Both the position numbers and the translations under genes were made by a program. Positions 1-64,000 of a stretch of 64,000 nucleotides of DNA are shown here, piece by piece. Every line of letters starts with the position of its first letter. Position 1 is the first letter of the stretch. Source of the stretch: Gammaproteobacteria bacterium (lineage in GTDB: Bacteria > Pseudomonadota > Gammaproteobacteria > Arenicellales > JAJDZL01); contig JAJEHQ010000019.1 of assembly GCA_022823625.1 (NCBI GenBank), forward strand, positions 1-64,000, in the 5' to 3' direction. Below the pieces are notes generated by a model. It had not been told where the DNA came from. It worked only from the letters and a program-made list of their open reading frames with translations, and did no database searches.

Positions 1-67
1 AGTCCTGATTTCTTCCAGTTTCATGATCGTCTTCATCCGCCTATGATGAACCCGATCACCTCGGTTT

Positions 68-124
68 TTCAGACTCATTTCTCGTTGGAAACGGAATCCT
101 GCTTCAGACTCATTTCTCGTTGGA
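68..124. repeat. Two direct copies of a 22-bp repeat
   Basis: A 22-bp unit beginning TTCAGACTCATTTCTCGTTG occurs at 68-89 and again, identical, at 103-124, with a 13-bp non-repeated spacer (35-bp period). Only two copies are visible, and the sequence before 68 does not continue the pattern. It lies between the window edge and hflK, in DNA where no gene is recognised. It could be a small tandem duplication or a paired protein-binding site. The repeat identity is read directly; any function is unknown. Confidence 0.8.
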
Positions 125-263
125 CAACACTCCCTCTTCTATGCATAGGTCTAAAATCGTATAATTGAACCTCCAGCGTATCCTTTCGAATCGAGGCGGG
201 CACATACGCGCTGCCTTGAATAAGGGAAACATCACATATTTTAACGTTGAGGTTGTAATTCAA

Positions 264-1511
264 ATGCCGTGGGATGAACCCGACAAGGGTCGTCAGGATA
301 AAAACTCCGGACAACGGGGAGGATCCTCAGGTCCGCCCGAAATAGATGAAATCGTAAGCGACATTCAAGACAAATTTTCGCGGGTATTCTCGAGTTTTGG
401 TAACAGGGGTAGTTCAGGTGGTCCCGGTGACCCCTCTGATACGAGACCGAGGTCTCCAAGAAGACGCGGAGCCCGAAAGTCACTGATTGGGCTCGCACTG
501 TTGGTGATTATTGGTTTGTGGGTATCAAGCGGGCTTTATGTCGTTGAACAAGGTGAGCAGGGCGTTGAACTTCGATTCGGCAAATATACCCAGACAACCG
601 ATGCAGGTCTTCGATGGCACTTGCCATTCCCCATTGAACAGGTTCTGATCGTCAATGTTCAGAAGGTCAATACAGTCGAAGTTGGCTATCGAGTCAGCGA
701 GCGGAACCGAACAATAACGCCAGTTACACGCGAAGCTCTTATGTTGACTGCAGATGAGAATATTATCGATATTCAGTTTGCAGTGCAGTATGACATTAAA
801 GACCCCAAAGACCTGTTGTTCAATGTCAGTGATCCAATTCACTTGGTAGTACGCCAGGCCACTGAAAGCGCAGTTCGAGAAATTGTCGGTGGCAACACGA
901 TGGACTTCGCGATTACAGAGGGCCGGGCCGAAATTGCACGCGATACCCGCAGCCTGTTGCAGGAAATTCTTGATCGATATAAAACAGGTGTGAATGTAAG
1001 AGCGGTAGAAATGCAGAACGCACAGCCGCCAGCTGAAGTGAAAGCGGCTTTTGATGACGCGGTGAAAGCTCGGGAAGACGAAGAACGACTAAAAAATGAA
1101 GCGGAAGCTTACGCCAATGACGTAATTCCGAGAGCACGAGGTCAGGCTGCTAGAATTATTCAGGAAGCAGAAGGCTATAAGGCTAGTATTGTTGCCCGAG
1201 CAGAGGGTGAGGCTTCTAGATTTGAACAGATTTACGATGAATATCGAAAGGCGCCACAAATTACCCGAGACCGCTTGTATCTTGAGTCCTTGGAAGAAGT
1301 TCTGAACAATTCAACAAAATTGCTAATTGATCAGCAAAATAGCAACAACATCATTTATCTACCGCTTGATCAAATCATTCAACGACGCAATAGCGGTGCT
1401 TCGAATACCAATGACGGCAGAATTGGTCAGATTGACGATCAGTCCGATCTGATTAGCAGTTCCAATCGTCCAAACCGCACCGATACTCGCGACCGGCGCA
1501 TTGGCGGTTAG
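264..1511 (+). CDS. hflK: HflK, SPFH-domain subunit of the FtsH-regulating HflKC complex
   Basis: HflK is an inner-membrane SPFH/prohibitin-family protein that forms a periplasmic cage with HflC and restrains the membrane protease FtsH. The protein (415 aa from this start) begins MPWDEPDKG and has a Gly/Pro-rich cytoplasmic stretch. One membrane segment follows at about residues 75-95 (LIGLALLVIIGLWVSSGLYV), then the SPFH core (EQGEQGVELRFGK) and a long Ala/Glu-rich helical region. The frame is open upstream to 165, but MPWDEP matches the family N-terminus, so the ATG at 264 is preferred. It is followed after 27 bp by hflC. The partly seen ftsH gene lies at the other end of the window, not adjacent. 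Confidence 0.95.
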   Translation: MPWDEPDKGRQDKNSGQRGGSSGPPEIDEIVSDIQDKFSRVFSSFGNRGSSGGPGDPSDTRPRSPRRRGARKSLIGLALLVIIGLWVSSGLYVVEQGEQGVELRFGKYTQTTDAGLRWHLPFPIEQVLIVNVQKVNTVEVGYRVSERNRTITPVTREALMLTADENIIDIQFAVQYDIKDPKDLLFNVSDPIHLVVRQATESAVREIVGGNTMDFAITEGRAEIARDTRSLLQEILDRYKTGVNVRAVEMQNAQPPAEVKAAFDDAVKAREDEERLKNEAEAYANDVIPRARGQAARIIQEAEGYKASIVARAEGEASRFEQIYDEYRKAPQITRDRLYLESLEEVLNNSTKLLIDQQNSNNIIYLPLDQIIQRRNSGASNTNDGRIGQIDDQSDLISSSNRPNRTDTRDRRIGG

Positions 1512-1538
1512 TCGCAGCAAGAATCTGAGGAAAGAAAA

Positions 1539-2492
1539 ATGTCAGTCAAAGCATTAGTGCTGGGAGTCGTAGCAGTTATTCTCGGCGTGTTAGTTTATGA
1601 GACCATTTACTACGTCGATGAGCGTGAAAAGGCTATTATTTTCCAATTTGGGCGAATTGTCGAATCACACGATAAACCCGGATTGCACTTCAAAAAACCA
1701 TTCATCAATAGCGTCCAGTACTACGATGCTCGTATTCAGACGATGGATGCTGATCCGGAACTGTACCTGACCGGCGAGAAAAAGAACCTGGTTGTTGACT
1801 CCTTTGCAAAGTGGAGAATTCGGGATGTTGCAAAATACTACGTCACGGTCAGTGGTTTGCAGTCCAATGCTCGTGCCCGACTTGCACAGCGGGTGAATGA
1901 CAGTCTGCGGCAGGAATTTGGTAAGCGGCAAGTGCAGGATGTGATTTCTGGAGATCGTGCCGAAATTATGGAAACCGTCCGATTGTCCGTTGATAAGGAA
2001 GCATCGGAATTCGGTGTGGAAGTGGTCGATGTACGGCTAAAACGTGTCGACCTCGACCCCGAAGTTAGCGAAAGAGTGTACAGTCGAATGGAAGCTGAGC
2101 GTGCCAGAGTCGCTAAGGAACTGCGTGCGCAAGGAGCTGAAGCGGCTGAGCGTATTCGTGCAGATGCTGACCGCCAGAGGGAAATTACGGTTGCAAACGC
2201 CTACCGGGAAGCCCAACAAATTCGCGGTGAAGGCGACGCAATTTCGACTCTGACCTATGCCAACGCGTACGGGCGCGATGCTGAATTTTACCGGCTGTAT
2301 CGCAGTCTTCTTGCATATCGCAACACTTTTCAGAGTAAAGATGATTTGCTGATTTTAGAACCTAATTCAGAGTTCTTCAGGTTCTTTAAAGGTTCTGTGG
2401 AATCCGCAGTGAAAGATAGCATGCCACTCGGATTGAACGCCATTTCAGATGTGGATGGCGCTGCCACAACAATGAGTGAGTCAGGCGGCTAA
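1539..2492 (+). CDS. hflC: HflC, SPFH-domain partner of HflK
   Basis: This is the second subunit of the HflKC complex that modulates FtsH proteolysis in the inner membrane. It has 317 aa, with an N-terminal membrane anchor at about residues 5-22 followed by the SPFH domain (DEREKAIIFQFGRIV, then KPGLHFKKPF). An Arg/Ala/Glu-rich helical segment follows (about 180-240). The length is slightly under that of E. coli HflC. The start ATG is preceded by GAGGAAAGAAAA, a good ribosome-binding site. It sits between hflK and the DUF2065 gene in the standard gammaproteobacterial order. Confidence 0.95.
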   Translation: MSVKALVLGVVAVILGVLVYETIYYVDEREKAIIFQFGRIVESHDKPGLHFKKPFINSVQYYDARIQTMDADPELYLTGEKKNLVVDSFAKWRIRDVAKYYVTVSGLQSNARARLAQRVNDSLRQEFGKRQVQDVISGDRAEIMETVRLSVDKEASEFGVEVVDVRLKRVDLDPEVSERVYSRMEAERARVAKELRAQGAEAAERIRADADRQREITVANAYREAQQIRGEGDAISTLTYANAYGRDAEFYRLYRSLLAYRNTFQSKDDLLILEPNSEFFRFFKGSVESAVKDSMPLGLNAISDVDGAATTMSESGG

Positions 2493-2515
2493 TCTCGCAA
2501 ATCAATCATCGCGAC

Positions 2516-2713
2516 GTGAATGTCTGGCAGGTCATTCTGGCGGCCGTGGGACTGGTTCTGGTGATTGAGGGTGCGGTTTACTTTGCTTTACCGGATGTCT
2601 CCCGTCAGTTACTGAAAAGGCTGCTTGAAACCAGAGTTGGGGTGTTGCGTCGGATTGGTATGATTTCAGTTGCTATAGGATTAGGGCTGATCTGGCTTGC
2701 CACTACGTTGTAA
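2516..2713 (+). CDS. yjeT: DUF2065 family small membrane protein (YjeT-like)
   Basis: This 65-aa protein has two hydrophobic segments (about residues 5-25 and 45-63) around a basic loop (RQLLKRLLETRVGVLRR). It matches the DUF2065/YjeT family, which in many gammaproteobacteria lies between hflC and hisZ or purA, as here. It starts with GTG at 2516, 23 bp after the hflC stop. No molecular function is established for the family. The position suggests co-transcription with hflKC. Confidence 0.85.
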   Translation: MNVWQVILAAVGLVLVIEGAVYFALPDVSRQLLKRLLETRVGVLRRIGMISVAIGLGLIWLATTL

Positions 2714-2807
2714 ACTCTGATAGACGGATTTTTTGGTCGCCGGGATTTCATTCTGAAACCAGGCTTTATCGAACTCTTACTTTCCCCATTTCCATAAACT
2801 CTGATCC

Positions 2808-5293
<2,486 letters not shown>

Positions 5294-5313
5294 TTCAAAG
5301 CGGGTAATTTCGA

Positions 5314-5787
5314 TCAATCCTCCGTGACGAAAGAGTCACCTACAGATAGCGTTCCACCTTGATTGATTTGTGCTCGCAGTCCTGCCCTGCCTCGCCATAG
5401 CTTGACCAGTTTTGGATGTCCGGTCAGGCCACTGAGATATGTACATGGTTCGCAATATCGCATACCAGTTAGTGTCAATTCTCCAACCTGAAATGTTTGG
5501 CCGACGAGGCTGTTGAGATCAATTCCACGAGTAACGACGTTTCTCCTTGATTGTGCGTATTCAAGTTGAATGCCATGTTCCTCATGCAATTGTTCAAATG
5601 CCTCTGATTCAATCAGGGTGATTTCCTGGTCAGGCTCTATATTGGGTTTCGAAAAACTGCCTGAAAGGGAATAGTAGCGGTCGCCAATTATTCCACGGCC
5701 AGCAACGGCTGTCACTGATTCGACTGCATTCATATCTGATTCCGGTTCCGGAGTAATGAATATACCGATAACGGTTGCTTTGGACAT
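5314..5787 (-). CDS. MOSC domain protein
   Basis: This 157-aa protein has the MOSC (molybdenum cofactor sulfurase C-terminal) fold signature: GRGIIGDRYY near residue 33, an ESEAF segment, SRRNVVTRG, and the cysteine-containing YCEPCTYL near residue 112. MOSC domains bind sulfur-carrying or molybdenum-cofactor groups, the conserved Cys being the likely ligand. The substrate of this stand-alone form is unknown. It is convergent with purA. Short MOSC proteins of this size are common in Proteobacteria. Confidence 0.85.
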   Translation of the reverse strand: MSKATVIGIFITPEPESDMNAVESVTAVAGRGIIGDRYYSLSGSFSKPNIEPDQEITLIESEAFEQLHEEHGIQLEYAQSRRNVVTRGIDLNSLVGQTFQVGELTLTGMRYCEPCTYLSGLTGHPKLVKLWRGRAGLRAQINQGGTLSVGDSFVTED

Positions 5788-5877
5788 TCCAGATTTTTCC
5801 TAGTTTAGATGGGACAAATAGTCCAGAGTGCGAGGGTCATGTTTTGGAATCCATTTAGTGAATATACGGGGGTTGCC

Positions 5878-5970
5878 ATGTCACAGAAAACTCCGGGGAA
5901 AGCCCACCCAACTGGGCTCACTTTTATACAGATCGCGGATATGGTCGGCGACAACGAAACCGGCTATCAG
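5878..5970 (+). pseudogene. Remnant of the N-terminus of an IS1595-family transposase
   Basis: From the ATG at 5878 the frame reads MSQKTPGKAHPTGLTF, then IQIADMVGDNETGYQV. This resembles the conserved start of IS1595-type transposases, including the intact copy in this window, which begins MTKKAPGRSYRKGISLIELT. Similarity is lost after about 30 codons; the zinc-ribbon and DDE/N domains are absent, and the frame runs into the 3' end of the convergent rhodanese gene. It is best read as debris of an old insertion from a different IS1595 subgroup. Because the match is short, chance similarity cannot be excluded. Confidence 0.5.
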
Positions 5971-5972
5971 GT

Positions 5973-6368
5973 TCAACATCCGCAGACCAGTTCCTTTCCG
6001 GCCTGTGCTTTCCTGCCATCGGTGGCGTAGCCGTCGCGTTTCCACCAGTCCAGTCCGCCAATCAACTCGCGTACTTCAAAGCCAAGGGACAACAATTTGA
6101 GAGCGGTTTTGGTCGAAGCATTACAGCCGATGCCGTCGCAATAACAGACGTAGGTTTTGGACTTGTCGAGAATCGCCGTCGTAGTGGTCGACAGTTCCCG
6201 GTGTGGTAGGTTGACCGCGCCGGGTATGTGTTCTTGCGCGTAAGCCTCAGCCGTTCGGCCATCGACGACGATAAGGGGTTCACCGTTTCCAAGAGCCTCG
6301 AAGACATCCCACGAGTCCATCTCGTGAGCGAGTTTGTTTTGGTAAAACTTCATTTGTTCCTTATTCAT
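5973..6368 (-). CDS. Single-domain rhodanese-like protein
   Basis: This 131-aa protein consists of one rhodanese domain. It has the early IVVDGRTAEAYAQEHIPGAVNLPHR segment in which DGR and HIPGA are typical, and the catalytic loop YCDGIGCNAS around residue 75, with Cys as the likely persulfide acceptor. IGGLDWWKRDG near the end is characteristic of a small rhodanese subgroup. It probably acts in cytoplasmic sulfur transfer; no signal peptide is seen. The protein ends in CGC. Its 3' end abuts the decayed transposase fragment. Confidence 0.85.
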   Translation of the reverse strand: MNKEQMKFYQNKLAHEMDSWDVFEALGNGEPLIVVDGRTAEAYAQEHIPGAVNLPHRELSTTTTAILDKSKTYVCYCDGIGCNASTKTALKLLSLGFEVRELIGGLDWWKRDGYATDGRKAQAGKELVCGC

Positions 6369-6775
6369 GACTGGTACGAATCAAAATGTCACACTAGCAT
6401 TAAACGGGTGGAGTCCGGTTGACGAAGCTGAAAAAAAGAGGTTTTTTGAGTTCAGAACAGTTCCCCTCCCCACCAAACCTGCGTGCAGATTTGGTTCCCC
6501 TAATTTTGTGCGATCGGATGTTTTCTTTTCGCAGAGGATGTAATCTGTCCTAGTATCTCTACATACCTTCAGTTCAATCAACAGACCCTCTTTATTTTAC
6601 TTGGATGATTTGATATTGGAAAAGCAAAGACATTGTGACGTATTCCCAAGAATCCGCAGTCAAACACGCAAAGGATGAAAACAATCGTGTCCATCATGTG
6701 TAATTAGAATTATTAGAAACTACTTGGTAAGAGGCCTCAGGACACGAGAGTTTCTGAGTAAATAATTCTGAAACA
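6369..6775. other. Intergenic region with a strong hairpin
   Basis: No gene is supported in these 407 bp. The main feature is an inverted repeat at 6472-6495, ACCAAA-C-CTGC-GT-GCAG-A-TTTGGT, a near-perfect stem with one internal mismatch, flanked by C-rich runs. There is also an A-run/T-run pair near 6430-6450. Neither resembles a named RNA family. Confidence 0.5.
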
Positions 6776-7063
6776 TCAGATGCCTTCGACAATTGTAATA
6801 TCGGCAATACCTGCATCTTTTCGATACATCCGCGCATTTTGGTATTCCTCGGAACGGTAGCAGGCGAGTGCGTCTTCATATGACGCAAATTCGATGACTA
6901 CATTGCGGGTTCGGCCGCTACCTTCCATGACTTCATAATTCCCACCTCGTGCGAGAATTTTCGCACCGTACTTTTCAAATGCTGGTGGTGCAGATGTGAC
7001 GTATTTTTGGTATTCGTCCATATCGGTAACGGTAACGTGAGCAATCCAGTATGCTTTAGCCAT
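6776..7063 (-). CDS. DUF1330 family protein
   Basis: This 95-aa protein begins MAKAYWIAHVTVTDMDEYQKY and has the DUF1330 pattern (a ferredoxin-like dimeric alpha/beta barrel): AYWIAHVTVTD, the central KYGAKILARGG, and a following VIEFASYEDALACYRSEEYQ segment. The ATG at 7063 is preferred over an upstream ATG at 7117 because the family starts close to this methionine. The function of DUF1330 proteins is not established. It stands alone, with no operon partner in the same direction close by. Confidence 0.85.
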   Translation of the reverse strand: MAKAYWIAHVTVTDMDEYQKYVTSAPPAFEKYGAKILARGGNYEVMEGSGRTRNVVIEFASYEDALACYRSEEYQNARMYRKDAGIADITIVEGI

Positions 7064-7403
7064 AGTTAGAAACTCTCCAATCATCTGGTAGTCAAATAAT
7101 GAACTGACGAAGTTCAATTCAAACCCTGACTTTATATCATTCAGAGGTTTTCGAATATCAGATGAATAGTAATTGTGGTTTGCTTGTTTTGATTTTTTTA
7201 CTCATCACTGAAACCAAAAGTTGCTGCAACAGTGTTTGAAATCACTTCTACCACCTAGTACTGAATTGGCAGATCAATAGTCGGGGTTACGACCTTCTTG
7301 GCTTGGTGACAGTATTGAATACGGCAATTTCTGACAACAGAATCCAAGATTGAAATTAACATACCACTAATAGTCAAATATTGGTTTTGAAAAGTCATCG
7401 ATT

Positions 7404-7940
7404 ATGTCGATAATTCATCAAGTTTTCACTTTGATTTTGCGTTTGTTCTTGAGATTGACTTGGCGACTTCGCAAAAAATTTTATGGACAGCGGTTTGATG
7501 AAGATGAATTGAATCAAAGCATTCAACGATATCATCACATGGATGAAGATCTTCCGGATGATATCGAAGATATTCTTGAGATATCAGCACTTCTCGAAAT
7601 TCGTGAATACGACTACTTTAACTTGGCCTATTCATGGTGGTTCGGCCAATCGCCAAATAGCCGAGTTTTGGAAAGTTATTTTGCCCGGTATATGTTCAAC
7701 AAAATAGTTCCTCACTGGGTGCGGGGATACTCACGAATGATTTTAGACCTGCAATCACAGGGAGTATTGAATAAGGAGGAACTGGGCATTTCCAAACTGC
7801 CGGATGCAACCCCGCAATCTGTGCGAGCCGGATTGCGTTATTTTGTGATGCTACTCATTACAATGGGACTCTTGGTATTGATTGCCGAAGTGGCGGTTAA
7901 ATTCAGAGTTGTGAAGTGCCTGCTTCCACCATGTTACTGA
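7404..7940 (+). CDS. Hypothetical membrane protein upstream of the VirD4-like gene
   Basis: I do not recognise this 178-aa protein. It has an N-terminal hydrophobic/basic segment (about residues 5-25) and an acidic, Asp/Glu-rich middle (DEDLPDDIEDILE). A Trp/Tyr-rich stretch (YSWWFGQSPNS) follows, and a clear membrane helix lies near the C-terminus (about 145-165), ending KCLLPPCY. It is 16 bp upstream of a 56-aa membrane protein gene and 305 bp before the VirD4-like ATPase, all on the same strand, so the three may form one unit. No function can be assigned. Confidence 0.6.
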   Translation: MSIIHQVFTLILRLFLRLTWRLRKKFYGQRFDEDELNQSIQRYHHMDEDLPDDIEDILEISALLEIREYDYFNLAYSWWFGQSPNSRVLESYFARYMFNKIVPHWVRGYSRMILDLQSQGVLNKEELGISKLPDATPQSVRAGLRYFVMLLITMGLLVLIAEVAVKFRVVKCLLPPCY

Positions 7941-7956
7941 TATGGCGTATCTATAG

Positions 7957-8127
7957 ATGGGCTTGGATATCTTTTTTCTAATAATTACTGGTGTTGTGGC
8001 TTATCACGCGCTCACGCATCGAAACGAAGAGGGGGAGAGAGACACGGTTCGGCTTCTCTTTGGCAGCATTGCACTTTTGTTTTTCTTTCGCGTTTTATTT
8101 GTTGATGTGCTGCAGCTCTGGAGTTAA
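7957..8127 (+). CDS. Small two-helix membrane protein (56 aa), hypothetical
   Basis: This short frame starts with ATG at 7957, 16 bp after the preceding stop. It encodes a 56-aa protein starting MGLDIFFLIITGVVAYHALT and ending VLFVDVLQLWS. It has two hydrophobic helices (about 3-19 and 33-52) separated by a charged loop (HRNEEGERDT), a sensible membrane topology. The tight spacing and composition support a real gene. I know no family for it. It may assist the membrane-anchored VirD4-like ATPase encoded next, but that is inference. Confidence 0.55.
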   Translation: MGLDIFFLIITGVVAYHALTHRNEEGERDTVRLLFGSIALLFFFRVLFVDVLQLWS

Positions 8128-8244
8128 TAATTGGAACAGGGTTCGCACATTGATGCTAAATTACTTTAAATCTGATATTCGATACGGTCAGACTGAATTG
8201 CTAACGTAGGAGGTTAGTCTTTTCCGGAAATCAAGGATTGAATA

Positions 8245-10740
8245 TTGCCTGCACGAAGCTTGGCAACTGGCATTCGACGCAAAAAAATGGGCTTGTTCTC
8301 AATCTTCGATACTTTCATTTCGACGGTCTTTTATTCGTCGAAGTTTAATTCCCACCTGACTGTACTCTTTATTGGGTTCTTTCTCATAGCCGGCTTGCGT
8401 GTCGCACTGATGTTCCGCGAGCACCCGAACTGGATCACCTTCTGCATTCGAATGGGTTTTGGAGTCCTCCCTGTAGCGGTTTGTGTCTTGCTGATACTTC
8501 ACTTAATTTCTAAGTCCTGGGGAACAGTTGAATGGAACTGGGTTTCGCAGAGCCACATGATCTCCGGATTCGTTGGAATCTTTGCCGGTATAGCGACTGC
8601 CTATCTTCTGGGTCGATTATTTGAACCCAAGATCATCAATTACTTGCACCAAAAAACGCTTAGCTCTGGCCTACAGGACCAGTTGACGGATATCAGGACA
8701 GTCGAGCAGAACTTTTACGACCGTCCAGATGCCGATATCGAGAAGGAAACTGAAGCGGCGATTACAAATGACCGAATTTATCTCGGTCAGGATGCAGCGG
8801 GAAATGCAGTTTCGATCAACAGAGACATGTGGAAAACTTCTCATGTTCAGATTATGGGTCCACCAGGTGCCGGCAAGGGCGTACAGGCCGGTGTTACGCT
8901 GACACAATCACTGTTCTATGGTGATGCGGTGTTTGTTTTCGATCCGAAAGAAGACGAATGGGCGCCTAGTGTTTACAGGGCAGCATGTAAAAGGGCAAAG
9001 GTTCCGTTTACATTTGTCGATTTACGTCAACCTACACCACAGATCAATCCGATTCTCAAAGCCTCTATGGATGAGGTGGAAGAAATGCTCTACGCAGGTC
9101 TGGAGCTGGGACGAAGAGGAAATGCTGCTGATTTCTACAGACTGGATGATCGTAAAGCCGCCAGAATTGCCGCTTCATTTGTGGCCGATTGCACAATGAC
9201 GCTGAGTGAAATTGGCAGCAAAACTCGAAGTTCAGCCAACGACGAACTGATGGCTGGTGGTAAGGCGTTTTTCGCGGCACTTGAAGAAATCAGTGGTTTG
9301 GAGTGTACGCAAACTAAAGAAGGTGTCGATTTGAGTGCGAGAATTGAAGAAGGAGGTTGCACCTACATTGTCGGCTCCGTGAGAAATGAGCCGATCATCA
9401 CGCTACAGAAAATGCTATTTGTTCGATTGATCCAGTTAATTGAAAGGTCAAGAGGCAGCAAACGTCACTGCTCAATTTTTCTTGATGAATTCAAATATCT
9501 GCTAAGCCTTCCGGCATTGAACGCTCTTGGCACGATCCGTGACAAGGGCTGCAACATTCTGCTCGCGCACCAGTCATTGGGAGACTTTGCCAGTTGCGGG
9601 GCCGACCTTAGGGAACTGTCGGTACGAGCGACAGTTCTTGATACGACACCAATAAAGTGGCTCTATCGTCCAGCGGACTATGCTACTGCGACTTGGATTT
9701 CCAATCAGACAGGGGAAATTTTGGTATCCACTCAAAACATGCAGGCTGAACGAAACATTGAACTGTCTGAATCGCTCTCTTCGTCTCGATCGGTTGGTGA
9801 GACAACGCGCAATCTGATTGATGTGAATACTGTACTGAGCCTGCCAAAGGCTTGTGCGGTTTGCATAGGAGCAGGGCTACCCAAACTGGCATTTGCAAAG
9901 GCAATGCGAGTTGTCAAGACTACAACTGAAATTACAGTTGCGGAATTAGCGGTTGACCCGGGTGTCGATTTACTGACACAGGTGAAAGATAACATTGATG
10001 AATTTGAACAGCCAGGCAACATGCCAGCGATTGATTGGGGAGGAGACCCAGGCGAAGCGATATTGCACTATCTGTTTGGCGAGATGTGGACGCATGTCGA
10101 CATCATCAGTGAGTTGTTAGCAGGAGTAAGTGAGGAACAACTGAGCCAAGTACTGAATGAATTGTCAAAAGCGAAGATGATTCGATGTGTGGAAATTTCT
10201 TTCATTGAAAATTCTTCGGCACAAATTTGGGGAATTACCGCTTACGGAATAAACAGCGTTCGAGAGAAAATTCCCGATGCGGAAAATCGACGCGCTTTCA
10301 GAAAGAATTCTGTTAACCCTGTTTCGTTTAGGCATCAGTTAGACATTCAGCGACTTCGAATCACGGCGGAGCGAAGCGGCTGGTATGATTGGACCAAGTG
10401 CAGTGGCGCCGAACGTTTCAGTAAGAAACGTGGAATATTTCCAGATGTTGTGGCGACGCGTCCAGACGGTGTGAGAGTAGCAATAGAAGTCGAGCGGACT
10501 GTAAAGTCCAAAAATCGATATCCCAGAATAATGGAATCCCATCTTCATGCAAGAAAATTTGGTCAGTGGGATGAGATAATTTATTTGTGTCCCGATGCCC
10601 GTATTAAGCGTCGTTTAGAGAACATCTATTCGGAGATTGAAGAAGTCGACTATTTTGGAAATCCAGTGAAAATCACGGATCAGCACAGACAACACTTTAG
10701 GTTCTATTCCTACGATGAAAATTGGACGGGTGCTCATTGA
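8245..10740 (+). CDS. VirD4/TraG-like coupling ATPase with C-terminal nuclease-like domain
   Basis: A protein of about 831 aa. Three N-terminal membrane helices lie at about residues 38-55, 70-88 and 104-123. A P-loop ATPase of the VirD4/TraG/TraD coupling-protein type follows, with Walker A GPPGAGKG at 205-212, Walker B SIFLDEF at 410-416 and the AHQSLGDF sensor segment near 441. A winged-helix-like stretch covers about 600-670. The tail contains PD at 733-734 and IEVER near 747-751, like a PD-(D/E)XK or Replic_Relax nuclease core. Coupling proteins feed DNA into type IV secretion, but no relaxase, pilus or channel gene is present. The TTG at 8245 has an AAGGA site 7 nt upstream; ATG 8287 is the alternative. 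Confidence 0.8.
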   Translation: MPARSLATGIRRKKMGLFSIFDTFISTVFYSSKFNSHLTVLFIGFFLIAGLRVALMFREHPNWITFCIRMGFGVLPVAVCVLLILHLISKSWGTVEWNWVSQSHMISGFVGIFAGIATAYLLGRLFEPKIINYLHQKTLSSGLQDQLTDIRTVEQNFYDRPDADIEKETEAAITNDRIYLGQDAAGNAVSINRDMWKTSHVQIMGPPGAGKGVQAGVTLTQSLFYGDAVFVFDPKEDEWAPSVYRAACKRAKVPFTFVDLRQPTPQINPILKASMDEVEEMLYAGLELGRRGNAADFYRLDDRKAARIAASFVADCTMTLSEIGSKTRSSANDELMAGGKAFFAALEEISGLECTQTKEGVDLSARIEEGGCTYIVGSVRNEPIITLQKMLFVRLIQLIERSRGSKRHCSIFLDEFKYLLSLPALNALGTIRDKGCNILLAHQSLGDFASCGADLRELSVRATVLDTTPIKWLYRPADYATATWISNQTGEILVSTQNMQAERNIELSESLSSSRSVGETTRNLIDVNTVLSLPKACAVCIGAGLPKLAFAKAMRVVKTTTEITVAELAVDPGVDLLTQVKDNIDEFEQPGNMPAIDWGGDPGEAILHYLFGEMWTHVDIISELLAGVSEEQLSQVLNELSKAKMIRCVEISFIENSSAQIWGITAYGINSVREKIPDAENRRAFRKNSVNPVSFRHQLDIQRLRITAERSGWYDWTKCSGAERFSKKRGIFPDVVATRPDGVRVAIEVERTVKSKNRYPRIMESHLHARKFGQWDEIIYLCPDARIKRRLENIYSEIEEVDYFGNPVKITDQHRQHFRFYSYDENWTGAH

Positions 10741-11090
10741 CAATCTGAAGCGCAGGAAAATATTGATTGTCTTGTGACATATCAACTGAATCGCAACAAT
10801 CGACTTTTGGATACGGTTCCCGCATGATGACGAAGACGACGAATGGCACGGTATTAACATCGAGTGCTCAATTCCCATTTGAAGAATAAGCTCGGGGGTC
10901 AATTTCGGAGTAAACTAGCCAAATCCACTATTCATTCTTACAGTTCAGATAGTAAAATATCGACCGAGTCTAGGCGCTACTTTGTTAATCTGCAACCAAG
11001 TTTCCGCTCAGCGTCTGTTCCGAATTCAAAGTGCAGCTCCAGGTTATTGGTGATGCATGAATTATTGAAAGTTAAAGGTAAGCGACACAT
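10741..11090. other. Intergenic region without recognised features
   Basis: These 350 bp separate the VirD4-like gene from the cytochrome c gene. A 76-codon frame starting with GTG near 10864 runs through most of it, but it has no recognisable domain and a composition unlike the neighbouring genes, so I do not call it. No clear terminator or RNA was seen. Confidence 0.4.
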
Positions 11091-11624
11091 ATGATGACTG
11101 ACAGCCAATTTGCAAGAGCTTTTGGAAAGTTGATTGCTTTCCTGGTAGTTCTGACAGTTGTATTGATTGCATTAGGTGCCATGATCGGGGGTTCAATCGA
11201 TGATAAGCTCAAGGCACAGACTGAAGAATATACGCAACGCATGGTGGACAGTCGAACAGAGCCAGTGGGTAAAATGAATGTCGGCGGCGATACGCAATCC
11301 ATGCCGGCTTCAGATTCTGGAACGACTACCGAAGCGGCTGCAGAAGTAACTCAGGTTGCGGTAGTTGATGAAAATCGCGGACAGGAAGTTTACGAAACAG
11401 CATGTTACATCTGCCACAACGTCGGGCTGACTGGCGCGCCGAAACCCGGTGATGCCGCCAATTGGAATCCAAGAATTCAAAAAGGTGTCGATATACTCTA
11501 CAACAACGCGATTCTTGGATATCAAGGCCAGTTTGGAATCATGCCTCCTAAAGGTGGTAATCTGTTGTTGACTGACGACGACGTGAGAGCTGCGGTTGAT
11601 TACCTGATTGAATTGGTTCAATAA
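11091..11624 (+). CDS. Membrane-anchored cytochrome c (c5-like)
   Basis: This 177-aa protein has one N-terminal membrane helix (about residues 13-33) that anchors it in the inner membrane facing the periplasm. A Ser/Thr/Ala-rich linker follows (about 55-95), then one cytochrome c domain. Heme attachment is at CYICH (105-109) and the probable axial methionine is in GIMPPKGG (Met151). The spacing fits cytochrome c5-type electron carriers, which donate to terminal oxidases or reductases. Two ATGs lie in tandem at 11091 and 11094. It is monocistronic, so its redox partner cannot be told from context. Confidence 0.9.
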   Translation: MMTDSQFARAFGKLIAFLVVLTVVLIALGAMIGGSIDDKLKAQTEEYTQRMVDSRTEPVGKMNVGGDTQSMPASDSGTTTEAAAEVTQVAVVDENRGQEVYETACYICHNVGLTGAPKPGDAANWNPRIQKGVDILYNNAILGYQGQFGIMPPKGGNLLLTDDDVRAAVDYLIELVQ

Positions 11625-11813
11625 TTGATCAGTTGGCATCTTTCTACTGTCTAATCAATCTTATCGACTGAAAACCCCCTGAAAGCGATTGGTTTGGTCA
11701 GAATTTATCTGGTTGTCGCCAGTTCTATCGGAGGAAATCAATTGCTCCAGTGACATTGTGCGAGTATTTGTGTAGCAATTTCGAATCTCCTTTCTGTACA
11801 TAATCTGTTTGAC

Positions 11814-11848
11814 GTTACCACGCTAATCCCAGTGTCGTGGTGACTTTT
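11814..11848 (+). terminator. Probable intrinsic terminator after the cytochrome c gene
   Basis: The inverted repeat GTTACCACG (11814-11822) and CGTGGTGAC (11836-11844) forms a nine-pair stem with one G-T pair, followed by TTTTC. It lies about 190 bp past the cytochrome stop, so a different upstream transcript is also possible. The rest of the 11625-12088 gap shows nothing recognisable. Confidence 0.45.
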
Positions 11849-12088
11849 CTGTCTCTAGTGATCAAAGATGACCGGTGTTTCGCAATTTGTTAGCTTAATT
11901 TGCAATTCAATTGATTCTCCGGGTCGAAATTGCAAATAGTCTTTTCGCATAGTAGCTTGAACACTTAGAAAACTTCGGGTAATAATAAAACGCAGTTAAT
12001 GTGTTGTAATCAGACTGATACACATATTAACGACCGAACAGACAAATCATTTCACACAAACCGTCCATACATTTTCAATATCTTCGCT

Positions 12089-12376
12089 ATGAGTCTTTCC
12101 AGATCTGACGTACAACTGATTGCATCACTTGCACACCTCGAAGTAGACGAGGAGATGCTTGACGTGTACGCTGCTGAGTTGTCAAACATTATGGAAATGG
12201 TGAGTGAGATGCAGGAGGTTGACACCGATGCCATCGAGCCAATGCCACATCCTCAGGATATTGAATTGCGACTCAGATCGGATGATGTTACTGAGCCGGA
12301 ACAGCGCGATGAATTGCAGGAAATCGCACCACAAACATCGGATGGGCTGTATCTGGTGCCGAAAGTTTTGGAGTGA
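12089..12376 (+). CDS. gatC: Glutamyl/aspartyl-tRNA amidotransferase subunit C
   Basis: GatC is the small stabilising subunit of GatCAB, which amidates Glu-tRNA(Gln) and Asp-tRNA(Asn) to correctly charged tRNAs. The 95-aa protein starts MSLSRSDVQLIASLAHLEVD and carries the family pattern: AHLEV near residue 15, an IMEMVSEMQEVDTD helix, PMPHPQ and the ending DGLYLVPKVLE. The frame is open upstream to 11999, but the ATG at 12089 fits the usual GatC length and N-terminus. gatA follows after 170 bp, an unusually wide gap for this operon. Confidence 0.93.
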   Translation: MSLSRSDVQLIASLAHLEVDEEMLDVYAAELSNIMEMVSEMQEVDTDAIEPMPHPQDIELRLRSDDVTEPEQRDELQEIAPQTSDGLYLVPKVLE

Positions 12377-12546
12377 ATTCGCATTTTGAAGTTGACGAGC
12401 TTTTGTTATTTTGCGTGTTGCCTCCAGCAGAAATACGACATCTCACCAAGAATAACTAATGCACTTCACCAAACATTGAACCAGGATTAGTCCACGTCAG
12501 TCAGCAGCCAAGTAGCTTGCGCCCCAGGTAATCGTTAACAATTGAA

Positions 12547-14007
12547 ATGATCCCAAGCAGTTCAGAACTGGTTCAACTGAGTCAAGCACTACAAAGTGAG
12601 GATATTTCCTCACTAGAACTGTGTGAGGAGTCATTTCGACGCATCAACGAGTGGAGCGAACTTAACGCTTTTATTTCACTTGATCAGGAAGGTGCTCTGG
12701 AATGTGCAGAGAGAATTGATCGAGAGCGTACTAAGGCAAAACTCGATCCACTGGCAGGAATTCCCTTGGCACACAAGGACCTCTTCTGCACGAAAGGGTT
12801 GTTGACTACGTGTGGCTCAAAAATACTGTCAAATTTCGTCGCGCCTTATGATGCAACGCTGGTTTCAAGACTCAAAGAGAAAAACACCATTTTGCTAGGT
12901 AAGACCAACATGGATGAATTCGCCATGGGGTCATCAAGTGAACACTCCTTTTACAATCCGGTTCGAAATCCCTGGGATACAACGCTGGTTCCTGGCGGTA
13001 GCTCTGGCGGTTCTGCGGCGGCGGTTGCCGCTGGATTGGTTCCGGCAGCAACCGGTACTGATACAGGCGGCTCAATTCGACAGCCGGCGGCTCTCTGTGG
13101 GATTACTGGTGTTAAACCGAGTTATGGGCGTGTGTCTCGATTCGGGATGGTCGCATTTGCGTCATCACTTGATCAGGCGGGTATATTCACCAGAAGTGCC
13201 AAGGATGCTGCAATGATGCTTGATGCGATTTGTGGATTTGATCCTAGAGACTCCACTTCGCTCGAAGTCGACCCGCCGAATTGCATGCGCGGGATCGAAG
13301 ATTCGCCACAGGAGTTGACAATTGGAGTGCCGGAAGAGTATTTCGCACAAGGATTAGACCCGGCTGTTGGTGAAATCATTCAAGCGGCGTTGTCAGAATT
13401 TGAATCACTTGGTGCAAGACTGATAAGCCTGCGTATGCCAAACAGTAAATCGGCGATACCCTGCTATTACGTTATTGCACCCGCTGAAGCATCATCGAAT
13501 TTGTCAAGATTCGATGGTGTTCGCTACGGCTATCGTAGTGATTCAGAACATGATCTTCGGGAAATGTACAAGAAAACTCGAAGCGAAGGATTCGGTTCTG
13601 AAGTTCAAAGGCGAATTATGACGGGCACTTATGTGTTGTCACATGGCTACTACGACGCTTACTACCTCAAAGCGCAAAAAGTGAGAAGACTAATATTCGA
13701 AGACTATAGCCGAGCTTTCGAAAAGTGTGATCTGATCATGGGACCTACAACCCCGACAACTGCATTCAAGATCGGGGCAAAAATGGATGATCCCGTACTG
13801 ATGTATTTAAATGACATTTACACAGCAGCAGTCAACCTCGCTGGTCTCCCAGCAATGTCTATTCCTGCTGGATTTGACAAGACCGGATTACCTGTTGGAT
13901 TGCACATGGTTGCACCATATTTACAAGAAGCCAAACTGCTTAGCGTTGCACACCTCTTTCAGCAGCATACTGATTTTCATCTCAAAGCTCCGGTGAAGGA
14001 ATCATGA
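12547..14007 (+). CDS. gatA: Glutamyl/aspartyl-tRNA amidotransferase subunit A
   Basis: GatA is the amidase that releases ammonia from glutamine for the GatB active site. At 486 aa it has the normal length, and the amidase-signature triad falls at family positions: Lys77 in AHKDLF, Ser152 in GGSSGGS and Ser176 in TDTGGSIRQP. The start MIPSSSELVQLS fits the family. The gene overlaps gatB by four bases (ATGA), implying coupled translation of the two catalytic subunits. Confidence 0.97.
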   Translation: MIPSSSELVQLSQALQSEDISSLELCEESFRRINEWSELNAFISLDQEGALECAERIDRERTKAKLDPLAGIPLAHKDLFCTKGLLTTCGSKILSNFVAPYDATLVSRLKEKNTILLGKTNMDEFAMGSSSEHSFYNPVRNPWDTTLVPGGSSGGSAAAVAAGLVPAATGTDTGGSIRQPAALCGITGVKPSYGRVSRFGMVAFASSLDQAGIFTRSAKDAAMMLDAICGFDPRDSTSLEVDPPNCMRGIEDSPQELTIGVPEEYFAQGLDPAVGEIIQAALSEFESLGARLISLRMPNSKSAIPCYYVIAPAEASSNLSRFDGVRYGYRSDSEHDLREMYKKTRSEGFGSEVQRRIMTGTYVLSHGYYDAYYLKAQKVRRLIFEDYSRAFEKCDLIMGPTTPTTAFKIGAKMDDPVLMYLNDIYTAAVNLAGLPAMSIPAGFDKTGLPVGLHMVAPYLQEAKLLSVAHLFQQHTDFHLKAPVKES

Positions 14008-15443
14008 CTCAGTGGGAAAGCGTCATCGGCCTTGAGGTACATATTCAACTGCAGTCGAAGAGCAAGATTTTTTCAGGTGCTTCAACTCAGTTTGGATCTG
14101 ATCCCAATGTGCAGGCCTGCCTGATTGATGTCGCACTTCCCGGTGTACTACCTGTCTGCAATTTTGAAGCAGTTCGTATGGCGGTGGTTTTTGGCCTGGC
14201 AGTCGGTGCAAAAATCAATCGTAGATCGATTTTCGAGAGAAAGAACTATTTCTATCCAGATCTGCCAAAAGGTTATCAGATCAGTCAATACGAAATTCCT
14301 ATCGTTTCAGGCGGGTCGATAGAGACAGAAGTCGATGGCGAGGTACGAGTGGTTGGCCTCACACGTGCACATCTTGAAGAGGACGCTGGAAAGTCACTGC
14401 ATGATCAATTTAGCGATGCGACAGGTATAGATCTGAATCGGGCAGGGACACCGTTATTGGAGATCGTGTCTGAACCAGACATTCGATCAGCGGCGCAAGC
14501 TGCTGACTACATGCGAAAGTTACACAGTCTTGTGACTTACTTGGGAATTTGCGATGGTAATATGCAGGAAGGTTCACTTCGTTGTGACGCGAATGTTTCA
14601 GTGCGACCCATTGGACAGAAAAAGCTGGGCACGAGAACCGAACTTAAGAATATCAACTCTTTCCGCTTTGTGGAAAAGGGTATCGAAGTTGAAATCGACC
14701 GTCAGATAGAAGTGTTGGAATCTGGCGGTAAGATTGTTCAGGAGACTCGCCTTTACGATTCAAAGCGCAACATTACCCGGTCCATGCGAGGAAAGGAAGA
14801 CGCCCAGGATTATCGTTATTTCCCCGATCCAGATTTACCACCTCTAGTCGTATCGGATGACTTTATCCGAGAGGTGCAGCGAGAACTTCCAGAACTGCCA
14901 AATGAAAGGAAAAACAGATTTGAGAATGAACTTGGTCTAACAACAGCGGACGCGGTTCAGTTAACGCAGTCGCGTGAGGTTGCGGACTACTTCGAAGTGG
15001 CTTTACGACAGTCTCCGGATAATGCAAAAGGTGTTGCGAATTGGATAAATGTTGAACTGGCAAGTTACTTGAACAAATCTGGTTTGAATATTCAAAATTC
15101 CAAGGTTAGTGCAGAAACGCTAGGGGAGTTGGTAGCTAAGGTTTCCGATGGAACGATTTCTGGTGCAGGAGGAAAGACGCTGTTGCAGGAATTGTGGGAT
15201 GATCCACGACAATCAGTCGACGCCATCATCGAAGCAAAAGGCCTTAGGCAGATGGATGACTCGGCAGAACTCGAGAAACTTGTTGAACAGGTAATGGCAG
15301 AGAACCCAGACCAGACTCAGAAAATACAAGATGGAAATCACAAAGTTCTTGGATTTTTGGTCGGTCAGGTTATGAAGTTGTCGGAAGGTCAGGCAAATCC
15401 TAAATCAGTCAGTGATTTACTGAAACATAAACTGGGTATCTGA
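14004..15443 (+). CDS. gatB: Glutamyl/aspartyl-tRNA amidotransferase subunit B
   Basis: GatB binds the misacylated tRNA, phosphorylates its side chain with ATP and transfers ammonia received from GatA. The 479-aa protein starts MTQWESVIGLEVHIQL and includes the conserved FYPDLPKGYQISQY and HLEEDAGKS segments. MQEGSLRCDANVS and EDAQDYRYFPDPDLPP also match the family. The C-terminal helical tail (YqeY-like, about 400-479) contacts tRNA. It overlaps gatA and ends the gatCAB set. Confidence 0.97.
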   Translation: MTQWESVIGLEVHIQLQSKSKIFSGASTQFGSDPNVQACLIDVALPGVLPVCNFEAVRMAVVFGLAVGAKINRRSIFERKNYFYPDLPKGYQISQYEIPIVSGGSIETEVDGEVRVVGLTRAHLEEDAGKSLHDQFSDATGIDLNRAGTPLLEIVSEPDIRSAAQAADYMRKLHSLVTYLGICDGNMQEGSLRCDANVSVRPIGQKKLGTRTELKNINSFRFVEKGIEVEIDRQIEVLESGGKIVQETRLYDSKRNITRSMRGKEDAQDYRYFPDPDLPPLVVSDDFIREVQRELPELPNERKNRFENELGLTTADAVQLTQSREVADYFEVALRQSPDNAKGVANWINVELASYLNKSGLNIQNSKVSAETLGELVAKVSDGTISGAGGKTLLQELWDDPRQSVDAIIEAKGLRQMDDSAELEKLVEQVMAENPDQTQKIQDGNHKVLGFLVGQVMKLSEGQANPKSVSDLLKHKLGI

Positions 15444-15504
15444 TTGAATTTGTCTCAGGACCAAAATTAAAATGCAGTTAATTTACAACGAGTAAGTGAA
15501 CAAA

Positions 15505-16446
15505 ATGAGTGACGCAGCGATTACAGGAATAAACAAGGACTCGATGGGGTATGAATCTACATACGCTGGGGCTCTTAGTTTTCTGAGGCGTCCTTATTCA
15601 AAAGATGTCAATGCGCATGATCTGATCGTGAGTGGCGTGCCATACGACCTGGCAGTAACCAACCGTCCTGGCGCTCGTTTCGGGCCGCGTGGCATTCGGG
15701 CCGCTTCTGCACAAATCGCCTGGGATGGAAGCAATTGGCCATGGGCCAGCAATCCATTCAAGCATCAGAAGGTATGTGATTACGGCGACTGTTGGGTTGA
15801 TCATGGCTATCCAGATATGATTCCTGATCAGATCCAGGAGCACACGCGACACATAATTTCTGGTGGAGCCAAGTCCATAATCATGGGTGGCGACCACTTT
15901 ATTACGTATCCGATTCTGAAAGCGATGAATGAAGTGCACGGACCAGTTTCTATAGTGCATTTTGATGCACATTCAGACACTTGGGAAGAGCCGGATGAAC
16001 GTATTGATCACGGCACTATGTTTTTTCATGCCGCTCGCAATGGTCTGGTTGTTCCTGAAAAATCGGTACAGATTGGTATGCGCACCTGGAATCCCGAATC
16101 TCATGGTTTCAACGTCATGGATGCCAATTTCGTTCACCGCAACGGTGTCGATGCAGTGATTGAAGAAACTCTTCGCATCGTTGGGACGAACAAGGCTTAT
16201 CTGACATTTGATATCGACTGTTTGGATCCGTCATATGCCCCAGGAACTGGAACACCTGTTGTTGGTGGTTTATCGACTTGGCAGGCACAATCCATTATCC
16301 GAGGGCTCGGGGAAATTGAATTTGTCGGTATGGATTTGGTTGAAGTTGCACCAGCTTACGATGTTGGAGAAATTACTTCACTTGCTGGGGCAAGTATAAT
16401 TTTGGACTTCATATGCTTGCTTGCTTCTCAGTTGGAGCACCGTTGA
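15505..16446 (+). CDS. speB: Agmatinase / ureohydrolase family enzyme
   Basis: This is an arginase-superfamily enzyme that most likely hydrolyses agmatine to putrescine and urea. The binuclear manganese ligands are visible: GGDHFITYP (about residue 127), HFDAHSDTW (about 152) and DIDCLDPSYAPGTGTP (about 235). The 313-aa length and the N-terminal GARFGPRGIR segment favour agmatinase over arginase, but guanidinobutyrase-type paralogues look the same, so the substrate is not proven. ATG 15505 is preferred; an in-frame GTG lies three codons upstream. It sits 61 bp downstream of gatB and before tRNA-Arg. Confidence 0.88.
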   Translation: MSDAAITGINKDSMGYESTYAGALSFLRRPYSKDVNAHDLIVSGVPYDLAVTNRPGARFGPRGIRAASAQIAWDGSNWPWASNPFKHQKVCDYGDCWVDHGYPDMIPDQIQEHTRHIISGGAKSIIMGGDHFITYPILKAMNEVHGPVSIVHFDAHSDTWEEPDERIDHGTMFFHAARNGLVVPEKSVQIGMRTWNPESHGFNVMDANFVHRNGVDAVIEETLRIVGTNKAYLTFDIDCLDPSYAPGTGTPVVGGLSTWQAQSIIRGLGEIEFVGMDLVEVAPAYDVGEITSLAGASIILDFICLLASQLEHR

Positions 16447-16504
16447 ATATCAGAATTCAGCATAGCTTCTTCAGTCAGTAAAAAATAGAAATTAGGATAC
16501 CTAA

Positions 16505-16582
16505 GCGCCCGTAGCTCAGTTGGATTAGAGTACCAGGCTTCGAACCTGGGTGTCGGGGGTTCGAGTCCCTCCGGGCGTGCCA
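16505..16582 (+). tRNA. tRNA-Arg (anticodon TCG)
   Basis: The 78-nt sequence folds as a complete cloverleaf. The acceptor stem is GCGCCCG with CGGGCGT (one G-T pair) and the D arm is GCTC/GAGT. The anticodon arm is CCAGG-CTTCGAA-CCTGG, giving anticodon TCG, and the T arm contains TTCGAGT. The encoded 3' end is CCA. It reads CGA arginine codons. A T-run (ACTTTTTCC) just beyond may aid termination. It marks the left side of the accessory segment. Confidence 0.95.
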
Positions 16583-16740
16583 ACTTTTTCCTAGTCAATT
16601 GCGTGAGATCCCGCATCTCAATCTCACCTGTTCAGAAGTATCGAATTTATTCTTTCTGAAAAACTGAAAGCAAGTTGAGTTGCTATTCTGCTATCCACCG
16701 CGGATAGGGTTCGCTGAAAAGAACTGAAGTAGAACTTGTT

Positions 16741-16748
16741 GAATTTTA
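16741..16748 (+). repeat. Left 8-bp target-site duplication of the IS1595 element
   Basis: GAATTTTA immediately precedes the left terminal repeat and is repeated exactly at 19173-19180 after the right terminal repeat. Eight base pairs is the duplication length typical of IS1595-family insertions. Confidence 0.92.
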
Positions 16749-16772
16749 GGGAATTATATATTTAAGTTGACA
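16749..16772 (+). repeat. Left terminal inverted repeat
   Basis: 24 bp identical to the reverse complement of 19149-19172. Its inner end contains TTGACA (16767-16772), directly followed by TATAAT (16773-16778). A promoter part may therefore be embedded in the transposon end, although the two hexamers are adjacent and so cannot belong to one sigma-70 promoter. Confidence 0.92.
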
Positions 16773-16777
16773 TATAA

Positions 16778-16798
16778 TCGCTGGTGATTTTCCAGCGA
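16778..16798. promoter_or_regulatory. Hairpin/palindrome upstream of the passenger genes
   Basis: TCGCTGG (16778-16784) and CCAGCGA (16792-16798) form a perfect seven-pair inverted repeat with a 7-nt loop, about 20 bp before the methyltransferase ATG. It could be an operator controlling the cargo or an RNA hairpin limiting read-in from outside the element. There is no T-run, so an intrinsic terminator is unlikely. Confidence 0.45.
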
Positions 16799-16818
16799 TG
16801 TGTTAACATAATGATGTA

Positions 16819-17400
16819 ATGGCAAAAATGGAACTGCAAACCCGAATACAGAATTACTGTACTGAAACTGGCTATCCCAACGGTTTGTACGTTGGCGGTG
16901 ATGGCAGAATGCTTGGAATCTGGGTCATGGGCAATTCATATCAGGTTCAGTCTGGCTATTACGGCGGCTATCCGCATGGATACCTCAAAAGAGTAAAGGC
17001 CCTGTTTCCTGACAAAGAAAATGTGCTGCATATCTTTTCCGGCAAGGTTGATTTGGGCGCACTGCCAGGCGATACGGTTGACATAGACGAATCATTAGAG
17101 CCGACCTACTGTGATGATGTTCAGGATTTATCGACTGTGCCAGTTGGCAATTACGATCTCATACTTGCTGATCCGCCATACTCGGTTGAGGATGCAGAGC
17201 ACTACAAGCCGACAATGGTAAAACGGAATAAGGTCATGCGTGCATTGGGTCAGAAGGCGAAGAAAGGAACTCATGTTGTCTGGCTCGATCAGGTGCTGCC
17301 AATGTATCGAAAAGATCAATGGGATATGGTCGGCATCATCGGCATGGTGAAAAGCACCAATCACCGCTTTCGGGTGATTACGATCTTTGAAAAGACATAA
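16819..17400 (+). CDS. DNA methyltransferase-like passenger protein
   Basis: This 193-aa protein contains a Rossmann-type methyltransferase core. A motif I-like VLHIFSGKVDLG spans about residues 69-80, an acidic TVDID at 86-90 may bind the SAM ribose, and the catalytic motif IV LADPPY at 116-121 is typical of amino-group (N6-adenine or N4-cytosine) DNA methyltransferases. The N-terminal part (GIWVMGNSYQ, YYGGYPHGYL) resembles small phage-type methyltransferases. There is no obvious separate target-recognition domain. It is the first cargo gene and overlaps the next gene by one base (TAATG), so the two are probably coupled. Confidence 0.75.
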   Translation: MAKMELQTRIQNYCTETGYPNGLYVGGDGRMLGIWVMGNSYQVQSGYYGGYPHGYLKRVKALFPDKENVLHIFSGKVDLGALPGDTVDIDESLEPTYCDDVQDLSTVPVGNYDLILADPPYSVEDAEHYKPTMVKRNKVMRALGQKAKKGTHVVWLDQVLPMYRKDQWDMVGIIGMVKSTNHRFRVITIFEKT

Positions 17401-17870
17401 TGCAACCTTTACGCCTGGGCGTTGTCTACAAACTGGATTTGACGGATAAGATCAGATTCGGCCCGATAAAGAAACAGATACTTTACGAGCGGTTTACAGA
17501 TGGTCGCATATCAGGTCTGTTAGCTGAGGATTTGGCTAACTCGCTGTATAACAACCTGATGAAATCGCCAACGGAACGATCCAGTTATGACATCATGGAC
17601 GATAACGGTCATCGGTATGAATGCCGAACCATCACGCCAAGAGGTGCGAATCTGATACCATCAAACCAAATCGGAAAGGGAAGGCAATACGATGCAGAAG
17701 CTCATCATAAGAAAGTTGACAGTCTGCATGCCTATATCTTCACGGATATAAGGCATTCGCCAATTTTCTATATCGTGGCTATCCCTGTTGAACAATTAGG
17801 AGGTGCAAAGAACATCACAACAAAACAATTTGACCTGCTGGTTTCTGAAATGGAAGAAATCAGCCTTTAA
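17400..17870 (+). CDS. Putative restriction endonuclease, IS passenger
   Basis: I do not recognise a named family for this 156-aa protein. It is translationally coupled to the methyltransferase gene (one-base overlap), the arrangement expected of a compact restriction-modification pair. The segment SYDIMDDNG followed by YECRTITPRG (residues about 62-82) resembles a PD-(D/E)XK core with Asp64, Asp67/68 and Glu74, Arg76 replacing the usual Lys. A predicted strand (FYIVAIPV, 123-130) follows. Endonuclease function is an inference from context and this weak motif; a regulatory or other DNA-binding role is possible. Confidence 0.5.
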   Translation: MQPLRLGVVYKLDLTDKIRFGPIKKQILYERFTDGRISGLLAEDLANSLYNNLMKSPTERSSYDIMDDNGHRYECRTITPRGANLIPSNQIGKGRQYDAEAHHKKVDSLHAYIFTDIRHSPIFYIVAIPVEQLGGAKNITTKQFDLLVSEMEEISL

Positions 17871-17895
17871 CCACTGTTATGCAAGAGGAAACTAA

Positions 17896-18147
17896 ATGAA
17901 GAAAAACGAATTAAACGGAAGCGTCGATCTGCTGGCGAAAGCCATGCGGGACGTATTCACCGAATCAATGCAAGGTGTTCGTGAGGGAGTTCAGGAAGAT
18001 ATGAAAGTCCTTGAAGAAGGCTTAAAAGAAGAAATCAGGACTGTAAACGACACCACAAATCAGAACATGCAGGCACAGTTTGCTACACAGCAGAAAGAAA
18101 TCGGCAAGATTAAATCGAGTGTAGACAAACTGGCTAAGCGCGTTTAA
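17896..18147 (+). CDS. Small coiled-coil passenger protein
   Basis: This 83-aa, highly charged protein is predicted to be helical throughout (MRDVFTESMQGVREGVQEDM, then EEGLKEEIRTVNDTTNQ) with a heptad-like KIKSSVDKLAKRV end. The ATG at 17896 is preceded by AGAGGAAAC, a good ribosome-binding site, 25 bp after the endonuclease-like gene. Its 3' end overlaps the convergent transposase gene by 14 bp. Function is unknown; it may be an accessory or structural partner of the cargo or of transposition. Confidence 0.6.
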   Translation: MKKNELNGSVDLLAKAMRDVFTESMQGVREGVQEDMKVLEEGLKEEIRTVNDTTNQNMQAQFATQQKEIGKIKSSVDKLAKRV

Positions 18148-19093
18148 TCAAGTCCTTATACATCAATCTCTTTCCGGCCGTCATTGCAACCAAGTGCATC
18201 ATCTGATCAGCGGTGTCCATGCCCCTTACCCCATGACGGCCGGAAAACTCATTCACGTACCTTTGCAGATGTTTGACTGACATTCGGTGATATACGCCGG
18301 TGTGTCCACGCTTCATCATCGACCAAAACGATTCCACTCCGTTTGTGTGCGCCTGATCACGCACATACTCACCGACACTATGCTTGACTGATTCATGGTC
18401 GAACGGCATGCCTTCGTATGCCGCCGCATCATCGGTGTAGACTTTTGCGCTTGGATCAGTGTTTTTGGCAATGAAACCCTGAAGCGTATCTTTATCGGTT
18501 GACTCAACAACCTTTGCCCTGACTTCCTTTGTATCTCGGTCTTTGATTCCGACAACAGCAGTCTTGCCAGCAGTGCCGCGACCCAAATGCGCCAGCTCTT
18601 TGCGCTTCTTGTTGCTCATGTTCTTGCGCTTTCCGCCCATGTAGGTTTCGTCAACTTCAACCGGTCCAGCCATCAGCTCTTCAATACCGCTCAATTCCCA
18701 TGAATCACGCAGACGGTGAAGCATATACCAGGCTGTTTTCTGAGTGACTTTAATGTCTCGATGCAGCTTCATGCTTGAAACGCCTTTGAGGTTGGTGACA
18801 AACAGGTAAACGGCAAATGCCCATTTGCGCAACGGAACCCGAGACTTTTCGATTGTCGTTCCAGTGCGGACGCTGAAATAACTGCGACAGTCTGAACACC
18901 AATAAGGCATTGTCTTGTGGACAGCCTCTTTCGTTCGTTTAGACCCGCAATGCCCACAGACCCGGCCATCTGACCAATACACGGCTTCAAACCATTCGAC
19001 AGCCGATTGTTCGTCTGGGAACATATCGGTTAATTCGATCAGCGATATGCCCTTTCGATAACTTCTGCCTGGTGCTTTCTTAGTCATTTTCAA
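18134..19093 (-). CDS. IS1595-family transposase
   Basis: A full-length 319-aa transposase. The N-terminus has the conserved RKGISLIELTDMFPDEQSA start. A zinc ribbon follows (CGHCGS near residue 47 and CSDCRS near 66), then a helix-turn-helix region. The DDE/N-type catalytic domain (ISXO2-like) has VDETYMGGK (first Asp, about residue 149), YTDDAAAYEG (second Asp, about 220) and HTNGVESFWSMMKRG (third position, about 250). No frameshift or stop interrupts it. It reads toward the passenger genes and shares 14 bp with the end of the coiled-coil gene. Confidence 0.95.
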   Translation of the reverse strand: MKMTKKAPGRSYRKGISLIELTDMFPDEQSAVEWFEAVYWSDGRVCGHCGSKRTKEAVHKTMPYWCSDCRSYFSVRTGTTIEKSRVPLRKWAFAVYLFVTNLKGVSSMKLHRDIKVTQKTAWYMLHRLRDSWELSGIEELMAGPVEVDETYMGGKRKNMSNKKRKELAHLGRGTAGKTAVVGIKDRDTKEVRAKVVESTDKDTLQGFIAKNTDPSAKVYTDDAAAYEGMPFDHESVKHSVGEYVRDQAHTNGVESFWSMMKRGHTGVYHRMSVKHLQRYVNEFSGRHGVRGMDTADQMMHLVAMTAGKRLMYKDLIKRA

Positions 19094-19148
19094 ATCCTCA
19101 ATAATCTTCTACTGTCTTGTTAGAAAGTATAATCGATTTTCAATGATT

Positions 19149-19172
19149 TGTCAACTTAAATATATAATTCCC
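19149..19172 (-). repeat. Right terminal inverted repeat
   Basis: 24 bp, an exact inverted copy of 16749-16772. It lies 55 bp upstream of the transposase start, so the transposase promoter must lie in or next to this end. Confidence 0.92.
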
Positions 19173-19180
19173 GAATTTTA
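19173..19180 (+). repeat. Right 8-bp target-site duplication
   Basis: GAATTTTA, identical to 16741-16748, directly adjoining the right terminal repeat. Confidence 0.92.
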
Positions 19181-19284
19181 TATCTGGGAAAGGACTTTAA
19201 TTTTTAAGTCTAACGCAAAATGCCAATTAATATCAATATGATAAAAACCAATCTGTGATATGAGTTGCATGTTGAAAGCAATTC

Positions 19285-20790
19285 CTATTTCAGCGTTGTT
19301 AGATTGGCCAAAAACCTCGCAAAAATCTTGATATCCTGCTGGACGCTGGCCGCTTCAAGAGCGGTCATGTATGCGTTGCGTGTTTCAACAGGAATGATTG
19401 TCCATGGGTAACCTCCGGATGCCATCATGGCGTTCATCAAGAATCGTCCGATTCTGCCGTTCCCATCGATATAAGGATGGATATAGACGAAAATAAAATG
19501 ACCAAGTACCACGCGCACTGACGCTTCAGTTTCTTCTTCCAGTAGGTCAAAGAATGCAGGCATGAGTTCACGAACAGCCTCCCTATTTGGTGGAACATGC
19601 ATCGACCCCCTGATAAAGACAGGCCCATTTCTGTAACCGGCAAGGTCTCTAGGGCGAAGAATTCCTGCGGTTACGCTAGGAGCAAAAAGCTCCATGTACC
19701 AAGCCGGGTGATCCATACGAATTGTTGAGCCGGGGTCACTACTATTAAGAATTTTCTCGATGCTTTGTTTGACTGCCTGAAATGCCTGCCAATACCCACG
19801 CGCTGCCATCGCATTACGGTGTTCGCTGTCAGAATTCCATGCGCCTGACTTAACCCGTTCAATCAGAACCCTGCTGACGCAATGCCCCTCGATGGAAAGG
19901 GAATGATAGGCATCCGAAGCGTAAAGGTCGTCAATCTGTTTGAGATAGTTAATTTTGTCGGTTGTAATTCCGGGGGCGGGCGGGAATTCCAGTAAGACAT
20001 CTTCTCTCAAGCGTTGCCAGAGGAGTTGAATGCGGGCGACATAAGGGGAATTCATCCGTTCTGTAAAGATCATTGGGGAGGCTGTATCGAAGGGGTCTGT
20101 CTCGCGGATGTTGTAGCCGACAGCTTCCATAGTCGTGACGATGGTATCGGCAATTTCTTCCCTGCCGATGTTGCGGAAGGCTGCAGCCAAACGACCGGCA
20201 ATGGTGCTATTGCCTCCTTCCAACAGCCTTTCGAGCAGGTCGGAGGGGTCGCTCACCATGACAAGGGCTGCGCGAAGATCTGTTGGGACCTGTCGATAAC
20301 TACTCGGTGCGCACGCTACGATAGCAGCAGGTAGTGAATATAAACGAAGACCATGATCGATTACGGTGTCTGCCTTGTCGGGAATTTCTGCACAGATATC
20401 CAGAATAGATGTCTCAAATGGCAGTTTGGTGACGTTGTTCGCCGCCTTTCTTGTTCTGACCAGTAGTTGTTTTGGTACTACCCTGTTTCCGGTGTGAAGC
20501 GCTAGGGATTGTTCCGCAGACAAGCACCAGTCTGTGCCAAATCGGCTTTCTAAGTACGACGCGCAAAAATCCCAGAACGAGGCATACCAGGATGTACTTT
20601 CGCCAGCGTTCTCTTCCGGGCGAGTGGGGATATACCACCCTTTGATGACTTCCTGTAAGAATCCGTTTGTTTTCAAACGCTCGCGGTGGGTGCGGCTGAG
20701 GTCGCGTGATCTGATGGCAACAATCTCTTGATCTTGAAACGATTTAAGGACTTCGAGAGATTCAGCCAGTTTTTCTGATGGTGTTACCAT
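19285..20790 (-). CDS. Fic-domain protein with AbiEi-like N-terminal region
   Basis: This 501-aa protein carries the complete Fic motif HPYIDGNGRIGR at residues 438-449, with catalytic His438. Fic enzymes usually transfer AMP or related groups from nucleotides onto target proteins. An inhibitory-helix motif S-L-S-I-E-G at 297-302 ((S/T)xxxE(G/N)) lies before the Fic core, so self-inhibition is likely (class II arrangement). The first 60 residues (EIVAIRSRDLSRTH, GFLQEVIKGWYIP) resemble the winged-helix N-terminus of AbiEi-type antitoxins, and residues 65-230 also fit that larger region. It is divergent from hipBA across 189 bp holding a palindrome. Confidence 0.88.
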   Translation of the reverse strand: MVTPSEKLAESLEVLKSFQDQEIVAIRSRDLSRTHRERLKTNGFLQEVIKGWYIPTRPEENAGESTSWYASFWDFCASYLESRFGTDWCLSAEQSLALHTGNRVVPKQLLVRTRKAANNVTKLPFETSILDICAEIPDKADTVIDHGLRLYSLPAAIVACAPSSYRQVPTDLRAALVMVSDPSDLLERLLEGGNSTIAGRLAAAFRNIGREEIADTIVTTMEAVGYNIRETDPFDTASPMIFTERMNSPYVARIQLLWQRLREDVLLEFPPAPGITTDKINYLKQIDDLYASDAYHSLSIEGHCVSRVLIERVKSGAWNSDSEHRNAMAARGYWQAFQAVKQSIEKILNSSDPGSTIRMDHPAWYMELFAPSVTAGILRPRDLAGYRNGPVFIRGSMHVPPNREAVRELMPAFFDLLEEETEASVRVVLGHFIFVYIHPYIDGNGRIGRFLMNAMMASGGYPWTIIPVETRNAYMTALEAASVQQDIKIFARFLANLTTLK

Positions 20791-20925
20791 GTTGAATCTT
20801 CTGCTCTTGTTTGACCTGCTACTGTACAGGAAATACTGAAGTTCGATTCTGTTGAGAGTCAGTATTAGTTTATTCTGCTGTATACACTCAACTCAATGAG
20901 AATACTATTGAGGTTAATTTCCATA

Positions 20926-20976
20926 ATGTCTTATATAATAAGCAAAAAGATATTATAAGTTCACTATATAAGACAT
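20926..20976. promoter_or_regulatory. Palindromic operator between fic and hipBA
   Basis: ATGTCTTATATA (20926-20937) is repeated exactly inverted as TATATAAGACAT (20965-20976), 12 bp per arm with 27 bp between. A TATAAT (20934-20939) overlaps the left arm, and the right arm ends 3 bp before the hipB ATG. This is the layout expected for HipB autorepression, possibly also controlling the divergent fic gene. The repeat is read directly; HipB binding is inferred. Confidence 0.7.
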
Positions 20977-20979
20977 GGC

Positions 20980-21315
20980 ATGAAATCACAGGCGAATTCT
21001 ACATTACCGAGAGCAGCCCGTAAAGCCCTCATCAAGTTGGGTGAGGACATTACTGTTGCGCGTAAAAAACGCCGTATCTCGACGGTATCCATGGCGGAGC
21101 GGGCATTCATCAGCCGGGGCACGCTGTATAAAGTCGAAAAGGGTGATCCATCAGTATCAATGGGAATCTACGCTACGGTGCTTTCTATCCTGGGACTGGT
21201 GGAAGGGCTCCGCAATGTGGCGGATAGGGGTAGTGATACACTGGGGCTGGACATCGACGAAGACCGACTACCAAAAAAGATTCAGCCACGCAGGCGAAAG
21301 CGAGGCCGCTCATGA
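20980..21315 (+). CDS. hipB: HipB-like XRE-family regulator / antitoxin
   Basis: This 111-aa protein has a Cro/C1-type helix-turn-helix: ITVARKKRRISTVSMAERAF, then ISRGTLYKVEKGDPSVSMG at about residues 25-62. The C-terminal tail is basic (KKIQPRRRKRGRS). It overlaps hipA by four bases (ATGA), as expected for a HipB antitoxin that binds HipA and represses the operon. The start lies directly after the right arm of the palindromic operator. Confidence 0.88.
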   Translation: MKSQANSTLPRAARKALIKLGEDITVARKKRRISTVSMAERAFISRGTLYKVEKGDPSVSMGIYATVLSILGLVEGLRNVADRGSDTLGLDIDEDRLPKKIQPRRRKRGRS

Positions 21316-22541
21316 CGGACACGATAGAAATTTTTATCGAATTGAGTGGTACGACACACTTGGTCGGGCGGTGTCGTTATGTTGCCAAGCGGAATAGACA
21401 GAGTTCGGTTTTTGAATACGCGAATGAATGGCTTGACTATCTGGACGCATTCGCCCTCGATCCTGCCAATTTGCCATTGGACGGTGGACAGATCTACACC
21501 ACTTCAGAGAAATCAGCACTTCCAGGAGCGCTGCGCGATACAGCACCTGATCGTTGGGGACAGCAGTTGATCAGGCGTGCGTTCCGAAAATATGGAGAAA
21601 ACCGCACCCTGTCGGAAATTGACTATCTTCTGGCGATTACAGATCAAACCCGGATCGGCGCACTGCGTATTAAGCGCGAAGGCGAGGATAGTTTTGCTCA
21701 CGATATAGGACGCTATCGCATTCCACCGCTGATCCAATTGCCGGCGCTTATTCATGCGGCCGATGCGGTTCAGACTGATACGGAAACAGCGGAGGATTTA
21801 AGACTACTATTGAACGAAGGATCACCGCTGGGCGGTGCTCGACCAAAATCAGCCGTTATGGGCAATGACGGCACGCTGGCTATCGCCAAGTTTCCAAAAC
21901 CTGATGATGTCCGCAGTATCACGCATGGCGAAGTGCTAGCGATGACACTTGCTGCCAAGGCAGGTATCAACGCCGCACCGGCTAGGCTACAGGACGTGGC
22001 CGGTCGACCGGTGGCCCTGATCACACGCTTTGACCGGAAGGACGGGAAACGCTTCCCATTTTTGTCTGCTATGAGTTTGCTGGGTGTCAACGATGGTGAT
22101 GAGGCAACCTACACCGATATTGCAGAATGTATACGTATGTATTCAAGCGAGCCAACGAAAGATCTGCATGAGTTGTGGCGGCGGATTGTTTTCGGAGTTT
22201 TGATTGGCAATCTCGATGATCATTTGCGCAATCATGGATTTCTATATGACAGGGAAGGTAAGTGGCGTTTATCACCGGCGTATGATTTGAATCCTGTACC
22301 TTATGAGGAGAATGTTCGCGAACTCACCACCTGGATATCAGAAGAAGGACCGGACGCCGACTTGGGTATAGCTCGCAGGGCGGCACCGTTTTTTGCACTA
22401 AAAAAAGATCAGGCTGAAGCAATCATCGTAGAGGTTTCAGAAGCATTGAAAGGGTGGCAGAAAACAGCGCGTCAACTGGGTATGAGTGCACCGGACATAG
22501 CTGTTTATTCGACAGCAATTCAATGTGATGCATGCGGTTGA
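21312..22541 (+). CDS. hipA: HipA-family serine/threonine kinase toxin
   Basis: A 409-aa HipA-like kinase. Visible features are the N-terminal HipA_N-type region, a P-loop-like SPLGGARPKSA (about 171-181) and the ATP-contact lysine in AIAKFPKP (Lys193). The catalytic loop is GNLDDHLRNHGF (299-310) and the metal-binding Asp is in SPAYDLNPVP (about 325). The kinase residues look intact, so it should be active. E. coli HipA phosphorylates glutamyl-tRNA synthetase and causes growth arrest; the target here is unknown. It is coupled to hipB and followed by the tRNA-Leu terminator. Confidence 0.92.
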   Translation: MTDTIEIFIELSGTTHLVGRCRYVAKRNRQSSVFEYANEWLDYLDAFALDPANLPLDGGQIYTTSEKSALPGALRDTAPDRWGQQLIRRAFRKYGENRTLSEIDYLLAITDQTRIGALRIKREGEDSFAHDIGRYRIPPLIQLPALIHAADAVQTDTETAEDLRLLLNEGSPLGGARPKSAVMGNDGTLAIAKFPKPDDVRSITHGEVLAMTLAAKAGINAAPARLQDVAGRPVALITRFDRKDGKRFPFLSAMSLLGVNDGDEATYTDIAECIRMYSSEPTKDLHELWRRIVFGVLIGNLDDHLRNHGFLYDREGKWRLSPAYDLNPVPYEENVRELTTWISEEGPDADLGIARRAAPFFALKKDQAEAIIVEVSEALKGWQKTARQLGMSAPDIAVYSTAIQCDACG

Positions 22542-22596
22542 ATGCAACATTATGACCGCTTAAAGATGAAAGACAAGCGGTTGGCAGGTCACACTT

Positions 22597-22630
22597 AAAA
22601 ATACCATTAAAGAATCAACTTCTTTAATGG
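22597..22630 (-). terminator. Intrinsic terminator of tRNA-Leu
   Basis: CCATTAAAGAA (22604-22614) and TTCTTTAATGG (22620-22630) form a perfect 11-pair stem with a 5-nt loop. On the minus strand it is followed by TATTTTTAAG, a clear U-tract, so it ends the tRNA-Leu transcript; it may also block hipA read-through. Confidence 0.75.
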
Positions 22631-22660
22631 CTTCTCGTGGTCTTTCGACATTTTTCAAAG

Positions 22661-22747
22661 TGGTGCCGAGGAGAGGACTTGAACCTCCACGGGGTTGCCC
22701 CCACTAGCACCTGAAGCTAGCGCGTCTGCCAATTTCGCCACCTCGGC
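22661..22747 (-). tRNA. tRNA-Leu (anticodon CAG)
   Basis: On the minus strand the 87-nt sequence starts GCCGAGGTGGCGAAATTGG and ends CTCGGCACCA, with a matching acceptor stem. The anticodon arm is CTAGC-TTCAGGT-GCTAG, giving CAG. There is a long variable arm (GGGGGCAACCCC region) as expected of a class II leucine tRNA, plus a T loop with TTCAAGT. CCA is encoded. It reads CTG leucine codons and marks the right side of the accessory segment. Confidence 0.96.
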
Positions 22748-22762
22748 ATTTAGAATCCGTAA

Positions 22763-22768
22763 ATTATA
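22763..22768 (-). promoter_or_regulatory. -10 element of the tRNA-Leu promoter
   Basis: On the minus strand TATAAT lies 16 bp before the tRNA start. A poor TTATCG stands at -35 spacing (17 bp). The position and perfect -10 hexamer support it as the tRNA promoter. Confidence 0.55.
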
Positions 22769-23330
22769 TGCAACAGATTTCGAAGCGATAAACGAGGCTC
22801 CGCAATTTATTTCTAAGTGTCGGTCCATTCGAAAATACTGTTGCTTGCTATACAAGAATTTTTATAGGGAAATACGTTCAGTCCCTTACTTTAAGTTCAT
22901 TCTGGCATGACTCCAATTCCCTCAAATTCTAGTGCGAGCTAGACATATGGAAAAAGCCGTCAATTCCGATGGTTGATGCTAGAGAATGGAGCCCCTTCAT
23001 ATCCACTAAACCAGGTTCAAATTGAGCGGATATACAGGCATTCAAGCAGCAATTTGCGAACAGCCAACTACGAAAGCCTTCTGATTTATTAACTTCCATG
23101 GAAAATATTCCCTACTCAACTGACCTTATAATTACTTTTCTAGTAGTTTGATTCTGACTGACTTCTAATTGGGCAGAACCTCAATGCAAGAAACACTATC
23201 TGCCAAATCACCCAAGTCGTACCGGCTCTGACTACTTTGGCGGATGTCTGTACTTAATCTACGTGAATCAGGAGATTCATGACCGTGTGCGTAGCAGCTA
23301 AATTTCTGGGTCAATAATGAGTTGGAATTC
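22769..23330. other. Upstream region of the mreB operon
   Basis: About 560 bp without a supported gene. A TATAAT lies at 23127-23132 without a good -35. A small inverted repeat TGAATC-AGGA-GATTCA lies at 23264-23279, about 50 bp before mreB. The promoters of the long mre-mrd operon should lie here, but none can be placed firmly. Confidence 0.4.
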
Positions 23331-24383
23331 ATGTTCCCCTTTCTGAACTTTTTTTCGCAAGATCTTGCAATCGATCTCGGTACTGCCAATACGCTAATCT
23401 TTGAACGCACTGAGGGGGCTATCATTCTCAATGAGCCCTCCGTCGTAGCAGTTTACGTTCCCAATCGCTACGATCAGCAGCGCAATCTCCATCCAGCCGA
23501 TGCAATTGTCGCTGTTGGCAATGAAGCCAAACAAATGCTTGGGCGTACTCCAGCTCACATTGAAGCCATCCGTCCATTAAGAGATGGAGTCATCGCCGAC
23601 TTTACCTATACCGAAATCATGCTCAAACACTTCATCAGAAGTGTACAGTCGAGAAGATTCTATACCCGGCCGCGAATTATCGTCAGTGTCCCATGCGAGT
23701 CGACACAAGTCGAACAGCGCGCAATTCGTGAGACCTGTCTGGCAGCCGGTGCAAAGGCGGTGTATCTCTTGGAAGAGCCGATGGCAGTGGCAATCGGTAT
23801 GAACCTTCCCGTTGCAGAGCCCGTTGGAACCATGGTCGTTGATATCGGTGGGGGCACTACTGAAATCGGAATCATTTCGCTAGGTGGTCTGGTGGTAAAG
23901 AGCACTTTACGTTTTGCCGGGGACACATTTGACCAAAGGATAGCCGACTACATATCACGGAAATTCAACCTACAGATTGGAGTGCCGACTGCTGAAAAAA
24001 TCAAAAAGCAAATCGGAACGGCTTGGAAAAACTCACCAAAGCTACTCCAGGAAATTCGAGGTCGAGATCTACAGGGTAACATGCAGAAATATGTCTTGGA
24101 CAGTACTCAAATTTATGATGCTCTGGAGGATTCACTGAATGAGATCATCGACGGGGTGCGAACTACCCTTGAGAGGTCTCCGCCGGAATTGACGGTTGAT
24201 ATTCTTGAGAGAGGGATCATCCTGGCTGGTGGAGGTGCTTTGCTACGAGATATTGACAAACGATTCAGCGAAGCGCTGAAAATTCCCACAATAATTGCGG
24301 AAGACCCGCTTACTTGTGTTGCGCGCGGCTGTGGCAGAGCCTTGGAGCAAACCGAACTGCTACAAAAAGTTGTTGCGAACTAG
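23331..24383 (+). CDS. mreB: MreB, actin-like rod-shape protein
   Basis: MreB polymerises under the inner membrane and directs the elongasome that builds the lateral wall. The 350-aa protein has the actin-fold nucleotide signatures DLAIDLGTANTLIF (about 10-23) and VVDIGGGTTEIGII (about 169-182), and GGGALLRDID near residue 300. The ATG at 23331 (MFPFLNFFSQ) gives an amphipathic N-terminus like other Gram-negative MreBs; a TTG three codons upstream is the alternative. First gene of the joined mre-mrd operon. Confidence 0.97.
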   Translation: MFPFLNFFSQDLAIDLGTANTLIFERTEGAIILNEPSVVAVYVPNRYDQQRNLHPADAIVAVGNEAKQMLGRTPAHIEAIRPLRDGVIADFTYTEIMLKHFIRSVQSRRFYTRPRIIVSVPCESTQVEQRAIRETCLAAGAKAVYLLEEPMAVAIGMNLPVAEPVGTMVVDIGGGTTEIGIISLGGLVVKSTLRFAGDTFDQRIADYISRKFNLQIGVPTAEKIKKQIGTAWKNSPKLLQEIRGRDLQGNMQKYVLDSTQIYDALEDSLNEIIDGVRTTLERSPPELTVDILERGIILAGGGALLRDIDKRFSEALKIPTIIAEDPLTCVARGCGRALEQTELLQKVVAN

Positions 24384-24447
24384 TAATATAATGAGAGCAA
24401 TTTAATCAAATACTTACACCTCAACGGCTGCAATCAGCATTATCAGA

Positions 24448-25308
24448 ATGCAAAAACTTGAACTGCGGTCTGCTCTAGTTGCGATACTGGCCGTCGCGTT
24501 TATCGGAATAGAGTCTAATTCAGACGTGCTTCACAATGTTCGGGAAGTACTTTATCTCACGGTCAAACCCATTGTTGAAGTTTCTCAGGCTCCCGTTGCT
24601 GTAAACAAAGTTGTTCAGCGCCACTTTGTTGACCGAGAAATACTGCGTCAACGGATTTCTACGATTGCTCAAGAGAATGCTGAGCTCAGAGACCGGGTAA
24701 ATGAACTGGAATATCAAGAGCTTAGAAGTAAATGGCTAGCAGATTTGCTAGAGGTGCGGGAGCAGATTGAATATCCTGTCCTGACAGCAAATTTGGTATC
24801 AGTGCAGCTGATGCCAATGTCTCACAAAATAGTTCTTGACCGTGGCTCACAGCAACAAGTTTATGTCGGCCAACCCGTCCTGGATTCTCGCGGACTGATC
24901 GGTCAGGTGACTGAAATTACCCGAACTGATAGTGCAGTTACACTAATTACCGATTCCAGTCACTCAGTACCGGTTCGACTTCAGAGAAACGGCTTGCTCG
25001 CAATCGCGCATGGTCTGGGTCTCCACAATCAACTGCTAATTTCAGGATTAAGATTGAATCAAGATGTTGAGGTGGGTGATATCTTGATTACATCTGGGCT
25101 TGGCAATCGATTCCCGGCTGGGCATCCAGTTGCCGAAATCACCCGCGTGGAAGGCGACCCTAACTCATCCTTTGCAGAGATAATTGCTGTCCCACTGACA
25201 ACGATTGATCCGGATTTCGAAGTGTTGATGGTCTGGAATAATGACAGGGATTCGCTTGATTCTATCTCTACCCTAACTTTGAATGAGAATCTCGACCTCC
25301 AGCAATAG
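24448..25308 (+). CDS. mreC: MreC, rod-shape periplasmic scaffold
   Basis: MreC links cytoplasmic MreB to periplasmic wall synthases and activates PBP2. The 286-aa protein has one N-terminal membrane helix (about 10-25) and a coiled coil (about 60-95, with IAQENAELRDRVNELE). The beta-rich MreC core (about 110-270) follows, including the family pattern VYVGQPVLDSRGLIGQVTE. It begins 64 bp after mreB and overlaps mreD by 26 bp. Confidence 0.93.
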   Translation: MQKLELRSALVAILAVAFIGIESNSDVLHNVREVLYLTVKPIVEVSQAPVAVNKVVQRHFVDREILRQRISTIAQENAELRDRVNELEYQELRSKWLADLLEVREQIEYPVLTANLVSVQLMPMSHKIVLDRGSQQQVYVGQPVLDSRGLIGQVTEITRTDSAVTLITDSSHSVPVRLQRNGLLAIAHGLGLHNQLLISGLRLNQDVEVGDILITSGLGNRFPAGHPVAEITRVEGDPNSSFAEIIAVPLTTIDPDFEVLMVWNNDRDSLDSISTLTLNENLDLQQ

Positions 25309-25792
25309 GAGAGGATTTAGTAGCGCGAGAAATTTCGCCTTATTCGCGCTGGCAATGGTTCTCCTGATTGTTCCTGTGCCCGAATCTGTTCTGCTTTTTC
25401 GTCCGGATTTTGTAGCGCTGTTGTTGATTTATCTATGCTGGTATGACTCGGAAAAGACCGGAGTATTTACAGCATTTGTAGTAGGACTTCTTGTAGACGC
25501 GCTGACATTTGGATTCTTGGGTCTGCATGCGCTTGCAAAGGTGGTTGTGGCCTATTGTGCCATTCGACTGAGTCGATATGCAAGTGGTAGTTCGACCTTG
25601 ATATCTACGTTATTAGTATTTTCGATTTTGTTGTGTCAATCGATAGTGATTAGTCTGGTCAGTCTATATACAGAAAATGGAACTGTCAGTTTAGCACTAT
25701 GGGTCTCCCCGATAGTCGGGGCTGTACTCTGGTTGATCATTGCTTTTGTAAGCACAACTGTCAAACCAATCAGGAATGTTTCGATTAAGTAA
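25283..25792 (+). CDS. mreD: MreD, rod-shape membrane protein
   Basis: This 169-aa polytopic protein has five or so hydrophobic helices and the MreD hallmark of a charged pair following a YxCWYDSEKTG-like turn (about 48-58), then VVGLLVDALTFGFLGLHAL. MreD is an essential membrane component of the elongasome with no known enzymatic role. It overlaps mreC by 26 bp and the next gene, mrdA, by 17 bp if the first mrdA ATG is used. Confidence 0.9.
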   Translation: MRISTSSNRRGFSSARNFALFALAMVLLIVPVPESVLLFRPDFVALLLIYLCWYDSEKTGVFTAFVVGLLVDALTFGFLGLHALAKVVVAYCAIRLSRYASGSSTLISTLLVFSILLCQSIVISLVSLYTENGTVSLALWVSPIVGAVLWLIIAFVSTTVKPIRNVSIK

Positions 25793-27668
25793 TTCTGAAA
25801 ATTACCAGATGCCCATTGAACGCGTGCGTTCGATGCAAAGTCGGGTGATAATTGTTTCAGTCTTCCTCATTGGATTACTGTTCATACTGATTGGTCGTCT
25901 GGCATATTTGCAAATTGTCTCGCACCAGGATTTTGCAGCACTATCGAAAGATAACCAAGTACAAGTCGTGCCAGTGCCGCCTGTACGCGGTCAAATTTAT
26001 GATCGAAACGGTACACTACTGGCGGGAAATGAAACCGTCTACCGATTGGCAATCACACCCAGGTACGTTGATGATCTGGATTCTCTTCTAGCAAAAATAG
26101 GAAATATTGTTCCTGTAAGTGATGAAGAAGTCAGTAAGTTTAAACGCAAACTCGGACTTAGCAACAAACATACTGAGATTGTCCTCAAGGACTTTCTGTC
26201 ACCTGAAGAGGTAGCAAGAGTAGCAGTTGACCGCTACAGTATGCCGGGTGTTTCCATTGTAACTGAATTGCATAGAGTGTACTCGTCATCGTTCTATACA
26301 TCGCATGTGGTCGGGACATTGGGTCAGATTGATAAGCAGGATCTACAGAAAGTGGATCCAGTGCGCTATAGGGGGTTACAGCATGTTGGCAAGTTAGGTA
26401 TGGAGATGGTATCCGAAGACATTCTCGTAGGATCTTCGGGTCACAACCAAGTTGAAACCAATGCACATGGAAGGAAAATCAGAGTACTGTCTCGAGCCAT
26501 GCCAACTGCCGGTAGTGACATCTACCTGACCATTGATCTTGATCTACAGAAGTTTGCGTATGATGCCCTAGGTGATGAAGTCGGTGGGCTTGTTGCAATT
26601 GAGCCATCTACCGGCCAGATTCTTGCCATGGTTAGTAAGCCCTCATTCGATTCCAATGTATTTGGAATCGGTTCGGAGCAAGATGAGCGTAAGGTTCTTT
26701 TAAATTCAGAAGATAGACCATTATTGAATCGTGCGGTACAGGGGCAGTATCCACCAGGTTCAACGATTAAACCATTTCTTGCATTTTCCGCCTTCGAAAC
26801 AGGCATGGGAAACCGAAAATATTACTGTCCTGGTTGGTATCAATTACCTGACTACTCCCGTCAATTTCGTTGCTGGAAATCTGGTGGTCACGGATACATT
26901 GATCTGTTTGATGCTATCGCTGAATCGTGTGACGTGTACTTCTACGAACTTGCGCATCGACTTGGCATTGATGAGATGTACTATCAGTTATCTAAGTTTG
27001 GTTTCGGAAACGTAACCGGAGTCGAGTTAAGTTACGAATCTGCAGGGATTCTTCCCTCAAAAGAATGGAAACAGTGGACCAAAGGTGAACCTTGGTATGA
27101 AGGTGAGACACTGATTACTGGAATCGGCCAGGGAGCAACTCTAGTCAATATGTTGCAGTTGGCACATGCAACTTCCATCATAGCCAATAGAGGCGTCAAA
27201 TTTAGACCTCAATTGATACACAAGACAGTGGATGTACAAGGAGAAGAGTATCTGTATGTACCCGACTTGATTGAAGTCATTGATATCAATGAACGATCTT
27301 ATGGTCCAATCATCAAGGCAATGGAGAAAGTTGTTCACAGCAACCGTGGCACTGCTCGCAGAATAAGCGAAGGGATGGAATATAGGATGGCGGGTAAAAC
27401 CGGTACGGTTCAGATCGTTTCAAGGAAGAAGGAAGCAGACCGAATGGATTTGGAAAAAACCGACAAAAAATTTCATCCACATGGAATTTTTACCGCTTTT
27501 GCTCCAACTGACAACCCCGAAATTGTAGTGGCAGTCATAGTTGAGAACGGTGCTTCAGGATCTGCTATTGCACCGATCGCCCGAGCCGTGATTGATCATT
27601 ATTTGCTGTCTGAACCGGAAACAGCAGATTCTAAGGGTGATTCGTTTGCAATTGTCACTGACCACTAG
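25776..27668 (+). CDS. mrdA: Penicillin-binding protein 2 (elongasome transpeptidase)
   Basis: PBP2 cross-links lateral-wall peptidoglycan in partnership with RodA. At 630 aa it has one N-terminal membrane helix (about 23-45), the pedestal domain starting PVRGQIYDRNG, and the transpeptidase domain. The catalytic SxxK is STIK within PPGSTIKPF (about 330), the second motif is SCD in AESCDVYFYE, and the third is KTG in AGKTGTVQ. A second ATG at 25809 (MPIERVRSMQ) is an equally plausible start because it follows the mreD stop. Confidence 0.95.
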   Translation: MFRLSNSENYQMPIERVRSMQSRVIIVSVFLIGLLFILIGRLAYLQIVSHQDFAALSKDNQVQVVPVPPVRGQIYDRNGTLLAGNETVYRLAITPRYVDDLDSLLAKIGNIVPVSDEEVSKFKRKLGLSNKHTEIVLKDFLSPEEVARVAVDRYSMPGVSIVTELHRVYSSSFYTSHVVGTLGQIDKQDLQKVDPVRYRGLQHVGKLGMEMVSEDILVGSSGHNQVETNAHGRKIRVLSRAMPTAGSDIYLTIDLDLQKFAYDALGDEVGGLVAIEPSTGQILAMVSKPSFDSNVFGIGSEQDERKVLLNSEDRPLLNRAVQGQYPPGSTIKPFLAFSAFETGMGNRKYYCPGWYQLPDYSRQFRCWKSGGHGYIDLFDAIAESCDVYFYELAHRLGIDEMYYQLSKFGFGNVTGVELSYESAGILPSKEWKQWTKGEPWYEGETLITGIGQGATLVNMLQLAHATSIIANRGVKFRPQLIHKTVDVQGEEYLYVPDLIEVIDINERSYGPIIKAMEKVVHSNRGTARRISEGMEYRMAGKTGTVQIVSRKKEADRMDLEKTDKKFHPHGIFTAFAPTDNPEIVVAVIVENGASGSAIAPIARAVIDHYLLSEPETADSKGDSFAIVTDH

Positions 27669-28755
27669 TATTCGAAGACTGAACGGATTTCCCGTTCGTC
27701 TTGACATCCCCTTGTTCCTGCTTGCACTGTTGCTTTGTTTGCTTGGATTAGCGGTTCAGTTCAGCGCGGGAGGTGAGGATTTGGACCAGTTGATTCGTCA
27801 AGCCGTGCGAATTGTGGTTGCAGTTGCAATCATGCTGGCTTTGTCGACAGTTCCAATTGAAGTTTTGAGACGTTTCAGTCCACCAATCTACCTAGCGGCA
27901 GTTGGGTTGGTAATTTTGGTATTAGCAATCGGCTTTACCGGTCGCGGGGCACAAAGATGGCTGGACTTGGGAGGTTTTCGATTTCAGCCGTCGGAACTGC
28001 TTAAATTGGCAATTCCTATGATGGTTGCTTACGTTTTGACTTCAACCTTTTTTAAGAATTATCGAAATATAGCCTTTTGGATCAGCGGTGTATTGGTGTT
28101 AGTACCTGCATTCCTTGTTTATCTTCAACCGGATCTCGGAACAGCTTTGTTGATTATCGCGGTCGGTGCCGCTGCAATTTTCTTTGGCGGACTCTCTTGG
28201 CGATGGGTAGGAATATCGAGTTTTTCGGTGTTGGCTCTAATCCCACTAATTTGGCCATTTCTCCAGGATTATCAAAAAACTCGTGTATTGACTTTATTCG
28301 ATCCTTGGAGTGACCCGCTCGGACGGGGATACCACTCCATTCAATCAATGATTGCTATTGGTTCTGGAGGAATTTCTGGAAAAGGCTGGCTTCAAGGCAG
28401 TCAATCGCAGCTTGACTTTCTGCCAGAGCGAAATACTGATTTTGTGTTTTCAGTATTCGCCGAGGAATTTGGTTTTGTAGGAGGAATGATTCTGATATTT
28501 ATATATTCACTATTAATTGCGCGTTGCTTGATGATCGCTTACCGATGTGATTATGATTTTGCAAGGATCGTTGTGTGCAGTGTTGCAATTATGACTTTTG
28601 TACATTTATTCGTTAACGTCGGGATGGTAGCTGGAATTCTACCAGTTGTTGGGCTGCCACTCCCGCTAATTAGTTATGGCGGAACCTCTATGGTCACGGT
28701 TCTGGCAGGGCTAGGACTGGTAATGGGAGCACAATATGCCAAGCGTACGGTTTAG
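27646..28755 (+). CDS. rodA: RodA, SEDS-family peptidoglycan glycosyltransferase
   Basis: RodA polymerises lipid II into glycan strands during elongation. The 369-aa protein has about ten membrane helices with SEDS features: LDLGGFRFQPSELLKLA, QPDLGTALL, LPERNTDFVFSVFAEE, and the ending LPLPLISYGGTSM. I place the start at TTG 27646 because AAGGG lies 8 nt upstream and no ATG fits; an in-frame ATG at 27592 would put 77 bp inside mrdA. It overlaps mrdA by 23 bp and mltB by 20 bp. Confidence 0.92.
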   Translation: MQLSLTTSIRRLNGFPVRLDIPLFLLALLLCLLGLAVQFSAGGEDLDQLIRQAVRIVVAVAIMLALSTVPIEVLRRFSPPIYLAAVGLVILVLAIGFTGRGAQRWLDLGGFRFQPSELLKLAIPMMVAYVLTSTFFKNYRNIAFWISGVLVLVPAFLVYLQPDLGTALLIIAVGAAAIFFGGLSWRWVGISSFSVLALIPLIWPFLQDYQKTRVLTLFDPWSDPLGRGYHSIQSMIAIGSGGISGKGWLQGSQSQLDFLPERNTDFVFSVFAEEFGFVGGMILIFIYSLLIARCLMIAYRCDYDFARIVVCSVAIMTFVHLFVNVGMVAGILPVVGLPLPLISYGGTSMVTVLAGLGLVMGAQYAKRTV

Positions 28756-29767
28756 TTCTTTTTGGACAAATTTTTCGCTTCTGATCGTGCTGAGTGTGCT
28801 TTGCAGTTTCTCTGTGGTTGAAAAAGCCAGCGCGGTCGACTTTGAAGAATATCCAGCTGCGAAGAATTTGGTTTCAGAGCTGTCGACAGATTCTGGACTC
28901 GATTCGGTTTGGGTTGAAGCAATCGTTCGAGATGCCGTTTATACGGAATCAATTATTGAAGCGATTACCCGTCCAGCAGAGAAATTTCCCTGGCACAGAT
29001 ATCGCAAAATATTCATTACCGATTCAAACGCAAAATTGGGTGTTAAATTCTGGAACACGCATGAAAACACTCTAAAGCGTGCAGAAGAAGAATTCGGCGT
29101 TGACTCCGCAATCATGGTTGCGATTATCGGTGTGGAAACGCGTTTTGGGAGAATCACTGGGCGTCATCGGGTAATTGACAGTTTGGTAACCTTGGTTCTT
29201 GGATACCCTAGAAGAAAAGATTTTTTCCAGAAGGAATTAGCTGAATTCATCAGGTTGGCGGATGAAGAAAATCTGAATGTGTTTGATGTTCGAGGCTCTT
29301 ATGCTGGCGCAATGGGAATACCTCAGTTTATCTCCAGCAGTTATAGAAACTACGCGGTCGATTTCAACGGTAATCAGCAGCGCGACTTATTGACAGAGAC
29401 GGCTGATGCAATCGGGAGCATTGGCAATTACTTGAGCAGACATGGCTGGTCAGCTGGCGGGCCGATCTTCACATCACTAACGCTAAAGGATGCCAATAAA
29501 GTCGAGCTCGTCCCCACGAAAGGATTGAAATCGGACCGGACATTTGGTGAAATTGCCGACCAGGTCAAACTACTCGATCAACAATTAACAATTGAGCCTG
29601 AACAAGATATTGGAGTTGTAAAGCTCGAAACAGCAGCGGATCAGTTTGAGTATCGAGTTGCATTTCCAAACTTCTACGTCATCACCACTTATAACCGTAG
29701 CAACTTGTATGCAATGGCGGTAACGGAATTGGCGAATCTGATTTCTGCCAAACGTAGCAAGAATTAA
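28736..29767 (+). CDS. mltB: Lytic murein transglycosylase B
   Basis: MltB cleaves the glycan backbone of peptidoglycan with formation of 1,6-anhydro ends. The 343-aa protein has an N-terminal signal region (about 10-33) without an obvious lipobox, so it may be soluble in the periplasm. The catalytic Glu is at 134 in IIGVETRFGR, and the later SYAGAMGIPQFISSSY segment is characteristic of the family. It overlaps rodA by 20 bp, and rlpA follows after 2 bp. Confidence 0.92.
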   Translation: MPSVRFSSFWTNFSLLIVLSVLCSFSVVEKASAVDFEEYPAAKNLVSELSTDSGLDSVWVEAIVRDAVYTESIIEAITRPAEKFPWHRYRKIFITDSNAKLGVKFWNTHENTLKRAEEEFGVDSAIMVAIIGVETRFGRITGRHRVIDSLVTLVLGYPRRKDFFQKELAEFIRLADEENLNVFDVRGSYAGAMGIPQFISSSYRNYAVDFNGNQQRDLLTETADAIGSIGNYLSRHGWSAGGPIFTSLTLKDANKVELVPTKGLKSDRTFGEIADQVKLLDQQLTIEPEQDIGVVKLETAADQFEYRVAFPNFYVITTYNRSNLYAMAVTELANLISAKRSKN

Positions 29768-29769
29768 TC

Positions 29770-30522
29770 ATGCGATCTGCTCTCAGCATATTCATCTGTC
29801 TTCTGGCCATTGCAGTGGCAGGCTGTTCAAGTTCGCCGATGAAGTCAGTTCAAAAGCACATCGACTATTCAGACATAAAGCGTGAGCCATATAGTCGTAC
29901 CGGAAATAATGTCTATACTGTTTTCGGCGTTACCTACTTTCCCCTTTCGTCCGCGGTTGGTTATCGGGAAAAAGGAATAGCCTCGTGGTACGGGAGGAAG
30001 TTTCACGGTAGGCGTACCTCAAGTGGTGAAACATACAACATGTATGCGATGACAGCGGCCCATAAAACGCTACCGTTACCGAGTTACGTCGAGGTAACCA
30101 ATCTCAAGAACAATCGTAAAGTAATTTTAAGAGTCAATGATCGTGGACCGTTTGTTGACGATCGGATTATTGATTTGTCGTATACAGCTGCCAAGGAACT
30201 TGATTTGATTGGTTCTGGAACAGGCCCGGTGTTAGTAGAGGCGATTACCCCTTGGGATAGTGCTTCTGCTTCATTGAGTAAAGTTGACTACAAGTATCTC
30301 ATTTCAACTGGAGTATTCAGTAGCCGAGAAAATGCAGACAAATTAACCAACAAACTAAAAAGGTCAGGGTTCAAAAAAGCACATATACGTTCCAAAAACG
30401 TTTCTGGCTCCACAATGTATCAGGTATTGGTCGGACCTTACCAATCGTCAGAAAAAGTGGGTTATATCGTGGAGGACTTACTTCTTTACCTTACAGAATC
30501 TCCTGTAGTTATTCGGGAGTAG
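29770..30522 (+). CDS. rlpA: RlpA, septal-ring lytic transglycosylase lipoprotein
   Basis: RlpA acts on peptide-free glycan strands at the septum. The 250-aa protein has a lipoprotein signal with lipobox AVAGC (Cys19) and a double-psi beta-barrel domain with GIASWYGRKFHGRRTSSGE (about 75-93). RVNDRGPFVDDRIIDLS (about 118-134) completes that domain, and a C-terminal SPOR domain (about 178-250) binds denuded glycans. The full-length SPOR domain suggests the septal type. It is two bases after mltB. Confidence 0.92.
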   Translation: MRSALSIFICLLAIAVAGCSSSPMKSVQKHIDYSDIKREPYSRTGNNVYTVFGVTYFPLSSAVGYREKGIASWYGRKFHGRRTSSGETYNMYAMTAAHKTLPLPSYVEVTNLKNNRKVILRVNDRGPFVDDRIIDLSYTAAKELDLIGSGTGPVLVEAITPWDSASASLSKVDYKYLISTGVFSSRENADKLTNKLKRSGFKKAHIRSKNVSGSTMYQVLVGPYQSSEKVGYIVEDLLLYLTESPVVIRE

Positions 30523-30562
30523 GCTAAAAACTCTTCGGTGCGGCCTCCCAGGAGTCTACCTG

Positions 30563-31219
30563 TTGAATGTTCACCAGATCCTCGTCCGAAAGCTAGGTCG
30601 GGTTGACTACCAGAAAACTGTGGAGGAAATGCAGGAGTTTACCCGTCGCCGACATTCCGAAGTACGGGATGAGCTTTGGGTGCTTGAACACCATCCCGTT
30701 TACACACAGGGATACACCTGTAATCAACTACCTTTTGCATCAAGCAATATACCGATAGTTTCAACCGATCGCGGGGGTCAGATTACGTATCACGGTCCAG
30801 GTCAGTTGGTGGTTTACCTGCTGCTTGACATCAAGCGTCGCAATCAAGGTGTTCGAAACCTTATCAATTCGATTGAAACCGGCGTTATTGCGACGCTGCA
30901 ATATTACGGAATAGAGGGGCAGGTTCGCCACAAAGCACCTGGAGTCTATGTTAAAGAGAGGAAAGTCGCCTCTTTAGGTATCCGAGTCAGTCGTGGTTGT
31001 ACCTACCACGGATTAAGTTTGAATGTGGATATGGATACTTCTCCGTTTGAGTCAATTGATGTTTGTGGGTATAAGGATCTTGATGTAACCACAATGCATG
31101 AAACTGGCGTAAATTGTGATCTGAATGAGATTGCGACACGCTGTGCTGAAGAGTTGGCTCAAGAACTTGGCTATCTACAGATCACCTATGTTAAAGGCGT
31201 CAATTCTGTAAAAGAGTGA
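30563..31219 (+). CDS. lipB: Octanoyl-[acyl-carrier-protein]:protein transferase
   Basis: LipB moves octanoate from ACP to lipoyl-dependent enzymes, which LipA then converts to lipoate. The 218-aa protein shows RGGQITYHGPGQ (70-81), Lys134 in RKVASLGIR and the acyl-carrying Cys168 in SIDVCGYKD, at family positions. The start is TTG at 30563, supported by AGGAG 8 nt upstream; no in-frame ATG occurs early. It ends the mre-mrd run. lipA, often the next gene, is not here. Confidence 0.94.
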   Translation: MNVHQILVRKLGRVDYQKTVEEMQEFTRRRHSEVRDELWVLEHHPVYTQGYTCNQLPFASSNIPIVSTDRGGQITYHGPGQLVVYLLLDIKRRNQGVRNLINSIETGVIATLQYYGIEGQVRHKAPGVYVKERKVASLGIRVSRGCTYHGLSLNVDMDTSPFESIDVCGYKDLDVTTMHETGVNCDLNEIATRCAEELAQELGYLQITYVKGVNSVKE

Positions 31220-31300
31220 AATCACAAAGTCAAAAACCTCTGGCAGATTTCACATTCAGACTATTTTTGATTCAACTCGGTGATCGCTGAACCAATGACA

Positions 31301-31329
31301 CAGTTTCACACTAACGTGAGTGGAAACTG
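31301..31329. terminator. Hairpin between convergent lipB and murU
   Basis: CAGTTTC (31301-31307) and GAAACTG (31323-31329) with inner CAC/GTG pairs form a stem between the two convergent genes. The flanking T-runs are weak, so it is only a possible bidirectional terminator. Confidence 0.35.
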
Positions 31330-31332
31330 AAA

Positions 31333-32028
31333 CTAAGCAGTCGCCTGAACCGGCTTAGACTGAATCATTTTTTCCAGTTCATGGAGTCTTTCTGGAGTGC
31401 CGATATCCATCCATTTGCCTCCATAGTACTGCCCAGTTAATTTTCCACGACGAATACAGTCAAGAAAAACGTCAATAAGAGGAAAGACCAAGCCTCTGTC
31501 ATCATTGAACAAAGACTTTCGCATCAAAGAAATTCCGCTATACGTAAAGCTTTGAGCAGACTGCTCGGAATCTCGTGTCTGAACCACTCCATCATTCAAC
31601 ACAAAATCTCCTTCACAATTGTGTTTAGGGTTATTGACGAGGATCAGACAGCAGTCAAAATTGTCGGTCATACTGATTGCTTCGAAAGAAAAGTCAGTCC
31701 AAATGTCAGCGTTCACCACTAAAAATGGGTCGGATTCAAGCAACGGCAGAGCATTCTGAATTCCCCCACCTGTATCAAGCCGGGTGCCTTCTTCATGAGA
31801 ATACTTGATATTGACTCCGTATTCGGTTCCGTCCCCGAGAGATTGAGTAAATTTTGCACCGGCATATGAAGTGTTTATAACGATGTTAGTTATTCCTGCA
31901 GATTTCAATCGATTGAGATGATGTTCAATCAGGCTCTGATTTCCGACCTTTAGCAATGGCTTAGGTGTGGTTAGAGTGAGCGGGCGCATCCGTCTTCCTT
32001 CACCAGCGCTCAAGATCATTGCGTCCAT
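31333..32028 (-). CDS. murU: N-acetylmuramate-1-phosphate uridylyltransferase (MurU)
   Basis: MurU makes UDP-MurNAc from MurNAc-1-phosphate in the cell-wall recycling bypass that avoids GlcNAc-6P. The 231-aa nucleotidyltransferase begins MDAMILSAGEGRRMRPLT with the sugar-nucleotidyltransferase signature GxGxRxxPLT, then PKPLLKVGN, and VVNADIWTD (about 105) carries the metal-binding Asp. The adjoining amgK gene supports MurU over the closely similar mannose-1-phosphate guanylyltransferases. Confidence 0.88.
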   Translation of the reverse strand: MDAMILSAGEGRRMRPLTLTTPKPLLKVGNQSLIEHHLNRLKSAGITNIVINTSYAGAKFTQSLGDGTEYGVNIKYSHEEGTRLDTGGGIQNALPLLESDPFLVVNADIWTDFSFEAISMTDNFDCCLILVNNPKHNCEGDFVLNDGVVQTRDSEQSAQSFTYSGISLMRKSLFNDDRGLVFPLIDVFLDCIRRGKLTGQYYGGKWMDIGTPERLHELEKMIQSKPVQATA

Positions 32029-32035
32029 GAGCGAA

Positions 32036-33055
32036 TCAAGAAATGGGTAGTTGCACCACCAGGTCGTGCAGAGGTCTCAAATGTGGGTAGCGTTTGGATA
32101 CATTCTTGATGTATGTCATCACTCTCGGAATGTCACTCAAATAGTTCGGTTTTTGATCTCGGTAATACAGGCGGGAAAAAATACCGGCAACTTTAATGTG
32201 ACGTTGAACCCCCATCCAGTCGAACCACTCCTTGAACTGAGGTTCATCAAGTTCAATTTTCACGTCGCCTTGTCTTGCCTTGATTAAATAAAGCCGGATC
32301 CACTGATCAATGTCATCCTGATCCCAGACAATGTAGCAATCTCGTAGCAACGAAACCAAATCATAGCTAATGGGCCCATAGACCGCATTTTGAAAATCGA
32401 GAATACCTGGATTCCCATTCTCAACAACCATAAGGTTACGTGAGTGATAGTCTAGATGAACCCATACCTTGGGCTGACTTTGAGCCTTGGCGCACAGTAT
32501 TCCAAATGCATGGTCAAGAACCTCGTTGGCTTCAGCAGGAATTTTCATTTTTAAATGTTTCTTTAAATACCACTGTCTGAATAACTCCATTTCCGAATGA
32601 ATCAGTTCCTTGCTGAACGGTGGTAAGAATTCAACATCTGAGAAACTCGATTTCTGTAACCGCACAATGGAATCTATTGCATCTTCGTACAATGAGTTCG
32701 CGGTTGATGAAGACAATTTAGCAAGATAAGTGGTTTTGCCAAAATCGGTAATCAGCGCGAATCCGCTTTGGTAATCGGCGGCGAAAACTTCAGGGACATT
32801 CAAGCCGATTTCTTTAAATTTTATCGATATTCTGATGAAGGCCTCGAATTCTGCTGAATTCACTGGTGAATCCATAACGATAAAACTATTGTTCTTATAA
32901 CCGACACGAAAATAGCGTCGGAAACTTGCGTCCTCTGAGGCAAACTCAATAAACTCAAGATCGTTTCCGAGAACTGTGGTCACCCACTCTGCAAGTTGTA
33001 AGATTCGTCTGTCTTCCTGAGCGAAACGAATCAAATCACTCTTTGTAAGAGCCAT
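32036..33055 (-). CDS. amgK: N-acetylmuramate/N-acetylglucosamine 1-kinase (AmgK)
   Basis: AmgK phosphorylates recycled MurNAc and GlcNAc at C1 for MurU. This 339-aa aminoglycoside phosphotransferase-family protein has the catalytic loop VHLDYHSRNLMV (about 210-221) and the metal-binding ILDFQNAVYGP (about 228-238). Only 7 bp separate it from murU. The pair is divergent from lptD-surA, as in many gammaproteobacteria. The pathway gives intrinsic tolerance to fosfomycin in pseudomonads. Confidence 0.9.
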   Translation of the reverse strand: MALTKSDLIRFAQEDRRILQLAEWVTTVLGNDLEFIEFASEDASFRRYFRVGYKNNSFIVMDSPVNSAEFEAFIRISIKFKEIGLNVPEVFAADYQSGFALITDFGKTTYLAKLSSSTANSLYEDAIDSIVRLQKSSFSDVEFLPPFSKELIHSEMELFRQWYLKKHLKMKIPAEANEVLDHAFGILCAKAQSQPKVWVHLDYHSRNLMVVENGNPGILDFQNAVYGPISYDLVSLLRDCYIVWDQDDIDQWIRLYLIKARQGDVKIELDEPQFKEWFDWMGVQRHIKVAGIFSRLYYRDQKPNYLSDIPRVMTYIKNVSKRYPHLRPLHDLVVQLPIS

Positions 33056-33464
33056 AATTCCCTATCTGAGGTGTTAACCTCTCGACTGTTTGTATAAGTG
33101 ATTTTTGATCAAAGAAAAAAGAAAATGCAAATTTCCAGTATCCAGGAAGTTCAGTAAACTCCGTGCGTAAGCGACCAATTTGACTGTAAGGAATATTCCT
33201 GACAGTTGTACGAAACCTTGACTAGGCATAAAAATTTTAATCGTTTTGCTCTGAAACATTTCACTAGCTTTTTGTTTGTATACAATCCGTTGAATTGGTA
33301 GCCAATTCAAACGATTTAAAGCCATAATTCATAATGTATCTGGATTACTGATAGCAATTGTCGTGTCGTATTCACATTCAATCGCGCGACTCGTTTCAGA
33401 AATAGATCTGAGCTTTGTAAAAAATAATACGTTTAGATTCCATGCACTCGGTAAAGTCTGAATC
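33056..33464. other. Divergent promoter region between amgK and lptD
   Basis: This 409-bp AT-rich gap must hold the promoters of both the amgK-murU and lptD-surA transcripts. A frame of 83 codons on the minus strand (33074-33325) has no recognisable features and is not called. I found no convincing sigma-E type -35/-10 pair upstream of lptD. Confidence 0.4.
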
Positions 33465-35651
33465 ATGAAGCGAAATTGTGTGAGACTAGTTTTTGGAGTC
33501 AGTCTTGCGTTATTCGCGCTGTGGGGGACGGTACTGCAGGCGCAAGAAACTGAACAGTGTTATCTGCCTCTACCAGCTTTGCAGTTCGAAAACATTAGCA
33601 ACGGTGACAACGAATTTGGTCTGCAAACGAAACCTGTATTTGATCATCTGATCTCACCTGGCAAACCGACCTTTAGCACGTCACAACATGTGATTGGGGC
33701 AGACAAAATTTTCTTTGACCAGGAAACTAACGTTATCAGGGGCGAAGGCAACAGTCGCATCTTGTCCAAGGGTTTACAAATCGACGCAGATTCAGTTACA
33801 TTTCAAATAGATCAAGATCATTTATCTGCCAGAGATTTGGAGTTCAGTCTGTACGAACATGATGAGGACGACCCATCAATCTGGTATGTGCGCGCACGCG
33901 GGCAAGCAAAACAATTTGAGACTCAGCAAGAAATACTCCACTTGGAGGACATTGACTTTACATTGTGTCCTGAAGGCAACGATGACGTGATGATGTCATC
34001 TTCAGATGTAACTTTGGATCCTAATAGCAGACAGGGCGTTGCTCGAAATCCGAAGCTCCGCTTCAAAAACATACCTATTGTGCAACTACCATACCTTCGA
34101 TTTCCTATCGGAAGTGATCGACTGAGCGGTTTTTTATATCCGAAGTTCGATGTAAGTGAAAAGAGAGGCACCAGTATTGAGGTTCCATACTATTTCAATC
34201 TCGCCCCGAATCGGGATGCAACATTGACGACCACTTACCATTCGAAACGCGGTGCCCAGTTATACACAGAGTACCGCTATTTGGGTCAATACTCCGACTT
34301 GATGCTACTGGGTGAGTACATGCCGCGGGATGAGCGATATATCAATCGAGACCGACGCTATGCTGGAGAATTAACTGGCAAATTACATGATGGTGGCAGT
34401 CTCTACTCCAGTTTTGATATTGGCTGGGTGTCCGATGATAAGTATCTTTATGACTATGAAGGTGATTTCAGTGTTAGAGACCCGGACTTTCTGGAACAGA
34501 ACGTAAGTCTGAGTTACGCAAACTACGGAATGGTGGTCTCAGTTGGAGTTAACAAATTTCTCAACTCGCAGCCCGTGTCGCCGTCTGAGGATGAACCTGA
34601 ACCTTACAATCGAGAGCCTTGGATTTCAGTTGATCACGTATTTCCGATAGCAAGAAACAGTGCCATTGCTACGAGTATAGTTTCAGACAAGTTTCGAAAG
34701 AAAGGGAGGCCAGACGCGCGGCGTGTCCATGGACAGACTGTGCTCAGTACCCGCATTGCCGGTTCATACTTCGAAACCAATCTGGAAGTGGGTGGAGAAA
34801 TTTTGAAATATCGACTAGATCCACCCGCCGAGGATCAGTCAGCTACGAGGGATGTAGAATCGACCTTCGCTAGCTTGGATGGAAAATTGTTTTTTGAGAG
34901 GTATAGTGCCAATGGTTCTGGAGATCGATGGACGCTGATTCCCCGACTAAAGATTCTTACCAGTGAAGATGTCGATCAATCGAATCTTCCAGAACTCGAT
35001 ACAACTTTGATGAAATTGGATACTTACGAGCGACTATTTCACGATAGTCCATATATTGGGGGAGATCGTGTGCGTGATGCCGATCAGATTAGTGTTGGAA
35101 TTTCAGCACATTACGATAATCTGACAAATTCGTCTCTAAATGGTTCGGTCGGAATAGGTCGGGTATTCTATCCTGGAGGTCATACATTGAGCGTGACTGA
35201 TCCCGACGTGACTGATCCTGACGATCAGAGTGGGCAGGAAGATGAATTGCGAAAATCGGACATCTATTTTGAAACAGGCGTCAAAATTCACGAAACAGAA
35301 TTTGATTATCGCGCACTGGTATCCACTGAAACAAATAAAATTTCATCTTCTACGATGCGACTGCTTCACAGTTTCTCAGAAAAGTCCGATTTGACCAGCA
35401 TATTTCGTCATCAAAGGAATGATGAGTCGCAGTGGGGAAATGAACTCAATGTCGAACTGGAAAGCGGTTGGCTCGTCGGTTTTCAGTTCATTCGGTCGTT
35501 TCAACCAAATGAACTCGAAAGTGCCAGAATTTCATTGAACTATCAATCTTGCTGCTCAAGAGTGGGTGTGAAACTGGAACGAGAAAGGCAACTGAACGGT
35601 TCGTATGACAACTCTATTGGCCTCGTATTTGACCTAACACCTCAGTACTGA
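33465..35651 (+). CDS. lptD: LptD, LPS-assembly outer-membrane protein
   Basis: LptD with LptE inserts LPS into the outer leaflet of the outer membrane. The 728-aa protein has a signal peptide ending near LQAQ (about residue 27) and an OstA/LptD N-terminal jellyroll (about 75-170: VIGADKIFFDQETNVIRGEG). A large beta-barrel follows to the C-terminal VFDLTPQY. Disulfide cysteines are visible: one near residue 32, one in TLCPEGND, and a Cys pair in QSCCSR near the C-terminus. It ends two bases before surA's reading begins (TGATG overlap). Confidence 0.94.
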   Translation: MKRNCVRLVFGVSLALFALWGTVLQAQETEQCYLPLPALQFENISNGDNEFGLQTKPVFDHLISPGKPTFSTSQHVIGADKIFFDQETNVIRGEGNSRILSKGLQIDADSVTFQIDQDHLSARDLEFSLYEHDEDDPSIWYVRARGQAKQFETQQEILHLEDIDFTLCPEGNDDVMMSSSDVTLDPNSRQGVARNPKLRFKNIPIVQLPYLRFPIGSDRLSGFLYPKFDVSEKRGTSIEVPYYFNLAPNRDATLTTTYHSKRGAQLYTEYRYLGQYSDLMLLGEYMPRDERYINRDRRYAGELTGKLHDGGSLYSSFDIGWVSDDKYLYDYEGDFSVRDPDFLEQNVSLSYANYGMVVSVGVNKFLNSQPVSPSEDEPEPYNREPWISVDHVFPIARNSAIATSIVSDKFRKKGRPDARRVHGQTVLSTRIAGSYFETNLEVGGEILKYRLDPPAEDQSATRDVESTFASLDGKLFFERYSANGSGDRWTLIPRLKILTSEDVDQSNLPELDTTLMKLDTYERLFHDSPYIGGDRVRDADQISVGISAHYDNLTNSSLNGSVGIGRVFYPGGHTLSVTDPDVTDPDDQSGQEDELRKSDIYFETGVKIHETEFDYRALVSTETNKISSSTMRLLHSFSEKSDLTSIFRHQRNDESQWGNELNVELESGWLVGFQFIRSFQPNELESARISLNYQSCCSRVGVKLERERQLNGSYDNSIGLVFDLTPQY

Positions 35652-36955
35652 TGTTGAAAAAATTAACGACAATCTGTGTGATTTGGTGGCTTCTAGTTCT
35701 GAATCTCGCGATGCAATCCGTGCATGCACAGTCTGATGTGCTTGATCGAATTCTAATTACAGTTAACGGTTCGCCAATCACTGAGTCGGAAATAGAGCAA
35801 CGGTCGAATTTTCTGATCTTTTTGACTTCTGATGGAAGCCAGTCTTCATTAACTCTGGATGCTGCAAGACAGCAGGCAACGGATGATGCGATTGTTTTCC
35901 GACTGTTGCACCAGCGTGCAAATGAAATCGGAATTGGACTAACCTCAGAAGAAATTGACGAAAGAATAGTTCTAGAGTTTGAGTCAAGAAATATTTCGGA
36001 AGATGAATTTCTAAGAGATTTGTCAGAACGCGGTTTCAGCATTGATGTGTTTCGGCAGACCATCAGTGAAACCTTGCTGCGAGACAAGCTCGTCCAACAG
36101 ATTATCGCACCCAGAATTTTGATTCGTGATGAAGAAATTGATCGATATATTTCAATAAACCAAGAAAGCTTTCAACCCGTCAACGAGTTTAATTTGAGTG
36201 TCATTGTCGTTTCAGAATCTTTGTCAATGAATTTTGAGCAGAAGCAATTGTTGCGCCAGATTGTGCGAGACATCGAATACGAAATTGACAGAGGTAGTGA
36301 TTTCTTTCAGGTAGCCGTCGCGGCAAGTCAATTTGAGGGCATTCAGGCAGGAGACCTAGGCTGGGTGCGAAAGGGCGCCTTGGACCCAGTTCTGGCACAA
36401 AGAATTACACCGTCAAAGGTTAATCAGATCATCGGTCCGATTGTTTCAGGTAGCAATATATTCTTTGCTCGGATCAATGATCATCAAACCAGCATCGGTC
36501 CGAATCTTCCGTTGGTCAAAGAACTTCATCTTGCGAGAATAGTTCTGCAGGCAAGCAACCAAGCTGGTACTGAAGTAAATGTGGAACAGCTTGAAAACCT
36601 GAGACGCACGATCCTGAATGGTGGAGATTTTGGTGAAATTGCAAAAATCTACTCCCACGACAGCTCGACCAAGCAACAAGGTGGTGACATGGGTTGGCTT
36701 CCTGACGATTCAGTACCTTTTGAGTATCTGCGTCCGCTAGCTGATATGGAGATAGGTGATGTATCTCCAGTTCAGCAAATTGAAAACATTGTTTTTATTA
36801 TTCAGTTTCGCGGCATAAGGGATGCCTCCCAAGAACAGCGAAAACGTGGATTAGTTCGTAGTCGTTTGCGCAACATTAAGTTGCGAAACGAAGTTTCGAA
36901 TTGGATTGATGAACTTCGCGAAACTGCAGTCATCGACTACCGTTCAATATTCTGA
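35651..36955 (+). CDS. surA: SurA, periplasmic chaperone and PPIase
   Basis: SurA escorts outer-membrane proteins, including LptD, across the periplasm. The 434-aa protein has a signal peptide (cut near VHAQS), the N-terminal chaperone helices starting LDRILITVNGSPITESE, and two parvulin domains at about 180-280 and 290-390. The second contains the typical GGDMGWLPDD, and the first the related QAGDLGWVRKG. It overlaps the lptD stop by one base, so the client and its chaperone are translationally coupled. Confidence 0.95.
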   Translation: MLKKLTTICVIWWLLVLNLAMQSVHAQSDVLDRILITVNGSPITESEIEQRSNFLIFLTSDGSQSSLTLDAARQQATDDAIVFRLLHQRANEIGIGLTSEEIDERIVLEFESRNISEDEFLRDLSERGFSIDVFRQTISETLLRDKLVQQIIAPRILIRDEEIDRYISINQESFQPVNEFNLSVIVVSESLSMNFEQKQLLRQIVRDIEYEIDRGSDFFQVAVAASQFEGIQAGDLGWVRKGALDPVLAQRITPSKVNQIIGPIVSGSNIFFARINDHQTSIGPNLPLVKELHLARIVLQASNQAGTEVNVEQLENLRRTILNGGDFGEIAKIYSHDSSTKQQGGDMGWLPDDSVPFEYLRPLADMEIGDVSPVQQIENIVFIIQFRGIRDASQEQRKRGLVRSRLRNIKLRNEVSNWIDELRETAVIDYRSIF

Positions 36956-36997
36956 GACTCACTAGTTCAATCGTCTCATTGCTGGATAGACATTCTG

Positions 36998-37246
36998 GTG
37001 AATTCACAAACGGAAAAGTCTAGGCTCATTGAGAGTGTTATGACCATGGCTGGATCAATGTTGCCCCCAAATCTCAAAGAAGATGTGAGAGCCAAAGTAC
37101 TGGCTGGCTTTAGGTTAACGCTGGAGAATATGGATATTGTGACACGCGAAGAGATCGAAGTGCAGGAGACCGTGCTGCAACGGGCAGTAGAGAAAATTAA
37201 TGAGCTAGAAGCTCGGGTATTAGATTTGGAGTCGAAAAGCGAATAG
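36998..37246 (+). CDS. ubiK: UbiK/YqiC-family ubiquinone-biosynthesis accessory factor
   Basis: This 82-aa protein starts with GTG at 36998. It matches the UbiK (BMFP/YqiC) family: an amphipathic N-terminal half (SMLPPNLKEDVRAKV), the conserved MDIVTREEIEVQ segment, and a C-terminal coiled coil (EKINELEARVLDLE). UbiK binds the Ubi hydroxylase complex and lipid and promotes aerobic ubiquinone synthesis. A later ATG would remove part of the conserved helix, so GTG is preferred. Confidence 0.85.
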   Translation: MNSQTEKSRLIESVMTMAGSMLPPNLKEDVRAKVLAGFRLTLENMDIVTREEIEVQETVLQRAVEKINELEARVLDLESKSE

Positions 37247-37254
37247 TCTTTCTA

Positions 37255-37300
37255 GCATGTAAAAAGTCAATCACATAATGTGGTTGAATAGTTTTCATGC
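37255..37300 (+). terminator. Possible terminator after ubiK
   Basis: The inner stem TCAATCACA/TGTGGTTGA (37267-37275 and 37279-37287, one G-T pair) is extended outward by AAAA/TTTT and GCATG/CATGC. The right side contains the GTTTT run. It lies 8 bp after the ubiK stop and would end the lptD-surA-ubiK transcript. Confidence 0.45.
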
Positions 37301-37494
37301 TTACATAATGGTAAAGTGCATAGAACTTTTCTTTTCCTCCATCATTTCCCAATTTTCCCAACTCGAATCTCATCACACACTTGTGTCAAGTACCTGTTAA
37401 CTTTGGCATTTTTAGGCGTTTCGGAAACTTAGCATTGGTAAAAATGCAAGTGGATTCACCGGATTATTTTGGAGAGTCCTGACGTTCTGAAGGC

Positions 37495-37516
37495 CGCCAA
37501 ATTGGTGAATTTGGCG
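37495..37516 (+). other. Perfect hairpin upstream of the symporter gene
   Basis: CGCCAAATT (37495-37503) and AATTTGGCG (37508-37516) form a nine-pair stem with loop GGTG, 178 bp before the symporter start. It has no U-tract. The surrounding 37301-37693 gap holds no gene. Function is unknown: operator, sRNA stem or leader element. Confidence 0.5.
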
Positions 37517-37591
37517 TCAAAATGTTTGATTTACTGATTCTTTGTTATATTTTCAGTGCAATTCGTTCTCAATCGAATCAATGTTCTTGCG

Positions 37592-37643
37592 TATAATCCC
37601 CTGTTAATAAATTAAGAGCGACTTCCGTTAACAGATGGCTCTT
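37592..37643 (+). promoter_or_regulatory. Candidate promoter and structured leader of the symporter gene
   Basis: A perfect TATAAT is at 37592-37597, with a poor -35 (TCAATC). Two interleaved inverted repeats follow: CTGTTAA (37601-37607) with TTAACAG (37628-37634), and AAGAGC (37614-37619) with GCTCTT (37638-37643), the order of an H-type pseudoknot. GAGGAAG just before the ATG at 37694 is the ribosome-binding site. Confidence 0.4.
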
Positions 37644-37693
37644 TCTCTATTGAGTCATTTTGGCGGGATATACTCAAGTCAAAGAGGAAGAAA

Positions 37694-39643
37694 ATGGATG
37701 CAAAAATCGTCTGGCTATTTGTCTTTGTGATCCTGTATTGGGTCTACTGTATCTATTGGGGTATTCGCGGTGCGATGACCTCAAAAACTGCGAGTGATTA
37801 CTTCATCGCAGGTCGTAAGTTGTCGCTATGGGTATTTGTACTAGCGGCTACAGCTACATCGTTTTCGGGATGGACTTTCATGGGACATCCTGGACTGCTC
37901 TATCGCGATGGATTTCAATATGCCTATGCATCTTTCTACGCAATCACCATCCCTTTCACCGGAGTGATATTACTGAAGCGACAGTGGATGTTAGGCAAAC
38001 GATTTGGATTTGTTACGCCAGGTGAAATGCTGTCGCATTACTTCAGATCGGACATTATCCGGATTCTAGTCGTTCTTGTCGCTCTGTGCTTCTCAATTCC
38101 GTACCTTGGAATTCAGTTGCGCGCTTCAGGGTTCCTGTTTAACGTTCTCACGGATGGCGCTCTCGGCATTAACGTTGGCATGTGGTTGCTTTCAGCCGTT
38201 GTGTTTATTTATGTTGCTTCAGGCGGACTAAGAGCGGTTGCTTATGTGGATACACTACAGTGTATTCTGCTCGCTCTCGGAATTGTTGCTATCGGTATCG
38301 TTGCGCTCAACTTGGTTGGCGGCTGGACAGCCCTCAATGAAGGAATCGCAAACCTTGCAGCGCTGGACGAGAAACGAACACTAGATGGATATAGCCACTA
38401 TATTGCGATTCCAGGTGTTATTCAGTTTGTCTCTTCGGGACCGTCTGCGGTTGGAGGTGCATGGACAGGTATCATGATTCTGACCTATATGTTTGCATTG
38501 ATGGGTATTCAGTCCTCGCCAGCATTTTCAATGTGGGCATTTGCAAACAACGATACCCGACCATTCGCGCCGCAACAGGTTTGGGCATCATCTTTCGGAA
38601 TCGGATTCATTCTGTTTTTCTTTACTGCCATGCAAGGTATGGGCGGACACTTTTTAGGTGCCGATCTAGCATACATGGCTGCATATCCAGACGCCACCAA
38701 TAACGTTCTTGGTCTTGGATTAGGTGGTTTGGACTTGATGGCGTCCGCAGGCAAGCAAGGGAACTTGGTACCACAGTTAATTCACGTCTTGCAGGATGCA
38801 GCGCCTTGGTTGGTTGGTCTACTTTCAGTTTGTGCGCTTGCCGCCATGCAGTCGACAGGTGCAGCATATATGTCAACAGCAGGTGCTATGCTGACCAGAG
38901 ACCTGCTCAAGCATTTCATCATGCCGAACATTACGCACAGGCAACAGAAAACCTTCGGACGAATCGGTGTCTTCGTCATTGTTGTTGCAGCCTTGATCGT
39001 TGCGACGACTTCAACCGACGCTCTGGTTCTACTAGGGGGTTTGGCAGTTGCTTTTGGCTTCCAGATGTGGCCGGCACTACTCGCCGTTTGCTATTTCCCA
39101 TGGCTGACCCGTGCCGGAGTTACCATCGGCTTGGCTGCCGGAATGGTTGCTGTAGTTTGTACGGAAACGATTGGACAGAATCTTGGAATTACCGCGTGGG
39201 GACGTTGGCCTTGGACCATTCACTCAGCAGGTTGGGGAATCATTTTTAATCTGGGAATTGCGGTCATTGTTTCAGCGATGACTCAAAACCGTGAAGAGCA
39301 CGAGCACAAAATGAAGTACCACAACTTTCTAGCTGAACACGCTACATTGCCAGCAGCGAAACGTGGCATGATTCCGGTTGCATGGATTATCACTCTGGTT
39401 TGGTTCTTCTTCGGAATCGGCCCAGGTGCGGTTCTTGGTAACACCATTTTCGGTAACCCAAATGATGCTGCTACCTGGATGTTCGGTATGCCTTCAATCT
39501 GGGCATGGCAGATTCTTTGGTGGGCACTTGGAGTGTTCATGATGTGGTTCCTTGCCTACAAAATGGAAATGTCAACTATGTCTGACACTGAGATCGAAGT
39601 CCTTCAGGAAGACATCGGGGATGCTCAAGAAGAATCTTCGTAA
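37694..39643 (+). CDS. Sodium:solute symporter family transporter
   Basis: This 649-aa membrane protein has 12 or more predicted helices and SSS-family traits: the early SDYFIAGRKLSLWVFVLAATATSFSGWTF segment carrying GRKL and SFSG, YVASGGLRAVAYVDTLQ (sodium-site region), and STAGAMLTRDL. It should import a solute with Na+; the substrate cannot be told from sequence. The C-terminal tail is acidic (EIEVLQEDIGDAQEESS). It has its own candidate promoter and strong terminator, and is followed by a small membrane protein gene. Confidence 0.92.
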   Translation: MDAKIVWLFVFVILYWVYCIYWGIRGAMTSKTASDYFIAGRKLSLWVFVLAATATSFSGWTFMGHPGLLYRDGFQYAYASFYAITIPFTGVILLKRQWMLGKRFGFVTPGEMLSHYFRSDIIRILVVLVALCFSIPYLGIQLRASGFLFNVLTDGALGINVGMWLLSAVVFIYVASGGLRAVAYVDTLQCILLALGIVAIGIVALNLVGGWTALNEGIANLAALDEKRTLDGYSHYIAIPGVIQFVSSGPSAVGGAWTGIMILTYMFALMGIQSSPAFSMWAFANNDTRPFAPQQVWASSFGIGFILFFFTAMQGMGGHFLGADLAYMAAYPDATNNVLGLGLGGLDLMASAGKQGNLVPQLIHVLQDAAPWLVGLLSVCALAAMQSTGAAYMSTAGAMLTRDLLKHFIMPNITHRQQKTFGRIGVFVIVVAALIVATTSTDALVLLGGLAVAFGFQMWPALLAVCYFPWLTRAGVTIGLAAGMVAVVCTETIGQNLGITAWGRWPWTIHSAGWGIIFNLGIAVIVSAMTQNREEHEHKMKYHNFLAEHATLPAAKRGMIPVAWIITLVWFFFGIGPGAVLGNTIFGNPNDAATWMFGMPSIWAWQILWWALGVFMMWFLAYKMEMSTMSDTEIEVLQEDIGDAQEESS

Positions 39644-39666
39644 AACATTCCATTATTCGATATAAG

Positions 39667-39695
39667 AAAAAGGGAGGAAAATATCCTCCCTTTTT
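39667..39695 (+). terminator. Intrinsic terminator after the symporter
   Basis: AAAAAGGGAGGA (39667-39678) and TCCTCCCTTTTT (39684-39695) form a perfect 12-pair stem with loop AAATA and a built-in T-run, 24 bp after the symporter stop. Confidence 0.92.
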
Positions 39696-39743
39696 CAACT
39701 CTGTCCTGATCAATTTTCCTTTCGGTCACAAAACAGAAAGTCA

Positions 39744-39971
39744 ATGTCGCAGCTTACTGTTTATTGGCTTTGGGTGATTGCTTTAACAGCCGCTCTGATT
39801 TACCCCGTCTCCAGGTTGATCTGGGTGTTCAGCGTTCGGCGACTCCAGAAAAAGCTTCAAAAATCTCTGTCTTCAGATGAGATAAGGGGGCAAAAAAATC
39901 GTGCTTACTTGATTGGAATAATTGTCTGCTTTGCATTCTCGATGCTGTTCAACTACCGACTTTTAGGGTAG
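39744..39971 (+). CDS. Small two-helix membrane protein, hypothetical
   Basis: This 75-aa protein has two membrane helices (about 5-27 and 54-70) separated by a basic loop (RRLQKKLQKSLSSDEIRGQK). I recognise no named family. It lies between the symporter terminator and the TPR gene, which starts 10 bp later, so it belongs with the TPR gene rather than the symporter. Function is unknown. Confidence 0.65.
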   Translation: MSQLTVYWLWVIALTAALIYPVSRLIWVFSVRRLQKKLQKSLSSDEIRGQKNRAYLIGIIVCFAFSMLFNYRLLG

Positions 39972-39981
39972 TATCGGAATA

Positions 39982-40560
39982 TTGGATGCTCGACTCTACA
40001 AGTTTCTGAAGTATACCGCGATTTCTTTGACGCTAATCTGGGTATTTTGGAGTGCGTACGATAGCTTTTTTTCAGCACGCACACCTGGAGACAATGATTA
40101 TCACGCTGCAAATCGACTTTTTGAAGATGAAGATTACGAACGTGCACGAGATGCTTACCAGAATGCACTGGATTTGAACCCGGAACACATTCACGCCTTG
40201 CGCGGCTTGGCACGGTCGTATCTCATGCTAGGCCAATATGAAGAGTCATTGAACGAATTCAATAAGGCAATCAGTATGGACCCGGAGTTTGCAGGAACTT
40301 ATGCTAATCGCGGAATACTTTATGATCGAATGGGATCACACCAGTTGGCTTTGGAAGACTATGTAGCTGCATTGGAACTCGACCCTGAAATTGCCGAAGG
40401 ACCACATTGGCTGATACGATTCTTGAGGAATCAGCCTGAACGCCCACCTGGTATTGTTGAACGGGCAAACTATCTTGCTAACGAACTTCGAAAACCCGAA
40501 TCGCAACAATTGCTGACGTTTCCGGAAATTGACGATGAGCAAAGAAGTTATAAAAAATAG
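39982..40560 (+). CDS. Membrane-anchored TPR protein
   Basis: This 192-aa protein has one N-terminal membrane helix (about 10-30) followed by three tetratricopeptide repeats (about 40-145): AANRLFEDEDYERARDAYQN, then ALRGLARSYLMLGQYEESLN, and ANRGILYDRMGSHQLALEDY. TPRs mediate protein-protein contacts, here in the periplasm or cytoplasm. The start is TTG at 39982; no in-frame ATG precedes the helix. It is probably co-transcribed with the upstream small membrane protein. Confidence 0.75.
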   Translation: MDARLYKFLKYTAISLTLIWVFWSAYDSFFSARTPGDNDYHAANRLFEDEDYERARDAYQNALDLNPEHIHALRGLARSYLMLGQYEESLNEFNKAISMDPEFAGTYANRGILYDRMGSHQLALEDYVAALELDPEIAEGPHWLIRFLRNQPERPPGIVERANYLANELRKPESQQLLTFPEIDDEQRSYKK

Positions 40561-40870
40561 CTGTCTGCGGTAGCTGAAACTCAGTCGTCGCTACAAAAAA
40601 TCTACCTGCCAAACCCCCACACCCACCAAATTGTCTGCCAATTGGTTTGGGTGTCTGAATCAGAGGGAAACAATTTCATTTGTGAATTTAGCAATTGACG
40701 GGCTGCAAATTGTTTCGGCTAAAACCGGTATCTCAATAAAATCCAGACCATTGAATTTCTAATCGAACATAGAAAATGTGTCGATGCGCTAATCGCATTC
40801 AATTTGTCAAATTGAGTTTTCCAGGATAGTCTCGCAATAAAAACCACTAGTTACTGACTTCACCAGAGGT
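40561..40870. other. Convergent intergenic region
   Basis: 310 bp between the TPR gene and hda. An imperfect inverted repeat, ACACCCA (40619-40625) with TGGGTGT (40648-40654) and inner CCAAATTG/CCAATTGG-type pairs, may act as a terminator for hda on the minus strand, where a T-run follows about 20 nt later. No gene was seen. Confidence 0.4.
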
Positions 40871-41578
40871 TCAATCGAACTTGAATTCGTCTAGTTCACG
40901 AAGAAAAGGAATAGTGATTCTACGACGACTCTCCAAAGAGACTTGCGCAATTCGATCAAACAATTGCATCAGAGAATGCGTATCGCGGACGTGGCGCCGC
41001 AAGATGAACTCGGCTACCGATGGTTCGACTGTAAGACCTCGTTCGTTGGCTCTGTCAACCAGCATTCTTACTTTTGTTTGATCTGACGCTGAGGAAAGTT
41101 TGAAAACTCGACGCCCCTGCAAGCGATTTACAAGATCATTCGATTCAAAGTCCAAATCAACAGGTGGTCGATTGCCAGTCAGAACCAATAAATTTCCATT
41201 ATTTTCTGTGTTTTCCAGCAGCATCAGCAAATGCGATTCCCAATCAGTTTGACAGGCAACTGCGTCAATATCATCAATGCAAATTAATCGAAATTTGACA
41301 ACCGCTGTTAGGACATCTGGCTTCAGCTGTAAGTCCAGTAGTGGAATGTAAACGCTGGAAGGAATTTGTTTACACGAAGCGTAAAGCAAATGAGATTTTC
41401 CTGTCCCACGCTCACCCCAAATATAGCAACTGCCGCACAGCTTCTCATCATTCAGAAAATCCTGCAAAAGCGTAACGGTTTGCTGATTATCCTGCGCGTG
41501 AAAATTACTGAAATTGGCTGAGTTACCTCTGTCGATCGGGATGGTTGTCTGAACGACCTGCTCGTCCTTGTAAACCAT
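40871..41578 (-). CDS. hda: Hda, DnaA-homologous regulator of replication initiation
   Basis: Hda with the DNA-loaded sliding clamp stimulates ATP hydrolysis by DnaA and prevents re-initiation. The 235-aa protein (start MVYKDEQVVQT at 41578) is an AAA+ domain lacking DnaA's DNA-binding domain: Walker A GERGTGKSH, Walker B LICIDDIDAV, and sensor LLVLTGNRPP. The frame is open upstream to 41632, but that would overlap pgsA; this start lies 7 bp after the pgsA stop. The Hda clamp-binding motif would lie in the first residues (EQVVQTTIPI). Confidence 0.9.
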   Translation of the reverse strand: MVYKDEQVVQTTIPIDRGNSANFSNFHAQDNQQTVTLLQDFLNDEKLCGSCYIWGERGTGKSHLLYASCKQIPSSVYIPLLDLQLKPDVLTAVVKFRLICIDDIDAVACQTDWESHLLMLLENTENNGNLLVLTGNRPPVDLDFESNDLVNRLQGRRVFKLSSASDQTKVRMLVDRANERGLTVEPSVAEFILRRHVRDTHSLMQLFDRIAQVSLESRRRITIPFLRELDEFKFD

Positions 41579-41585
41579 GCTACAT

Positions 41586-42143
41586 CTATAGATAACGTCG
41601 AATTGCCCACACCCAGACGTATTGAGCGCCACTCACAATCGTCAGTACTGCGACAGCATAAGTCATCCAAAACCCGATAAATTGCGTCGACAGCCATGCG
41701 GTGTTCTCAGACAACACTGCTATAACCAAGACAATCTGGGCGACGGTATTGATTTTACTGGTCATTGTAGGCTGCATCTGCACGTGTCCATCTAGAGTTG
41801 TCAACACCAGGTAGCCACCAACGATAATCAAATCCCGGAAAATAACGAGTGTCACCAGCCAAAAGGCTAAATCACCCAATATCGTCAGCATAATGTAGGC
41901 AGAGAGGATAATCGTTTTATCGGCTAAAGGATCGAGTCGTGCTCCAAGCTGCGACGTGAATCCGTATCGTTTGGCAATCCAACCGTCTAGCCCATCAGTT
42001 ATCCCTGCCAAAACAAAAAGTATCACCGCCAGTTCATAGTTTTCGTCTCGCAAAAGCAGGATGAGTACAGGGGCAGCGGCAATTCTTGAGAGTGTCAGGA
42101 TATTGGGGATCTGAGCGACTATGGATGACACCCGATTAATCAT
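41586..42143 (-). CDS. pgsA: CDP-diacylglycerol-glycerol-3-phosphate phosphatidyltransferase
   Basis: PgsA makes phosphatidylglycerophosphate, precursor of phosphatidylglycerol and cardiolipin. The 185-aa membrane protein carries the CDP-alcohol phosphotransferase motif with its metal Asp residues: DGLDGWIAKRYG, then GARLDPLADK (residues about 49-76). The length matches PgsA, and the opening MINRVSSIVAQIPNILTLSR is typical. It precedes hda on the minus strand and is divergent from purM. Confidence 0.9.
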   Translation of the reverse strand: MINRVSSIVAQIPNILTLSRIAAAPVLILLLRDENYELAVILFVLAGITDGLDGWIAKRYGFTSQLGARLDPLADKTIILSAYIMLTILGDLAFWLVTLVIFRDLIIVGGYLVLTTLDGHVQMQPTMTSKINTVAQIVLVIAVLSENTAWLSTQFIGFWMTYAVAVLTIVSGAQYVWVWAIRRYL

Positions 42144-42354
42144 TTTGTATCAATTTTCAATGAAGTTGGCTGAATTGGAAGGCAGTGGCTGTATTTCGTT
42201 GTGAATTGTCCGCTTATTTTATGTTCAATATATCGGATTCGTACATAATGATTGGTATGCAGTTAGTCTATATTGACCGCCGACTTTGTTCGCCTTCCGA
42301 ATTTATTCCGGCGCCAGTCAAATTTACTTCTCATCCAGTTGTTCTGGCCGTCGA

Positions 42355-43401
42355 ATGAACGAAGTCAAGTCAGATCTGCAAATATCAGCGTATCAGGAAG
42401 CCGGTGTAAATATTGCATTAGCCGATAAGTTGATTCAATCCTGGCAGGCAGGTTTTGACCGCACTGCCAGAAAGGAGCGGATCAAATTACCAATGGGTTT
42501 CAGTGGATTATTCCAAGTTCCGCAAGGTTATGACACGCCGGTATTGGTAAGTAGTACTGATGGAGTTGGTACTAAGTTGAAACTTGCGATCGAATTGAAC
42601 AGACACGACACGATTGGCATTGACCTGGTTGCAATGTGTGTCAACGATGTTATCGTTTGCGGGGCGGAACCACTCTTTTTTCTAGACTACTTTGCGAGCG
42701 GCAAACTTGACGCCAGGGTATCAAGTCAGGTGATGAATGGTATAGTCAGGGGGTGCGAAATTGCTCACGCTGATCTTTTAGGCGGGGAGACTGCCGAGAT
42801 GCCGGGAATGTATGCCGAAGGTGAATATGATCTCGCAGGGTTTTGTGTAGGGATAGTTGAAAAGTCAAAAATTCTCGATGGTACTGAAATATTAGAAGGT
42901 GATGTGATTGTTGGGCTGGTCTCCAGTGGATTTCACTCCAATGGTTACTCACTGATCCGAAAAGTCATCGCAGATCAGAAAATTGATCTGAGTACGAAGA
43001 TAGGCGGGCAAACATTGGGAGACCTGCTTATGGTACCGACACAGATTTACACACGAACACTTCTAGATGCCATTTCAAGAGTTCAAGTTCGTGCCTTTGC
43101 TCACATTACCGGTGGCGGCATTGCTGGAAATCTGGCACGAATTATCCCAGATCACCTGAACGCCAAAGTACTGCAGAATTCTTGGAAACGAGCACCCATA
43201 TTCAACTGGATTCAAAATGTTGGAAATCTGAGTGACGAATCAATGTTTGAAACATTCAACTGTGGGATTGGTATGATCGCAGTTCTTCCAGCGGACAGCG
43301 AACAATCATTTCGAGCAGCGGTTGAATCAAATGGCATAGAAACTGAAACTATTGGTGCAATAGGCCGGGCATTAGACAAGACAAAAGTCGTAATTGAATG
43401 A
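42355..43401 (+). CDS. purM: Phosphoribosylformylglycinamidine cyclo-ligase
   Basis: PurM closes the imidazole ring to AIR in purine biosynthesis. The 348-aa protein starts MNEVKSDLQISAYQEAGVN; the frame is open upstream to 42286, but this ATG fits the family. Signatures are GVGTKLKLA (about 60), DLVAMCVNDVIVCGAEPLFFLDY (about 85) split by the conserved NDV, LLGGETAEMPGMY and ITGGGIAGNL. Its stop overlaps the purN start (ATGA). Confidence 0.96.
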   Translation: MNEVKSDLQISAYQEAGVNIALADKLIQSWQAGFDRTARKERIKLPMGFSGLFQVPQGYDTPVLVSSTDGVGTKLKLAIELNRHDTIGIDLVAMCVNDVIVCGAEPLFFLDYFASGKLDARVSSQVMNGIVRGCEIAHADLLGGETAEMPGMYAEGEYDLAGFCVGIVEKSKILDGTEILEGDVIVGLVSSGFHSNGYSLIRKVIADQKIDLSTKIGGQTLGDLLMVPTQIYTRTLLDAISRVQVRAFAHITGGGIAGNLARIIPDHLNAKVLQNSWKRAPIFNWIQNVGNLSDESMFETFNCGIGMIAVLPADSEQSFRAAVESNGIETETIGAIGRALDKTKVVIE

Positions 43402-43994
43402 GTCAGCCGGTTTCAGCGGTCAATATTGTTGTGTTGGCTTCCGGATATGGTTCTAATCTGCAAGCCATAATTGATGCTATAAATTCAAACAGACTCTCAG
43501 CCAAACTCACTGCCGTGGTCAGTGATCAAAAAAACGCTTTTGCGCTTGAGCGCGCCCAGCGGGAAAATGTCCCAGCCATTTATGTCAATGCTGGAAAGAA
43601 GCCGGATCGGAAAGAATTTGATCGAATCCTTCAGGAAGCTTTAAACGGATTGAAGTTCGAACTGATCATATTGGCTGGGTTCATGCGAATTCTATCGGCA
43701 GAATTTGTGGAAAGATACCATGGATGCATAATGAATATTCATCCATCTCTTTTGCCCAGACACAAGGGAACGAATACACATGAGCGTGTATTGCGAGATG
43801 GTGATGACTTCCATGGTGCAACAGTTCATTTTGTTACTCCTGAATTGGACGCCGGGCCGATCATATTGCAGAAAAGATTTAGAGTGGCTGTTGATGACAC
43901 CGTCATGCGTTTGGAAGAAAAAGTTCACGAATGTGAACACCAAATTTACCCACAGGCAATACAAATGTTTGCAGAAGGCTTGATATCCATTTGA
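43398..43994 (+). CDS. purN: Phosphoribosylglycinamide formyltransferase
   Basis: PurN formylates GAR with 10-formyl-tetrahydrofolate. The 198-aa protein begins with the nucleotide-binding VVLASGYGSNLQAIIDA. It contains ILAGFMRILS, the catalytic MNIHPSLLP (Asn/His), and the HGATVHFVTPELDAGPII loop with the catalytic Asp. It is coupled to purM by a 4-bp overlap. A DUF3108 gene follows after 60 bp, as in related gammaproteobacteria. Confidence 0.96.
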   Translation: MSQPVSAVNIVVLASGYGSNLQAIIDAINSNRLSAKLTAVVSDQKNAFALERAQRENVPAIYVNAGKKPDRKEFDRILQEALNGLKFELIILAGFMRILSAEFVERYHGCIMNIHPSLLPRHKGTNTHERVLRDGDDFHGATVHFVTPELDAGPIILQKRFRVAVDDTVMRLEEKVHECEHQIYPQAIQMFAEGLISI

Positions 43995-44054
43995 TTCAGA
44001 CAAAGAGCACGAATCGGAAGCATTGAGCATAGATCAGAAACCATTTCGGTTCCA

Positions 44055-44819
44055 ATGGTAAAAAAAATGAGAGACAAATATTATTTCCATCAATTTACTC
44101 TCTCCCTTTCATTGGCGGTAAGCCTATCGATGGGGATAATTCTACAGACTGCTACGAACAGTGTATACGCCGCAGAAGAAGTTGTTTACGAAGCAACTTA
44201 TGTTGTCGATTTGAACGGAATCGAACTTGGTACGAGCAAGCGAACTGTGTATATCGTTGACGGACAAACGATCGTTTCTAGGCACTTGCTTAGCCCAAAA
44301 GGACTCGCTGCACTTTTGGGAGAGGTGGAAACTCTCGATACAACACACATTAGAATCAGCAACAACACACGGATTCAGCCAATTACCCTCACTCGGGATA
44401 GCGCTCGGTCAAGCGATTCTTTTGTAGCTGAATTTAAGTGGCGCGATCGACAAATTGAATTTTCTAATGGTGAAATGTCACAGATGCCCGACTATCCCGT
44501 TTATGATTTGGAAGCATTGATTCTATTGTTAATGGTGGCCCCAGAAAAACTGGCGAAAACCCAACGAGTGGATTTACTGGAAAAGGTTGGCGTAATAAGG
44601 ACGTATGTCGTCGAATCCATTCACGAAACTGAATTTGAATTTGATAACCAGCGGTTTAATGCATTACAGTTCAATTTGCGCTCAGTTAATGAAGCCTCTC
44701 GTGGTTACACCATTTCAATATTACCGGAATTTCACAATCTACTCATTCAAATTGTGAAGCATAAAAAATCAGATAGCCTGAGTCTTTCTATTTTAGATTT
44801 TCAAGACTTCGTCTCTTAA
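44055..44819 (+). CDS. DUF3108 domain periplasmic protein
   Basis: This 254-aa protein has a signal peptide (about 1-40, cut near VYAAE) and the DUF3108 pattern: VYEATYVVDLNGIELGTSKR, then GLAALLGEVETLDTTHIRI, and YPVYDLEALILLLM. The family is beta-rich and periplasmic; its function is not established. The position downstream of purMN is conserved in gammaproteobacteria. Either ATG at 44055 or 44067 could start it. Confidence 0.8.
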   Translation: MVKKMRDKYYFHQFTLSLSLAVSLSMGIILQTATNSVYAAEEVVYEATYVVDLNGIELGTSKRTVYIVDGQTIVSRHLLSPKGLAALLGEVETLDTTHIRISNNTRIQPITLTRDSARSSDSFVAEFKWRDRQIEFSNGEMSQMPDYPVYDLEALILLLMVAPEKLAKTQRVDLLEKVGVIRTYVVESIHETEFEFDNQRFNALQFNLRSVNEASRGYTISILPEFHNLLIQIVKHKKSDSLSLSILDFQDFVS

Positions 44820-44902
44820 GGTAACTGAACATTCGGGGACTGGAATGGCCGGAGGTCAGCCAATGTACAGGAAATTGCAGAGTTGGCAGATAGGTGAAAC
44901 TG

Positions 44903-47161
44903 CTAATTCGTGACGACTTCTTCGTTGTGTAGATATTTGAGCTTTAACTCGTCCGATTCAACAGTCAGTTCGACGATGCCACCGTTAACCAGGTGCCCAA
45001 ATAGCATCTCATTCGCCAGTGGACGCTTGATGTATTCTTGAATCACTCGTGCCATTGGTCTGGCACCCATTGATTTATCAAAACCTTTCTCGCCTAACCA
45101 CGCTTTTGCTCGCTCGTCAGCATTAAGCTCAATTTTCTTAGTCTGCAACTGCTCCTGCAGTTCAATCAAAAACTTCTCAACAACCTGCATGATGACATCA
45201 TGATCCAGTGGTTGGAATCGGATAACCGAGTCAAGTCGATTGCGAAATTCTGGTGAGAACATTTTCTTAATGACTTCCATGTCATCATGGGAATGATCCT
45301 GTTCTGTAAAGCCGATCGAAGATCGAGAAATTTCAGTTGCTCCGGCATTGGTGGTCATGATGATGATGACGTTTCGAAAGTCAGTCTTGCGGCCATTGTT
45401 ATCGGTCAGCGTCCCGTAATCCATCACCTGTAGCAGAATATTGAAGACGTCAGGATGCGCTTTTTCGACCTCATCCAGCAACAGAACTGCATGGGGAGTT
45501 TTATTGATCGCCTCAGTTAAAAGCCCACCTTGATCAAATCCCACATAACCCGGCGGTGCACCGATGAGTCTCGACACTGTGTGTCTCTCCATGTATTCCG
45601 ACATATCATATCGAACCAACTCAATTCCCAAGGTTATGGCGAGCTGACGGGTAACTTCGGTTTTCCCAACTCCTGTTGGACCACAGAACAGAAATGAAGA
45701 GATCGGTCGATCAGGATTACCTAATCCTGATCTGGCCAATTTAATTGCATCAGCCAAAGCGCTGATCGCTTCATCCTGACCAAACACCACAAGTTTGAGG
45801 TCTCGCTCAATATTCTTTAGAGATTTGATATCGCTTGTTGAGACCGTACGCGGTGGAATACGGGCGATGCTTGAAACAATTTTTTCAATTTCCTTGACAC
45901 CGATTGAGTTCTTTCGTTTCGAAGGTGGCATAAGTCGTGCACGCGCACCTGCCTCGTCAATGACGTCAATTGCTTTGTCGGGTAATTTTCGGTCAGTGAT
46001 GTAACGCGAAGCCAATTCAGCAGCCGCGCTGATTGCCCGATTGGTAATTCGGACTGAGTGATGTTCTTCAAATTGCGACTTAAGGCCGCGCAGAATTTTT
46101 ACAGTTTCTCCGATTGTCGGTTCAATCACGTCAATTTTCTGGAACCGTCTAGATAGCGCTCGATCTTTTTCGAAAATGCCTCGGTACTCTTGGTAAGTTG
46201 TGGAACCCATACAACGCAGATCACCAGATACCAACAGTGGTTTCAATATATTGGAAGCATCCATAGTGCCACCAGAAGCAGCGCCGGCACCGATCACGGT
46301 ATGGATTTCGTCAATAAACAAAATGGCGTTTTCATCCTTAGTCAACTCTCGGATTACCGCCTTCAGTCTTTGTTCAAAATCACCGCGGTACTTTGTTCCA
46401 GCCAAAAGAGAGCCCATATCTAACGCGTAGATGGTGGCGTCAGCCAAAGGTAGTGGAATCTCCTGTTCCACGATACGCTTGGCCAGACCTTCCGCAATTG
46501 CAGTCTTCCCGACACCAGCGTCACCAACCAGAAGCGGGTTGTTCTTTCGTCGCCGACACAGAATTTGGACTGTTCGCTCAATTTCCAGTACTCTACCAAT
46601 CAGCGGATCAATTTTCCCCTGACGAGCTCGTTCATTCAAGTTTTGTGTATACAGTGCAAGTGGGTTTTGATCGTCCGATTCGGATTTCTGTGTCGCACTA
46701 TCAAATGGATCGTCCGTGCCTTCAGAGCTGGATTTTTCAATGCCGTGTTCTACATAGCGCAACACGTCATATCGATGAACACCCTGTTCATGCAGAAAAT
46801 AGACTGCGGGAGATTCATTTTCTCCATATATTGCGACCAAAATATTTTTGCAACTGACTTCCTTTTTACCGGAAGTTTGTACATGTAGCATAGCCCGCTG
46901 GAATACCCGCCGAAAACCATGGGTGGCTCGGGGTTCGTAATTAACGTCTTCCTGAACCTTGGGGTTGCTGGAGTTCAGATGCTTTTCGAGATTCTCGCGA
47001 AGCTTGCTTAAATGAGCGCTGCAAGCGTTGAGAATTTTTTGAACAGTTTCATCGTCAAGAATCGACAGCAACAGGTGCTCTACGGTAACAAACTCGTGCC
47101 GACGCTCCGTGGCAATGGCAAGCGCACGATTTAGTGAAATTTCGAGGTCTTCAGAAAACAA
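44903..47161 (-). CDS. clpA: ClpA, ATPase subunit of the ClpAP protease
   Basis: ClpA unfolds substrates and feeds them to ClpP. The 752-aa protein has the Clp N-domain (1-140) and a first AAA+ module with GDAGVGKTAIAEGLA and LFIDEIHTVIGAG. The second AAA+ module has GPTGVGKTEVTRQL and LLLDEVEKAHPDVFN, followed by an IGF tripeptide in SIGFTEQDH that docks onto ClpP. clpS lies directly upstream with no gap. clpP is not in the window. Confidence 0.97.
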   Translation of the reverse strand: MFSEDLEISLNRALAIATERRHEFVTVEHLLLSILDDETVQKILNACSAHLSKLRENLEKHLNSSNPKVQEDVNYEPRATHGFRRVFQRAMLHVQTSGKKEVSCKNILVAIYGENESPAVYFLHEQGVHRYDVLRYVEHGIEKSSSEGTDDPFDSATQKSESDDQNPLALYTQNLNERARQGKIDPLIGRVLEIERTVQILCRRRKNNPLLVGDAGVGKTAIAEGLAKRIVEQEIPLPLADATIYALDMGSLLAGTKYRGDFEQRLKAVIRELTKDENAILFIDEIHTVIGAGAASGGTMDASNILKPLLVSGDLRCMGSTTYQEYRGIFEKDRALSRRFQKIDVIEPTIGETVKILRGLKSQFEEHHSVRITNRAISAAAELASRYITDRKLPDKAIDVIDEAGARARLMPPSKRKNSIGVKEIEKIVSSIARIPPRTVSTSDIKSLKNIERDLKLVVFGQDEAISALADAIKLARSGLGNPDRPISSFLFCGPTGVGKTEVTRQLAITLGIELVRYDMSEYMERHTVSRLIGAPPGYVGFDQGGLLTEAINKTPHAVLLLDEVEKAHPDVFNILLQVMDYGTLTDNNGRKTDFRNVIIIMTTNAGATEISRSSIGFTEQDHSHDDMEVIKKMFSPEFRNRLDSVIRFQPLDHDVIMQVVEKFLIELQEQLQTKKIELNADERAKAWLGEKGFDKSMGARPMARVIQEYIKRPLANEMLFGHLVNGGIVELTVESDELKLKYLHNEEVVTN

Positions 47162-47476
47162 TTAATCAGGTTCCATTGTGCATTGAAGGGGGTGTTCGTG
47201 TAGGCGTGCGCACTCAAGCACATCTCGAACTTTCATCTCAGCAATCTCTCTTGTAAATCGACCGCAGACCCCGCTGCCTGACTGATGCACCTTAAGCATG
47301 ATGGCTACAGCCAGTTCTTCCTGCATATTGAAGTAAGTGCGCAGGACATAAACCACAAACTCCATAGGTGTGTAGTCGTCATTTAGTAATACAACCTTAT
47401 ACAGACGGGGCTTTTTTAGTTTCGGTTTTGAAACCTGGACCAGTGTATCTGTATCGATTGGCAGATTTTTGCTCAT
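47162..47476 (-). CDS. clpS: ClpS, ClpA adaptor of the N-end rule
   Basis: ClpS binds proteins with bulky hydrophobic N-termini and hands them to ClpA. The 104-aa protein has the substrate pocket region VVLLNDDYTPMEFVVYVL (about 29-46), the AIMLKVHQSGSGVCGRFTRE helix (about 59-78) and the EIAEMKV segment. Its stop directly abuts the clpA start, so the adaptor and unfoldase are coupled. Confidence 0.95.
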   Translation of the reverse strand: MSKNLPIDTDTLVQVSKPKLKKPRLYKVVLLNDDYTPMEFVVYVLRTYFNMQEELAVAIMLKVHQSGSGVCGRFTREIAEMKVRDVLECARLHEHPLQCTMEPD

Positions 47477-47920
47477 TGGACCCTGTGATGATACTCGCTA
47501 AATTCTCCGAGTCTTTTGGTATTCCGATCAAAAGTAACTGGGGTTGTGTGCGGGACCATCATTTTCTAGTAGATATTTCTCGTACCTTCAACTTAAACCT
47601 TATCAGTCATCCTTCATTTATTCAATCGGCTGTTATTAGGTAAGCCCAATTCGCTAAACAATCAAGCTTGACTTTAACTCGTCGTACCCTTCCTGCACCT
47701 ATATTTTAACTTGAAGTCTAGCACTGTTCCTGTACTTAAATTCAGCCAAAATCCGGAATTTCTTTCAGTTAGGGAGTGGATTTTCACATTTACACAACAT
47801 TTCAATCGGGCCTCTGCCAATTTAAACAATTGACTGGCAACAGTTACGGTTAGTAAATATAGTTTGCAGGATGACGATAAATTTCGTATTTCTGTAACTA
47901 AAGTAATAGGTCTCAGCAAA
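47477..47920. other. Divergent region between clpS and the RidA gene
   Basis: About 440 AT-rich bp without a supported gene. TTGACT at 47830-47835 and TAAATA at 47854-47859 (18-bp spacing) are a weak candidate promoter for the RidA gene. cspD, often divergent from clpS in enterobacteria, is absent. Confidence 0.4.
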
Positions 47921-48322
47921 ATGAAAGCATCAAATAACGATACAAGACGTTTAATTTCTTTTGGCTCTGTTTTTGAACAAAAGGTTGGGTACTCGCGAGC
48001 GGTTGTACAAGAACCGTGGGTATTTGTCGCTGGAACAACTGGTTTCAACTACGATACGATGACAATATCCGACGATGTTATTGAACAGTGCAGGCAGACA
48101 CTTGAGAACATAAGTCGGGCACTAAAGGAAGCGGGCAGTGACTTTTCTGAAGTCGTTCGCACCACTTACATCTTTCCAGATCCCTATGATTTTGAACGAT
48201 GCTGGCCTACTCTTCGGGCATACTTCGGAGAAATACGACCCGCATCAACGATGTTCAGTGCCAAACTCGCTGATCCGAAAATGAAAGTGGAAATTGAAGT
48301 GACCGCGCTTAAACGACACTAG
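47921..48322 (+). CDS. RidA/YjgF family protein
   Basis: RidA-type enzymes hydrolyse reactive enamine/imine intermediates from PLP enzymes. The 133-aa protein starts MKASNNDTRRL and has VFVAGTTGFNY, the conserved Arg in RPASTMF (about 108) and KVEIEVTAL near the end with its Glu. The N-terminus differs from archetypal RidA, and subfamilies differ in activity, so deaminase function is probable but not certain. The frame is open to 47864; ATG 47921 fits the family length. Confidence 0.82.
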   Translation: MKASNNDTRRLISFGSVFEQKVGYSRAVVQEPWVFVAGTTGFNYDTMTISDDVIEQCRQTLENISRALKEAGSDFSEVVRTTYIFPDPYDFERCWPTLRAYFGEIRPASTMFSAKLADPKMKVEIEVTALKRH

Positions 48323-48342
48323 ATGTTTGAATTTAATTCAGT

Positions 48343-48990
48343 CTATTGTCCTGCCAGAACTTTCTCAACCAGAAATTCGACAATTTCAAGTGTATGGATA
48401 AATGAATCAGCCATTGCAGGTGATGTTCGATATTTTCCGCCAACCACCATTGTAGGTACACCGCTAATTCTGTACTTCTCCGCCAGAAGGTTGGCTTGTC
48501 TAACCTTTGTCATTGCAGCGAATGAGTGAGTGGTTGTAGCCAGCGTGGCTGCGTCCACACCTGACTGAGTCGATGCCCATGCTTCAAAATCTTCCGCATT
48601 GACCACCCGGTTGCGTTTCACATGCAACTCGTCGTAAAACGGCTGCATGAGTTGATTTTGAAGGTTCAGAAGTTCCATCGCATAATACGCATGGGCATGA
48701 AATTCCGAAGCGCGATTCAATATTGCGGGTACCGTTTTGAAGCTGATGGTTCCAGGTTTATCCCAGGCCAGCAGTATCGGTTCAAACCGGAAACATGTCG
48801 GACAGCCAAACCAGAAGAATTCAATAACTTCAACACGCCCGTCTGGCAAAATTACAGCGTCACCCTGTAAAGTGACGTAGTCTTCACCTTCCACGAAAGA
48901 CTGGCCGTAAGTAATTGGAGCAGTAAGGACCAATGCTGCTGCAATAATCAGACTAGCGCATCGATTGAAGGAGAAAATTTTGTTTTTCAT
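48343..48990 (-). CDS. dsbA: DsbA-like thiol:disulfide oxidoreductase
   Basis: DsbA oxidises cysteine pairs in periplasmic proteins. The 215-aa protein has a signal peptide (cut near TYGQS, about 30), a thioredoxin fold with inserted helices, the active site FFWFGCPTCFRFEP (Cys63, Cys66) and the cis-proline loop SGVPTMVVGG. The dipeptide between the cysteines is Pro-Thr rather than the usual Pro-His, which would shift the redox potential. It overlaps the mpl stop by 4 bp. Confidence 0.9.
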   Translation of the reverse strand: MKNKIFSFNRCASLIIAAALVLTAPITYGQSFVEGEDYVTLQGDAVILPDGRVEVIEFFWFGCPTCFRFEPILLAWDKPGTISFKTVPAILNRASEFHAHAYYAMELLNLQNQLMQPFYDELHVKRNRVVNAEDFEAWASTQSGVDAATLATTTHSFAAMTKVRQANLLAEKYRISGVPTMVVGGKYRTSPAMADSFIHTLEIVEFLVEKVLAGQ

Positions 48991-50384
48991 TGTTTTTTTG
49001 AGTTCACAATTGAGAGAAATGAGGAATTGTTCTGAAGTTGTTCGATTAACCTGTTTTGAAGATTTTCGAAACCTCCATTGCTCATAACTAAGACTGTATC
49101 ACCGCTTACAAGTTCCCTAGATACAGACGCAAGCAGTGATTCGACCGAATCAAAAATGAAGAAGTCATCACGGTCTAGATCTCTGTCGTTCCACACGACG
49201 TTGGGTGCTCGATACATATAGACCTGATCTGCCAGGTCAAAAGCGTCAACCAGATTCCGACCGTGAATACCCATTCTCATCGTATTGGATCGCGGCTCAA
49301 AAATTGCGATGACCCGTTTAGGATGATCAATTTTTGAAACAGCATCGATGCTTGCGAGAATGGCAGTAGGATGATGAGCGAAATCATCAAAAATCTTGAT
49401 GCCGTTAACTTCCGCTAGCAATTCGAGCCGTCGTTTGACTGGCTTGAAGTGACACAATGCTTCTATCGCAGTCTCGACCTTTACACCGACCTCGCAAACA
49501 GTGGCAATTGCTGCGAGCGCGTTCGCGGTGTTGTGCTGCCCTGGTATGTTCCAGTTCAAGTCAACCGATCCGTGCACCGATGAGTGTATGTGGGAGTGAA
49601 GGTAGTCTTCGGACTGTGAATCAACATACCAGTCAGCTTCTCGATTGCCGGAAGTGCTGAAGTTCACGATCGGTGAAACTGAACTTCGATTGACGACTTC
49701 TCCGAGTCTGGTGTCATCGAAGTTTGCTACGGTACGTCCGGACGATGGCAGGGTACGAATAAAGTATTCAAACTGTCTTTCAATATCTTCAATTGAACTA
49801 AAGATATCCGCATGATCAAATTCGAGGTTCAGTAATGCAGCAATTCTAGGTCGATAGTGAACGAATTTTGAACGTTTATCGAAATACGCAGTGTCATATT
49901 CGTCGCTTTCAATCACAAACCACTCACCGTCTCCAATTCGAGCCGCATCTGAGAAATTTTGTGCAACGCCGCCAATCAGATAGCCAGGAGACAGGCCTGC
50001 ATAATCAAGCATCCAGGCAATCATGCTAGTCGTTGTTGTCTTTCCATGTGTTCCTGCGACTGCAATTACTTTTCGATCTCTCAGAACATTCTCATACATC
50101 CATTGAGGGCCGGAGGTATAGTACATACCCTGATCAAGCATTGCATCAACTTCCGGATTCGATCTGCTGATGGTGTTTCCAACCAGCACCAAATCGGGCC
50201 GATGAATTAGGTTGTCTGGGTGATAACCAGTTGACACGTCTATTTTTTGCTCGGCCAGCATAGTACTCATGGGTGGATAAGCATTAAGGTCGGACCCGGA
50301 AACCTGATACCCAAGATCGCGGGCAAGTAACGCAAGATTACCCATGAAAGTACCGCAAATTCCGATGATATGAATATGTTTCAT
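48987..50384 (-). CDS. mpl: UDP-N-acetylmuramate:tripeptide ligase
   Basis: Mpl reattaches recycled L-Ala-gamma-D-Glu-meso-DAP to UDP-MurNAc. The 465-aa Mur ligase shows the N-terminal HIIGICGTFMGNLALLARD, ATP-binding VAGTHGKTTTTSMIAWML (about 108-125), NFSDAARIG and EFDHADIF. The sequence IGICGTFM is specific to Mpl as opposed to MurC. It is flanked by dsbA and a membrane protein gene with 4-bp overlaps, so the three genes form one operon. Confidence 0.95.
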   Translation of the reverse strand: MKHIHIIGICGTFMGNLALLARDLGYQVSGSDLNAYPPMSTMLAEQKIDVSTGYHPDNLIHRPDLVLVGNTISRSNPEVDAMLDQGMYYTSGPQWMYENVLRDRKVIAVAGTHGKTTTTSMIAWMLDYAGLSPGYLIGGVAQNFSDAARIGDGEWFVIESDEYDTAYFDKRSKFVHYRPRIAALLNLEFDHADIFSSIEDIERQFEYFIRTLPSSGRTVANFDDTRLGEVVNRSSVSPIVNFSTSGNREADWYVDSQSEDYLHSHIHSSVHGSVDLNWNIPGQHNTANALAAIATVCEVGVKVETAIEALCHFKPVKRRLELLAEVNGIKIFDDFAHHPTAILASIDAVSKIDHPKRVIAIFEPRSNTMRMGIHGRNLVDAFDLADQVYMYRAPNVVWNDRDLDRDDFFIFDSVESLLASVSRELVSGDTVLVMSNGGFENLQNRLIEQLQNNSSFLSIVNSKKQ

Positions 50385-50926
50385 TGGATTGGCTCAATGA
50401 CTGGATCAACAGTTTGCCCTAGAGTCAGCAGTACCATAATTGAAACAGCCAAATTGACTCCGAGGGCGATAAAAAATGAACTGACTTTTGATATTTCCAA
50501 TGCTTCCTTGAAAATAAATGCAGAAATGATTAAGCTCCAGATTCCAAAAGGCGCAGTTGTGACTGCCAACCAGAAAAAGCTCTCCGAATCCTGCGAATAA
50601 TTTGATGCAATGTAGATTGGAAAAAATGCAAGGCATCGAACCACGCAAGTTGTTCCGTAAATTGCTGCAATGGTTTGGCGCCAACGCGCAATTCGGCGAG
50701 GTATGGCAAGTACTGCGGCCACCGCAACACCCAAGACCAGCATTTGAAGTATAGCGAGCTGAATATTGTTGGAAAACGGTGCGGATACTTCCAGAAATGC
50801 CGTTGAAAGCACGGCTGCGGCTGCTGAAACCAGCACCATATAATTTGTTGCCGGGAGACTCTGCGGTTTATCCCGAAAAAAGGCAATTCTTACTGTAATT
50901 TGAATCGGGTTGTTATTGACAGCCAT
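50381..50926 (-). CDS. Membrane protein of the mpl operon, hypothetical
   Basis: This 181-aa protein has four to five hydrophobic helices (about 28-50, 55-75, 88-110, 118-140, 147-172). I do not recognise the family with certainty; Yip1-like topology is possible. Its stop overlaps the mpl start by 4 bp, so it is the first gene of the operon. Its role is unknown. Confidence 0.65.
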   Translation of the reverse strand: MAVNNNPIQITVRIAFFRDKPQSLPATNYMVLVSAAAAVLSTAFLEVSAPFSNNIQLAILQMLVLGVAVAAVLAIPRRIARWRQTIAAIYGTTCVVRCLAFFPIYIASNYSQDSESFFWLAVTTAPFGIWSLIISAFIFKEALEISKVSSFFIALGVNLAVSIMVLLTLGQTVDPVIEPIQ

Positions 50927-51306
50927 GAATTAAACTAAATCCTTGTTTAATCAATAGGTTGATCTCGAGTATTTTTGGAGATGCGATAGTTACGTACTTC
51001 AGTTGTTTGAAGTTACACGACGGTTGCTGTGCAAATTCAGGATAGTACTGCTGAACTGATTCAACTCAACTTGAACCAAATTGCTCACAGGGGCTACGGA
51101 CAGGTGTTTAGCAATTGCTTCCCTAAATTCTTCCTTCGAAACTCAGTCAAAATGAAAAAAATAAGAACCGTTCAACCATAAATTCCAACAGTGCTCAACA
51201 AAGAATCCGGATGCACAAAATTATGCCACTGATTGCTATACAGAATCCAACAATATGTGAACACGTTAAAGCTGAGAGAGCGCCGCAAACCATCTGACTT
51301 AAGAAT
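50927..51306. other. Divergent intergenic region upstream of rnd
   Basis: 380 bp containing the promoters of the mpl operon (minus) and rnd (plus). No promoter pair stands out and no RNA or repeat was recognised. A GAAGGAGA ribosome-binding-like stretch lies inside the first codons of rnd rather than upstream. Confidence 0.35.
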
Positions 51307-52455
51307 ATGAAGGAGATAAATCAGCCAGTAACGGATCTGAACACGTTTGTCAGGTTGTGCGAAAGAATCAATGGTGAGCAGTACCTGGCTGTTGATACTG
51401 AATTTACGCGTACCAATACGTATTTACCCAAACTTGAACTGATACAGATCGCAAGTGTCAATCTGATGTTCTGTGTCGATGTCCCCTGTATATCGGACTG
51501 GTCAAGTTTCAGAGAGGTTGTAAAAGCTTCAGGGACAACCGCAGTTTTGCACTCGGCCAACCAGGACCTTGAGGTGTTGGAACAATTTGATCTGGTTCCT
51601 TCACGAATTCTTGACTCACAGATCGCGGCTCAACTGTGCGGAGCTCAGAAGTTGTCGTACAAAAAATTAGTCGAGGAATACCTAGGAATTGAACTAATCA
51701 AGGATCAGACGCGCTCCAATTGGAGCAAAAGACCTTTATCCTCAGAGCAAATTCAATACGCACTGAATGATGTGCGGTACGTATTGCCCCTGTTTCAAAT
51801 CTTGCGCGATCAACTTCAAAAGATGGACAGACTGTCGTGGCTCTGCGAAGAATCTGCTCGTCTGCTTGAGCAATCTGATTACAGTCTTTCAGTAGATAAC
51901 GCATGGAAATCTTTTACTGGTGGTGCGACGCTTAACTTACACGACCAGCAACTCGCTAAGCAACTATTGATTTGGCGGGAAAAGCGAGCAAAATTGGTTA
52001 ATCGACCCCGTCAGTGGATTATGTCTGATCACCAGATTGTTGATCTTGTAAGGAATAAACCACACTCAGTTCAATTGACCGCGCACTTGCTCGGAAAAAA
52101 GCGTCATCGCATTCCTAATTGGGTATCAGGTGTTCACGCTATGTTGCGTGTCGAAACACCAAACACTCATCTTCCAATTTGGATTTCGTGGAGAAGCCTC
52201 AATTCTGACCAGAAAAGTCAGGTTAGTGAACTGCTTGATCAAATCAACCTGTTCGCTACGGAAATGGAACTGCCCGCATCCCTTTTGTGTACTCGGCAAG
52301 AGGCGGTTGAGACGGTGTGTGGAGAATGTAGTGCCCGTATGTTTTCTGGTTGGAGATGGAAAATTGTTGGTTCAATGATTGAGTCTTGGCTTGAAGCGAA
52401 TGATTTGATGTGTGGTTACCTTCCTAAACCACTCGTACCGGAATTTCCGAAATAA
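51307..52455 (+). CDS. rnd: Ribonuclease D
   Basis: RNase D trims 3' ends of tRNAs and other stable RNAs. The 382-aa protein carries the DEDDy exonuclease motifs: VDTEFTRTNTY (about 29), HSANQDLEVL (about 80) and YALNDVRYVLPL (about 152-163). An HRDC-like helical domain follows (about 210-290). The last 32 bp overlap the end of the convergent fumarase gene. Confidence 0.92.
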   Translation: MKEINQPVTDLNTFVRLCERINGEQYLAVDTEFTRTNTYLPKLELIQIASVNLMFCVDVPCISDWSSFREVVKASGTTAVLHSANQDLEVLEQFDLVPSRILDSQIAAQLCGAQKLSYKKLVEEYLGIELIKDQTRSNWSKRPLSSEQIQYALNDVRYVLPLFQILRDQLQKMDRLSWLCEESARLLEQSDYSLSVDNAWKSFTGGATLNLHDQQLAKQLLIWREKRAKLVNRPRQWIMSDHQIVDLVRNKPHSVQLTAHLLGKKRHRIPNWVSGVHAMLRVETPNTHLPIWISWRSLNSDQKSQVSELLDQINLFATEMELPASLLCTRQEAVETVCGECSARMFSGWRWKIVGSMIESWLEANDLMCGYLPKPLVPEFPK

Positions 52456-53944
52456 TTTCACGCCATTTTTGTGGACCGGTAATGTGTACCGAATCGCCGT
52501 TGCTATCCACTGCAACAGTTACAGGCATGTCCTCAACTTCAAACTCATAAATTGCTTCCATACCCAAATCCTCAAAAGCCAGTACTTTGGCGGATCGAAT
52601 TGCCTTTGAAACCAGATAAGCTGCACCGCCTACTGCGATGAGGTAGACTGCTCCGTGTTTTTTGATTGCAGCCAGACCATCAGCTCCGCGCTCCGCTTTG
52701 CCAATCATCCCGATCAATCCAGTTTTCTCAATTAACTCATCCGTATACATGTCCATTCGGGTCGCTGTTGTGGGTCCCGCAGGCCCAACCGCTTCTTCGC
52801 CAACCGCATCGACCGGACCGACATAGTAGATGAACCGACCATTAAGGTCAACACCGCTCGGCAGTGATTCGCCGCGCGCAAAATATTCCAACATTCGTTT
52901 GTGAGCAGCGTCTCTACCTGTCAGAATATTTCCCGTAATAAGCAGTGTTTCACCGATAGTCCAGTTTTGAATTTCGTCTTTTGTAACCGTATTGATATTG
53001 ACGCGGCGTGCGCCTGCAGTGTCCTGTACGATTTTTGGCCATTGGTCAAGAGAAGGAATCGGTAACTGTGCCGGTCTGGTGCCGTCCAGACTAAAGTGAA
53101 TGTGCCGGGTAGCTGCACAATTCGGAATCAGACTCACAGGCAGGGATGCAGCATGCGTGGGATACTCCAAGACTTTTACATCAAGCACTGTAGTGAGACC
53201 CCCCAAGCCCTGGGCGCCAATTCCTAGTTGATTCACCGCATCATACAGTTTGATTCGCAATTCCTCGGTTGGCGAGTTCGCTCCCCGTTCAAGTAATTCA
53301 TGCATATCAATTGGGTCCATCAGCGCTTCCTTTGCAAGAACAACGGATTTTTCAGGTGTACCGCCAATTCCGATTCCTAGGATTCCTGGAGGGCACCAGC
53401 CGGCACCCAGTTTCGGTACAGTAGCCAGCACCCAATCTACGATATTTTGGCCAGGGTTGAGTACAGTCAGCTTGGCTTTGTTTTCCGACCCACCGCCTTT
53501 TGCGGCCACTGTAATGCTAACTTCATCCCCTTCGACCAGTTCTGTGTGAAGTACGGCTGGGGTATTGTCTCGAGTATTCTTGCGAATGCCCCACGGTGGG
53601 TCGACTACCGAAGCTCGAAGGGGATTGTCCGGATTCAGGTAGGCTTGTCGAACGCCTTCGTCGACCAGTTCTTGCAGCGGGCGATCAGTATCCCATTGAA
53701 CGTTCATACCGACTTTGGCAAATACCACAACCACACCGGTGTCCTGGCAAATCGGACGATGACCTTCGGCCGCCATGCGAGAATTAATCAGAATCTGGGC
53801 AATTGCGTCTTTGGCTGCTGGTGACCTTTCGCGCTCATAAGCAGCCGACATTGCATACACAAAGTCCGCTGAGTGGTAGTAGGAAATATGTTGTAAGCTG
53901 TCAGCGATGCTTTGGATCAAATGATCTGCTGAAATTCTTGCCAT
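52424..53944 (-). CDS. Class I (iron-sulfur) fumarate hydratase
   Basis: Class I fumarase interconverts fumarate and malate using an oxygen-sensitive 4Fe-4S cluster. The 506-aa single-chain protein includes the cluster cysteines in ICQDTG (about 66) and IPNCAATRH (about 288), plus GWCPPGILGIGIGGTPEKS and the beta-domain GPTTATRMD. It corresponds to FumA/FumB type, not class II FumC. It is convergent with rnd, overlapping by 32 bp. Confidence 0.94.
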   Translation of the reverse strand: MARISADHLIQSIADSLQHISYYHSADFVYAMSAAYERERSPAAKDAIAQILINSRMAAEGHRPICQDTGVVVVFAKVGMNVQWDTDRPLQELVDEGVRQAYLNPDNPLRASVVDPPWGIRKNTRDNTPAVLHTELVEGDEVSITVAAKGGGSENKAKLTVLNPGQNIVDWVLATVPKLGAGWCPPGILGIGIGGTPEKSVVLAKEALMDPIDMHELLERGANSPTEELRIKLYDAVNQLGIGAQGLGGLTTVLDVKVLEYPTHAASLPVSLIPNCAATRHIHFSLDGTRPAQLPIPSLDQWPKIVQDTAGARRVNINTVTKDEIQNWTIGETLLITGNILTGRDAAHKRMLEYFARGESLPSGVDLNGRFIYYVGPVDAVGEEAVGPAGPTTATRMDMYTDELIEKTGLIGMIGKAERGADGLAAIKKHGAVYLIAVGGAAYLVSKAIRSAKVLAFEDLGMEAIYEFEVEDMPVTVAVDSNGDSVHITGPQKWREIISEIPVRVV

Positions 53945-54054
53945 AGACGGATGTATCCCGATAATGTGGAGGTTGACAGTATTCTATTGGGACAGTATGC
54001 TCCAAACGATGTTCTAGCATAACTGGAAGCGTAAACGGAGAAAGGAAAGTAAAT

Positions 54055-55977
54055 TTATTTGTTGCTGACTGTACTTTTAAGGGCTGAACGAATGCGTTGA
54101 AATCTTTCGTTGATTGATTCGAGGTGTTCTTCAGGGACAGGTCCGGTTAGCCAAAATTCTATCAGTAGATTTTTAATATCGTCCTCCGGGTCCGATCGTT
54201 CGGCTCTTTTCGTCATGACCTCATTGAGACGCATGACGTTGTACTGCATTCGCTCCTTGGCAAACGCAGGTGGAGAATCGAGATCAGCTAACACCTCAAG
54301 CTGCAGACAAATGCTGTTCTTTGCTTCCAGGTTTTGGTTCGTCTGATCGACAAACTTTGTATCGTCTCCTGAATCACCTTCCAGCATGTCGCAAGCGGCA
54401 GCATACCGATCTTGAATGCGAGCTTCAAACGCCCCACAATTGTCTGATATGCTTTCCCATTTCAGCTTACTTTCGTCAACAACTGAATTCGAATTGTTTG
54501 AGTATCGAGCACGTTCCAATGAATCACAGATCTGAGCCTTACTGTTGAGCAGTTGAAACAATGATTCAAGCTTCAAATTTTCAGCTTGCTTGGACAGTTT
54601 CTTGAACTTGGCAACTTCATTGTTAAATTCAGCATCAAGCGAGTCTGATTTGCCTTTTCCAGAGTAAGTCGTCTGTCTCCAACGTCTTTGAATTTCTGAT
54701 GCTCTCGCGGCGGACTCCTGAATTTCATCGTGTGAAAGTTGATTAACGGATTTAATCTCACTGATCAGCAACTGCCTCTGTTCTGTGTTCTTCTTTCTCT
54801 GATTGTCCCTTTCCTTGTGCATCTCTGCGCGTCGCTGAAATTGACGGTCGCAGGCACTTTTAAAGTCCATCCAAAGCTGGTTTTCCTTCTTTTTACGAGT
54901 GCGGACAGCAACTGTTTTCCATTCAACTTGGTAGGACTTTGCCTTATCAATGGCAACCTTGATAGGCTGAGCATCAAGTTCATTCGCTTTTCGGATCAGT
55001 TCCTGACGAAATTGAACACCTCTTTCGCGTTCTCGCTCAAGATATGGCGCAAACTTACTGATCACTTCGTCAAATCGAACGTTTGTGATGTCCCAGTCCT
55101 TTTTGTTTAATGGGACAGCAGCTTTCCATTGTTTCTTCGCCTGTCGAATCGCATCTACAATAACTTCCCAGTCGGGTTTGTGTCCCCAGTCCGTCGAATC
55201 ATAGAGACTTTCAAGATCTGCACAGATATTATTTCGGGCCTTATAGTTTTGTTTCCTCTGCTTCTTTTGGTTCTTAAAAAAAGCTCTGCAAGGAGCGAAT
55301 GCTTCGTTGTAAGCTTCCGAAAAACTCTCCCGAAGTTTTTGATTTGGAAAGTCGCCAGTTTTGTTCCACTTATTCCACTGGTCGCGAATCGCTTTCAGTT
55401 TAGCGTGAAGGTCTTTTGGATGTTCTTCGGAATCCTTAAGTGCGATGAGTTGATCAATCAACCCCTGGCGAGCCTGATTCATTCCCCAATTTCGCCATTT
55501 TTTTAGATTTTGAATCTCAAAACTGAGTTCATTCAGGTTCTTCTGTAATTTTTTGCGACTGGCTGGCTTGTAGTCGATATCATCCAATTTTTTGAGCCTC
55601 GCCTGGCACTGCTCGTAGAGGGAAATGCACTCCCTCAACTGTCCATTTTCGAGCGCCGTTCTCAGATCTTTTACGAGACTCTTTATATGCTTGTACAGAT
55701 TATCCGGGTCTAAAGAACTGCTCTCTGACTCAGCACCATTAGCGTCACTATCCGAAGATTCAGAAACGGAATCCTCAGATGCAACCGGCACATTAGGTTT
55801 GGAATCGTTCGATTCTGTGGCAGTCTGTGTTGCGTCAATCACATTGGTTGAATCGACTTCTTGAAGGTCTTCCGAGGGAGCGACTGATTCATCAGACTTT
55901 GAACTCAAGCTTTCAGAGTTGGTAGGGGCGTCTGATTGATTGTTTGAATCCTTGGGATTGTCGATATCGCCAACCAT
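54055..55977 (-). CDS. DUF349 domain protein, helical
   Basis: This 640-aa protein has an acidic Ser/Asp/Glu-rich disordered N-terminus (1-90) followed by a series of long helices rich in Lys, Trp and Gln. The repeated LRESFSEAYNEAFAPCRAFF and WNKWNKTGDF-type segments are characteristic of DUF349 repeats, several of which are present (about 160-450). The molecular function is not established. The ATG at 55977 lies 28 nt downstream of an intrinsic-terminator-like hairpin on the same strand. Confidence 0.8.
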   Translation of the reverse strand: MVGDIDNPKDSNNQSDAPTNSESLSSKSDESVAPSEDLQEVDSTNVIDATQTATESNDSKPNVPVASEDSVSESSDSDANGAESESSSLDPDNLYKHIKSLVKDLRTALENGQLRECISLYEQCQARLKKLDDIDYKPASRKKLQKNLNELSFEIQNLKKWRNWGMNQARQGLIDQLIALKDSEEHPKDLHAKLKAIRDQWNKWNKTGDFPNQKLRESFSEAYNEAFAPCRAFFKNQKKQRKQNYKARNNICADLESLYDSTDWGHKPDWEVIVDAIRQAKKQWKAAVPLNKKDWDITNVRFDEVISKFAPYLERERERGVQFRQELIRKANELDAQPIKVAIDKAKSYQVEWKTVAVRTRKKKENQLWMDFKSACDRQFQRRAEMHKERDNQRKKNTEQRQLLISEIKSVNQLSHDEIQESAARASEIQRRWRQTTYSGKGKSDSLDAEFNNEVAKFKKLSKQAENLKLESLFQLLNSKAQICDSLERARYSNNSNSVVDESKLKWESISDNCGAFEARIQDRYAAACDMLEGDSGDDTKFVDQTNQNLEAKNSICLQLEVLADLDSPPAFAKERMQYNVMRLNEVMTKRAERSDPEDDIKNLLIEFWLTGPVPEEHLESINERFQRIRSALKSTVSNK

Positions 55978-56005
55978 TGCAAATTAACATTGACTGTAAA
56001 GATAG

Positions 56006-56030
56006 AAAAAGGCGTTGTATTGCTAACGCC
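56006..56030 (-). terminator. Intrinsic terminator upstream of the DUF349 gene
   Basis: On the minus strand GGCGTT and AACGCC (56011-56016 and 56025-56030) form a six-pair GC-rich stem with an 8-nt loop, followed by TTTTTC. It lies between dinB and the DUF349 start. It could end dinB transcription or attenuate the DUF349 transcript. The rest of the 55978-56333 gap holds nothing recognisable. Confidence 0.6.
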
Positions 56031-56333
56031 CGATTCTTGGTGGTGAAATTAGGTGGTAGATTCTTTGCGTTGCAATTGTAATGAAACACTGACGAAACTT
56101 CAACATCGACCGCAGATTTGGCCAGTCGACTTTTCTTGTTTCGAGAATATAGATTTTAATGTAATTTAATCGAAGAGAATAAATTTGTGATTTGAGCGGT
56201 TGACAGCCACTGTAACTTTGCGAATTCGATGAGGATTCACGTCAGAATTCCATTGGCTGAACGCGAAGTGGCTTCCGCAGGAAGCTCAGCATGCCAAGTG
56301 TAGGTAGACGGGCAGTTAATTTCGATTCAAAAG

Positions 56334-57485
56334 CTATTTTGATCGATCAATACCTCGATGCAATGCACCCGAGCCAAATTTTCGGTTGACATCGTCCATT
56401 ACGTCGTCGATTTTCTTCTGACGTTCCGAATCGTCAAATTCCAAGTGTGATTGGATTTTATCGGCAGCCGGTTCCAGCGAACTGATTTGAACGCCAATCA
56501 ACCGAATTTTGAAGTGCCCATCAAGTGTTTTTCGAAGAAGGTTCTGGACACTCTTCCAGATAACCTGAGTAACATCCGTGGCATCTGATAAAGTCAGGTG
56601 TCTGGATAGCGTTTTGAATTTTGAATCTCTTAACTTGATTCCAACTGTTCGCGCCCGCAACTTCTTTGTTCTGAGTCGAGTTGCGATTTTTTCAGTTAAC
56701 CCCAGCAACGTGTTTTCAAGGTGATCGAATTCTTCAACATCGACTGAAAATGTCGTTTCTGTTGATATTGATACGGACTCCCTATGCGGTACAACTTTTC
56801 GAGAGTCTTCTCCTCTTGCAAGCTGTAGCAGGTGTTCCGTTGAATTTCCTAGAAATTGACGTAGAATCTCGGGATTTGTAATTCGGAAATCACGAATAGT
56901 AAGAATACCGGCCGACTTCAGCTTTTTTTCTGTCACTTGACCAATTCCCCAAAGCCGATTGATCGGTAAGGGATCAAGAAACAGATCAAGTGGTGGGTCA
57001 ACCCTGACAAATCCGTCAGGTTTTTTAAGATCGCTGGCAATTTTGGCGACAAATTTATTGGGAGCGATTCCGACGGATGCTGTCAGCTGTAACTCGTCAA
57101 GTATCTCTTTTTTGATACGCTTGGCGATTGTTGTAGCATCACCCCAAAGGCGCGTACTACCCGAGACATCAAGAAATGCTTCGTCAATCGAAAGTGGCTC
57201 AACCAGAGGTGTGTATCGATCAAAAATCTCGCAAATTTGATTGGAAATATCAACATAGTAGGACATGCGCATCGGTACGAATATCAAATCAGGGTATAGC
57301 CTTTCTGCAGTGGAAGAAGGCATTGCGCTTCGAATTCCGTATTGTCTGGCTTCGTAACTTGCTGCAGCAACCACACCCCTTTCCTGTGATCTGCCACCGA
57401 CTACAATTGGTTGTCCCAGCAGTTCAGGATTATCACGCTGCTCAACAGAAGCGTAGAATGCGTCCATGTCAACGTGAATAATCAA
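56334..57485 (-). CDS. dinB: DNA polymerase IV (DinB)
   Basis: DinB is a Y-family translesion polymerase. The 383-aa protein begins MIIHVDMDAFYASVEQRD with the first catalytic Asp. SIDEAFLDVSGS (about 102) holds the second acidic pair, ASVGIAPNKFVAKIASD and the helix-hairpin-helix GIGQVTEKKL follow, then the little-finger domain. The full length is present. The C-terminus lacks an obvious clamp-binding QLVLGL-type end. It is separate from the flanking genes; no LexA box was found in the upstream gap. Confidence 0.93.
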   Translation of the reverse strand: MIIHVDMDAFYASVEQRDNPELLGQPIVVGGRSQERGVVAAASYEARQYGIRSAMPSSTAERLYPDLIFVPMRMSYYVDISNQICEIFDRYTPLVEPLSIDEAFLDVSGSTRLWGDATTIAKRIKKEILDELQLTASVGIAPNKFVAKIASDLKKPDGFVRVDPPLDLFLDPLPINRLWGIGQVTEKKLKSAGILTIRDFRITNPEILRQFLGNSTEHLLQLARGEDSRKVVPHRESVSISTETTFSVDVEEFDHLENTLLGLTEKIATRLRTKKLRARTVGIKLRDSKFKTLSRHLTLSDATDVTQVIWKSVQNLLRKTLDGHFKIRLIGVQISSLEPAADKIQSHLEFDDSERQKKIDDVMDDVNRKFGSGALHRGIDRSK

Positions 57486-57621
57486 GAGTTCAAGCCTAGT
57501 GTTCTAGACGCGCCTCAATTGAAAGAGTGAGACCGTTGGCTGTTAGATCCGGTCAAACCTGTAGAAGATTCGCTGGCTCAGAGCCCCCACTGGTCAAGCC
57601 AAGAATTCTATTGACTTAAAA

Positions 57622-58440
57622 TCAACACTCAATAGGCGTTTCGTTTAGGTTGCCCCACTCTGACCACGAACCCGCATAACCTCTTATGCGGTCGTACCCC
57701 AGCGACTTCAGCATAGCATAACTGTGTGATGAACGGTGGTGGGTTTGGCAATAAGTAATGATTTCCTTGTCAGGAGTGATGCCTTGCTTATGAAGCATAT
57801 CAAGTAACTCTTCACTCGATTTGAAACGGTTGTTGCGAGTACGATCTATTGTGTCAAGCCAATTAACATTACGCGCACCCGGGATGTGTCCGCCGCGCAA
57901 TGACCGAACATCAAATCCTTGATATTCCATCGGCGACCTCGCATCCAGAATGCCGACGTCTGAATCACCTATTTTCGACAAAATATAATTTTTGTCAGCG
58001 TGCGATTTGCCGTTGACATAGGCCGCGTAGTCGCTACGTTCGGTTTTTAGAGGTACTCCCCATTCAATCGGGTGGCCCTCATTTTTCCACGCTGTAAAAC
58101 CTCCGTTCAACAACGAACTACTTGGATGAGCCAATACGTCAAGTGTCCATAGCAAACGGGATGCCCTTCCGTTTCCTTCCGAATCGTAAGCAACCACATG
58201 TTTTTCTCTTGTTAAACCAATGGCAGACAATGCCTCTTGAAGGACTTCCAGCGGTGGTAGCTGTCCACTGGCAGGCGGTTGACCCGATACAATGTCCAGA
58301 TAGTCCACGTGAACGGCGCCTGGAATACGTTCTTTCTCGTAGGCATCGAAATCGCCTACGTCGACAACGATCAGTTCGGGTGAATCAAGAACTGATTCTA
58401 GTTCGCTTGGTTCCAACAAGAAATTCAAATCTAGTGTCAT
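57622..58440 (-). CDS. sseA: Two-domain sulfurtransferase (SseA-like)
   Basis: This 272-aa protein has two rhodanese domains: an inactive N-terminal one (LIVVDVGDFDAYEKERIPGA) and a catalytic C-terminal one with Cys in TYCQTHHRSS (about 230). The active-site loop CQTHHRS is closer to thiosulfate-type enzymes than to the CGSGVTA of 3-mercaptopyruvate sulfurtransferase, so the donor is uncertain. It is the only gene on this strand between dinB and the AT-rich gap. Confidence 0.82.
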   Translation of the reverse strand: MTLDLNFLLEPSELESVLDSPELIVVDVGDFDAYEKERIPGAVHVDYLDIVSGQPPASGQLPPLEVLQEALSAIGLTREKHVVAYDSEGNGRASRLLWTLDVLAHPSSSLLNGGFTAWKNEGHPIEWGVPLKTERSDYAAYVNGKSHADKNYILSKIGDSDVGILDARSPMEYQGFDVRSLRGGHIPGARNVNWLDTIDRTRNNRFKSSEELLDMLHKQGITPDKEIITYCQTHHRSSHSYAMLKSLGYDRIRGYAGSWSEWGNLNETPIEC

Positions 58441-58960
58441 TGAAATAAAATCTTACATTACTCGATTATTTAAAACAATAATTCTAAAAACTACCAATCT
58501 GACAATTAATTTTAGAATAGAGTGCTAAATATAATCTCAAAAATAAATTTGTCAAGGGTGATTTTGAAGAAATTTTCCTAAGTTCGGCGATTTATGACCA
58601 CAAGCACTTGAGATTCTGGTTATGAAATTCGATATTCACTTCAAGCGCAGTCCGTTCGGTTGTGAAAAATCAAATTCTGCTCTTGGGAATTGAACGATCA
58701 ATCGACCGTCAAAAACAAAACTTGAAGCATAAAAGTTATCCACAAAATTTGTTAATAACTTTGTGAGTATCTTGTGCAAATAGCGAAGTACTGCTGTTTC
58801 ATTATGTGGTAAATAATTGACCACCTAGTTCACATCAAAATTTCGTAGGAAGCGAAAAAAATCAAATAAATATGAATAATAACAAGTAAATAAAAATTGT
58901 ATATGTGACAGGTAGTCAAATTTGAATGCTAAATATTAATATCGGAAATTATTCAAAATT
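58441..58960. other. AT-rich gap upstream of relA with a DnaA box
   Basis: 520 bp without a supported gene. TTATCCACA at 58736-58744 is a perfect DnaA box. Several weaker CACA/TGTG elements lie nearby (58767, 58776, 58805, 58830), followed by a very AT-rich stretch (58855-58960) up to relA. The layout recalls a DnaA-regulated or unwinding region, but no replication genes adjoin it. The relA promoter must lie here. Confidence 0.45.
58736..58744 (+). promoter_or_regulatory. Perfect DnaA box
   Basis: TTATCCACA matches the high-affinity DnaA-binding consensus exactly, about 220 bp upstream of relA. It may link relA expression to DnaA or simply titrate DnaA; binding is inferred from the match alone. 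Confidence 0.5.
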
Positions 58961-61132
58961 TTGGATGATAGAGAAAAGAAATTGAAACGCACTCTGGAAA
59001 CAATTCATTCGCAGCGAAGTGCGAAAACGCGCTTTAAACTCTTTCAGTATGAGCGGGCAGTCAATTTGATACGGGAAGTTACAGACCTGTTCTCCGATGA
59101 AACATGTGTGATCAACCGATCACTGACGGATACGATTTCTTTGTTGATTGAAACCGATGCAGACCAAGATTCCAGCATGGTCGCGATATTGCGAGGTTAC
59201 AGGGATTCTTTATCTATCCGGAAAGAAGCGGTCCGAAAGCGCTTAGGCGGATCTGTTGCCAATCTTTATCAGAGTGCGGAGCGATTGGATACTCTTTCTG
59301 TAAATATGGGGCGGGTCGATGTACAGGATGTAGCATCCAATCAGCAAATTGATTTCAGCAGAATTCTTATTACCATGGTTGATGATCCGCGTGTGGTGAA
59401 CATTCACCTCGCGGAATTGCTTATTCAAATGAGAGGAGCCAAGACTCTATCGGAGGCAGCACAGCAGTCGCTTGCAAAACAGGTGCTATCGGTTTATACG
59501 CCGCTTGCAAATAAGCTTGGAATGTGGCGATTCAAATGGGAACTCGAAGACCTGTCATTCAAATACACAAATCGCGCGGAATTTGATCGGATTGCTTATC
59601 AGCTGGATGGACGTCGGGTAGAACGTGAAGCCTACATTGACACCTTTGTCGCGGAACTTCAATCCCTAATGGACAACTCAAACATTGACGCAACCGTCAA
59701 TGGACGAGCCAAACATTTGTATGGCATCTGGCGAAAACTGAACCGAAAAAGTGTCCAGTTTGACAGCTTGTTCGATGTACGCGCAGTTCGTATTCTGGTC
59801 AACGACATTGCCTCCTGCTATGCAGCATTAGGTGCAGTGCACGCCTCGTGGACTGCGGTTGAAAATGAATTTGATGACTACATATCGGCGCCGAAACCGA
59901 ATGGATACCAGTCGCTTCACACAGCGATCTACGGCCCGAACTCCAAAACTGTCGAAGTGCAAATCAGGACCTGGCAGATGCACAATGACTGTGAATTTGG
60001 GGTTGCAGCACACTGGTTGTATAAGGAAGACAACAATTCCAGTACCTATCAGGAAGGAAAAATTCGGCTGCTACGCCAACTAATGGAATGGAAGGAAGAT
60101 ATTGCGGACTCGCAGTCAAACGACACTTCTAAATCCGATGACAGTAATTTGGCGAGCACTTATGTATTCACACCAGCCGGAAAAGTGGTGGAGTTGCCTG
60201 CATTCTCAACTCCCATTGATTTCGCCTACGCCATTCATACTGAAGTCGGACACAGGTGCAGAGGTGCGCGGGTAAACGGTCGTATTGTATCGCTCACGCA
60301 CGTACTCAAAACGGGCGATTGGGTTGAAATTCAAACGGTAAAGTCTGGCGGCCCAAGCCGCGACTGGCTGTCGTCAAACCAGAATTTTGTAGTCTCTTCC
60401 AGAGCCAAGGCCAGAATTCGCCGGTGGTTCAAACTGGAAGAATATAGTCGATACGAAGCTCAAGGACGTACATTGCTGGAAAAGGAACTTGCCAAACACG
60501 GCTTGTCAAAAATCAACTTTGAAAAGTTGGCTTTGAGCAACGGTTACAAGAACAGTGAAATTTTCCTCGCGGCAATCGGAATGAAGGAATTGAAGGCTAC
60601 CCATGCCATTTCAAGTCTGATCGAATCCGAGCCTGAAGAATCGGAAATCAAACTGTCCAAACGTGGATTGGAACCAATTGCTCCAGCACTATCAGTTCTG
60701 GGTATCGGAAACCTGCTTACGAATCATGCGTCGTGTTGTGGACCACTGCCTGGCGACGATGTCATCGGTTATGTCACCGTATCCCGCGGAGTGACCATTC
60801 ACAAGCGCGATTGCGGCAACATAAAGCGAATGTTGGAAACTCATCCTGACCGGCTGTTGCCGGTTGACTGGGAGTATAACCAAACGACAAACTACCCTGT
60901 TGATTTAGAGATGATTGCAGAAGGTCGATCAGGATTACTACAGGAAATAACCTCGGTCATGTCAAATCTGGGTGTCAGTTTAATCGCGCTGAATACACCT
61001 CACATTCGGTCAAATGAAGTGGGCCGAATAAGCATGACCATTGAAATTAGTACCGCGGTTGAATTAAAAAATGTATTAGCGAGACTCAGAGGTTTGGACC
61101 GGGTAATTCGCGTCCGGCGCCAGCAGCCTTGA
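58961..61132 (+). CDS. relA: RelA, GTP pyrophosphokinase (ppGpp synthetase)
   Basis: RelA makes (p)ppGpp on stalled ribosomes during amino-acid starvation. The 723-aa protein has a degenerate HD domain (LITMVDDPRVVNIHLAELL, lacking the His-Asp pair) and the synthetase domain (FDSLFDVRAVRIL, KPNGYQSLHTA). The EFDD motif before KPNGYQS is the acidic ExDD form of monofunctional RelA, not the RxKD of SpoT. TGS (FTPAGKVVELPAFSTPIDFA), helical, zinc-finger-like and ACT domains follow. The start is TTG; no in-frame ATG is near. It is convergent with the NRDE gene, 1 bp apart. Confidence 0.95.
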   Translation: MDDREKKLKRTLETIHSQRSAKTRFKLFQYERAVNLIREVTDLFSDETCVINRSLTDTISLLIETDADQDSSMVAILRGYRDSLSIRKEAVRKRLGGSVANLYQSAERLDTLSVNMGRVDVQDVASNQQIDFSRILITMVDDPRVVNIHLAELLIQMRGAKTLSEAAQQSLAKQVLSVYTPLANKLGMWRFKWELEDLSFKYTNRAEFDRIAYQLDGRRVEREAYIDTFVAELQSLMDNSNIDATVNGRAKHLYGIWRKLNRKSVQFDSLFDVRAVRILVNDIASCYAALGAVHASWTAVENEFDDYISAPKPNGYQSLHTAIYGPNSKTVEVQIRTWQMHNDCEFGVAAHWLYKEDNNSSTYQEGKIRLLRQLMEWKEDIADSQSNDTSKSDDSNLASTYVFTPAGKVVELPAFSTPIDFAYAIHTEVGHRCRGARVNGRIVSLTHVLKTGDWVEIQTVKSGGPSRDWLSSNQNFVVSSRAKARIRRWFKLEEYSRYEAQGRTLLEKELAKHGLSKINFEKLALSNGYKNSEIFLAAIGMKELKATHAISSLIESEPEESEIKLSKRGLEPIAPALSVLGIGNLLTNHASCCGPLPGDDVIGYVTVSRGVTIHKRDCGNIKRMLETHPDRLLPVDWEYNQTTNYPVDLEMIAEGRSGLLQEITSVMSNLGVSLIALNTPHIRSNEVGRISMTIEISTAVELKNVLARLRGLDRVIRVRRQQP

Positions 61133-61133
61133 A

Positions 61134-61919
61134 TTACGAAGTGAGTTCAGAAAGGTGAAAATTGAACTGACGTTGCGACTGACAGTCACGAGAATTTTCA
61201 CCGAAGGTTCGCTCTTCAAAATAGACATTCAGTTGGTGGTCGACAAGCACTACAGTGGAACTTCGGGTGCCATAATTTCTGGACTTGATAAAAATTGGTA
61301 CATCCTTCGAGTGGGTGGAATTCGCCGAACTGAGACAAGTTTTATTTTGAATTGAATCATATGAATTTTGGTCGGACAGAATTTCAAAAATTCTGTCATG
61401 ACGCACCGTTTCATCATTTCGAAGATGACTGGCTAGCAGTTCTTTTCCAACCAACACTCGAGGCCACGGAGAGTTAATGAAAGAATTGCTAAGTGCGTGA
61501 ATGCCGGAATTCAAATTTGTCGCAAGATGTGACCAGTTTGACTGGTAACGAAGCTGAGAGTAATCACCGAACAAAATGCTGTATCCGTTATATTCATCCC
61601 GATTCTGAAGCAGTAGTTTCGCATATTGATCTATAGATTGACTGGATTGCAAAAATTTGCTGACGAGCTCACCTCGACTCCGAAGTGGCTCGTGCTTTGA
61701 TCCTGAATCGAGGCGATTGGTAATTGCGGCTATTCGACCGGTTCGGCTGATGCCTAGCCACGTGCCTTGGGCTTCTAGATCACGACCGGCCAGTGTGTCC
61801 GGATGGTTGTCCCAGAAATCAGCGGCCGCGGTCGGACGCTGATAATACTCATCCCGGTTAGCGGCCAGTATGAACGGGTATTGATGGCTTTTCTGAAATG
61901 CAACGAAAATGACGCACAC
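61134..61919 (-). CDS. NRDE (TANGO2-like) family protein
   Basis: This 261-aa protein has the family-defining ANRDEYYQRPTAAADFW near residue 20, the GRDLEAQGTWLGISRTGRIAAITN segment with its GTWLG, and a catalytic-type N-terminal Cys (MCVIF) as in Ntn-hydrolase-like TANGO2 relatives. The function of bacterial members is unclear; roles in heme or lipid handling have been proposed for eukaryotic TANGO2. It is convergent with relA. Confidence 0.88.
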   Translation of the reverse strand: MCVIFVAFQKSHQYPFILAANRDEYYQRPTAAADFWDNHPDTLAGRDLEAQGTWLGISRTGRIAAITNRLDSGSKHEPLRSRGELVSKFLQSSQSIDQYAKLLLQNRDEYNGYSILFGDYSQLRYQSNWSHLATNLNSGIHALSNSFINSPWPRVLVGKELLASHLRNDETVRHDRIFEILSDQNSYDSIQNKTCLSSANSTHSKDVPIFIKSRNYGTRSSTVVLVDHQLNVYFEERTFGENSRDCQSQRQFNFHLSELTS

Positions 61920-61986
61920 GGTTTACTGAACACAGAAGTACGAAAATTTACAAATTGAGAAAAGACTGAGCTGACTGATCGTCATT

Positions 61987-62022
61987 CAAAAAAGAAGCCA
62001 GGCGCATGAAGTTTTACCTGGC
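61987..62022 (-). terminator. Intrinsic terminator of the cupin gene
   Basis: On the minus strand GCCAGG and CCTGGC (arms 62017-62022 and 61997-62002) form a stem followed by TTCTTTTTTG, 25 bp after the cupin stop. Confidence 0.65.
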
Positions 62023-62046
62023 AGAAAAAGTACAATAATTAGTTCC

Positions 62047-62445
62047 CTAAATTGGCGGTTCGCAGGCGACTGTGTCAATTTTTGAGGGCAGTGTGACTTC
62101 CAGGAGTTCCATATCCTCGGATGTAGCAGTTTCATTGTGTCGCATTCCACCTGGTAGGTATAGAGAGTCTCCTTTTTCGAGGTGAAATTTATCGCCGGTT
62201 TCAAATTCCATATCGATCCAACCATTCAAAATGTACAGAAATTGACAATCACAGTTGTGGTAATGCCATCCTGTCGGCTCCGTCATGCCTTTGATGGCAG
62301 TCATTGTTTGTGCATTTAATTTACCCAGACTCCCGGTTTTCGCGCCAAGATCTCGATAGACAAAAAAACTTCTACGCCCAGGAATTTCAGGAGCAGTTTC
62401 TGGTGTAGTGCGAGTGAGTTCCTGAGTTTTCGCGTTCACATTCAT
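62047..62445 (-). CDS. Cupin domain protein
   Basis: This 132-aa single cupin has the two metal-site motifs GWHYHNCDCQFLYILNG (about 65-81) and GDSLYLPGGMRHNE (about 95-108). The His residues should bind a divalent metal. The ATG at 62445 (MNVNAKTQELTR) is preferred because the longer frame to 62565 would overlap the divergent rlmE start. The substrate is unknown; small cupins serve as dioxygenases, isomerases or sensors. Confidence 0.8.
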   Translation of the reverse strand: MNVNAKTQELTRTTPETAPEIPGRRSFFVYRDLGAKTGSLGKLNAQTMTAIKGMTEPTGWHYHNCDCQFLYILNGWIDMEFETGDKFHLEKGDSLYLPGGMRHNETATSEDMELLEVTLPSKIDTVACEPPI

Positions 62446-62526
62446 AAGTAGACATTCGGATGGTTCGACATAGAGAGTATAACTCTTTTTTGCAAAAAGA
62501 TATTCCACAGACTTTCGAGGTTTTGA

Positions 62527-63192
62527 ATGAGTGGTTCTTCCAAACGTCCTGTTTCGAAATGGCAAAGATTCAGACAGAAAGATGTATTTGTGCGGGACGC
62601 TTCCCGACTGGGAGTTCGGTCGCGATCGTTTTTCAAATTGGAAGAACTGGATCAGCAGTTTAAGTTACTGAAATCCGGAATGACGGTGCTGGACCTTGGA
62701 GCGTCTCCAGGCGGCTGGTCGCAGTATGCACAATCAAAAGTTGGGAATAAAGGTATGGTGCTTGCAACTGATATACTCAGCATGCAGCCCATATCGGGAG
62801 TTCAGTTTGTTCAGTGCGATCTTGCCGGTAATGATGCGCCAATGAGGCTGTTCGATCATCTGCAACAGCGCAAAGTGGACTTGGTGTTGTCTGATATGGC
62901 GCCAAATATTACCGGGAACGCAACGATCGATTCCAGAAACTATTTTGATTTATATACTGCAATCTTCAAAGTCTGTGAAGTGGTGCTCATCGAATCCGGT
63001 TCGCTGGCGTTTAAGTTTTTTCAAACAGAGGAAACTTCAATTCTGAAACAGAACTGTAAATTTCTGTTTGATACCTGCAAAATCTACAAACCGCAGTCTT
63101 CCCGGTCCACAAGTCAGGAGTCATACATGGTGTCAAGAAACTATCACCCCCAAAATATGGCAGAATCACCGCTTGCTCTTCGTTTCACCTAG
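62527..63192 (+). CDS. rlmE: 23S rRNA (uridine-2'-O)-methyltransferase RlmE (FtsJ)
   Basis: RlmE methylates U2552 of 23S rRNA in the late 50S subunit. The 221-aa protein has the N-terminal SKWQRFRQKDVFV with the first catalytic Lys, SAM-binding LDLGASPGGWSQYA (about 57-70) and DLVLSDMAPN (about 119-128). It also has FKFFQ (third catalytic Lys) and SQESYMV with the last Glu, so the K-D-K-E tetrad is complete. It precedes ftsH, as in E. coli. Confidence 0.94.
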   Translation: MSGSSKRPVSKWQRFRQKDVFVRDASRLGVRSRSFFKLEELDQQFKLLKSGMTVLDLGASPGGWSQYAQSKVGNKGMVLATDILSMQPISGVQFVQCDLAGNDAPMRLFDHLQQRKVDLVLSDMAPNITGNATIDSRNYFDLYTAIFKVCEVVLIESGSLAFKFFQTEETSILKQNCKFLFDTCKIYKPQSSRSTSQESYMVSRNYHPQNMAESPLALRFT

Positions 63193-63202
63193 TCTGATGT
63201 AG

Positions 63203-63230
63203 TTGACAGGTAAACTGGTAATCGTATCTG
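63203..63230 (+). promoter_or_regulatory. Possible promoter upstream of ftsH
   Basis: TTGACA (63203-63208) and TATCTG (63225-63230) are spaced 16 bp apart. The -10 is a poor match. No sigma-32 consensus (CTTGAAA with CCCCAT-T) was found in the rlmE-ftsH gap. Confidence 0.35.
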
Positions 63231-63408
63231 TGTAACCCTCAACCAATATTCTGTTAAAATGACTGAAGTTGGTTTATGAATAAACACTTGTAATTGATCA
63301 ATCAGACCTCACTTGGTTACCCAACGGGTGGACCGGTACTATTTCGCTCGGCTTCAAACTTAACGTTACATATCTGCGTAATCAAGTAATTCATACAGGG
63401 CAGTAATT

Positions 63409-64000
63409 TTGGGCATTACGAAAAATCTCCTATTGTGGGTTGTCATTGCAATGGTGTTGATGGCAATATTCAAGAATTTTGCGCCGACCGATAGCACCCC
63501 GCGCAAGGAGGTTGAATATTCGACTTTTCTATCTGATGTCAAACAAGGACGAGTTGAAAAAGTCGTCATTGATGGACGAAACATCATAGGTACATTTTCG
63601 AAAGGTGATTCATTCATCACCTATTCCCCCGACGACCCAAAACTGGTTGATGACCTGGTGAACGCGGGTGTCACGATTGTCGCACAGAAAGAGGAATCTC
63701 CTTCTCTTCTAATGCAACTCTTCATCAGTTGGTTCCCACTGCTGCTACTGATTGGGGTGTGGATATTTTTCATGCGGCAAATGCAAGGTGGTGGCGGCCG
63801 CGGCGCACTAAGTTTTGGAAAAAGTCGCGCTCGGCTATTGACGGAAGACAAAAATAGAGTCACGTTTGCTGACGTCGCTGGTATTGAAGAAGCCAAGGAA
63901 GAAGTCGGCGAGTTGGTTGACTTTCTGAGTGCACCAAACAAATTTAACGCTTTGGGTGGCAGAATACCTCGCGGCGTATTGATGACCGGCAGTCCTGGGA
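63409..64000 (+). CDS. ftsH: FtsH, ATP-dependent membrane zinc protease (5' part, cut by window end)
   Basis: FtsH degrades misassembled membrane proteins, sigma-32 and LpxC; HflKC, encoded at the start of the window, restrains it. The visible 197 codons begin at TTG 63409 with AGGG 8 nt upstream. They show the first membrane helix (LLWVVIAMVLMAIF), the periplasmic domain (VEYSTFLSDVKQGRVEKV), and the second helix (ISWFPLLLLIGVWIFFMRQM). The AAA+ start FADVAGIEEAKEEVGELV follows. The window ends inside the Walker A region, which reads MTGSPG; most FtsH proteins have GPPG at this place. Confidence 0.95.
   Translation, partial: MGITKNLLLWVVIAMVLMAIFKNFAPTDSTPRKEVEYSTFLSDVKQGRVEKVVIDGRNIIGTFSKGDSFITYSPDDPKLVDDLVNAGVTIVAQKEESPSLLMQLFISWFPLLLLIGVWIFFMRQMQGGGGRGALSFGKSRARLLTEDKNRVTFADVAGIEEAKEEVGELVDFLSAPNKFNALGGRIPRGVLMTGSPG

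Follow-up and report, generated by a model that had tools for sequence, protein, structure and literature searches.

A 2424-bp element at positions 16749-19172 of the window, which is the whole stretch of 64,000 nucleotides analysed here, is very probably a transporter-type IS1595 insertion sequence (tIS) that moves a two-gene type II restriction-modification (RM) module and belongs to a clade that swaps its cargo; the activity, specificity, expression, mobility and benefit contained in this reading are inferred. We are highly confident that the element is a transposon with a methyltransferase-restriction endonuclease type of pair, and consider it rather likely, with enzymatic activity and cognate specificity inferred, that the pair works as an active cognate RM system. 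The observations comprise the anatomy of the element, its insertion scar, its family membership, the homology of both enzymes, the recurrence of differing methyltransferase and nuclease cargos among relatives, and the empty site of one relative. The features of the element are listed in Table 1.

Table 1. Features of the element and of its insertion scar, in window coordinates.
Feature	Position	Strand	Basis
Left target-site duplication copy, 8 bp, GAATTTTA	16741..16748		sequence
Left terminal inverted repeat GGGAATTATATATTTAAGTTGACA, 24 bp, perfect; inward-pointing TTGACA at its inner end	16749..16772	+	repeat search
Short hairpin TCGCTGG-tgatttt-CCAGCGA, immediately inward of the left end	16778..16798		read from sequence; no function assigned
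Phage-type DNA methyltransferase (gene 1), 193 aa, DPPY at 118, FSG at 73	16819..17400	+	PHROG, viral homologues, fold
Probable type II restriction endonuclease (gene 2), 156 aa, D64-E74-R76	17400..17870	+	PADLOC, R.RsaI-type homologue, PvuII/NhoI-like model
83-aa ORF, probably helical by composition; its end overlaps the transposase end	17896..18147	+	ORF list; no function assigned
IS1595-family transposase, 319 aa, intact, runs leftward from the right end	18134..19093	-	NF033547, PF12762, alignment A1
Promoter-like TTGACA-17-TATACT for the transposase; -35 inside the right terminal repeat	19126..19154	-	consensus 11 of 12
Right terminal inverted repeat GGGAATTATATATTTAAGTTGACA, 24 bp, perfect; inner part reads TTGACA inward	19149..19172	-	repeat search
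Right target-site duplication copy, 8 bp, GAATTTTA	19173..19180		sequence

The element lies between two copies of GAATTTTA, and what an earlier note on this DNA had read from the letters alone, namely perfect 24-bp inverted ends, an exact 8-bp target duplication and three plus-strand passenger genes, is right base for base. When GGGAATTATATATTTAAGTTGACA was searched with up to three mismatches, no further match was found in the window beyond the two ends, and the end pattern had 0 occurrences in 100 shuffles. The terminal arms reach 33 bp at 91%. As in IS1595-type ends, the terminal repeats begin with GG and an 8-bp target duplication is present; target duplications of this length are characteristic of IS1595-family tIS. 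The element also meets the criterion for a tIS, since non-transposase genes sit between its ends.

The transposase matches the IS1595 model NF033547 of NCBIfam at 4.8e-55 (186.7 bits; cut-off 75) and the Pfam model PF12762 at 1.8e-39 (135.7 bits; cut-off 27). Its N-terminal zinc ribbon, PF12760, is just short of the cut-off (22.1 bits against 25.4), and the zinc-ribbon cysteines C46, C49 and C66 are invariant in the transposase alignment A1. D148, D221, N251 and E254 are the candidate active site. The assignment to the IS1595 family is supported by the transposase, the ends, the 8-bp duplication and the size of the element, and the proposed intact DDE/N transposase is borne out by an NF033547 score well above the cut-off. 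By its agreement with the consensus, the promoter-like site in Table 1 would be a good promoter for the transposase; the number of such sites in the region is not above chance.

Absence of a single GAATTTTA from the corresponding empty site in relatives would have counted against the proposed insertion. In a congeneric genome (G043), both flanks of the window element are contiguous, with identities of 93% and 88%, and the element is absent. The single GAATTTTA is unreadable in this genome because it also lacks ~143 bp about the point of insertion. The flanks of a related RM-carrying element (L056) are joined without the element in two congeneric genomes, contiguous across the site at ~74% identity and with only single-base gaps at the site. 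A relative of another element (L053) has both flanks and an extra gap at the site, which is not clean. The comparison is thus positive for the related RM-carrying element, whereas the window element's own site could not be read.

The first passenger gene had been described as a DPPY-type DNA methyltransferase, and three lines of evidence agree with this. It matches PHROG 3816 'DNA methyltransferase' over nearly its whole length (6.2e-48), it has 24 homologues in viral contigs at 58-71% identity, with the DPPYS, FSG and KRNKVM motifs invariant, and its AlphaFold (AF2) model (pLDDT 82) is matched by Foldseek to SAM methyltransferases (TrmN, Trm11 and others) with a probability of 1.0. PADLOC MTase_II is matched at 2e-4. 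No match of gene 1 was found in Pfam or NCBIfam, in phage records by a single-sequence search at E 1e-3, or among plasmids, and no relative among PDB sequences by phmmer or profile. That DNA is the substrate rests on the phage family name and the DPPY motif, and the activity is inferred.

The start of gene 2 overlaps the stop of gene 1 as TAATG, beginning on the last base of the stop codon, which is the translational coupling suggested in the earlier note. The same note had proposed a possible PD-(D/E)XK endonuclease here, and several results point in this direction. Gene 2 matches PADLOC REase_II PDLC03550 at 4.6e-15. Its only matches in phage records are proteins of Syn19 and Syn2; the Syn19 homologue is annotated as an R.RsaI endonuclease, adjoins a dam-type methylase and also matches PDLC03550, and the cyanophage 'R.RsaI' protein is matched with 24% identity at 8e-6. 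Membership of the R.RsaI family, which is defined by homology to R.RsaI and GTAC specificity, would rest on this annotated phage protein alone. Seven viral contigs with gene 2 relatives were found, six of which were translated; in all six, a TSPPY methyltransferase lies directly downstream of the endonuclease relative, with overlapping frames. The Syn19 pair and the window pair are alike in having an endonuclease of the same family (PDLC03550) that adjoins a methyltransferase gene. They differ in identity (24-28%), in gene order, which is endonuclease-methyltransferase in Syn19, in the class of the methyltransferase, which is a TSPPY enzyme of 270 aa there, and in the catalytic motif, which is ExK in Syn19 and ExR in the window.

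The AF2 model of gene 2 is only of moderate confidence (pLDDT 67). Its helix and strands follow the order expected for a PD-(D/E)XK core, D64 and E74 being on adjacent strands. The 16 best Foldseek matches are all PvuII, NhoI or Eco15I, but with E 8e-3; the next are EcoRV and Holliday-junction resolvases, and the VIA score (Z 5.7) is below the level that the tool calls safe. The D64-E74-(+2) spacing of gene 2 equals that of the PvuII catalytic residues D58-E68-K70. PvuII, NhoI and Eco15I are thus the best structural matches, with the catalytic spacing of PvuII, although the scores are weak and gene 2 has arginine for lysine. No match of gene 2 was found among plasmids, and no relative among PDB sequences by phmmer or profile. 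The gene occurs nowhere else in 109 genomes of the order. A search with PDLC03550 through 369 genomes from the class and 398 from the phylum matched only the window's own gene, so this family is rare.

The catalytic ExK reads E74-C-R76 in gene 2, and this lysine-to-arginine change is seen in the window protein only, all phage homologues having ExK. Cleavage is therefore unproven, and the enzyme may be weak or dead. It is unlikely, but has to be considered, that the endonuclease is dead or reduced and that the pair is a modification or regulatory module, in which the methyltransferase protects or marks DNA, as in phage-like anti-restriction, and the second protein only binds DNA. The arginine at the catalytic position is in line with such a module. 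So is the methyltransferase itself: the stretches fetched from the 24 viral contigs with gene 1 homologues contain no relative of the gene 2 endonuclease, so that the gene 1 type looks orphan in phages. Against it, the reading frame of the endonuclease is intact and its coupling to the methyltransferase gene is tight, gene 2 shares D64, E74 and the PS...G.GR motif with the phage homologues, and sister elements carry plainly typed restriction endonucleases. Gene 2 is probably a restriction endonuclease by descent, the cleavage activity of which is unproven.

The RM reading thus holds for the most part, being supported by the homologies of both enzymes, with two reservations, the moderate confidence of the endonuclease model and the arginine in place of the catalytic lysine; the third gene is unexplained. 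A cargo unrelated to DNA modification and cleavage would have refuted it, and this was not the outcome. Cognate specificity is not shown, because in cyanophages the relatives of the endonuclease are paired with another class of methyltransferase and the gene 1 type looks orphan in phages.

In the proposed mechanism, one transposase and two terminal repeats would move the RM module as a single unit, the transposase acting on the ends and inserting the element with an 8-bp stagger, of which the stagger itself is seen in the scar. The methyltransferase would be read first, with the probable PvuII/RsaI-like endonuclease coupled to it through TAATG, and both may come from one message, as inferred from the overlap. 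The methyltransferase would mark the host genome and the endonuclease, if active, would cut unmarked DNA. Such a pair could defend against phages and make loss of the element costly. The marking, the attack on unmarked DNA and the penalty for loss are inferred from what RM systems generally do. The element would belong to a clade that keeps the transposase module, exchanges RM or other cargo, and is spread across phyla, in many cases in sponge symbionts. Enzymatic activity, cognate specificity, expression, current mobility and selective benefit are inferred only.

The exchange of cargo can be examined in the relatives of the element. The window transposase has many relatives in the order, and 566 confirmed candidates were found in GTDB genomes, of which the best 80 loci were fetched; among these, the closest is from an acidobacterial MAG (68%). 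Elements were delimited in the fetched loci by paired inverted ends around the transposase. This gave 74 elements, 59 with identical 8-bp duplications, and after duplicates and wrong ends were dropped, 67 non-redundant elements, of which 55 are flanked by perfect 8-bp duplications. Their ends have GGG(A/G)ATTATA... as a common form and often end in TTGACA. Several pairs of elements align over the transposase part only, namely L145/L150 (81% over 980 bp of DNA), L132/L154 (78% over 1024 bp) and L090/L095 (75%); the cargo does not align in any of them, and the transposase module accordingly stays as the cargo changes.

A methyltransferase is carried by 31 of the 67 elements, that is, by the window's own and, according to phmmer, by 30 of the other 66. 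The counts were taken from phmmer and Pfam, as simple motif regexes gave likely false calls (L091, L146). The modules are of several kinds: a methyltransferase with a separate restriction endonuclease (L051, L058, L064, L076), a C5 methyltransferase with an NgoFVII-type nuclease (L057), and fusions of a methyltransferase to HNH (L053, L054, L056, L059, L089, L137), to the GIY-YIG-like T5orf172 (L066) or to Mrr_cat (L092). Some methyltransferase elements have no recognised nuclease, and vice versa. In Pfam, the 140 cargo proteins comprise 25 N6_N4_Mtase, 15 HNH, three each of C5-MTase, T5orf172 and Mrr_cat, and one each of HindVP, NgoFVII, ThaI and EcoRI methylase. As to whether the window's cargo recurs with these ends, which the earlier note proposed to check, its specific genes do not recur, but other methyltransferase and nuclease modules are present in about half of the relatives.

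About half of the related elements have no recognisable RM gene, and most of the remaining cargo has no known identity, apart from single CsgG, RTX, ClpP, HTH and GmrSD proteins. The RM genes might thus be chance passengers of a clade that picks up any neighbouring DNA, RM genes being common in sponge symbionts, and the other and unknown cargo, including the CsgG, RTX, ClpP and HTH proteins, is what such indiscriminate uptake would leave. We regard this as improbable in view of the DNA beside the same elements. There were 38 methyltransferase matches by phmmer in 136.9 kb of cargo versus 7 in 453.9 kb of flank, an ~18-fold higher density in cargo. This comparison favours the cargo because the seeds came from the cargo itself, a bias that the Pfam control does not have. 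Among 140 random flank proteins of the same elements, Pfam found 2 HNH, and N6_N4_Mtase was not among the families with at least two members, so that 25 of 140 cargo proteins compare with at most 1 of 140 in the flank (Fisher P ~3e-7).

The hosts are diverse. By title, all 80 best loci are from MAGs, which fall into about nine phyla (Pseudomonadota 47, Chloroflexota 11, Acidobacteriota 7, Gemmatimonadota 5 and five others, with 4 loci unassigned). Five of the 80 come from the study of the sponge Aplysina aerophoba (bins MPNO, MPNN, MPMI, MPNA, MPNF), and 21 have COS, CAR, IRC, RHO or APA bin names, which we take to denote the sponge species in Robbins et al.; sponge-symbiont studies thus account for 26 of the 80 by bin-name tracing only. 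On the transposase tree, the nine phylum labels require 18 changes, where the least possible is 8 and the shuffled mean is 27.9, indicating clustering by phylum together with several moves across phyla. Some of these moves could be binning errors in the MAGs.

Spread across phyla needs some intercellular vehicle. In principle, the element might additionally be an integrative mobilizable element like MTnSag1 or tISCpe8, carried from cell to cell via an oriT with the help of a conjugative element, as is known for IS1595-family tIS (PMC5704250). This seems very improbable, as no relaxase gene is found among the four ORFs of the 2.4-kb element, although this absence does not exclude mobilization because the helper may supply the relaxase.

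The preferred reading of a tIS with RM cargo has several precedents. IS1595-family tIS have a single transposase, terminal repeats, and passenger genes that are dispensable for transposition (PMC5704250), and the statement in the earlier note that members with passenger genes are known is correct, MTnSag1/tISSag10 and tISCpe8 being examples (PMC5704250). These resemble the window element in their one IS1595-family transposase, terminal repeats, target duplications and passenger genes; however, they carry lincomycin resistance, whereas the window element carries a methyltransferase-endonuclease pair and its clade has exchanged RM cargos. RM and other defence genes are likewise over-represented in the cargo of Tn7-like transposons (Benler et al. 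2021, PMC8649781), but these are large, multi-gene elements, in contrast to the 2-5 kb of the window's clade, whose elements have a single transposase and usually a single RM module. RM systems on insertion sequences and transposons have also been reported (cited in Oliveira et al. 2014, PMC4176335), which is a general statement, whereas unrelated RM types of many kinds are seen here on one IS clade in numerous hosts. In the papers searched, RM cargo on IS1595 elements is not described, and RM-bearing IS1595 entries may already exist in ISfinder; nor was an IS1595 clade that repeatedly carries RM cargo found to be reported, in a search that did not cover ISfinder and Siguier et al. 2009. IS1595 elements with passengers, RM systems on transposons and defence-enriched Tn7-like elements are thus known already, and an IS1595 clade with recurrent RM cargo is, as far as we found, unreported.

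RM genes are enriched in sponge symbionts that belong to many phyla (PMC5649159, PMC8163846). Robbins et al. 2021 described lateral RM gene transfer from one phylum to another, 'potentially mediated by MGEs', and did not say which vehicle was involved. By inference, the clade is a candidate vehicle for this unexplained transfer in sponges; the share of sponge RM genes inside such elements is unmeasured. A defined element of 2-5 kb with clear ends makes the question of the RM vehicle testable, by counting the ends per genome, finding empty sites, and determining the share of RM genes between ends. The clade also offers a simple model system in which a selfish element is coupled to a gene module whose loss is costly, and a source of new compact RM enzymes. 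A wider hypothesis, to which we give about even chances, is that this small IS1595 clade is a dedicated, interchangeable carrier of RM, and perhaps other conflict, modules and one of the main vehicles behind the reported enrichment of RM genes in sponge symbionts and their transfer across phyla. In this hypothesis, a conserved small protein, which is found in most related elements and is absent from the one in the window, may have a role in capturing cargo or in transposition.

The 83-aa ORF of the window element has only weak profile matches below the cut-offs. The element lies 166 bp downstream of a tRNA-Arg gene and is present as a single exact copy in its genome. The same genome has a relative of 1.3 kb without cargo (C19), the ends of which recur at contig edges. 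In a general control with IS1595 elements of the class, most delimited elements were ~0.9-1.0 kb, too few for a good comparison of length, and the control gave one more member of the window's clade (L220).

The genome that contains the window element also carries a cargo-free relative of 1.3 kb, located on contig C19 (28209-29506) and bounded by the ends GGGAATTATCCATTTGAGTTGACA. The right end of this relative is found again close to the ends of four other contigs of the same genome (C9, C16, C17, and C44), which suggests that the relative is probably present in multiple copies and, as a repeated IS, interrupted the assembly. In addition, a single terminal-repeat-like match with 3 mismatches is present on contig C20 (50186-50209), on which no transposase match was reported; the lone repeat is perhaps a remnant or a derivative without transposase.

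The segment adjoining the window element, whose genes were assigned by sequence reading only, might represent a defence or toxin-antitoxin neighbourhood.

Genes read in the segment adjoining the window element
Feature	Location in window	Strand	Basis
Fic-like protein	within 19285-22541	minus	HPYIDGNGRIGR motif
HTH + HipA-like gene pair	within 19285-22541	plus	

The family of the window methyltransferase is strongly conserved (58-71%) in viral contigs of many metagenomes (L192-L215), and no endonuclease relative was found adjoining the methyltransferase in the fetched stretches of these contigs. A small protein of ~45-80 aa, having a C-terminal motif like TPExxAxALLR, was detected by profile search among the 67 delimited elements; at most 51 of these carry it, ~38 of them at E <1e-4 after three profile rounds. 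This protein, exemplified by loci L054, L059, L145, L150, L155, and L157, accompanies both restriction-modification and other cargo, and is absent from the window element.

Three copies that are 99.5% alike (L163, L166, and L167) were observed in a single bryobacterial chromosome, OX638379. Their shared stretch of 1.6-2.1 kb, in which the element ends are not resolved, includes a transposase of the window-element type; the three copies are evidence of recent multiplication in the bryobacterial host.
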